Of a stretch of 38,058 bases of DNA, positions 1-38,058 are shown one piece after another. This DNA is from an uncultured Candidatus Pelagibacter sp. (lineage in GTDB: Bacteria > Pseudomonadota > Alphaproteobacteria > Pelagibacterales > Pelagibacteraceae), in NCBI GenBank assembly GCA_913030805.1, contig CAJWDL010000009.1, forward strand, positions 1 through 38,058, read 5' to 3'. The translations under genes were made by a program, and so were the position numbers. The number at the start of each line of letters is the position of its first letter. Positions within the stretch are counted from its first letter, which is position 1. The notes below the pieces were generated by a model. The model did no database searches, was not told the DNA's origin, and saw only the letters and a program-made list of their open reading frames with translations.

Positions 1-674
1 AATTTTTTTTCATATGATTAATTTAGATTAGTAGAGTAGAAATCTTTAACTTTTATGCCACTAGATTTTTCATTATTTTGGGAGAAAGAATTAACTGAGT
101 CTAAGCAAAGTCTTCAACGAAGAACGCATATTTCCTGAAAAAACTATGTACTTCAAAACCTAAAATGATCCACAGAAACTACCTAGACGAGAGTAATGAA
201 ATGCTGATTTCTGAGCATAAGAAGTTATTTGGAACAATGAAGACAATGAAGTCAAAAGACGAAGTGAGGAAAAAATAGAGAGTTCAGACAATGAAGTTTA
301 CAATGAAGAATTTCCAATTAGTAAGTAAATATGCTAATTATCTTACTTGGGACGAGAAACAGAACGCTTTGTATTGTTTTTGAGACTAATACAAAAAAAC
401 TGTGCTTACTAACGCGACCTCGGTAACACACGTTGTTTCTCAGCTACTTCTTTTTTGTCTTTCTCTTTCTTTTTTTTCCTTTTCTCCACCTTTTTTAAGT
501 TTTTCTTAAACATTCGGATTTGTCGTATTTTCTTTTTTGCTGTCAATTTTTTCATTTTATTATTTTATCAATTTCTATTTTTTTTATTTTTTTTCTTTGT
601 TCTTTTGTGTTTTTGATGAACTCTCCTAGTTCTTCCGCTTGATATTGATTTCATGCTCTTTCTCCTTTTAACAA
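1..674. other. Non-coding or eroded left edge
   Basis: I see no gene longer than about 50 codons here. On the plus strand, 165-278 is an open frame of 37 codons beginning MIHRNYLDES, without a clear ribosome-binding site. In another plus frame near 232-330 an acidic stretch (NNEDNEVKRR..., later SSDNEVYNEE) carries the ACAATGAAG motif four times and could be the eroded end of a gene. On the minus strand 409-654 is very lysine-rich (A-rich DNA) and interrupted by TGA TAA. I consider the stretch mostly non-coding, with remnants. Confidence 0.5.
568..654 (-). CDS. Possible 28-aa basic peptide
   Basis: A short minus-strand frame (MKSISSGRTRRVHQKHKR..., ending in a Lys/Asn-rich tail) starts 21 bases after the stop of the preceding small membrane-protein gene. 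It has a good ribosome-binding site (AAAAGGAG, 7 bases before ATG), which is the only reason to list it. After its TGA TAA stops, the same frame reopens at an ATG at 555 for 48 more lysine-rich codons to 409, but without a ribosome-binding site. The composition may simply reflect A-rich non-coding DNA. I recognise no family. Confidence 0.25.
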   Translation of the reverse strand: MKSISSGRTRRVHQKHKRTKKKNKKNRN

Positions 675-947
675 TTATTTTCCATATATAATTTTAAAAT
701 CTTCTTTTTCTGTCGCGAAATAGTGTAACCATATGCTAATATAACTATAAACAGCAAATACAAACATTGCCTTCGATCCTGAAATAATAGCAAAACATAG
801 CCAAACTAACATAGCGATTGTATACATGGCATTTGAATTATTTTCAAAATCAACAATTTGACTACCTAAATAAAATAAAAGTATCGTTCCTCCCAAGTGC
901 CAAATTTGATTTTTGAAGAAAAAAATTAATTTATTATTGTCGTTCAA
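675..947 (-). CDS. Small hypothetical membrane protein
   Basis: Ninety residues with three hydrophobic stretches (roughly residues 15-32, 40-57 and 60-75) and a charged C-terminal tail (TEKEDFKIIYGK), so probably a small inner-membrane protein. I do not recognise the family. The start is a TTG at 947 lying inside the end of the upstream MORN-repeat gene, overlapping it by 14 bases. That suggests translational coupling and membership in the same transcript as the two MORN genes. The TTG start is the weakest part of the call; no internal ATG precedes the first hydrophobic segment. Confidence 0.5.
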   Translation of the reverse strand: MNDNNKLIFFFKNQIWHLGGTILLFYLGSQIVDFENNSNAMYTIAMLVWLCFAIISGSKAMFVFAVYSYISIWLHYFATEKEDFKIIYGK

Positions 948-1821
948 CTATATTACCATCTTTCCAAATACCTTTTTCAACTGTTCCATTGATATATGTA
1001 AGAGTTCCTTGTCCATTGAATTTACCATCTTTCCATTCTCCAACGTATTTTTCTCCTCCTGGATATGTATAGGTTCCTTGTCCATTTTCTAAATCATCTT
1101 TATATCCTCCAATGTACTCGGCTCCATCCGAAAATGTATAAATTCCCTGTCCCTCTTTTTTGCCCGCCTTATATTCTCCGACATATCTTCTTCCGTCTGC
1201 CCATGTCATAGTTCCCTGTCCATCAAATAAACCGTCTTTGTATTTTCCAATATATTTTCTTCCATCTGACCATGTTTCAATTCCTTTCCCGTTTGGATAA
1301 CCATTTTCCCACCGCCCAACATATTTGGCTCCATCTGATGTTATAAAAGTTCCCTGTCCAGTTGCTGAACCATCTTTAAAATCTCCAACATGCTTAGATC
1401 CATCTAACCATGTCATGACTCCTTTTCCACTTGGCAAACCATCTATAAATCTTCCAACAAATTTTGATCCATCTGGATATCTAAGAGATCCTTGTCCATG
1501 TCTGATTTTCTTACCATTTTCGAATTCTCCAATATATTTAGTTCCGTCTTCCCATGTTTCGGTTCCTTTCCCGTTTGGCAAACCATCTTTCCATTGTCCA
1601 GTATATTTTGATCCATCTGGATGTGTCATAATCCCTTGCCCGTATCTTTTTCCATCTTTAAATTCCCCAACATATTTTCTTCCATTCTCCCATGTTTCGA
1701 CACCCTTGCAATTTGTCCATTTTTTATAATTACTTCCTTTACATTCGGGCAATGAAGTTTCTGTCCAACCCATGTTACAAAAAAATAAAACCAATAATAT
1801 ATAATAAGACAAGTTTTTCAT
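934..1821 (-). CDS. Exported MORN-repeat protein (copy 1)
   Basis: 295 residues. An N-terminal signal peptide (residues 1 to about 20, hydrophobic core YYILLVLFFC) is followed by a short module with two cysteines (LPECKGSN...WTNCKG). Then come ten complete 23-residue MORN repeats of the form YxGxWKDGxxNGxGTxTxxDGxK and a partial eleventh ending GIWKDGNIVERQ. One repeat carries a two-residue insertion (GKKIRHGQG). MORN repeats form an extended beta-hairpin solenoid that binds lipids or proteins; the specific role here is unknown, but the signal peptide puts it outside the cytoplasm. The start abuts the stop of the upstream paralogue with no gap, so the two are co-transcribed and probably arose by duplication. 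Confidence 0.85.
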   Translation of the reverse strand: MKNLSYYILLVLFFCNMGWTETSLPECKGSNYKKWTNCKGVETWENGRKYVGEFKDGKRYGQGIMTHPDGSKYTGQWKDGLPNGKGTETWEDGTKYIGEFENGKKIRHGQGSLRYPDGSKFVGRFIDGLPSGKGVMTWLDGSKHVGDFKDGSATGQGTFITSDGAKYVGRWENGYPNGKGIETWSDGRKYIGKYKDGLFDGQGTMTWADGRRYVGEYKAGKKEGQGIYTFSDGAEYIGGYKDDLENGQGTYTYPGGEKYVGEWKDGKFNGQGTLTYINGTVEKGIWKDGNIVERQ

Positions 1822-2505
1822 TTATTTTTTCCGTTTAATTAATTCTCCCATTTTCCAAATACCTTTTTCAATTTTTCCATCAGCAAATGTATAAATGCCT
1901 TCTCCGCTTGGCATGCTATCTTCCCATTGTCCGGCATAATTTGAGCCATCTGACATTGTGTAAATTCCCTGCCCGTGTCTCTTGCCATCTTTAAATCCTC
2001 CAACGTATTTATTTCCACTGGAATTCGTTAGGGTTCCTTTCCCATTTGGCAAGCCGTCTTTCCACTTCCCAACATATTTTTTTCCATCGACGGAAATATT
2101 AGTTCCTTGTCCGTGATATTTGTCATCTTTCCATTCTCCAAAATATTTACTTCCATTAACAGAAGTATGAGTCCCAATACCTTGTCTCTTGCCATCTTTA
2201 AATCCTCCAACGTATTTATTTCCACTAGAATCTGTTAGAGTTCCTTTTCCGTTTGGCAAACCATTCTCCCATATTCCTACGTATTTTGTTCCATCTGAAT
2301 ATTCAATTGTCCCTTGTCCGTGATATTTGCCAGCTTTCCATTCCCCTGCATAAACATCACTAGATATTGGGAGAGGTCCTATTTCACCATAACAATTTGT
2401 CCAAGTAGGAAAATTACTACCTTGGCACCCCGGGAGTGAGCTCTCGGCTTGCAATATGCCACAAAACAATAAACTCGAAAATAGTGCGCCTAGAAATTTA
2501 TTCAT
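1822..2505 (-). CDS. Exported MORN-repeat protein (copy 2)
   Basis: 227 residues from the ATG at 2505 (MNKFLGALFSSLLFCGILQA). I chose this start because it gives a clean signal peptide; the frame stays open further upstream (to 2679) but that part has no protein-like character and would run into the divergent lipoprotein gene. The mature N-terminus repeats the cysteine module of its neighbour (SLPGCQGSN...WTNCYG), showing the two are paralogues. About seven MORN units follow, ending EKGIWKMGELIKRKK. Two three-unit blocks are nearly identical, indicating recent internal duplication. Function unknown; likely periplasmic or outer-membrane associated. Confidence 0.82.
   Translation of the reverse strand: MNKFLGALFSSLLFCGILQAESSLPGCQGSNFPTWTNCYGEIGPLPISSDVYAGEWKAGKYHGQGTIEYSDGTKYVGIWENGLPNGKGTLTDSSGNKYVGGFKDGKRQGIGTHTSVNGSKYFGEWKDDKYHGQGTNISVDGKKYVGKWKDGLPNGKGTLTNSSGNKYVGGFKDGKRHGQGIYTMSDGSNYAGQWEDSMPSGEGIYTFADGKIEKGIWKMGELIKRKK
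1976..2226. repeat. Internal 207-bp higher-order repeat in MORN gene
   Basis: A 44-base stretch at 1976-2019 recurs identically at 2183-2226, exactly 207 bases away, which is three 69-base MORN units. At protein level the block is NGKGTLTxSSGNKYVGGFKD. The identity at synonymous positions points to a recent three-repeat duplication, not to selection on single units. Confidence 0.85.
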
Positions 2506-2575
2506 AAAACGATAATTGTATTCCATTTTTTTGTGCATTTTTTCATGAATCATTTTATAATATATACTATTTATT

Positions 2576-2992
2576 ATGATCAAAAGGATTTCTACAATTA
2601 TTCTAATTCCATTAGTTTTGTTTCTCGGTAACTGTAAGGCACCCACAACGGTTGTTTTTGAGGAAGAAAAACTACGCAAAGGTATGACTAGAAAAGATAT
2701 GGCTGAAGCACTTCGTTTTAGTGTGCTTACGGCACATAATCCTTTTAGAAGTAGATGCTTTAATGAATATTATCCTTTAAAAAAAAAGGAGATTATTTCA
2801 GGAAAACATTTGCTTACAGAAATTCGAAGTAATATAGAACCGGTTTATTATATCTTAGAAAACGTAACTATACCTTCGCATAAAGTTAAATCCCTTTTTG
2901 GTAGTGATAACGAATGTTTGCACGGAAATGGCACTTTGGAAACTTGGGTAAAAGGCCATTATGAGGCGCTAGATTATGTCTCAAAAAATTAA
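2576..2992 (+). CDS. Small putative lipoprotein, unknown family
   Basis: 138 residues. The N-terminus MIKRISTIILIPLVLFLGNC is a signal peptide ending in a cysteine, so a lipoprotein is likely, although Asn just before the Cys is not the preferred lipobox residue. The segment EEKLRKGMTRKDMAEALRFS faintly resembles the GMTxxxV helix of SmpA/OmlA (BamE-like) lipoproteins; I would not assign it on that alone. Two more cysteines (in RSRCFNEYY and DNECLHGNG) could form a disulfide. It is divergent from the MORN pair, with 70 bases between the starts. I do not recognise the gene. Confidence 0.65.
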   Translation: MIKRISTIILIPLVLFLGNCKAPTTVVFEEEKLRKGMTRKDMAEALRFSVLTAHNPFRSRCFNEYYPLKKKEIISGKHLLTEIRSNIEPVYYILENVTIPSHKVKSLFGSDNECLHGNGTLETWVKGHYEALDYVSKN

Positions 2993-3042
2993 CTATAAAT
3001 GGATTAAAAACTGATCAAATAAAATGTTAGTTTGTTGAATAT

Positions 3043-3414
3043 CTATTCAATGAATTGTTTTAAATTTGGTTCAAAATATTTGGGGCCCTTCATAACTTTG
3101 CCTTTTTCGTTATGAATAGGTTTCCCATCCTCACCTAATTTACTCATATTTGACCTTTGTACTTCGCTAAAACACTTATCTAAATCTATGCCATAGGCAT
3201 GACCGGCGCCGTAAGTAACATACAGAATATCTGTTAACGCATCTGCAATCTCTTTTAAATTTTTTGCTTCCATTGCCCCTTTAAACTCCTCTAATTCTTC
3301 ATGAATTAGTTCATAACGTAATTTAATAATTTTTTCATTTGGAAACTTTGCTTTAACTTTAACTTCTTGACCAAAAGCATGCATAAAAGTTTTCACATCA
3401 TCAAAATTACTCAT
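3043..3414 (-). CDS. MazG-like nucleotide pyrophosphohydrolase
   Basis: 123 residues, all-helical. The EELEEF element at about residues 35-40 and EIADALTDILYVTYG at about residues 56-70 match the metal-binding EExxE ... ExxD arrangement of the MazG/PRA-PH superfamily, which hydrolyses nucleoside triphosphates or phosphoribosyl-ATP to the monophosphate and pyrophosphate. The length and C-terminal segment (FSEVQRSNMSKLGEDGKPI) resemble the stand-alone MazG-like proteins shared by bacteria and phages; substrate unknown (house-cleaning of non-canonical dNTPs is typical). An AGGA precedes the ATG by seven bases. It is divergent from fumC with about 80 bases between them. Confidence 0.85.
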   Translation of the reverse strand: MSNFDDVKTFMHAFGQEVKVKAKFPNEKIIKLRYELIHEELEEFKGAMEAKNLKEIADALTDILYVTYGAGHAYGIDLDKCFSEVQRSNMSKLGEDGKPIHNEKGKVMKGPKYFEPNLKQFIE

Positions 3415-3496
3415 TTTTTTTCCTATTTTTTTTGTTATTTAATTATCTGATTATTTAAGATATTAATTTAACTATATTATACTAGAATATATTTAA

Positions 3497-4885
3497 ATGA
3501 AATTTAGAAAAGAATTTGACGGCATGGGTTCTATTAAGGTTCCTTCGGATAAATATTGGGGTGCTTCTACCCAAAGGTCGAATAAATATTTTGATATTGG
3601 CGATTTCTTAGTAAGACCAATGGTTATCAAATCGATCGCTATGATAAAGAAGGCTGCGGCTATAGTAAACATAAAAAATAAAGATCTTGATCCAAAAATT
3701 GGAAAGGCCGTTGTAAAAGCAGCAAATGAAATTATTGCCGGAAAGCTAAATGAACATTTCCCTCTCAAAGTTTGGCAAACTGGCTCTGGAACACAAACAA
3801 ATATGAATGTAAATGAAGTAATTGCTAATCGTGCAATTCAAATCCTTGGTGGAAAAATGGGAACCAAAAAGCCTGTGCATCCCAATGACCACGTAAACAA
3901 AAGTCAATCAACCAATGATGTATTTCCTACAGCAATGCATATGGCTATAGCAATTAGAGCAAGAGGCAAGTTATTACCTTCACTAAAATTACTTCAATCA
4001 GAGATTAGGAAAAAAGTAAAACAATTTGCTAAAATAGTAAAAGTAGGACGAACCCATTTACAAGATGCTACACCTCTCACATTGGGTCAGGAATTTTCTG
4101 GTTATTATGCTCAATTAAAGAAATGCATTGAAAGAATTGAAAAAGCTCTTGAGGAAATATATTTTTTAGCCCAGGGTGGCACAGCTGTTGGAACGGGTCT
4201 AAACACTAGAAAAAATTTTGATAAAAAAATAATCTCAGAATTAAGAAAAATTACAAAACTTCCATTAAAACCAGCAATTAACAAATTTGCTGCTCTAGCG
4301 GCTCATGATGCAATCGTAAATTTCTCAGGAACCCTAAACACCACTGCGGTTTGTTTAATGAAAATTGCAAATGATATTAGATTTCTTGGATCTGGTCCAA
4401 GAGCAGGGTATGGTGAACTTATTTTACCAGAAAATGAGCCTGGATCCTCGATAATGCCTGGAAAAATTAATCCTACACAATGTGAGGCTGTTACAATGGT
4501 CTGTGTAAAAGTTATAGGAAACCATAACGGAATTACAATGGCTGGCTCTCATGGACATTTTGAATTAAATGTATTCAAACCTTTGATTATTCATAACGTT
4601 ATGCAATCACTTCACATAATGGCGGACTCTTCAAGAAATTTTGCCAAATATTGCATCAGAGGGTTAAAACCAGACAAAAAAAGAATAAACCAATTGCTCG
4701 AAAATTCCTTAATGTCAGTCACTGCTCTTGCTCCCAAAATTGGTTACGATAATGCCTCTAGAATTGCTAAAAATGCGCTAAAAAATGGCACTACTTTAAA
4801 AGAGGAAGCTATTAAATCCGGATTAATTAATAAAAAGGAATTTAATAAACTTACAGACCCAAAAAAAATGATTGGACCTCGGTAA
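3497..4885 (+). CDS. fumC: Class II fumarate hydratase
   Basis: 462 residues, the usual length for FumC, converting fumarate to malate in the TCA cycle in the cytoplasm. Visible motifs: [11 protein letters not shown] near residue 96, [15 protein letters not shown] near residue 134, [20 protein letters not shown] in the middle, and the superfamily signature [15 protein letters not shown] near residue 315 containing the catalytic serine loop. The related aspartase would be an alternative, but the N-terminus ([20 protein letters not shown]) and overall pattern favour fumarase. It converges on the AsmA-family gene with 18 bases between the stops. Confidence 0.95.
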
Positions 4886-4903
4886 TAAATGAATCTAATT
4901 AAT

Positions 4904-6349
4904 TTAATTAAAGAAAGATTGAATAATTTTTCTTAAATTTGAATATTTAAAAATATTATTTAATGAGCTTTGCGAAAAAATTTCATTAATCCTTTCCTGT
5001 ATGAAAAATAATTTGTCCTCGTCCAATTCTTCTTGGTTCAATGCATTCTCAAGGTATATCTTATCTAATTTAACTTCATTTGACTCGAGATTAATTTTTC
5101 CGAGAAGATTAATGGGTGCCAAATCTATTCTATTTTTTTTTTGTATCAAAAAGCGTGAGTAGAAAATTTCAGGATTGTCTAAATTAATTTTAGTGTTAAA
5201 AATAAATACTTTTTTTTTCTTTTGCTGAAAAATTTTTCCCGCAAATTTGATATTACCGATTTTATTAATAATTAAGTTAATTTCCTTGACTATTAAAACA
5301 GAATTTTTAAATTCTAAATTAGCATTACCTGAATTTATTATATTTGACGTAGATGCTACTTTATCAACATTGATAATTATATTGCCATTAATTTTCTTAT
5401 TAATTGGTATTAATTGACTTAAGAATTTATTATTATTTATAAACCTGCTATTTAATATATTTTTAAATTTTAGAAGATCAATGTCTAATTTTAAATCAAA
5501 GGTTGAAAAAGGAAACAAGATTAAATCTCCAAATAATCGACCTTTGAAGTAATTATTTGTTAATCTTGAACTCGAAATATTAAAAATTTTATTTCTTAAT
5601 ATATAGTCCAAGTAAATTTGATTGCTAGGAAAGAAAACGCTAACTCTACCATAAATAGTTTCATTATTTTTTTTATCAGGATTTATACTTAATTTTGAAT
5701 TTAGGCCAATTTCTGGAAACCAAATCTCCACGTTTTTCTCGGAATTTTTATTAAAATTTTTATTTTGATAATTAATTTCTATTTTAGTATCAAATATTCG
5801 ACCTTTGAGATCTAATTTATTAAATAGATTTTTGCCTGAAATACGCAATTTTTTTATATCAATATTAAAAAACAATTTTGTTTTATTTAATAAATTAATT
5901 TTACTTTTTGTTAATTGAATTGGTTTTTCACGTACTCTATTGTTTAAATATTTTTTGAAATTATTAATTTCTGAAATTTTAATATTGATGGCCGCATCAA
6001 TTAATTCAATAGAATCAAAATCTAATTTTTTTAAACTCACCAATCTTTTAAATGGAATCTTTAAAATGACCTTTTTAACAGATCCAATGTTTTTAGAACT
6101 TTCCGAAAAACCCAAAATTTCAACATCTTTCAAGTTTAATCTCGGACTGGGAAAAATATTATATTTTACCCTGCTAGTAATGCTTAAATTTAAATCAAAA
6201 TTTTCGAATATTTTTCTTTCTAAATCTGATTGATTATTTTTATAATCAAAAAAGAAAGGTATTCCTAAATATATGAAAAGTGTTAAAAGTATAAAACTAG
6301 ATACATAGAAAACAAAACTTTTAAGTCCAGTCTGATTTATTCTGACCAT
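4904..6349 (-). CDS. AsmA-family protein
   Basis: 481 residues. One N-terminal membrane anchor (about residues 10-32, SFVFYVSSFILLTLFIYLGI) is followed by a long beta-rich periplasmic region. The segment SRVKYNIFPSPRLNLKDVEI near residue 60 and repeated patterns such as INLDNPEIF are typical of AsmA-like proteins. Known members (AsmA, TamB, YhdP) are bridge-like proteins linked to outer-membrane biogenesis and phospholipid transport; that role is inferred here. Divergent from uvrD with about 58 bases between starts, convergent with fumC. Confidence 0.72.
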   Translation of the reverse strand: MVRINQTGLKSFVFYVSSFILLTLFIYLGIPFFFDYKNNQSDLERKIFENFDLNLSITSRVKYNIFPSPRLNLKDVEILGFSESSKNIGSVKKVILKIPFKRLVSLKKLDFDSIELIDAAINIKISEINNFKKYLNNRVREKPIQLTKSKINLLNKTKLFFNIDIKKLRISGKNLFNKLDLKGRIFDTKIEINYQNKNFNKNSEKNVEIWFPEIGLNSKLSINPDKKNNETIYGRVSVFFPSNQIYLDYILRNKIFNISSSRLTNNYFKGRLFGDLILFPFSTFDLKLDIDLLKFKNILNSRFINNNKFLSQLIPINKKINGNIIINVDKVASTSNIINSGNANLEFKNSVLIVKEINLIINKIGNIKFAGKIFQQKKKKVFIFNTKINLDNPEIFYSRFLIQKKNRIDLAPINLLGKINLESNEVKLDKIYLENALNQEELDEDKLFFIQERINEIFSQSSLNNIFKYSNLRKIIQSFFN

Positions 6350-6407
6350 AGAAGAAATGGATGAGTATAATTTACTAACATTAAAAAAAATATAAAATAC
6401 ACATTAA

Positions 6408-8430
6408 ATGAAATACAGCAATTTAAATTATCTAAAAAATTTGAACGAAAATCAAAGAAAGTCTGTAATTAATTTAGATGGACCTTGCCTAATTGTTGCT
6501 GGAGCTGGATCGGGCAAAACAAGAGTATTAACAACAAGGTTTGCCCACATAATCAAAGAAAGAAAAGCATGGCCAAATCAAATTTTGTGCGTAACATTTA
6601 CAAACAAGGCCGCTCGAGAAATGCAGGTTCGAGTGAGCAAATTGCTTTATAAACAGGCTACTGCAATTCCGTGGCTTGGAACTTTTCACTCAATCAGTGC
6701 AAAAATACTTAGAAAACATGCGGCTGCGGTAAATTTAAATTCTAATTTTACAATTATTGATAGAGACGACCAATTAAGATTAATAAAAAACATTTGTAAG
6801 GCGGAAAATATTAATACTAAAAAATTATCTCCTCAATTTATAATTGTTAGAATTGATAAATGGAAAAACAAAGGACTATATCCTAAAAATGTTATAACTA
6901 AAAAAAAAGATATATGGGAAAGGGAAATTTTAAATATTTATAAGATATATCAAGAAAAAATTTTGGCCTTTAATGCATGTGATTTTGGAGATTTAATTTT
7001 GCACTGTGTATCAATTTTTGAAAATGAACAAGATATTTTAGATATTTATTCAAATAATTTTAAATACATATTGGTAGATGAATATCAGGATACAAATTTT
7101 ATTCAAAGTAAGTGGTTAAATTTGTTAGCCAAACTACACAATAATATTTGTTGCGTTGGAGATGATGATCAATCGATCTATAGCTGGAGAGGCGCTGAAA
7201 TAAAAAACTTTTTAAATTTTGATCAACTGTATAAAAATTCAAAAAAAATTAAATTAGAACAAAATTATAGGTCTACTCAAAATATTTTATCTGCTGCATC
7301 AGAATTAATATCAAAAAATCAAGGAAGGGTGGGAAAAAATTTATGGACCAAAGGAGAAGAGGGGGAATTTGTTAAATTAAATTGTTACAAAAATGGCAAA
7401 GATGAAGCAATTAATATCTCAGATATAATTGAAAAAAAATTAAAAAAAAAGTTTTCTTATAACAATACTGCAATACTGGTCAGAGCTATATTCCAAACAA
7501 GAGAATTTGAGGAAAGATTTTTAAAAATTGGAATTGGATATCGAATTATTGGTGGTACTAAATTTTATGAAAGATCCGAAATAAAAGATTCAGTAGCATA
7601 TTTAAGAATTATTTTTCAAAAAAAAGATGATCTTGCGTTTGAAAGAATTGTGAATACTCCCAAAAGATCAGTTGGTGATACAACAATGAAACAAATAAGT
7701 GAATATGCAAGAAAACATGGTCTTTGTTTGGAAGATGCCTCTTTAAAAATGATCGAAACGAACAAAATAAAACCCAAGGCAAAAATAGGTTTGCTTAGAA
7801 TACTTGCGCTTATGACAAAATGGAGAAAAGATTTATCAACAAAGAAACACGTCGAAGTAATGCAAATTATATTAGATGAATCTGGTTATTCTGAAATGTT
7901 AAAAAATAAAAAAGATATAGAAAGTGAAGGTCGTTTAGAAAATATCAAAGAGTTGTTGAGGGGATTAAGGGAGTTTGAAAATCTAGAAAGCTTCCTAGAA
8001 CATGTCGCTTTGGCAACTTCAATTGACGAAGATTGGAAGGGTGAAAAAATAAATTTGATGACAATGCACGCAGCTAAGGGACTAGAGTTTGATGTTGTTT
8101 TTTTACCTGGTTGGGAAGAAGGATTGTTTCCACATCAAAAATCATTGGAAGAAAAGGGAGACGCTGCTTTAGAAGAAGAAAGACGACTAGCATATGTTGG
8201 TATTACCAGGGCAAAAAAACAAGCATATATTTCTTTTTCTATGAATAGATTTTATCAAGGTGAATGGATTGAAAATTTGGTTTCTCGTTTTGTTGAAGAA
8301 TTGCCGAAAGAAAATATTGAACAAAATCTTGCGACTGAAAACCTTGTTGATGATTTTGAATTTAATCAGGATATTTCTTTTGAAGAAGAAATTAGAAGCC
8401 CTGGTTGGTTAAGATTACAGAAAAAATTAA

Positions 8431-8444
<14 letters not shown>
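6408..8444 (+). CDS. uvrD: UvrD/PcrA-type superfamily 1A DNA helicase
   Basis: 678 residues, close to UvrD/PcrA length. All SF1A helicase motifs are visible in order: Q-motif LNENQRKSV, Walker A GAGSGKT at residues 32-38, TFTNKAAREM (Ia), GTFHS, VDEYQDTN (II), GDDDQSIYSWRGA (III), LEQNYRSTQNIL (IV), LMTMHAAKGLEFDVVFLPGW (V), EERRLAYVGITRAK (VI). It unwinds DNA in nucleotide excision and mismatch repair and clears RecA or RNA polymerase. The C-terminus is short and acidic. Rep is the main alternative; PcrA/UvrD fits better in Alphaproteobacteria. Its stop overlaps the next gene by 14 bases. Confidence 0.93.
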
Positions 8445-12199
<3,755 letters not shown>

Positions 12200-13036
12200 C
12201 TATTCAAATAATTTTTTGAATTTTTTTCTAATAAAAGAATCCTTTTTCTTTTTAGTAATTTTTTCAGTCTTGTATAATTTATTAAATATTCTATAAGAGT
12301 TCTTATACCATTCTCCAGAACCATAATTGTATCCAAGTGTTGCTGCAATTTTTTGTGCATCTTCAACCAAACCAATTTTATAATAAATTTCTACTAGACG
12401 ATGTAATGCCTCTTCAATATAAACTGTGGTATCATAATATTTTACAACAAATTTGAAACGATTGATTGCAGCAATCCATTTTTCCATCTTCATATAATAA
12501 CGGCCAATATACATTTCTTTTGCTGCCATTTGATCTACGATTAGTCCCATCTTCCATTTAGCATCAATTGCATAGTCTGTATTAGGATATTTTTTTAAAA
12601 TATATTCAAATTTTTCACGCGCCTTTACTAAAGGTTTTAAATCTTTTTTCTCATCATGTAATTGTTCAAAATAACATATCGCAATTAAGTAGTGAGCATA
12701 AACTAAATCTTTATCTTTGGGATAATTTTTAATATGACGCTCTAAATTAAAGATAGTATCATCATAATAATTTTGAGAATATAGCGCGTAAGCAGACATC
12801 AATGATGCTTTGGAAGCCCAAATAGATTGGGGAAACAAAATTTCTGCCTCATCAAATTTTTTTGATGCATAAAGTGCATCGCCCTTTTCTAATTCTTTCA
12901 TTCCTTTTTTATAGGCAAGAATCATTTCTGCTTCGACATCTTGTTCAAGCAAAACTTGGTCGACCTTACTTTTATCTTTTGAGCATGAAACAATAAAAAT
13001 TATATATATGAATAAAAAAATAATATGTTTAGACAT
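12200..13036 (-). CDS. bamD: Outer-membrane assembly lipoprotein BamD (ComL)
   Basis: 278 residues. Signal peptide with a lipobox (IFIVSC; lipidated Cys about residue 18), then tetratricopeptide-like helical repeats, e.g. ALYSQNYYDDTIFNLERHIK, AHYLIAICYFEQ and KYPNTDYAIDAKWKMGLI. The last segments match the BamD family (AAKEMYIGRYYMKMEKWIAA, EEALHRLVEIYYKIGL). BamD is an essential part of the BAM complex inserting beta-barrel proteins in the outer membrane. Position between lpxC and ligA agrees with alphaproteobacterial gene order. Confidence 0.9.
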   Translation of the reverse strand: MSKHIIFLFIYIIFIVSCSKDKSKVDQVLLEQDVEAEMILAYKKGMKELEKGDALYASKKFDEAEILFPQSIWASKASLMSAYALYSQNYYDDTIFNLERHIKNYPKDKDLVYAHYLIAICYFEQLHDEKKDLKPLVKAREKFEYILKKYPNTDYAIDAKWKMGLIVDQMAAKEMYIGRYYMKMEKWIAAINRFKFVVKYYDTTVYIEEALHRLVEIYYKIGLVEDAQKIAATLGYNYGSGEWYKNSYRIFNKLYKTEKITKKKKDSFIRKKFKKLFE

Positions 13037-13085
13037 TGGCTATAGAGATTACCAAATTTTCTTTAAATTTAAAATAGATTGAAAT

Positions 13086-14006
13086 TTAAGCGCTTACGGC
13101 TACAGGTCTGTTATAAAATCGACTATTTGGAAATCTTTTTTCCTTAAATTCCACCACTGAAAAATATTTGCTGTCTGATAGAAATTTTTTTAGTAATGCA
13201 TTGGTTAATTGATGGCCGCCTTGGCTACATCTTACTTTACCTAAAATTTTATAATTGGCTAACATCAAATCACCCATGCAATCTAAAATCTTATGCATTA
13301 CAAATTCATTTTTATGCCTTAATCCTCCATCATTAAGAACTTTGTCATCTTCTACTACGACAGCATTCTCAAGAGATCCTCCCTTTCCAAGACCTAGCCG
13401 TTTAATCTTTTCTACATCTTCAAACAAACAAAAAGTTCTAGAATTATAAACTGAATCAAGATCGCCGTTGGACAATCTAACCGATTTTCTTTGATTGCCA
13501 ATAAGTTGATTTTTGTATACAATCTCAAAATCAATTTTTAAATCATTTTCATAGGGTTCTATTGATATAAATTTCTTATCAATAATTAATTCACATTTTT
13601 TCAAAACTTTTATAAATTTTTTCGAAGTGTCATAATTTCTAGTTCCAACTGTTCTAATTTGATGAACAAATTCCTTAGCTGACCCATCCATAATAGGAAT
13701 TTCGCTTGAATCAATCTCAATTAATAAATTATCAATCTCCTCTCCATATAAAGCTCCCTGTAAATGTTCAATCATTGAGACAGTAACTCCAAATTCATTT
13801 TGAATGCTTGTGCAAAGAACTGAATTACTAACATTATCGAAAATTGCAGGAATTAAATTTTTTGTTTTTAAATCGGTTCTCTTAAAAACTATCCCGTGAT
13901 TTGGTGCCGCAGGAACAAGTTTCATATTAACTCTTTTGCCATTATGCAGACCTACACCCTTGAATTGAATTTCACGTTTGATTGTCTTCTGATAAAAACT
14001 AGGCAT
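13086..14006 (-). CDS. lpxC: UDP-3-O-acyl-N-acetylglucosamine deacetylase
   Basis: 306 residues, normal length. First committed step of lipid A synthesis, a zinc-dependent deacetylation in the cytoplasm. Motifs: KGVGLHNG near the start, zinc ligand His81 in SMIEHLQGALYG, His238 and Asp242 in MHKILDCMGDL (same numbering as the E. coli zinc ligands), and the catalytic His265 in GGHQLTNALL. Its presence shows the organism makes lipid A. It follows ftsA after a 70-base gap, the largest in the core cluster, holding a palindrome and a possible promoter; ftsZ, which normally sits between ftsA and lpxC, is absent here. Confidence 0.95.
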   Translation of the reverse strand: MPSFYQKTIKREIQFKGVGLHNGKRVNMKLVPAAPNHGIVFKRTDLKTKNLIPAIFDNVSNSVLCTSIQNEFGVTVSMIEHLQGALYGEEIDNLLIEIDSSEIPIMDGSAKEFVHQIRTVGTRNYDTSKKFIKVLKKCELIIDKKFISIEPYENDLKIDFEIVYKNQLIGNQRKSVRLSNGDLDSVYNSRTFCLFEDVEKIKRLGLGKGGSLENAVVVEDDKVLNDGGLRHKNEFVMHKILDCMGDLMLANYKILGKVRCSQGGHQLTNALLKKFLSDSKYFSVVEFKEKRFPNSRFYNRPVAVSA

Positions 14007-14040
14007 AAAATCTTTATAATGATCAAAGACAAGATATTAA

Positions 14041-14055
14041 AAACAATAATTGTTT
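14041..14055. promoter_or_regulatory. 15-bp palindrome upstream of lpxC
   Basis: AAACAAT-A-ATTGTTT is a perfect 7-base inverted repeat in the ftsA-lpxC gap, centred 42 bases before the lpxC ATG. On the minus strand TTGAAA (overlapping it) and TATCTT about 16 bases later could be a weak promoter. This is one of the few places in the cluster where an internal promoter or operator would fit. In AT-rich DNA such a palindrome may occur by chance. Confidence 0.35.
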
Positions 14056-14076
14056 CAAAAAAATACAATAAAGAGG

Positions 14077-15303
14077 CTAATTAAAAATATTGAAAATTCT
14101 AGTAAAAAAGCCATTATTATCCTTTTGGCTTTTATTTGGTATAGCAATTGCCTCTGAGGCAAAACCTTCTGTTAAAATTTTCACTGCACCATAGCAGGCT
14201 AATAATTCTCTATCAATATTTTCGAAAGATTTAATATTATCTAGGTTAGTATCGAAAGTACAATTTGATAACTTGGCCTTAACCATTTTTTTTAAATCAT
14301 TTAATCTTGATCCTTCTCCCACAAAAATTAAATTTTGTTTTATACTTTCAAATTGTAAACAACTTATTTCTTTAAAAATTTTATTCAGAATTTCATCTAA
14401 TCTCGCTAAAATGATATCTTTAATAAATTTAGACGAAATTTTTCTAAATTTAGTTTCAGAAAAATATTTATCAGATAAAAATCCATTTTCATTTAATTCT
14501 TCATCTAAACTATCGGTTATTGATATATCTTTTTTGATTAATTCTGATTCAATTTCAGATAAATAACAACCTCGAGAAATATCCTTTGTAATATGATTAG
14601 ATCCTATTGGAAAAGAAGAGGCACATACTAAAGATGAATCTTTAAATAACGCTAGAGAAGTTTTTTCATAACCCATATCAATAATGCCACATCCATAATC
14701 AATTTGATCTTGATTAAAACAGCAAATGCCTAAGGCGTAAGAACAAGAAATAAATTTACCAATTTCAATATCGCAAGAATGAAATACCTCTGAGATATTC
14801 TTTAAAATATTTTTTGGGACACCGAGAAAAACATTTTCTTGACTAAACTGATCTACATAAATATTTAAAGGCAAATCTTTAAAAAGTTTATTATCGACTA
14901 CATACTTATAATTAAATATATGAATATTAGATAATCTAGAATCATTTAATTCAACTTGTTTTTTTGCTTCTTTCAGAAGAAAACTGACATCATTTTTTTC
15001 TATTTTAGATCCGCTAGTTTTTTTAAACTTGGTCAACCTGGTGGTAACAATTTCAGTAGGATCAATTAATACATTTATTTTATTTAGACTAATTTGTGAT
15101 TTTTTTTCTGCCTCAATCAAACATGAGCGAACTGAATCAATTGCATCATTTATATTAACTATGATTGAATTATGTATACCTTTTGCTTTTTTTTTAGAAA
15201 AACCAATAAGTTTTGGTAACCTGCCAATGTCAAATGAAAAAATAGCACACTTAAGATTGGAGGTTCCTAAATCAATTACGGCAATAATTTCTTTGTTTTC
15301 CAC
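14077..15303 (-). CDS. ftsA: Cell division actin-like protein FtsA
   Basis: 408 residues, actin/Hsp70 fold. IAVIDLGTSNLKCAIF at the N-terminus is the phosphate-1 motif, CGIIDMGYEKTSLALF the phosphate-2 motif, and IFVGEGSRLNDLKKMV the adenosine motif. The C-terminal NGFFTRIFNIFN is the amphipathic membrane-targeting helix that tethers FtsZ to the inner membrane. It directly follows ftsQ (junction at 15303) as usual, but the expected ftsZ does not follow; lpxC does. FtsZ is encoded near the head of the cluster. Confidence 0.93.
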   Translation of the reverse strand: MENKEIIAVIDLGTSNLKCAIFSFDIGRLPKLIGFSKKKAKGIHNSIIVNINDAIDSVRSCLIEAEKKSQISLNKINVLIDPTEIVTTRLTKFKKTSGSKIEKNDVSFLLKEAKKQVELNDSRLSNIHIFNYKYVVDNKLFKDLPLNIYVDQFSQENVFLGVPKNILKNISEVFHSCDIEIGKFISCSYALGICCFNQDQIDYGCGIIDMGYEKTSLALFKDSSLVCASSFPIGSNHITKDISRGCYLSEIESELIKKDISITDSLDEELNENGFLSDKYFSETKFRKISSKFIKDIILARLDEILNKIFKEISCLQFESIKQNLIFVGEGSRLNDLKKMVKAKLSNCTFDTNLDNIKSFENIDRELLACYGAVKILTEGFASEAIAIPNKSQKDNNGFFTRIFNIFN

Positions 15304-15989
15304 TACTGAGTGATAATTTTATTATTAATCCTTAAATCTATAACAGAATAATTATTAAAATTTTTATTATTTAAAAGCTTATTAACTACTCTTATAGCTT
15401 CCGTTAAGTCTTTTGAAGGAAATTTTATTGTTTTTTGATTATTTGTAACTATATCCCATCTATTAATTTGAAAAAAATAGTAACTCGATATGATATTTAA
15501 ATTAAAATTATTTAATTTGAGTAAATTCTGAAAATCGTTGAAATAATATTCTGCATCTTTTCCATAAACATTTGGTAAATTTTGATCAGTTAAATGATCC
15601 GCATAAAGGATAAGGTTATTATTATCAGCCAAAAAATACCATTTTTTATCTTTTATAAACTTTGCAACCAAAACAACTTCCTTCAATTTGACGCTAATTT
15701 TATTGGGATATTGTTTTAGAACTGTATATTCGCTGATTAACTTATTCTCATTTATAATTTCTTCAATATCTCTGCGTTTTGTTAAAAGTAAATTCTGTCC
15801 TATTAAACTATTTAATTTACGTTGCATTGCTACATGATCAACCTTTTTATGCCCTGATATTTCAATCTCTTTTAGCTGAAAGAAAAATTTCTTGCCGAAA
15901 ATATTTGTCCTTTCAAAAAAACTTATCGTGGACAGAAAAATAAATACTGAAATATAAAATAATATTTTAATTTTTTTATTACCTGGCAT
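15303..15989 (-). CDS. ftsQ: Cell division protein FtsQ
   Basis: 228 residues from the ATG at 15989 (MPGNKKIKILFYIS); another ATG at 15998 is possible and the open frame extends to 16028, further into ddl. A single membrane segment (about residues 8-26) is followed by a POTRA domain (FFFQLKEIEISGHKKVDH), then the FtsQ beta domain (NKISVKLKEVVLVAKF, WYFLADNNNLIL). FtsQ is a bitopic divisome scaffold binding FtsL and FtsB in the periplasm. The sequence is weakly conserved, so assignment uses the POTRA and its position between ddl and ftsA. Confidence 0.85.
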   Translation of the reverse strand: MPGNKKIKILFYISVFIFLSTISFFERTNIFGKKFFFQLKEIEISGHKKVDHVAMQRKLNSLIGQNLLLTKRRDIEEIINENKLISEYTVLKQYPNKISVKLKEVVLVAKFIKDKKWYFLADNNNLILYADHLTDQNLPNVYGKDAEYYFNDFQNLLKLNNFNLNIISSYYFFQINRWDIVTNNQKTIKFPSKDLTEAIRVVNKLLNNKNFNNYSVIDLRINNKIITQ

Positions 15990-16893
15990 AATCAGCATCT
16001 TTGACCATCCATTCAACCAAATTTTCAAATTTAATTCCCTTGTAGGCTGCTATTTCAGGTACTAAAGAAAGATTTGTCATTCCTGGTTGTGTATTAACCT
16101 CCAGTAGAAAAAATTTATTATTGTAGTATCTAAAATCACTTCTTGTGATTCCCCTGCATCCCAATGAAAAGTGAGCTTTTCTGGCAATACTTAAAACCTC
16201 TTTGTATTTTTTTGATTCTAAGGGAGCTGGCATAATATGTTTGGTTTTTGCTTTGCTTGAATATTTAGCATAGTAATCATAAAATTTTCTTTTAGGTTTA
16301 AGCTCTATGGCACCTAGAGGCTTGTTATTCATAACTGCCACTTGTATTTCTCTTCCTGGAATATATTTTTCGACCAATATTTTATTATATTTTCTTAACT
16401 TTTTTAAATTTTTGTTTAGATTTTTTTTTGTACAAATATAAACACCTATGCTTGAACCTTCGTTAATTGGTTTAATAACAACAGGAAAATTTATTTTTGA
16501 TTTTTTTATTAAGGTGCGAATATTTGATCCATTATTAAAATTATAGACGAAAAATTTTGGGGTACTGATTTTATTTTTAATAAATATTTTTTTAGAAACC
16601 TCTTTATCAATAGCAATGCTTGAGGCAAGAACTCCAGAATGAGTATATTTTATTTTTTCTGCATCTAAAATACTTTGAATATAGCCATCTTCGCCGAAAC
16701 GGCCGTGCAAGGCATTAAATACAATTTTTGGTTTTATTTTTCTGATTTTACCAATAAAATTTCCCTTTGGATCTAAAACTTTAACTTTATATTTCCTTTT
16801 TTTTAGTGCCCTTGCGCATGTCCTTCCAGACAAAATACTAATTTCTTTTTCTTCCGAAATTCCTCCCATTAGAACTAGAATTGTTTTTTTCAT
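15979..16893 (-). CDS. ddl: D-alanine--D-alanine ligase
   Basis: 304 residues, typical DdlB length, ATP-grasp fold. N-terminal VLMGGISEEKEISILSG, central HGRFGEDGYIQSILD and FPVVIKPINEGSSIGVY (ATP contacts), then GCRGITRSDFRY and LLEVNTQPGMT near the C-terminus with the Mg2+-binding Glu and Asn. Makes the D-Ala-D-Ala dipeptide used by MurF. Its ATG overlaps the murB stop as ATGA, and its end overlaps the ftsQ start by 11 bases. Confidence 0.94.
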   Translation of the reverse strand: MKKTILVLMGGISEEKEISILSGRTCARALKKRKYKVKVLDPKGNFIGKIRKIKPKIVFNALHGRFGEDGYIQSILDAEKIKYTHSGVLASSIAIDKEVSKKIFIKNKISTPKFFVYNFNNGSNIRTLIKKSKINFPVVIKPINEGSSIGVYICTKKNLNKNLKKLRKYNKILVEKYIPGREIQVAVMNNKPLGAIELKPKRKFYDYYAKYSSKAKTKHIMPAPLESKKYKEVLSIARKAHFSLGCRGITRSDFRYYNNKFFLLEVNTQPGMTNLSLVPEIAAYKGIKFENLVEWMVKDADYAR

Positions 16894-17810
16894 TCTTTTT
16901 CACCAATAATCTGTAATTCCAATTCAAGCTTTATTCCAGTGGTATTAAAAACCTTTTCTCTTACAAGACTAATCAAATTTTCCATATCATTTGAGGTAGC
17001 CGAATCTTGATTAACAAAAAAATTGCTATGTTTTTCAGAAATTGTGGCATCTCCAATTTTCATATTCTCACATTGCGCCTCTTTGATAAGTTCCCATGCC
17101 TTTTTTTGTGTTTGATTAATTGGATTTTTAAAGGTACTTCCACAAGTTTTAACTCCTGTTGGTTGTGATTTTTTTTTAAACGCTAAAAGTTTTTTCATTC
17201 TTTCTTTGATTTTTTTGCCGTCTTGCTTTTTGCCCTTAAAAGTTCCGCTTAAAAAAATCAAATCATCAGATAGGTCTGAACCTCGGTAAAAAAAATTGAT
17301 TTTTTCAGACTTAATCGTTCTCACAATCCCATTGCAGTCTACCACTTGAATTGAAACTATACATTTTGAGATATCGTGATCATAACACCCTGAATTCATT
17401 TTTATTGCACCGCCAATAGAGCCGGGAATACAAAAGAGAAATTCTAGTCCAGCAATAGAATTTTCTAGTGCAAAATTTGATAGCTGCCTATCCAACACAG
17501 AAGATCCTGAGATTACGGTATTATCATCAAGTTTAGATAAATGTGAGAAGTATTTTCCAAGTTTAATAATAACACCATCATATCCCCCATCTCTGATTAA
17601 TGTGTTTGAGCCAACTCCAAGAACTTTGATTGGCAAATTACTTGAAAAATTTTTTAAAAAAAAAACTAATTCTTCTAACGTATCTGGTTTAAAAAAAACT
17701 TTAGCTGGACCTCCTAGTTTAAACCAATTTAATCGCCTCATATCATATTCATAATGAATTTTTCCTGGTAATTTTCTTGATAAATCTTGAACTTGTTTTG
17801 ATATATTCAT
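16890..17810 (-). CDS. murB: UDP-N-acetylenolpyruvoylglucosamine reductase
   Basis: 306 residues from the ATG at 17810, chosen because it makes an ATGA overlap with the murC stop like most junctions here; the frame stays open to 17864. FAD-binding motifs: GSNTLIRDGGYDGVIIKLG, then IPGSIGGAIKMNSGCY, and KTCGSTFKNP with the catalytic Ser proton donor. The C-terminal EKHSNFFVNQ and the compact size indicate the shorter type II MurB. It reduces the enolpyruvyl group to give UDP-MurNAc in the cytoplasm. Confidence 0.94.
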   Translation of the reverse strand: MNISKQVQDLSRKLPGKIHYEYDMRRLNWFKLGGPAKVFFKPDTLEELVFFLKNFSSNLPIKVLGVGSNTLIRDGGYDGVIIKLGKYFSHLSKLDDNTVISGSSVLDRQLSNFALENSIAGLEFLFCIPGSIGGAIKMNSGCYDHDISKCIVSIQVVDCNGIVRTIKSEKINFFYRGSDLSDDLIFLSGTFKGKKQDGKKIKERMKKLLAFKKKSQPTGVKTCGSTFKNPINQTQKKAWELIKEAQCENMKIGDATISEKHSNFFVNQDSATSNDMENLISLVREKVFNTTGIKLELELQIIGEKE

Positions 17811-19195
17811 AATTTTTTTGATATATTTCTTATCCATGAAGATATGCTCCCGGCACCCATGCATACTACTAACTCATTATCAAAAAGATTTTTTTTAAAA
17901 TAATTTAGTAAATCATTTTCTGATTTTAATATTGCTACCGTTACGTTAGATTTTTTTACAATTAATTTTCCAAATGAATGGTAATCAAAATATTTATTGA
18001 TCTTTTCACCGGCCGGATAAATCGGACATAGAACGACCTCATTGCAAAACTTAAATGCCTTGGCAAATTCTTTTTTTAATAACCTGACTCGAGAGAATCT
18101 GTGGGGCTGAAAAACAGAAATTATTTTTCTAGAACGGTGTGCTGACCTAATACCGTCAAGTAAAGAGTGTATTTCGGTTGGATGATGAGCATAATCGTCG
18201 TAAAAATCAATTTTTTTATAAGAAAATATTTTATTGAATCGACGTTGAACTCCTTCAAAATTTTTTAGAGCATCTTTGATTACATTTATTTTGACACCCA
18301 GACTTAATGCCACCGCAACTGCCGCAGTGGCATTTTTTATATTATGGTTCCCAAGCAAAGGTATTTGTAAATTTTTTAAATTTTTTTTAATTTTTCCAAC
18401 TAAATTTAACTTTATATTAAAGCTTGAATTATTAGGTTTTTTTCTAACATTATTAATTTGAAAATTTGAATTTTTATCAAAACCATAGGTTAAATAATTA
18501 TTTATTTTTAATTTTTTAATTAATACTTTATTATTACGATCGTCTTTACAAATAATTGATTTTCCCAGGGAAGGTGTCTTTTCAACAAATAACTGAAAAG
18601 ATTTTTGTAAAACTTCTAATTTTTTATAAAAATCTAAGTGTTCCTTATCAATATTTGTAACCACAGAATATGTCAGGGGTATATCTAAAAAACTACCATC
18701 TGACTCGTCTGATTCTACTACACACCAATCACTTTTTCCCAGTTTCGCAGAATTTCTCAGAAAATTTATGATTCCACCATTAATTATTGTTGGGTCCAGT
18801 TTTGCTGCAAATAAAATGCTAGATATCAAAGAAGTAGTAGTCGTTTTTCCGTGAGATCCCGTAATAACAATATTTTTTTTTAATGAAATAATGTTAGCCA
18901 GCATTTTACCTCGTTTGTGAATAGGTATTTTTTTTTTTTTAGCTAATAAATATTCAACATTATTTTTTTTAATAGCGGAAGAAATAACGAGCATGGTAAC
19001 CCTTTTAATATTTTTCTTTTTATGACCAATAAAAATCTTAATGCCAAATTTTCTTAACCGATCTGTATTTTTGCTTCGACTTAAATCACTACCCTGTACC
19101 ATGAAGCCCATGTTATGCATTATTTGTGCCAGTCCACTCATTCCAATTCCGCCAATGCCAACAAAATGGATTACTTCATTGCTTGTTATTTTCAT
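17807..19195 (-). CDS. murC: UDP-N-acetylmuramate--L-alanine ligase
   Basis: 462 residues, normal length. N-terminal Rossmann-like IHFVGIGGIGMSGLAQIM, Mur ligase P-loop ITGSHGKTTTTSLI, VESDESDGSFL, HLDFY and the C-terminal DDYAHHPTEI that marks MurC. Adds L-Ala to UDP-MurNAc as the first peptide-stem step. Its start overlaps the murG stop by one base (TAATG), its stop overlaps the murB start as ATGA. Confidence 0.96.
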   Translation of the reverse strand: MKITSNEVIHFVGIGGIGMSGLAQIMHNMGFMVQGSDLSRSKNTDRLRKFGIKIFIGHKKKNIKRVTMLVISSAIKKNNVEYLLAKKKKIPIHKRGKMLANIISLKKNIVITGSHGKTTTTSLISSILFAAKLDPTIINGGIINFLRNSAKLGKSDWCVVESDESDGSFLDIPLTYSVVTNIDKEHLDFYKKLEVLQKSFQLFVEKTPSLGKSIICKDDRNNKVLIKKLKINNYLTYGFDKNSNFQINNVRKKPNNSSFNIKLNLVGKIKKNLKNLQIPLLGNHNIKNATAAVAVALSLGVKINVIKDALKNFEGVQRRFNKIFSYKKIDFYDDYAHHPTEIHSLLDGIRSAHRSRKIISVFQPHRFSRVRLLKKEFAKAFKFCNEVVLCPIYPAGEKINKYFDYHSFGKLIVKKSNVTVAILKSENDLLNYFKKNLFDNELVVCMGAGSISSWIRNISKKL

Positions 19196-20268
19196 TAAAT
19201 TAATTTTTCCATTTCTTTTTCTATTTTTAAAAGGGTATTTTTACTATCATTTTTAAACATATTTTCTCTTTTCAAGCTTAATTCAACATTATTATCTAAA
19301 ATTTTGGTCAGCATTTCTTTCAAACTATTGAAGGATAAATTCTTTTGCTCTAATAGCCAGCAACATCCTTTTTTTTCATAATAAATTGCATTTTGATATT
19401 GGTGATTATCTTTGGCAAATGGATAGGGAATAGCAACAAATGGTACTCCTAAAAATTCAAGTTCTCCGATAGTTGATGATCCACATCTTGATATTGCTAG
19501 GTCGGCTTTTGATATTAATTCAACGATATTCTCATGGAAGCTAAAAATATAATTTTCAATATTATTTTCATTATAAAAATTTTGAATTTCATTTACTTGC
19601 TTAGGTAGAGATTGTTGAATAACATTTATTCTATAACTTTTATTTATGTCCAAAATAACCTGCGGTATTTCTTCACCAAAAATTTCAGCGCCTTGGCTTC
19701 CACCCAAAATCAAAATGGTTTTTTTTGAATTTAAATTATTTTTTTCTGATAATTCATATTTTATAATTTCTTCTCTAAGAATATTTCCAACCTCAACGCA
19801 TTTGGTTAAATATTTATTGGGAAGATTTAGGATATCGTTTGAATTTATAAAGAGCTTATTACAAAAACGCAAAAAATATTTATTTACTCTACCCAAAACA
19901 AGATTAGGTTCGTACAATAAAATTTTAATATTAAGTAATTTTGCAGCCAAACAAATAGGAAAGGAAACATATCCCCCAAGACCAAATACAAAATCTGGTT
20001 TTTCTTTCCTCAAAAACAAAAAAGAATTGAATAAAGCTAGAATTAGCTTTAAGTAAAAAAATATTTTATTTACAAATCCTGCTCGAATTGGAAAACTGAC
20101 ATCGAATATTTTATGTAAAGAAAAATTTTTTTTTACATATTTTGCTCCTCTTTTATCGGTAACGAATATTGTTTCATATTCTTTTTTTTTAAAAAAATTA
20201 ATTAAACTAATAGAGGGAAAAACATGGCCCCCTGTACCTCCGCTACTAAACAGAATTTTTTTTTTCAT
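19195..20268 (-). CDS. murG: Lipid II synthase MurG
   Basis: 357 residues, GT28 glycosyltransferase with two Rossmann domains. SSGGTGGHVFPSIS (glycine-rich loop, lipid I site), FGLGGYVSFP, the second glycine loop ILGGSQGAEIF, and the UDP-GlcNAc-binding AISRCGSSTIGELEFLGVPF with PYPFAKDNHQYQNA are all clear. Peripheral on the inner leaflet, it transfers GlcNAc to lipid I giving lipid II. ATGA overlap with ftsW upstream. Confidence 0.95.
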   Translation of the reverse strand: MKKKILFSSGGTGGHVFPSISLINFFKKKEYETIFVTDKRGAKYVKKNFSLHKIFDVSFPIRAGFVNKIFFYLKLILALFNSFLFLRKEKPDFVFGLGGYVSFPICLAAKLLNIKILLYEPNLVLGRVNKYFLRFCNKLFINSNDILNLPNKYLTKCVEVGNILREEIIKYELSEKNNLNSKKTILILGGSQGAEIFGEEIPQVILDINKSYRINVIQQSLPKQVNEIQNFYNENNIENYIFSFHENIVELISKADLAISRCGSSTIGELEFLGVPFVAIPYPFAKDNHQYQNAIYYEKKGCCWLLEQKNLSFNSLKEMLTKILDNNVELSLKRENMFKNDSKNTLLKIEKEMEKLI

Positions 20269-21407
20269 AAACTATCTCGGTTTAATGGAATTTTTTTTGT
20301 CAAATTCAATATTAAACCAGCTATTATTGCGTTCCCTACAATTGATGAGCCTCCATAACTTAAAAACGGAAGAGTTATACCTGTTGTTGGCAAAAGTCTT
20401 ATATTTACTCCAATATGAATAAAAGTTTGAATTAACAATAATGAAATTAAACCAACCAGTACAAGTTTCGTATATTCATCCTTTTCATCTAATAATTTAT
20501 GCAACACCTTATAAGAAAAAAATAAGAAAATTATTATTAGCAGCAAAAGTAATATAGCTCCAAATTCTTCTGCAATTACGGCAAACATATAATCGGTATG
20601 AGCTTCTGGCACTCTATCTTTTAATACTCCTTCGCCTAAACCTCTGCCTGTAAAACCACCATTCTTTATTGCCTCTAGTGCTTTTTCTGACTGATAGTTT
20701 TCTCCTTTTGTTGGATCAATAAATGATTTTAGCCTAAATAAGATATATCCAAATTTATTCGGGAAAAAAAATAAGATTGAAACGAAAATTAAAACGCAGA
20801 TTAAAAAAAATATAGCTAAAATTACGAAATTTATTCCTGATGAAAAAACCATAACCAACCAAGAAGAAAATAATAGAACGGATTGACCTAGATCTGGCTG
20901 AATAGCCAGAAGAAACAAAACAGCAAATAATAAAACTAATGTAAAAAAATATTTTCTATATAAATTATGAATCATTTGCGAAGAGATAATTTGTGCCAGT
21001 ATGAGAATAAAAAAAGGTTTTAATATTTCAATCGGTTGAAATCTAGGTAAAAGGGGTATGTCCAACCATCTTTTTGCACCTTTAACTTCAATTCCAATAA
21101 GGGGAACTAATAATAATAGTAAGAGAGATATTATGAAAAAATATGGCAAATATGCTTTGATTATTTCTCTTTTTTGAAGAGAAATAAAAAAGATAATTAT
21201 TAGTGCAATAACAACAAATACAAAATGCTTTAAAAAGAAAAAATAACTTTCCTTATTTAATTTTTCACCAATAACAGGTGATGTAGAAGAAAATGAAAAA
21301 AATAAACCTAAGAAAAAAAGGAGCAGAATTAGCGATAATATTATCTTGTCTATATTTTTCCACCAGCTTGCTAGTAAACTTCTATTTTCTCTACTAAAAT
21401 CAAACAT
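20265..21407 (-). CDS. ftsW: SEDS peptidoglycan polymerase FtsW
   Basis: 380 residues with about ten transmembrane helices starting near residue 20 (IILSLILLLFFLGLFFSF). SEDS hallmarks: RWLDIPLLPRFQPIEILKP, QPDLGQSVLLF, the large periplasmic loop with GRGLGEGVLKDRVPEAHTDY containing the conserved acidic residue, and the final LPFLSYGGSSIVGNAI. FtsW polymerises septal glycan strands with FtsI. Start lies 3 bases after the murD stop. RodA is the alternative, but the context decides for FtsW. Confidence 0.94.
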   Translation of the reverse strand: MFDFSRENRSLLASWWKNIDKIILSLILLLFFLGLFFSFSSTSPVIGEKLNKESYFFFLKHFVFVVIALIIIFFISLQKREIIKAYLPYFFIISLLLLLLVPLIGIEVKGAKRWLDIPLLPRFQPIEILKPFFILILAQIISSQMIHNLYRKYFFTLVLLFAVLFLLAIQPDLGQSVLLFSSWLVMVFSSGINFVILAIFFLICVLIFVSILFFFPNKFGYILFRLKSFIDPTKGENYQSEKALEAIKNGGFTGRGLGEGVLKDRVPEAHTDYMFAVIAEEFGAILLLLLIIIFLFFSYKVLHKLLDEKDEYTKLVLVGLISLLLIQTFIHIGVNIRLLPTTGITLPFLSYGGSSIVGNAIIAGLILNLTKKIPLNRDSL

Positions 21408-21410
21408 GTA

Positions 21411-22748
21411 TTAATAAACACTTGATCTTGCCCTATAAACAAGTTCCTTAAATTTTTTTCCTCTTTCTTCAAAATTTGTAAATTGGTCAAATGATGCAGC
21501 CGCAGGGCTAAATAAAATTGTATATTTACTTTTTGTTAAACTATTTGAGTTTTTTATTTGCTTTAAGTCCTTGATAACTTTTAAAACTGCATTCTTTAAA
21601 TTATTTACCACAACCAAATTCACTTTTTTTCTTAATTGTTTTCTAAAGAAAATCGTACTTTTTCCAATGATATAGGCTTTAATAATATTTTTTTTAAGCT
21701 TATTTAGAAAAAATTTATCATCTTTTTTAGGAAGTCCTCCAACAATCCAAAAAATATTTTGGTAACTTTTCAGTGATTGTGAGGATGATTCAAAATTGGT
21801 TGCCTTCGAATCGTTTATGCAAATTATTTCGTCGTTTAGCGATAATCTTTCCTGTCTGTGTGGCAATCCTTTAAATTTGTTTAAAGCTTGCAATACAACA
21901 TTTAATCTTATTCTATAATTGCTTGCTATTCTAAGTACAAAAGAAATATTTTCCAAATTGTTTTGTGATAACAAATATTTATTTTTAATTTTTTTAAAAA
22001 TTTTTTTTACCTTATATTTATCAACTTTATGCAACTTGGAAAAAAATTGTTTTTTCTTATAATTGCCTATAATTTTTTTCGTAAATTTATTGTTTAAATT
22101 TAAATACGAATGATCCTTGGATGATTGAAATTTTAAAATTTTTATTTTTGCATTAATATAGTTCGTCATAGTCTTGTGTCTTTCCATATGATCAGGGGAA
22201 ATATTAAGTATTACAGCATGATTAGATCTAAAATGCTGCGTATATTCAAGTTGATAAGAAGAAACTTCGACAATAATAACTGCTTTTTTGTTTAACTTTT
22301 TAAGAGATAATATTGGTTCACCTATGTTCCCTGCAAGATGAGTTTTGTGACCGGCATTTTTAAAAACTGTCTCTAATAACTTGCAGGTTGTTGATTTACC
22401 ATTTGTACCAGTAACGGAGATAATTTGGTTATTTTTATTGAAATTATAAAATATATCTAAATCCGTAATTATTTTAGTTTTATTTTTTGCTAAAAATTTT
22501 TTTAGATAGCAATGTCTAATATTTATACCAGGACTGACTACAATAAAGTCAATAAAATCATTTGTTAATTTTTTTTCGAAATTTAATAAATATTTTTTTT
22601 TTATACTTTTTCGAACAAAAGAATTGTCATCCCAACAATAAATTTCTGATTTAATTTTTTTTAGAAATTTTAGTGTTGCTAATCCACTTTTTGCAAATCC
22701 GTAAATAAGAATTTTTTTTTTTACAAATTGTGAACTTAAGTTTTGCAT
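21411..22748 (-). CDS. murD: UDP-N-acetylmuramoyl-L-alanine--D-glutamate ligase
   Basis: 445 residues from the ATG at 22748 (MQNLSSQFVKKKILIYGFAKSG), which forms a TAATG overlap with the mraY stop; the frame is open to 22805 but those codons lie within mraY. P-loop SVTGTNGKSTTCKLLE, then VEVSSYQLEYT, LNISPDHMERH and NDSKATNFESS. Adds D-Glu to UDP-MurNAc-L-Ala. Confidence 0.95.
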   Translation of the reverse strand: MQNLSSQFVKKKILIYGFAKSGLATLKFLKKIKSEIYCWDDNSFVRKSIKKKYLLNFEKKLTNDFIDFIVVSPGINIRHCYLKKFLAKNKTKIITDLDIFYNFNKNNQIISVTGTNGKSTTCKLLETVFKNAGHKTHLAGNIGEPILSLKKLNKKAVIIVEVSSYQLEYTQHFRSNHAVILNISPDHMERHKTMTNYINAKIKILKFQSSKDHSYLNLNNKFTKKIIGNYKKKQFFSKLHKVDKYKVKKIFKKIKNKYLLSQNNLENISFVLRIASNYRIRLNVVLQALNKFKGLPHRQERLSLNDEIICINDSKATNFESSSQSLKSYQNIFWIVGGLPKKDDKFFLNKLKKNIIKAYIIGKSTIFFRKQLRKKVNLVVVNNLKNAVLKVIKDLKQIKNSNSLTKSKYTILFSPAAASFDQFTNFEERGKKFKELVYRARSSVY

Positions 22749-23833
22749 TATCTCAATTTTAGAGTCGCCAATCCAATTAAAGCTAAAATTATTGAGATAA
22801 TCCAAAACCTAATTACAACTGTTGATTCTGCCCAACCTTTTTTTTCAAAATGATGGTGCAGAGGTGCCATTTGAAAAATTCTTTTTCCAGTTAATTTAAA
22901 TGAAACTACCTGAATAATTACAGAGACTGTTTCAAATACGAACAAACCACCAATGATTGCCAGCACAATTTCATGTTTTGAAACAATGCCTATAGCTCCT
23001 AACGATCCCCCAAGAGACAATGATCCGGTGTCTCCCATGAAAATTTTTGCGGGAGGTGCATTGAACCACAAAAATCCAAGACAAGCACCGCATATAGCAC
23101 CGCAAAATATTGAAACTTCACCAAGTTCTTTAATATACGGTATTTGAAGATAATTTGAGAAAACTGTGTTTCCTGTAACATAACAAATAAAAGCAAAAGA
23201 TGCTGCCACCAATATCACAGGTACAGTTGCTAGGCCATCTAACCCATCTGTTAGATTTACCGCATTTGAAGATGCAATAATTACAAATATGTAAAATGGA
23301 ATAAAAAATATTCCCATATTAAAAATTAAATTTTTAAAAAATGGAAAATATAAATTTTTCAAGTGTAAATGGTCACCAAGTTTATGCAAAAAAAATACGG
23401 CAATAAAAGCTAATAATACTTGGGCAGTAAACTTCACTTTTGGAGAAAGGCCAGATGAATTGTGATTTCTTATTTTCAGAAAATCATCAATTGATCCCAA
23501 AATTCCAAAACTACTAGCTACAAATATTAAAAACCAAATATAAATATTGGATAAATCTGCCCAAAGTAAGGTACTTAACAACATTCCTATTAAAATCACC
23601 ACCCCTCCCATTGTTGGAGTTCCAATTTTTTTAAATATGTGGTCAGCCGGACCATCTTCTCTAATAGGTCCTGTTATTTTTTTTTGTGAAAAGTATCTTA
23701 TAAATGGACCTCCAATAAGAAATACAATAATCAAAGACGTTATTAATGATAATCCTGTCCTAAATGTTAAATACCTAAATATATTTAAAAAAGAAAATTC
23801 GTTTATAAAAGATGTTAATAAACTGTATAACAT
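22748..23833 (-). CDS. mraY: Phospho-MurNAc-pentapeptide translocase MraY
   Basis: 361 residues, about ten transmembrane helices. Catalytic motifs: GTPTMGG, SIDDFLKIRNHNSSGLSP, NAVNLTDGLDGLA, MGDTGSLSLGG and APLHHHFEKKGWAE (the HHH motif). It attaches phospho-MurNAc-pentapeptide to undecaprenyl phosphate, making lipid I at the inner membrane. It starts within the stop of murEF (TAATG). Confidence 0.97.
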   Translation of the reverse strand: MLYSLLTSFINEFSFLNIFRYLTFRTGLSLITSLIIVFLIGGPFIRYFSQKKITGPIREDGPADHIFKKIGTPTMGGVVILIGMLLSTLLWADLSNIYIWFLIFVASSFGILGSIDDFLKIRNHNSSGLSPKVKFTAQVLLAFIAVFFLHKLGDHLHLKNLYFPFFKNLIFNMGIFFIPFYIFVIIASSNAVNLTDGLDGLATVPVILVAASFAFICYVTGNTVFSNYLQIPYIKELGEVSIFCGAICGACLGFLWFNAPPAKIFMGDTGSLSLGGSLGAIGIVSKHEIVLAIIGGLFVFETVSVIIQVVSFKLTGKRIFQMAPLHHHFEKKGWAESTVVIRFWIISIILALIGLATLKLR

Positions 23834-26667
23834 TAATTAATTTTTCTTTTTTTTAATTTTTTGCAAAAATTATTCAAGCCAGTTAAATTTGAACCTTTTA
23901 TCATTACATAATCATTATCGTTTATGTAATTCCTAATTAGACTGCCAACATCACTCATTGCATTTAATATTTTACCTTTTTTGTTTTTTCTCACGAATTT
24001 GTAAGTCTCCAATATAGATTTGCCAATCACAAAAACTTTATCAATGTTACTATTATTGATATATTTTGCCAAATTTTTGTGAAAAAACTTGGTTTTTTTT
24101 CCCAATTCTAACATATCTCCCAATACAAGAATTTTTTGGGTCTTTTTTTTATCGATATTATCAAAACGATTTATAGCCAGTCTCATTGAATGTGGATTAG
24201 CATTATAGCTTTCATCAAGTAAATAAAATTTTTTCTCAAAAATTTTAATTTTATTCATATCCCCTCTACCTTCCGGTATTTTAAAATTTAAAAAAATATT
24301 TTTTTTGCTCGATATATCTAGATTCAAATTAAATATAATTAGGCATGTTGAAAGAACATTTTGAATATAAGTGCTATTGTTATATTTGATGTTAAACAAG
24401 TAAACTTTATTATTATATGAAATAGAAACTTGATAAATATTCTTGTTTTTTCTTACATTCTTTAAATATAAATCTGCATATTTATTCAAACCAAAAGATT
24501 TTATCTGAACGTTTTTTTTCTCAGCCATCTGAGCTATATAATTAAAAAATTTATCGTCCCTATTCAGTATTAAAGTTCCTTGTGCAACTAAATTATTTAT
24601 AACTTCAGATTTTGCTTCTGCAATTTCTTTTTGATTTTTAAAATTTTTTATATGTGCTGAAGAAATATTTGTTATAACTGCTATATTAGGTTTTAATATT
24701 TTTGAAAGTGAGTTTATTTCACCCTTTTTATCCATACCTAATTCAAATACGCCGTAAACATCTTTCTCTTGTAGATTAGATAAACTCAAAGGAACTCCAT
24801 AATGATTGTTGAATGAAGATTTTGATGAGAAAGTGTTACCAAAATTTTTTAAAACAAAACTCGTCATATCTTTTAGGGTAGTTTTTCCAGAACTTCCTGT
24901 AATACCAATGATTTTTGCTTTAGTATGTTGTCTGGTTGCTATGGCAAGATTATTAAGTGCAATCAAAGTATTTGGAACCCGAATTAATTTTTTTGAATTT
25001 ATTCCTCTTGTTGATTTATTTACCACTACCTTTTCTGCTCCCTTTGCAATAGCCTCCTTAATAAAATTATGTCCATCTTTTCTTTTTCCTTTAATTGCAA
25101 AAAACAAGGATTTGAAATTAACTTGTTTTGAATTTATGGAAACATTATTAAAACTAAAACGATTGTAATTTGAAAACACTTCAGATGTGATACACGAATG
25201 CCAAAAGGAATTAGCAGCTTGTTTTTTTTTATTAATGAAAAATTTTTTTATTTCGCTTTTATCAGAAAAATGGATTTTTTTTAAACCAAAATCTTGATAT
25301 TGTTCGTGACCTTTGCCGGCTATAAGTAAGATTTCATTATAGCCAAGTTCTTTAATCGCCAACTGAATAGCAAACTTCCTGCTTTTTGTTTCTATAAAAT
25401 CTATCTTAATTCCTTTTTTAATTGCTTGTCTTATACTTTTTGGATTCTCAAATCTAGGATTGTCATCTGTTAAATAAATCTTTTTACAATATTTACTTGC
25501 TATGTAGCCCATAGTAGATCTTTTGCCTTTGTCACGATCTCCTCCGCATCCAAAAACAATCGAAATATTTTTATTAAATTGAAATTTTAAATTTTTTAGA
25601 ACTCTTTCTAGGGCATCTGGAGTATGTGCAAAATCAACGAATATTCGTGAATTATTTTTTAATTTTTTTATGCATTCCAATCTTCCTTTTGCAGCTTTGA
25701 TATATTTTGTTTTCTTCAAAGATTTTTTAATACTAAGACCACACTTTTCTGCTAAAAGAATGGCAAAAAGCAAATTTTTTATTTGATATTGTCCAAATAG
25801 ACAAGTTTTTAATTTATATGTTTTGTCATTATATGAAAATTCAATCTCCTGAAAATCATCATTGTATTTTTGATTTAATATTTTTAAGTTTCCACATCCA
25901 TAACCAATAGAATTAATGTTAATTTTTTTTCTTTCACATATTTTTTTTAATTTATTAAAAAAAATATTATCTTTATCTGTAATACAGAATTTTTTTTTAT
26001 TTAATAAATTATTAAATAAATAAAGTTTTGAATTTAAATAACGATCCATATTCTTATGATAGTCTAAGTGATCTCTGCTTAAATTTGTAAACACGGCAGC
26101 TTTAAAAAGAATATAATCCAATCTTTTTTGATCGAGACCATGACTCGATGCCTCTAATACCACAATGTTGATTCCTCTTTTTTTTAGTCCGGAAAGACTT
26201 TTATGTAATAGCAATGGATTTGGAGATGTAAGATTAGTCGTTTTTTTAAATAAATTTGACTCTATACCTAAAGTACCTATGGAGGCAGCATGTATCTTGT
26301 TTAATTCAAATAATTGAAAAAAAAAATTTGCAACTGAAGTTTTTCCATTAGTACCTGTTACAGCAACTATATAAGAAGGTTTTTTTTTATAAAAGTTTGA
26401 ACAAGCTTCAGATAAACTTTTCCTTACATCGCGCACCCTTAAAAGTGGAGCCTGTAAATCTTTGAATTTGATTTTTGAGTCAACAACGATTGCAGATACT
26501 TTTTTCAAGATTGTGTTTTGAATAAATTTTGTTCCAGATATTTCATTTCCCTTAATTGCAAAAAAAATATCATTTTTTTTTGCCTTTCTGCTATCAAAAC
26601 AAATGCCTTTTACATAAACTTTTTGATATTTTTTTCCTACGGACTTAAGTAGCTCGAATAAATACAT
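23833..26667 (-). CDS. murEF: Fused MurE-MurF peptide ligase
   Basis: 944 residues encoding two complete Mur ligases in one frame. Residues 1 to about 470 are MurE: VTGTNGKTSVANFF P-loop, SSHGLDQKRLD, NLSRDHLDYHKNMD, DDNPRFENP (the DNPR loop selecting meso-diaminopimelate) and LLIAGKGHEQYQ near its end. After a short lysine-rich linker, residues from about 485 are MurF: SINSKQVNFKSLFFAIKG, P-loop ITGSSGKTTLKDM, GVFELGMDKKGEI, DESYNANPHSM and LVLGDMLELG. The fusion adds meso-DAP and then D-Ala-D-Ala. No internal stop or start cluster splits the halves. It abuts ftsI with no gap. Confidence 0.95.
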   Translation of the reverse strand: MYLFELLKSVGKKYQKVYVKGICFDSRKAKKNDIFFAIKGNEISGTKFIQNTILKKVSAIVVDSKIKFKDLQAPLLRVRDVRKSLSEACSNFYKKKPSYIVAVTGTNGKTSVANFFFQLFELNKIHAASIGTLGIESNLFKKTTNLTSPNPLLLHKSLSGLKKRGINIVVLEASSHGLDQKRLDYILFKAAVFTNLSRDHLDYHKNMDRYLNSKLYLFNNLLNKKKFCITDKDNIFFNKLKKICERKKININSIGYGCGNLKILNQKYNDDFQEIEFSYNDKTYKLKTCLFGQYQIKNLLFAILLAEKCGLSIKKSLKKTKYIKAAKGRLECIKKLKNNSRIFVDFAHTPDALERVLKNLKFQFNKNISIVFGCGGDRDKGKRSTMGYIASKYCKKIYLTDDNPRFENPKSIRQAIKKGIKIDFIETKSRKFAIQLAIKELGYNEILLIAGKGHEQYQDFGLKKIHFSDKSEIKKFFINKKKQAANSFWHSCITSEVFSNYNRFSFNNVSINSKQVNFKSLFFAIKGKRKDGHNFIKEAIAKGAEKVVVNKSTRGINSKKLIRVPNTLIALNNLAIATRQHTKAKIIGITGSSGKTTLKDMTSFVLKNFGNTFSSKSSFNNHYGVPLSLSNLQEKDVYGVFELGMDKKGEINSLSKILKPNIAVITNISSAHIKNFKNQKEIAEAKSEVINNLVAQGTLILNRDDKFFNYIAQMAEKKNVQIKSFGLNKYADLYLKNVRKNKNIYQVSISYNNKVYLFNIKYNNSTYIQNVLSTCLIIFNLNLDISSKKNIFLNFKIPEGRGDMNKIKIFEKKFYLLDESYNANPHSMRLAINRFDNIDKKKTQKILVLGDMLELGKKTKFFHKNLAKYINNSNIDKVFVIGKSILETYKFVRKNKKGKILNAMSDVGSLIRNYINDNDYVMIKGSNLTGLNNFCKKLKKRKIN

Positions 26668-28413
26668 TTACAATTTATTGGAAGCTTGTAAATTATTTGT
26701 GGCTAAAATTGGACCTATTTTTTCAATAATATTACCCGCAACAATCACTGTATTCCATCCGGCGGTATTGCGTGTTTCTCCTGTGAGTTTATATCCGCTA
26801 GAAAATTCATAAACAAAATCTGGAGCAGATTTTGGTTCATCCAGCATCACAAGTAATACATATTTAGGTTTACTGATTGGAAACAGGGATACAAAAGTAT
26901 TTATTTTTTTTTCTTTGCTGTAAATTCCGTTGATTGCTTTGCGGGCTGTTCCGGTTTTACCTCCTACCTCATACCCTTTTTTGTCCGCAAATGACGCCGT
27001 TCCCTTTTTATTTGAAACTACCTTTCTCAACATTGAATTAATTATATTGCTCGTTTTTAATGATATAATCTGTCTTTCAGATCGTAATGAAATATTTTTT
27101 TTTAACAAAATAGTTGGATTAATTTTATATCCACCATTACCAATAATTGCATAGGCCTTTGCAAGCTGTAAAGGTGTGGTCGTTATTCCATGTCCGAATG
27201 ATGCAGTTTCAAGTGTACATTTTTCCCATTTAAATAAAAGAGGTGTACCTACTTCTTCCAGCTCAAAATTAATTTTTTCGAAAAGCTCTAAGGAATTTAA
27301 AAATTCTTTATAATTTTTAACACCAATTTTTTGTGCTATTCGAATAGCGCCGATATTAGATGATCTAACCAAAATTTCTTCTGCTGTTAGGTTTTTTGGT
27401 AATTCAACATGTTCTGAGATTGGCATTCCACCACAAATTATTTGATTTTTTAAATCTTTGAATACCGTATTTGCCTTTATTGATTCAGATTCTAAGCCTG
27501 CGGCCAATGTGAACGTTTTAAAAACCGAACCTAGCTCATAAACTCCTTTTGTGATTTTATTTATATAAATTGGATCTTCTATATTGCTTCTTTTGTTTAA
27601 GTCAAAATCAGGAAGTGAAACTAAAGATAAAATTTCACCACTATCAATTTCCATAAGCAATGCAGCGCTACCTAAAGTTTGAAATATATTATTTCCGGAT
27701 ACTAATTCTTCTCTAATAATGTGTTGTAGGTTGGCATCTAAAGATAAAATTAGCGGATTTTTAGACTCTGTTAGTTTTTTATTAAATGATTTTTCTAATC
27801 CTGAAATACCCAAATTATCATCATCTATCTGACCTAGAACATGACTGAAAAGAGATTCATGAGGATACACTCTAAATTGTTTCCCATTTAGATCAATGGA
27901 TTTATCGCCTAAAAGCCAAAGTTTTTTCCATTCTGATTCACTTAATCTTTTTTTTATATAAAAATATTTTCCTATTTCTATTTTTTTTTTTATTCTATCT
28001 ATATCCATATTTGGAAAAATCATTCTTAAATTAATTAATAATTTTCCCTTATCTGTAATGAGCTGGGGTTTAATCGCTGCTGAATACAATTTTATATTTC
28101 TTGCAAGTAAATTATTATTTCTATCAAGAATATCTTGTCTCTTCAAAAAAACTGAGGGTACCAATTTATTTGTAAAATAGTTTTCTTTTTTAACTGATGC
28201 TAAATAAATAATTTTAGACCCAAATATGAAGGCAACAACTAGAAAAATAAAAAAAATAAATGATACCCTGTTTAAAGATAATATAACTTCAGAGAATGTT
28301 GATTGCTGTTTATGTTCATATTTTGACGTTTCATAATCTTCGAAGAAAATGCTTCTACTTCTCCAGGGGATATGATTGTCCGAATTATTATTTTCCCCTT
28401 TTTTATTATGCAT
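26668..28413 (-). CDS. ftsI: Septal transpeptidase FtsI (PBP3)
   Basis: 581 residues. A cytoplasmic tail of about 50 residues, one membrane anchor (FIFFIFLVVAFIFGSKIIYL), then a pedestal dimerisation domain and the penicillin-binding transpeptidase domain. Active-site motifs: SVFK with the nucleophilic Ser (in YELGSVFKTFTLAAG), SSN (in VRSSNIGAIRIAQ) and KTG (in VGGKTGTARKA). Cross-links septal peptidoglycan with FtsW. Starts 6 bases after ftsL. Confidence 0.95.
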   Translation of the reverse strand: MHNKKGENNNSDNHIPWRSRSIFFEDYETSKYEHKQQSTFSEVILSLNRVSFIFFIFLVVAFIFGSKIIYLASVKKENYFTNKLVPSVFLKRQDILDRNNNLLARNIKLYSAAIKPQLITDKGKLLINLRMIFPNMDIDRIKKKIEIGKYFYIKKRLSESEWKKLWLLGDKSIDLNGKQFRVYPHESLFSHVLGQIDDDNLGISGLEKSFNKKLTESKNPLILSLDANLQHIIREELVSGNNIFQTLGSAALLMEIDSGEILSLVSLPDFDLNKRSNIEDPIYINKITKGVYELGSVFKTFTLAAGLESESIKANTVFKDLKNQIICGGMPISEHVELPKNLTAEEILVRSSNIGAIRIAQKIGVKNYKEFLNSLELFEKINFELEEVGTPLLFKWEKCTLETASFGHGITTTPLQLAKAYAIIGNGGYKINPTILLKKNISLRSERQIISLKTSNIINSMLRKVVSNKKGTASFADKKGYEVGGKTGTARKAINGIYSKEKKINTFVSLFPISKPKYVLLVMLDEPKSAPDFVYEFSSGYKLTGETRNTAGWNTVIVAGNIIEKIGPILATNNLQASNKL

Positions 28414-28419
28414 GAAAAA

Positions 28420-28935
28420 CTATTTAAATGGTATAGTCGGGATACCAAGAAATGCTTTTATAATTTGTATTCCCGCCCATTGTTGAACTTTTTTTGAACT
28501 TATTATTTTTTTCGATTTTTGTGGGTTTCTGTTGTCAATTCTTTTTGCAGTAAGTAATTCCTCACTGTCGATCTCTTCGATAATACTAGTTTTTTTGTTG
28601 GCAAATTTTCTCGTGCTTAATTTACTAAAAGTGTGATTATTTCTTGGTTTTGTTAAAATAACTAAATCTTTTCCCAGTTTAATTGATTTTTTTATTTGAG
28701 ATTCTTTATAATACATAAAATTTTCATTGAGAAAATTTTTTGCCAAAAGAGAAATACGTTCAGGTGTCGTTAAATAATGAAAATCAAGACTTGCCTCGCC
28801 CAACTCAGTACTTAAAACATTGATTTCATTATCCAAATAAAGCAATTCCTTCTCTAGCAATCTTGTTTTGTTTTTTATCAGAGAAGTAAAAATTAACCCT
28901 GATATCAAAGTTATTAGTATTAAAATGTTTCTCAT
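28420..28935 (-). CDS. ftsL: Cell division protein FtsL
   Basis: 171 residues. One N-terminal membrane helix (ILILITLISGLIFTSLI) followed by a coiled-coil-like segment (KNKTRLLEKELLYLDNEINVLSTELG) and the typical FtsL end YLTTPERISLLAKNFL. FtsL links FtsQ and FtsB to FtsWI. It is longer than most FtsL because of an additional basic C-terminal tail of about 70 residues (TFSKLSTRKFANKKTSIIEE...). ATGA overlap with the rsmH stop. Identification rests on topology, the ERI element and position. Confidence 0.85.
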   Translation of the reverse strand: MRNILILITLISGLIFTSLIKNKTRLLEKELLYLDNEINVLSTELGEASLDFHYLTTPERISLLAKNFLNENFMYYKESQIKKSIKLGKDLVILTKPRNNHTFSKLSTRKFANKKTSIIEEIDSEELLTAKRIDNRNPQKSKKIISSKKVQQWAGIQIIKAFLGIPTIPFK

Positions 28936-29954
28936 AAATGTAAACTCATTCTTTCTATCTCCAAATAATTCTTGAATTTTTCCGTTAATTCTTTTGGGAA
29001 AAAATATTTTTTATTATTTCTTATTCCATAGCGTAGTTTTGCAGATCTTGATGGACGATTTATTAATATTTCCTTCTCCGAAGGTTTTATTGATTTTTTT
29101 ATTGGACAACTGAAAAGCCTTATATCTTCCTTATCCAGCTTTGGAAAATATCTTGAAGGGTTCCTGCTTTTTTCAGAATAAGTTCTAAAAAAATATTTTA
29201 CTATTTTATCTTCAAGTGAATGAAAACTCACTATAATTAATACGGCTCCTGGATTTAATAATTTAGTTGCCTCTATAAGTCCTTTGATTAATTCACTCAC
29301 TTCATTATTTACAAAAATTCTTAATGCCTGAAGTGATTTGGTAGCAACATTTTTTTTGGTAAAATTATTATTTTTTTTAACTTTTTTTATGATTCTCACA
29401 AAATCATCTGTACTTAATATTTTATTATTTTTTCTTAACCTTGCTAATTGAAATGCTATTTTTTTGTGATCCTTCTCATCCCCAAAGTATTTTAGAATGC
29501 TGGAAATTTGACTTTGATTTAACTTATTTAAAACATCATGCGCACTAAATTTATTAATGCCCATTCTCATATCGAGTGGGCCTTTTGATTCGAATGAGAA
29601 ACCTCTATCTAAATTTTTGATTTGCATTAATGAAAATCCAAGATCAAAAATAATAGCTTTGATATTTACGTCTTTTTTTACAAATGAGTTTAAGGTGCTA
29701 AATTTTTCGGTATAAAATTTAAACCTGTTTCTATACTGTTCTTCTAAAGCTTTAGAAAAATGTTTAACCGATTTATCTCTATCAAAAGCAATTACCTTTG
29801 TGTTCGGATATTCTAATATTGCTTTTGAATATCCTCCAGCACCAAAAGTACAGTCAATAAACGTGCCACCATGTTGAGGGGTAATAATGCTTAGTATCTG
29901 ATCTAGCATCACTGAAAAATGATCTATTTTTTTCAGTGACATGGTGGCATTCAT
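28932..29954 (-). CDS. rsmH: 16S rRNA (cytosine-1402 N4)-methyltransferase
   Basis: 340 residues. SAM-binding GGTFIDCTFGAGGYSKAIL, VIAFDRDKSV, AIIFDLGFSLMQIKNLDRGFSF, then KATKLLNPGAVLIIVSFHSLEDKIVK and the C-terminal NRPSRSAKLRYGIR are diagnostic of RsmH (MraW). Usually it directly follows mraZ; here ftsZ is between them. Start at the ATG at 29954 follows an AAAGGTGA at about 14 bases; a second in-frame ATG (MSLKKIDHFSVM) is 12 bases further in. 24 bases separate it from ftsZ. Confidence 0.95.
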   Translation of the reverse strand: MNATMSLKKIDHFSVMLDQILSIITPQHGGTFIDCTFGAGGYSKAILEYPNTKVIAFDRDKSVKHFSKALEEQYRNRFKFYTEKFSTLNSFVKKDVNIKAIIFDLGFSLMQIKNLDRGFSFESKGPLDMRMGINKFSAHDVLNKLNQSQISSILKYFGDEKDHKKIAFQLARLRKNNKILSTDDFVRIIKKVKKNNNFTKKNVATKSLQALRIFVNNEVSELIKGLIEATKLLNPGAVLIIVSFHSLEDKIVKYFFRTYSEKSRNPSRYFPKLDKEDIRLFSCPIKKSIKPSEKEILINRPSRSAKLRYGIRNNKKYFFPKELTEKFKNYLEIERMSLHL

Positions 29955-29978
29955 TGTTATTATTTAATTCACCTTTCA

Positions 29979-31469
29979 TTAATTTTTTTGTTTTCTTAAA
30001 AATGCAGGAATTTCAAAATCTTCCTCCTCATGTTCATTAATCAAACTCTCTGATCTCTTTTGAAAATCCACTTCTTTTTGTGGGGCATCAGCATTTTCTT
30101 CCTCAGTAAATAGCTGGGGTGTAGTTTCTTCTTTTTCTCCCTGGTTCACACTTTGAGCTATATCAGTCTGCTGTTGATTTTCTTCTTGATTATTTTGTTC
30201 AGCATTTTCTATATAAGCAAGACTGTCTAAAGAGATTTCATTCAATTTATTATTTTTAGTACCCGTGTCTAATTTATTGTCTTGAGTACCCATGTCAGCA
30301 TTATTTCGTTCTGCTGGAACACTTTCTTTATCTAAGTCATGATCCATTTTTAATGCATTGGCACCATAAATAGGCGCTGAATTCAAACTATCTTCATTGC
30401 TTGCGACTTGAGCGACATTTGGATTTATTGCAGGATTCAAGTAACCATAGTTTCTATTTTGAATTCGATGAACCATACTAACTACAGATTTTTCTTCTGG
30501 TGATATTCCATCCAAAGAAGTGGCAACAATGGATACTCTCATTTTACCATCCAATGAACTATCTGTAATAGAACCGATTATTACCTCGGCATCAGAATCA
30601 ACTTCTGCTCTTACTTTATTTACGGCTTCTTCTACTTCAAAAAGTTTTAAATCTTTTCCACCCGTAATATTTACCAAAAGTCCTTTTGCACCCTGCAAAG
30701 AATATTCGTCGATTAGCGGATTGTTTAAGGCTAATTCTGCCGATTGAAGTGCTCTTTTTTCTCCTTCAGCTTCTCCTGTTCCCATCATTGCTTTGCCCAT
30801 ACTCTTCATAATATTTTCAACATCGGCAAAATCTAGATTGATAAGACCGGGTTTAACCATTAAGTCTGTTACGCTTTGAACTCCATGTTTTAAAACATTG
30901 TTGGATAGAACAAAAGATTCTTCTAACGTAGTATTCTCGTTTACTACCTTAAATAAATTTTGATTAGGAATAACAATGATTGTATCAACATGTTTCCTTA
31001 GTTCTTCTAAACCCTGATTAGCCCTACGCATCCTACTAGGACCTTCATACAGAAAGGGTAATGTGACAACTCCCACTGTTAAAATATTTAATTCTTTAGC
31101 TGCCCTGGCTATGACATGTGCTGCACCTGTGCCTGTACCGCCTCCCATGCCAGCCGTTATGAAAACCATATTGGCCCCTTGGAGAAAATTTATTATATCA
31201 TTTAATGACTCATCTGCGGCAGCTTGGCCAACATCTAATCTTGCGCCTGCGCCCAAACCATTAGTTAAATTTGCTCCTATTTGAATTTTAGCTTTAGCTT
31301 TATTCAAATTTAAATCTTGTGCATCCGTATTAACAGCAATAAATTCTACACCTTCTAATCCAGCCTCTATCATTCCATTTATTGCGTTTCCACCTGCTCC
31401 ACCAACACCAAGAATCAAAATTCTCGGATGTAATTCTTTAATTTCTGCCTTATTAACATTTATTGTCAT
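29979..31469 (-). CDS. ftsZ: Tubulin-like division GTPase FtsZ (relocated)
   Basis: 496 residues from the ATG at 31469, chosen because AAAGGAGGG lies just before it and it forms an ATGA overlap with the mraZ stop; an upstream in-frame ATG (31499) would be inside mraZ. GTP-binding: [21 protein letters not shown], tubulin signature GGGTGTGA at residues 109-116, and [11 protein letters not shown] with the T7 catalytic loop. After the globular domain (to about residue 325) comes a long Gln/Asn/Glu-rich linker and the conserved tail EIPAFLRKQ that binds FtsA. It is unexpectedly placed between mraZ and rsmH instead of after ftsA; no second copy exists in this window. Confidence 0.97.
30241..30294. 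repeat. 27-bp tandem duplication in the FtsZ linker
   Basis: Two adjacent 27-base units (30241-30267 and 30268-30294) differ at 6 positions and encode MGTQDNKLD and TGTKNNKLN. The duplication is in frame in the disordered C-terminal linker of FtsZ, a region that tolerates length change. Confidence 0.75.
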
Positions 31470-31930
31470 CTTCCCTCCTTTGAAAATTGTGTTTCCCATT
31501 TTAGACTTGCTCTATTAAAATTAGCTTTTTTCCTAGCTTGCGTTTTGAATTTTTCAAACAATTTAGGTTCCCATATTTGAAAAGTTTTTCCTTGTCCCAC
31601 AAAAAGCATTTTTTGTTTTATTTTTGCATGCTCTAACAATTTGTCAGGTATAGAGACTCTTCCCTCGCTATCAAACTGGAGATTCACACTATCTGATAAA
31701 ACTGAGGTTGCAAAAATATCTCTTTTTTCCTCGAAAGGATTTAATGAATCTATTGATTCTGAAAGTTTTTCTATTCTGCTTTGAGGACAGGCCTCTATTG
31801 AAGGATTGTTAAATGAAGGATAACAAATAACCCCACTGTATCCCATGCTACTTAAATAAGATCTAAAACTAGCAGGCACCGATACCCTCCTTTTCTTGTC
31901 TAATTTGTTTTCGTGCGTAGATAAAAACAT
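31466..31930 (-). CDS. mraZ: Transcriptional regulator MraZ
   Basis: 154 residues, normal length. Two SpoVT/AbrB-type repeats: [22 protein letters not shown] with the conserved DxKxRVSVP element, and the second [19 protein letters not shown] with the SxGRVxIP element. MraZ is a DNA-binding repressor of the mra/dcw operon in E. coli, binding TGGGN repeats; three such boxes lie upstream. The ATG at 31930 fits where family members begin but has no ribosome-binding site; a strong one lies 70 bases upstream in front of an overlapping short frame. The last codons (FSKEGR) themselves encode the ftsZ ribosome-binding site, and TGA overlaps the ftsZ ATG. Confidence 0.94.
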
Positions 31931-32000
31931 GTTTTTTTAAGTCAGAAGTATTCCAGGAAAAGTCACTATTAATTACTTGATCAAATCCTTTTAGTACCAT
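31869..32000 (-). CDS. Candidate leader ORF overlapping mraZ
   Basis: A 43-codon frame starting MVLKGFDQVINSDFSW and ending KEGIGAC has an excellent ribosome-binding site (AAAGGAGGGG at 32004-32013, three bases before ATG). It is the first start codon after the predicted promoter. Codons 24-43 overlap mraZ in another frame. At the overlap start an A7 run (31932-31938) would, with one A fewer, fuse this frame to mraZ as ...[12 protein letters not shown]. It may be a leader coupling translation to mraZ, or the true mraZ start hidden by a 1-base difference in the A-run. I recognise no family. Confidence 0.45.
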   Translation of the reverse strand: MVLKGFDQVINSDFSWNTSDLKKHVFIYARKQIRQEKEGIGAC

Positions 32001-32012
32001 ATTCCCCTCCTT

Positions 32013-32037
32013 TGGGAATTCATGGGATAATATGGGT
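32013..32037. promoter_or_regulatory. Three TGGGN boxes, putative MraZ operator
   Basis: TGGGA (32013-32017), TGGGA (32023-32027) and TGGGT (32033-32037) read on the plus strand, each separated by exactly 5 bases. This is the arrangement reported for E. coli MraZ (TGGGN repeats with 5-nt spacers). Binding would cover the -10 element of the promoter below, consistent with autorepression. Confidence 0.8.
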
Positions 32038-32055
32038 TTTCAACTTATACGTCAA
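32027..32055 (-). promoter_or_regulatory. Predicted promoter of the mraZ-ftsZ-mur cluster
   Basis: On the minus strand TTGACG (32055-32050), a 17-base spacer and TATTAT (32032-32027) form a near-consensus sigma-70-type promoter. Transcription would begin near 32020, leaving only a few bases before the AAAGGAGGGG of the leader ORF. The -10 is embedded between the second and third TGGGN boxes. It is the only strong promoter seen for the downstream 22 kb of same-strand genes. Confidence 0.7.
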
Positions 32056-32221
32056 TACTTAATAAAAATTGAAATTTTGGTAGAATTTGTGCCAAAAATG
32101 AAGTCTTCCACAAGATTTAGGTACAAAGTTTGATTAAGAATTTTGAAAATAAATAAATTTTATTTGAATTGTTTAGATGAACTTTTAAATTAATGAAGTT
32201 CAATTAACTGTGGACAAAATA

Positions 32222-32592
32222 GTTTGCCAGATAAACTGTAAGCCGGGTTTTGTCATTTAAACAAGTCATTTATCTAGGCTAAAAGTCTCCCTTTAGCTCA
32301 AGCAACCAACCCTGATGGCTAACCAAAGACGATTATTGTTTTAATATAAAACATCGCCATCTCTATTTGGTCTTGCTCCCGGTGGGGTTTTCCATGCGTT
32401 TTTTGTTACCAAAAAACCGGTGTGCTCTTACCACACCTTTTCACCCTTGCCTTGATAAGGCGGTATATTTTCTGTGGCACTATCCCTGAGGTCACCCTCG
32501 CCAGAGGTTATCTGGCACCGTGTCTTTGTAGAGCCCGGACTTTCCTCTTTTATATATACACATAAAAGCGACTAGTCATCTATCTGGCACAT
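32222..32592 (-). ncRNA. rnpB: RNase P RNA (type A)
   Basis: The catalytic RNA that matures tRNA 5' ends. On the minus strand the conserved GAGGAAAGTCCGGGC, CGGTGCCAGATAACCTCTGG, CCACAGAAA, TGGTAAGAGCACACCGG and terminal ACAAAACCCGGCTTACAG are present in the right order. P1 forms between GCCAGATA at the 5' end and TATCTGGC at the 3' end, which sets both boundaries to within a few bases. A TATTAT -10-like element (32599-32604) sits just before the 5' end. Its position between a cell-wall amidase and mraZ is a familiar alphaproteobacterial arrangement. Confidence 0.95.
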
Positions 32593-32619
32593 GTAAAGAT
32601 AATAGAAGATTTGGATTAA

Positions 32620-33366
32620 TCAAGATTTATTTATCATTAAAAAACTTAGGTTTTTTGCAATTAATAGGCACTCTTTATCAATTACCCCTGAAATATATTC
32701 AGTTCTAAACCTTCTTTGAAAGGCCCTGATTATTTTATTTTCATAGGCAGATTTTTTCAATTTATACCGGGTCTGATAGCCGATTTTATTAATGCATTTA
32801 AAAAAAAATTTCTTTTCATACATGTTAGTTTTTTTTCTTCTATTCTTTTTTAACTCCTTATTTTTTAATTTGTGCCAAATTCCAATTTTTGAATTTGCAA
32901 GCTCTTTCCACGGAAACTTTTCACCTGGATCTTTTTTTCTCAAAGGGGCAATGTCTGAATGACCTACAATATTTGAACCAATTATGTTGTATTTGGCAAT
33001 TATTTTTTTTGATATTTTTTTTAGAGTATAAATTTGTTTTTTTGAAAATTTTCTATAACCAAAATCGTGTCCAGGATTAACAAGTTCAATTCCTATTGAA
33101 AATTTATTAAGAAATTTAAAATTTTTCCAGCCTGATTTTCCCGCGTGCCAAGCCGAAAATTTTTCTGGAACAATTTTTGTAATATTCCCAATTTCATCAA
33201 TAAAATAATGGCAGCTGACTTTAGATTTAGGACTGCAAAGTTTATTGAATGCCCCTATCTTAGATTGCATTCCAGTATAATGAAAAACTATTAGTTTTAT
33301 CTGACTTTTTAATCTTTTTTTTCTATCAAAACTAGAAATGTGATTAAAATTCATATTTAACACCAT
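32620..33366 (-). CDS. N-acetylmuramoyl-L-alanine amidase (AmiD/AmpD-like)
   Basis: 248 residues. Amidase_2 zinc site: IVFHYTG (His about 29), IVGHSDIAP, and KKDPGEKFPW (Asp/Lys region); SCHYFIDEIGNITKIVPE and WHAGKSGW are further family signatures. It cleaves the bond between MurNAc and the stem peptide. The C-terminal NKIIRAFQRRFRTEYISGVIDKE looks like a peptidoglycan-binding_1 domain, as in AmiD. No obvious signal peptide, so cytoplasmic recycling (AmpD-like) is also possible. The ATG at 33366 is followed by another at 33354 (MNFNHISSF), equally plausible. Divergent from mlaA. Confidence 0.88.
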   Translation of the reverse strand: MVLNMNFNHISSFDRKKRLKSQIKLIVFHYTGMQSKIGAFNKLCSPKSKVSCHYFIDEIGNITKIVPEKFSAWHAGKSGWKNFKFLNKFSIGIELVNPGHDFGYRKFSKKQIYTLKKISKKIIAKYNIIGSNIVGHSDIAPLRKKDPGEKFPWKELANSKIGIWHKLKNKELKKNRRKKTNMYEKKFFFKCINKIGYQTRYKLKKSAYENKIIRAFQRRFRTEYISGVIDKECLLIAKNLSFLMINKS

Positions 33367-33477
33367 TTATACAAGTAAAAGTTATAAAAAAACTTAGTTA
33401 TTATTCAATATTTAGATATTTCCATTATAGGCATTTTTATATATATAGCATTGAGATATTAATTATTGGGGAAACGA

Positions 33478-34275
33478 ATGAAAAGACTAATTATAATAAT
33501 TACCATGATGTTTCTACTGTGTGCCAGTATTGCCAATGCGGGTTCAACAGGAAGTGAGAAGCTAAAAAAATCTACATCAAGTACCGCAAATGAGTGCTTT
33601 GAAGGCATTAGTAGAGCTATGTTTTCATTCAACCAGGTTGTAGATACTGTAGTTTTCGAACCACTTGCAAAAGGATACCGAGTTTTACCTACGGTGGTTA
33701 GAAACGGTACCAGTAATGTGATGGGAAACATTTCTAATCTCCTAACCATACCAAATAATATTCTTCAAGGAGATTTTGCTGAAGCTGGAAATACAGTTGC
33801 CAGATTAGCAATCAATACTACAGTGGGAATTCTTGGATTTTTTGATCCTGCAGAAAAAATGGGTTTTCCAAAGAAAGATAAGGAAGATTATGGTCAAACT
33901 TTAGGTGTTTGGGGAACTGGAAGCGGATGCTATTTTGTATTACCAATATTGGGCCCAACAACCGCTAGAGATTTTGCGGGAACTGTCATAAATATATGGG
34001 GCGACCCATGGTACAGTATGACGGTTTCAAATAATCCGATGATGGCTGAAGGTGTATTTAATGATAGCGATTATTATATTGAAAAAGGTACATCCGCTGT
34101 AGATTTTAGAGCAAAGAATATCGAATCATTCGACAATATAGAAAGAAATTCAATTGATTTGTATGCTTCAATAAAAAGCTTTTATTTACAAAATCGAAAT
34201 AAAAAAATTAGCAATTCAGATAAAATCGTAGAAACTCAAGACGAAAGCGACTGGGAAGAGATAGACACAAAATAA
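33478..34275 (+). CDS. mlaA: MlaA/VacJ family outer-membrane lipid-asymmetry protein
   Basis: 265 residues from the ATG at 33478 (a TTG at 33466 is in frame). Family motifs: ECFEGISRAMFSFNQVVD, EPLAKGYRVLP, NLLTIPNNILQGDF, RLAINTTVGILGFFDPA, DYGQTLGVWGTGSGCYFVLP and GDPWY. MlaA forms a ring in the inner side of the outer membrane and removes misplaced phospholipids from the outer leaflet. The signal peptide (LIIIITMMFLLCASIANA) looks like a signal peptidase I type ending ANA, not a good lipobox, so it may not be lipidated. It is followed 12 bases later by mlaC. Confidence 0.93.
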   Translation: MKRLIIIITMMFLLCASIANAGSTGSEKLKKSTSSTANECFEGISRAMFSFNQVVDTVVFEPLAKGYRVLPTVVRNGTSNVMGNISNLLTIPNNILQGDFAEAGNTVARLAINTTVGILGFFDPAEKMGFPKKDKEDYGQTLGVWGTGSGCYFVLPILGPTTARDFAGTVINIWGDPWYSMTVSNNPMMAEGVFNDSDYYIEKGTSAVDFRAKNIESFDNIERNSIDLYASIKSFYLQNRNKKISNSDKIVETQDESDWEEIDTK

Positions 34276-34287
34276 AATCAAAAAGTA

Positions 34288-34890
34288 ATGAAAAAAAAAA
34301 ATTTAATTTTTTTTATAAATTTTTTGTTATTATTTCTTTTTCTTAACAATGCTACAGCGGACACTTCTGATCCGAAGAAATTTATCCAGGAAATAGTGGA
34401 TGAAGCAAAAAAGATACTTGTTAAAACAAACACTGCAGAATATAAAGCCGAAAAACTTACAGAAATAGCTTTAGCTACAGTAGATATAAAAGGAGTTGGT
34501 TTATATACACTAGGTTCATATAGAAAAAATTTGACCGAAGAACAAAAGAAAGAATATTCAAATTTATTTAAGAAATATTTTTTGAAAACGTTTGTATCAA
34601 GATTAACCGATTATTCCGAACCAAAAATAGATGTAATCTCCTCTGATAAGAAAAATGAAAAGTATACCATTGTATCAAGTATTCTTCTTGCAACTGAAAA
34701 AAAGCCTGAAGTAAAAATTGACTGGAGAGTTTATACAAAAGATCCTGATAAACCTTTTGTAAGAGATTTAATTATTGAAGGGCTCAGCCTAGCAAGAACT
34801 CAAAAGGAGGAGTTCAGTTCTATTATTGAAAGCAATGATGGTGATATCAATGCCTTATTCAAAAAATTAAGAGAATTTATCAATAGTTAA
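34288..34890 (+). CDS. mlaC: Periplasmic phospholipid carrier MlaC
   Basis: 200 residues. Cleavable signal peptide (about residues 1-24, ending ATA), then the Tol_Tol_Ttg2/MlaC fold: ATVDIKGVGLYTLGSYRKNL, EEQKKEYSNLFKKYFLKTFV, DWRVYTKDPDKPFVRDLIIE and LARTQKEEFSSII. MlaC shuttles phospholipids between MlaA and the inner-membrane MlaFEDB complex. No mlaB, D, E or F gene is in the window; in many Alphaproteobacteria the Mla ABC parts lie elsewhere. Confidence 0.92.
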   Translation: MKKKNLIFFINFLLLFLFLNNATADTSDPKKFIQEIVDEAKKILVKTNTAEYKAEKLTEIALATVDIKGVGLYTLGSYRKNLTEEQKKEYSNLFKKYFLKTFVSRLTDYSEPKIDVISSDKKNEKYTIVSSILLATEKKPEVKIDWRVYTKDPDKPFVRDLIIEGLSLARTQKEEFSSIIESNDGDINALFKKLREFINS

Positions 34891-34988
34891 CGAAAATTTA
34901 ATCTTTTTTTTCCTGTAAGCCGAATTATTTTTTTTTGCTCCTGCGATTTTTCTGTTGAGTATTTGAAAAAATTGTATTGCAAAAAAAT

Positions 34989-35065
34989 TGGTGGGCCCGC
35001 CAGGATTCGAACCTGGGACCAATACATTATGAGTGTACTGCTCTAACCAGCTGAGCTACAGGCCC
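34989..35065 (-). tRNA. tRNA with CAT anticodon (Met or Ile2)
   Basis: 77 bases, CCA encoded. Acceptor stem GGGCCTG/CGGGCCC (one T-G pair), D arm GCTC...GAGC, anticodon arm GTACA-CTCATAA-TGTAT with anticodon CAT, T arm CCAGG-TTCGAAT-CCTGG. A CAT anticodon means elongator Met or lysidine-modified Ile2. The variable loop TGGTC resembles E. coli Ile2, but I cannot decide. The first acceptor pair is G-C, so it is not a typical initiator. Confidence 0.92.
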
Positions 35066-35611
35066 TTTGCTAAGTATATCCACACTTTTTATCCCTTTCC
35101 AAAATAAAATCTACCTAAAAATCCTAACCTATGTCCTCATGTACACCCCATGTACACCTTTTAACAATAAAGAGTAAATAATATCTACGTTTAATGCCGA
35201 TCTTATTTAATTACTCTTAAATTAAAAATCCAGTATTTATTCACATTTATCCATTGTTCTTTTTTCAGTTGATTTCATTCTTTGTTCCACATGAAAACGC
35301 CTGTTTAAGTAGGACCCGTTTTCATTCTCAACTTTTAATCTTCCACAAGGGGTCGATACCCTTAAATTAATAGGGGTCCCAATAGTTTACACTATAGTGC
35401 TTGATTTAGACGGCCAGCCTCTTTGAAAACTTTTCGAAAGTTTAAGTCCTGTCCTAAAAAAAATTATAAAAATTTTAAAACTTTTTCACTTATCCCCTTG
35501 CTTGGGCAAGACGTTTGCTATCGTGCGATTTGCTAGGGCAAACCGCCCTCTCTTCCCGGGCTTCGCCCGGGTTAAATAGTGGGAACCATTTTGGATTTGG
35601 AAAAAGAATGT
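35066..35611. other. Hairpin-rich intergenic region next to the tRNA
   Basis: No gene seen. A direct repeat CATGTACACC occurs at 35138-35147 and 35149-35158. AAGGG/CCCTT inverted arms lie near 35347, a perfect palindrome CACTATAGTG at 35390-35399, AAACTTT-TCG-AAAGTTT at 35427-35443. From about 35498 to 35571 four short hairpins follow in line: CTTGC/GCAAG, ATCG/CGAT, TTTGC/GCAAA and the GC-rich CCCGGGC-TTC-GCCCGGG (35555-35571). None has a T-tract typical of a terminator. The higher GC than its surroundings suggests a foreign or structured element. Confidence 0.5.
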
Positions 35612-36037
35612 TTAGACAAAGGTTAATACCCCTTTTAAAATATTATTACTTTTAACAGTAGTTTCAATTATTGTTAAATCGCCTTTCCACAACTTAACCA
35701 TTTTTGACACTTTTTTTTCGAGATTTTTATTTTTATCAACAATCAAACCTCTAGAACAATTCTTTTGAAAGATATATCTGGTATTTGATTCTCTATAGTC
35801 TCCAACTCCAATTTCTACAAATATTGGTACTTTAATATTTAATGAATATAACAAATAGTCTATTATTCCATCTTCACCTGTTTGGGAAAAAACTTTATAA
35901 TCTGCATCACTCAAATTTTTGATTTTCGAATAATAGTGTCTCATTATAGAAAAATGAGATGACCCAATTGCAAAAATATTTCTATCGTTTGATCTTGATG
36001 CTATTTCGCTCAAAAAATTTTTTATAAAATTAATCAT
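35612..36037 (-). pseudogene. Truncated FkbM-like methyltransferase
   Basis: 141 residues. FSQTGEDGIIDYLLYSL followed by FVEIGVGDYRESNTRYIFQ and GLIVDKN resembles the N-terminal SAM-binding half of FkbM-like methyltransferases found in surface polysaccharide clusters. The frame ends soon afterwards (NNILKGVLTFV), whereas family members usually continue about 100 residues with further conserved Asp motifs. None of these is seen in any frame downstream, where hairpin-rich DNA begins. I therefore call it a 3'-truncated gene at a rearrangement boundary. A genuine short protein is possible but less likely. Confidence 0.6.
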
Positions 36038-36062
36038 TTTAATTGCAGAATGTATGAAGATA

Positions 36063-38056
36063 CTATCGCCCTTGTGCTAGTATTTGTAAACCTTTTTCCT
36101 CATCTGTTATAGTGGGTTTCATTATTTTACGATTCTCCATGACAACTTTTCTTAAAGATAGATCAATTTGCCTATTTGTTTTAGCAATTCTATCCTCAGT
36201 AAGTCTTAAATTACCAGTAGACACAGCGGATTGATTCGCAAATAAATTATGTTTTTGTTTACCTTTCTTTACTTTGTGGTTTTTCTTCAAAATATGAAAC
36301 CTTAAGTCAGCATATACTTTAATAATAGGAAACAAAACTGCCCTGGGTATGAGTAAAACGCTCAATGAAAATAAAAAATCAATCGAGAGAAGAGTAAGCC
36401 ATTTCATTTTATGTAAAAGTTGTTTGTTTTTATAAGATTCTTTTCTACGATTAAAATCACTAATCAAACCAATAAAAACTCCCTTTACACATATTTTATA
36501 AATTTGCGATAATCTATTTCTAATAGATTTATTATTTTTAATAATTAAATCTACGTACGCCTTTTTAGCTGCATAATGGTATAAATAAGACCAATAATGA
36601 ACTTCTTTGATATTTGAGTTTGTTTTGTTCACATAATTCAAAATATGTGTATTTTTGTGTTCGGATATACGAATTAAATAATCTTCTTCTTCGTCTAATG
36701 TTTTTCCAATGACTCCTATTTGCTGGCAATATTCATATAGAGGTGTTCCCGCGGTATAGCCATGGCCAAAAAGGGGTTACTTACATTCCAATCATTTCCT
36801 AATAAATACTTTAACGATGCAGCAAATTGGGCCGATTCAATAACAGTTTCTTTTGTTTCACCTGGCATACCTATCATTAATTGATCAGTGGCAGTGGCTA
36901 CGCCAAGTTTTTTACAATTTGAAATAGCATTATAAACATCTTTTGTTGTAAATTTTTTTTCCATTATATCTAAAATCTTCTGACTACCAGATTCAATACC
37001 AAATCTTATAGCAAGCATATTGTTTTCTTTGTAAAACTTTAAATCTTCATAAGTAACACTTGTAACCCTGACTCCTCCACACGACCAGTAAATATCGTGC
37101 TTTTTAAATATTCGTGCAGTCCCATAGGCTTGTGTTCGATTACTTAAGGAATTTTCATCATCGAGGCTTATACCTCTTACATTGTACTTTTCTTTTAATT
37201 CTATTATTCGAGACTCCAAATCATTTGGCGCATAAACTCTATAACCTTTTGTGTACCTTTGACAAAAAGTACAACGAGCAACACAACCTCTTACTGTTTG
37301 TATAGTTCCAATTTTTTTATTTTTACTTTTTTCATAAAATTTCAAACCCTCGGGATACAAATCACCTTGTAGTAAGTTTTCAGTTAAATTTAGAAGATTG
37401 TTAATGGGTTCATAAAATTCATGAATCAAATCACCATTTCCCCCAAATTTTTGTAACCCTAATCTGTGTTTATCAAGATCGGGATTTTGCATATCAGATG
37501 CAGACAATTGTTCCGCGTTACCTGTTACCTTAAGTTTATGATTTTCATCGATAAATGCTAATCCTTTTATTTGGTGTAATTCCGTATGATCAAGTTGGCG
37601 ACGAGTAGGATGTAACTTAAAATAATCAAGCAATTTAAGAAAAGGAATTTCACCATCTCCCACTACGCAAATATCAGTTTCAGTTTTATACAATAAAACA
37701 TTAGCAGAGCCTGATAGATGACCTCCTACGACGATCCACACATCGGGAAAAAGTTCCCGAAGTATTTTTGTTATACGTTTAACACTGGGGTAACAATGAG
37801 ATAGTGTAGCACTTAAACCAACCACAGTTGGTTTGGTTAATTTGAAATTTTTGATCAATTCTTCATCTGATGGTCTCAAATTATTTATATCGTAAATGTC
37901 GCTACTGTAACCTACTTTTTCCATCCAAGTCATCAACCGTAAAATGCCCACAGGTTGTATGGGTACTTGATAATGATTACCGCGCGGAAGCAGAGGCTTT
38001 AACGTATTGCTCAATGAACCATCGGGAACAGAACACATTAAAATTTTCATTTGCAT
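36063..38056 (-). pseudogene. B12-binding radical SAM protein, frameshifted
   Basis: Two adjacent frames make one protein of about 663 residues. The N-terminal part (stop at 36716) has a cobalamin-binding-like domain (VVGLSATLSH, IVVGGHLSGS, ICVVGDGEIPFLKLLDY) and a radical SAM domain with the Cx3Cx2C cluster motif RGCVARCTFCQRY and later LMIGMPGETKETV. At about 36750 the expected AIPGTPLYEYCQ reads AIPREHLYMN because of two extra bases (CCGCGGG instead of CCGGG). Reading past them restores GTPLYEYCQQIGVIGKTLDE and runs into the helical C-terminal part ending LQILAQGR at 36063. The role is unknown; such proteins often modify lipids or polysaccharides. Start at 38056 or 38050; it may extend beyond the window. 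Confidence 0.8.
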
Positions 38057-38058
38057 AT

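Follow-up and report, generated by a model that had tools for sequence, protein, structure and literature searches.

The analyzed window (the whole 38,058-nt stretch of DNA) is part of a SAR11 genome, since the nearest named relatives of its MraZ belong to the Pelagibacteraceae. The features of the mraZ region are listed in Table 1. The product of mraZ was recognized as a PF02381 MraZ protein with both domains (profile match of 74.1 bits in two stretches, with a cut-off of 23). The gene is followed on the minus strand by ftsZ, rsmH, a gene for a 171-residue protein, ftsI, a gene for a protein with two Mur-ligase units, mraY and murD, and then by further co-directional genes (ftsW, murG, murC, murB, ddl, ftsQ, ftsA, lpxC, bamD and ligA); these gene names are our reading of Pfam hits. 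The start of ftsZ, judged from the sequence, is probably at 31469 (MTINV...), which would give an ATGA overlap with the mraZ stop codon. ftsZ is the second gene in all 49 Pelagibacterales loci with a readable downstream flank. On the other side of mraZ, the end of rnpB lies on the same strand, 167 nt upstream of the mraZ −35 hexamer, and a scan of the rnpB–mraZ interval of the window for terminator-like sites found none.

Some peculiarities of the encoded proteins were also observed. The 171-residue protein, which has no assignment, occupies the usual ftsL position in the cluster, and the two Mur-ligase units are encoded at 23833–26667 (minus strand) within a single 944-residue protein, apparently a murE-murF fusion. 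In the first D-x-K-G-R loop of the window's MraZ, Gly is replaced by Arg at codon 14 (31889–31891); Trp or Met occurs at this codon in the close relatives L005–L007, and Gly in 26 of 30 family loci.

Table 1. Coordinates of the genes and of the observed and predicted control elements of the mraZ region
Feature	Positions	Strand	Remarks
rnpB, RNase P RNA class A	32223–32587	minus	upstream neighbour of mraZ, same strand
−35 hexamer TTGACG	32050–32055	minus	17 nt from −10
MraZ box A, TGGGT	32033–32037	plus	directly upstream of −10 in mraZ direction
−10 hexamer TATTAT	32027–32032	minus	in the gap between boxes A and B
MraZ box B, TGGGA	32023–32027	plus	last base common to −10
Predicted transcription start, ~32020	32018–32022	minus	placed by spacing
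MraZ box C, TGGGA	32013–32017	plus	nearest to mraZ; over predicted transcription start
Shine-Dalgarno sequence of leader ORF, AAGGAGG	32006–32012	minus	adjoins box C
Leader ORF, 43 codons + stop	31869–32000	minus	overlaps first 62 bases (~21 codons) of mraZ
mraZ, 154 aa	31466–31930	minus	PF02381
AAGGAGG inside mraZ	31886–31892	minus	6 nt before codon 18
GTG, mraZ codon 18 (Val18), candidate restart codon	31877–31879	minus	5 bases, then leader stop
ftsZ, as listed	29979–31499	minus	Pfam; second gene, after mraZ

Read in the direction of mraZ, the promoter region has the sequence ACCCA TATTAT CCCA TGAATT CCCA, with TTGACG placed 17 nt upstream of TATTAT; relative to mraZ, the boxes are TGGG on the opposite strand and CCCA on the coding one, which the initial annotation had left unmentioned. 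The gap of six bases separating the TGGG cores at 32023–32026 and 32033–32036 is filled precisely by TATTAT. Both the TGGGA-N5-TGGGA-N5-TGGGT array and the TTGACG-N17-TATTAT promoter had been described in the initial annotation and were confirmed here, the promoter and its gene being located on the minus strand. The spaced triplet TGGG-N6-TGGG-N6-TGGG (32013–32036, plus strand) was found a single time in the window, while 100 dinucleotide shuffles gave a mean of 0.00. We rejected the box pair alone as evidence (three occurrences in the window, a shuffle mean of 1.00, and 11 of 100 shuffles reaching three). The same decision was taken for the promoter consensus alone: the minus-strand promoter has 10 of 12 consensus matches, and the number of promoter-like sites (10 in 2 kb, with 7.0 ± 2.5 expected) is at chance level. 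The weight rests instead on conservation, and the promoter is credible because TTGAC and the −10 hexamer stay in register with the boxes among relatives.

The same triplet was sought upstream of mraZ in relatives, as the initial annotation had suggested, and was present in its exact form in each of the 80 named loci of Pelagibacteraceae that were used, the best 80 of 522 confirmed ones. Within these best 80 of 522, the gap between boxes A and B reads TANNNT in 79 loci; among the 79 loci whose sequence extends far enough, 76 have TTGAC 17 nt upstream; and the array lies 44–106 nt from mraZ. The second gap, inspected as a control, also reads TANNNT in 61 of the 80 (best 80 of 522); it is the distance to TTGAC that singles out the −10 hexamer, because AT-rich gaps alone do not discriminate. 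In the G genomes, which represent 13 genera, no fewer than 11 of the 12 core bases of the array are kept in all 30 loci (19 exact, 11 with one degenerate base), box A being degenerate (ACCA) in genera g6, g7, g9 and g12. TTGAC is located exactly 17 nt from the gap in 15 of these 30 loci, and in the others it is shifted by 1–2 bases or not clear. The 80 named loci partly share contigs with the G genomes (e.g. L054 and L004), which means that the 110 loci are not independent and that the figures for the 13 genera are safer than the 110-locus counts. Locus L053, at a contig end, was excluded from the upstream counts, and the downstream flank of L032 was not readable.

A genome-wide search with the exact pattern, which degenerate sites would escape, revealed a single copy of the array in each of 127 family genomes out of 143 and no copy in 16, with one occurrence of the reversed control pattern across all 143. 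In the 28 of 41 relatives with an exact array, every listed place was the mraZ position. This distribution of sites predicts that MraZ in SAR11 regulates a single operon. All 19 readable loci of the sister family f2 have the exact triple, mostly within four or five boxes.

Two side observations were made during these comparisons. The MraZ proteins of f2 (L035–L052 and L032) carry a family-conserved, in-frame hydrophobic N-terminal extension read from a TTG start (e.g. LIILITNFFLKM-ALFLSTY), which begins approx. 40 nt upstream of the aligned mraZ start and is possibly a membrane-facing helix. Genome bin G014 contains two mraZ loci (L004 and L034, on contigs C16 and C25), each with its own box triplet and respectively 90% and 76% identical to the mraZ of the window; this bin may be mixed.

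Eraso et al. (2014; cited in PMC7761207 and PMC8475190) are reported to have described the autorepression of E. coli MraZ at Pmra. The locus in the window resembles Pmra in that mraZ is the first gene of the cluster and three TGGG cores with a ten-base period are placed at the promoter. The two differ in that the repeats of E. coli K-12 read GTGGG on the coding strand, with transcription and downstream of the −10 hexamer, whereas the SAR11 boxes run against transcription with the −10 hexamer between two of them; moreover, ftsZ is the second gene in SAR11, unlike in E. coli. The E. coli-type layout, with coding-strand TGGG boxes after the −10 hexamer, was found neither in the window nor in any of the 80 relatives (best 80 of 522).

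The orientation of the array was then surveyed more widely. Among 69 alphaproteobacterial loci (those read from 121 matching genomes), an array in the CCCA orientation with at least 11 of 12 core bases was present in 61, and a forward array at that level in one; shuffled sequences reached the same level in 3 of 1035 cases for the CCCA orientation and in 0 of 1035 for the forward one. Of the loci from other classes of the same phylum (30 read, from 97 matching genomes), 24 have a forward array scoring 10 of 12 or more and 16 have one scoring 11 or more, and a reverse score of 11 occurred in none. The alphaproteobacterial arrays usually comprise four or five boxes, with TTGAC at repeated offsets inside or adjoining them; placing of the −10 hexamer, for which an E. 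coli-type consensus was used, gave any call in 22 of the 61 loci, at scattered positions. The interlock of operator and promoter is a trait of the class Alphaproteobacteria, inverted with respect to E. coli and to the loci sampled from other classes; the window represents a compact three-box case of this class-wide layout. The initial annotation had described a very compact loop with an MraZ operator interlocked with its promoter: the operator itself is well supported by the identity of MraZ and by the conserved, single-copy array, but the interlock is the ordinary alphaproteobacterial arrangement and nothing special. The annotation mentioned neither the inversion relative to E. coli nor the conserved out-of-frame leader ORF, which should influence MraZ output. 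In a search of the open-access literature (subscription papers were mostly outside it), we found no account of the orientation of the alphaproteobacterial array or of the leader ORF.

Several observations bear on the nature of the regulator. The array adjoins a gene for a two-domain PF02381 protein, consists of at least three TGGG direct repeats with a period of ten, and overlaps the predicted promoter. The protein carries Arg15, found in 110 of 110 loci and aligned also with E. coli MraZ, which we take to be the DNA-contact arginine whose importance is known from E. coli work. The predicted fold of the protein (a model of medium confidence, mean pLDDT 64) matches entries for the MraZ crystal structure and for MraZ–promoter cryo-EM complexes (9r4j and 9sz7).

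Comparable operators have been described in other bacteria. According to PMC7761207, the PmraBc repeats of Burkholderia cenocepacia lie in a fragment that is gel-shifted by MraZ and, as in SAR11, are placed at the mraZ promoter, over the transcription start; they differ in being four in number, in their GTG core, and in their position downstream of the −10 hexamer, as in E. coli. In Mollicutes, the operator is given as (AAAGTGKN3)3, with a single chromosomal site in M. genitalium (PMC5282649 and PMC8475190), and sites of the MraZ type are stated to need a period of ten and a TG core (PMC5282649). These accounts share with SAR11 the period-ten direct repeats and the repression of an ftsZ-containing cluster, and the Mollicutes operator differs in its flanking bases (PMC5282649 and PMC8475190).

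We consider it very likely that the triplet is an MraZ operator on the gene's own promoter, which autorepresses the ftsZ-led cluster, with the leader ORF as a second layer. By analogy with E. coli, Burkholderia and Mollicutes, in which binding or repression has been demonstrated (PMC7761207, PMC5282649 and PMC8475190), MraZ would bind these boxes and repress, with an effect reaching along the operon. The MraZ ring would lie along the three direct repeats, which are about one helical turn apart, and would thereby cover both the −10 hexamer and the transcription start, excluding RNA polymerase; the expected result is autorepression of mraZ together with the ftsZ-led division and cell-wall genes. 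Such a steric block would be compatible with either polarity of the boxes. After mraZ itself, ftsZ would be the gene most directly controlled, because it holds the second position in every readable locus.

It is also conceivable, though unlikely, that MraZ binds the boxes while the main flow of transcription into mraZ comes from rnpB read-through or from another upstream start, in which case the operator would serve as a roadblock or as the switch of a minor promoter. The position of rnpB, on the same strand and without a terminator-like site in between, speaks for this, as does a short rnpB 3′-end motif found no more than 900 nt upstream in 78 of 80 loci (best 80 of 522; a crude test), and in Rhodobacter sphaeroides mraZ has no start near the gene and depends on one located 268 nt upstream, according to PMC5089854. 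However, TTGAC-N17-TANNNT keeps its register with the boxes in most of the family, while the distance between the array and mraZ varies; a working local promoter is therefore favoured. Given the position of rnpB and the lack of a predicted terminator between it and mraZ, some mraZ transcription may nevertheless bypass the operator. That the repeats serve another regulator or mere promoter spacing, with no binding of MraZ, is highly improbable: the SAR11 box does lack the G that precedes TGGG in E. coli GTGGG, but the array accompanies mraZ throughout the class and occurs once per genome in SAR11, and the period-10 TGGG/TGG core recurs at mraZ in loci from other classes of the phylum.

Downstream of the operator begins a leader ORF that is out of frame with mraZ, with its start codon at 32000 and its stop codon (TAG, 31869–31871) inside mraZ. 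An ORF of this kind was identified in 109 of 110 Pelagibacteraceae loci, without exception in the same frame class, starting 7–70 nt before mraZ; the single locus that breaks the pattern (L006) does so by an extra A in an A-run. We counted the leader-frame stops at possible sites, i.e. places where a T-ending codon would create such a stop. In mraZ codons 1–20, stops were present at none of 149 possible sites in the 30 G-genome loci and at none of 394 in the named loci (best 80 of 522), compared with 41–53% of the possible sites in codons 24–148 of the same genes. The leader frame is open over codons 1–20 in 30 of 30 loci, and in 0–14 of 30 in later segments; given the amino acids and the codon usage, the chance of an open frame is approx. 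0.0005–0.0125 per locus. Multiplying these chances over the genera assumes that the genera are independent.

Explanations of a more general kind were rejected. A general codon bias at 5′-ends as the sole cause is contradicted by ftsZ of the same 80 loci (best 80 of 522), which lacks the avoidance: stops occur at 179 of its 410 possible sites, and the frame is open in a single locus of the 80. T-ending codons are somewhat rarer in mraZ codons 1–19 even where there is no risk of a stop (0.45 vs. 0.62, and 0.39 vs. 0.58). RNA structure (a leader fold was computed) is the less likely source of the codon bias, as avoidance of stops explains the codons better. Codon 11 is GAT in a single locus and codon 14 is GGT in a single locus, each time before a codon that does not allow a stop; in the GAT11 locus, this following codon is GTG, and hence no leader-frame stop arises. 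Nor is the leader effect class-wide, since 61 of 282 sites in the class are stops, and GTG at codon 18 is found there in 18 of 69 loci, independently of an open frame. In the sister family f2, 23 of 63 sites in the leader frame are stops.

The sequence suggests that the leader ORF, with its strong ribosome site, probably holds down the synthesis of full-length MraZ. The ATG of mraZ has no Shine-Dalgarno match of at least three bases in 56 of 110 loci, including the window, and 25 of 109 leaders lack such a match of at least three bases at any start. The predicted mRNA start (32001–32019, minus strand) can fold, the CCC of box C pairing with the GGG after the leader Shine-Dalgarno sequence, which is largely left in a loop. 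In PMC5089854, the dcw leader of R. sphaeroides (sRNA UpsM) offers a parallel, in being an alphaproteobacterial mraZ leader with a small ORF upstream; it differs in its length of 268 nt and its terminator, whereas the predicted SAR11 leader is much shorter (approx. 90 nt in the window) and its ORF overlaps mraZ out of frame.

The end of the leader ORF is tied to a particular codon of mraZ. Counted from the start of mraZ, the leader stops lie at +59 nt in 47 and at +65 nt in 62 of the 109 leaders, which in all 109 cases is 5 or 11 bases after codon 18. This codon is GTG in 110 of 110 loci, compared with 7.6% of the Val codons later in mraZ; the other conserved Val columns vary in codon, and in f2 GTG18 is present in 1 of 19 loci. 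GTG18 also fixes Ala in the leader frame. A Shine-Dalgarno match of at least four bases precedes GTG18 in 110 of 110 loci, a figure to which the coding of Lys-Gly-Arg contributes, as these codons favour a purine run anyway. The codon for Arg15 is AGG in 72 of 110 loci, versus 51 of 587 Arg codons located later in the gene.

The locus thus presents an upstream ORF whose stop codon is near a start codon with its own Shine-Dalgarno sequence. Termination-reinitiation couples the translation of overlapping genes, and the SAR11 arrangement is similar in that no more than twelve bases separate the stop of the upstream ORF from a GTG that has a Shine-Dalgarno sequence before it. The difference is that a restart in SAR11 would occur within a coding sequence, 17 codons past the start codon of that gene; to our knowledge, this is not known for any mraZ. 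The simplest single account of these features would be termination of the leader followed by a restart at GTG18, yielding an MraZ that lacks the N-terminal 17 residues. The full-length protein must be produced as well, since both families show no variation at residues 2, 4, 8, 11, 13, 15, 17 and 18. We therefore put forward, tentatively and with more doubt than confidence, that SAR11 mraZ is a two-product gene with nested controls, namely an inverted operator and a leader ORF that hands ribosomes to GTG18. The leader ORF would capture ribosomes, cross the mraZ start, stop past codon 18 and pass the ribosomes on to GTG18. The truncated MraZ, having lost its first 17 residues, would lack the N-terminal DNA-contact loop.

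The chances are not far from even that the leader ORF instead serves to produce a small peptide with a function, or acts as a simple decoy reducing the translation of mraZ, with GTG18 as a by-product. In favour of this, the leader frame is free of stops through codon 20 in 110 of 110 loci; the leader peptides outside the overlap are short and dissimilar, more in keeping with a decoy than with a functional peptide. What such a role leaves aside is the constancy of the leader stop behind GTG18 and of the Shine-Dalgarno match before it (the latter being partly due to coding, as noted above), together with the fact that the codon fixed here, GTG, is the sole Val codon that commonly also acts as a start. 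A programmed +1 frameshift joining the leader to mraZ, and so producing an N-terminal extension like the in-frame one that the 19 f2 loci read from TTG, is very unlikely, as the leader frame stays open up to codons 14–20, past any early shift site and further than a shift would need, no fixed slippery site was seen, and the leader stop has two positions.

If the two-product reading of mraZ is correct, repression of ftsZ and the wall genes would be tuned by the proportion in which the MraZ ring contains short and full-length subunits; alternatively, ribosomes would flow through mraZ towards ftsZ while the active repressor is kept scarce. A real leader ORF and GTG18 restart would add a translational layer to a repressor loop that is otherwise described as transcriptional. 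At the level of the class, the inversion relative to E. coli provides a natural test of whether the polarity of MraZ on DNA matters for repression. SAR11 bacteria are among the most abundant cells of the ocean and have kept few regulators; a retained one-target autoregulatory loop, with ftsZ directly behind it, offers a handle on how division is set in a minimal cell.
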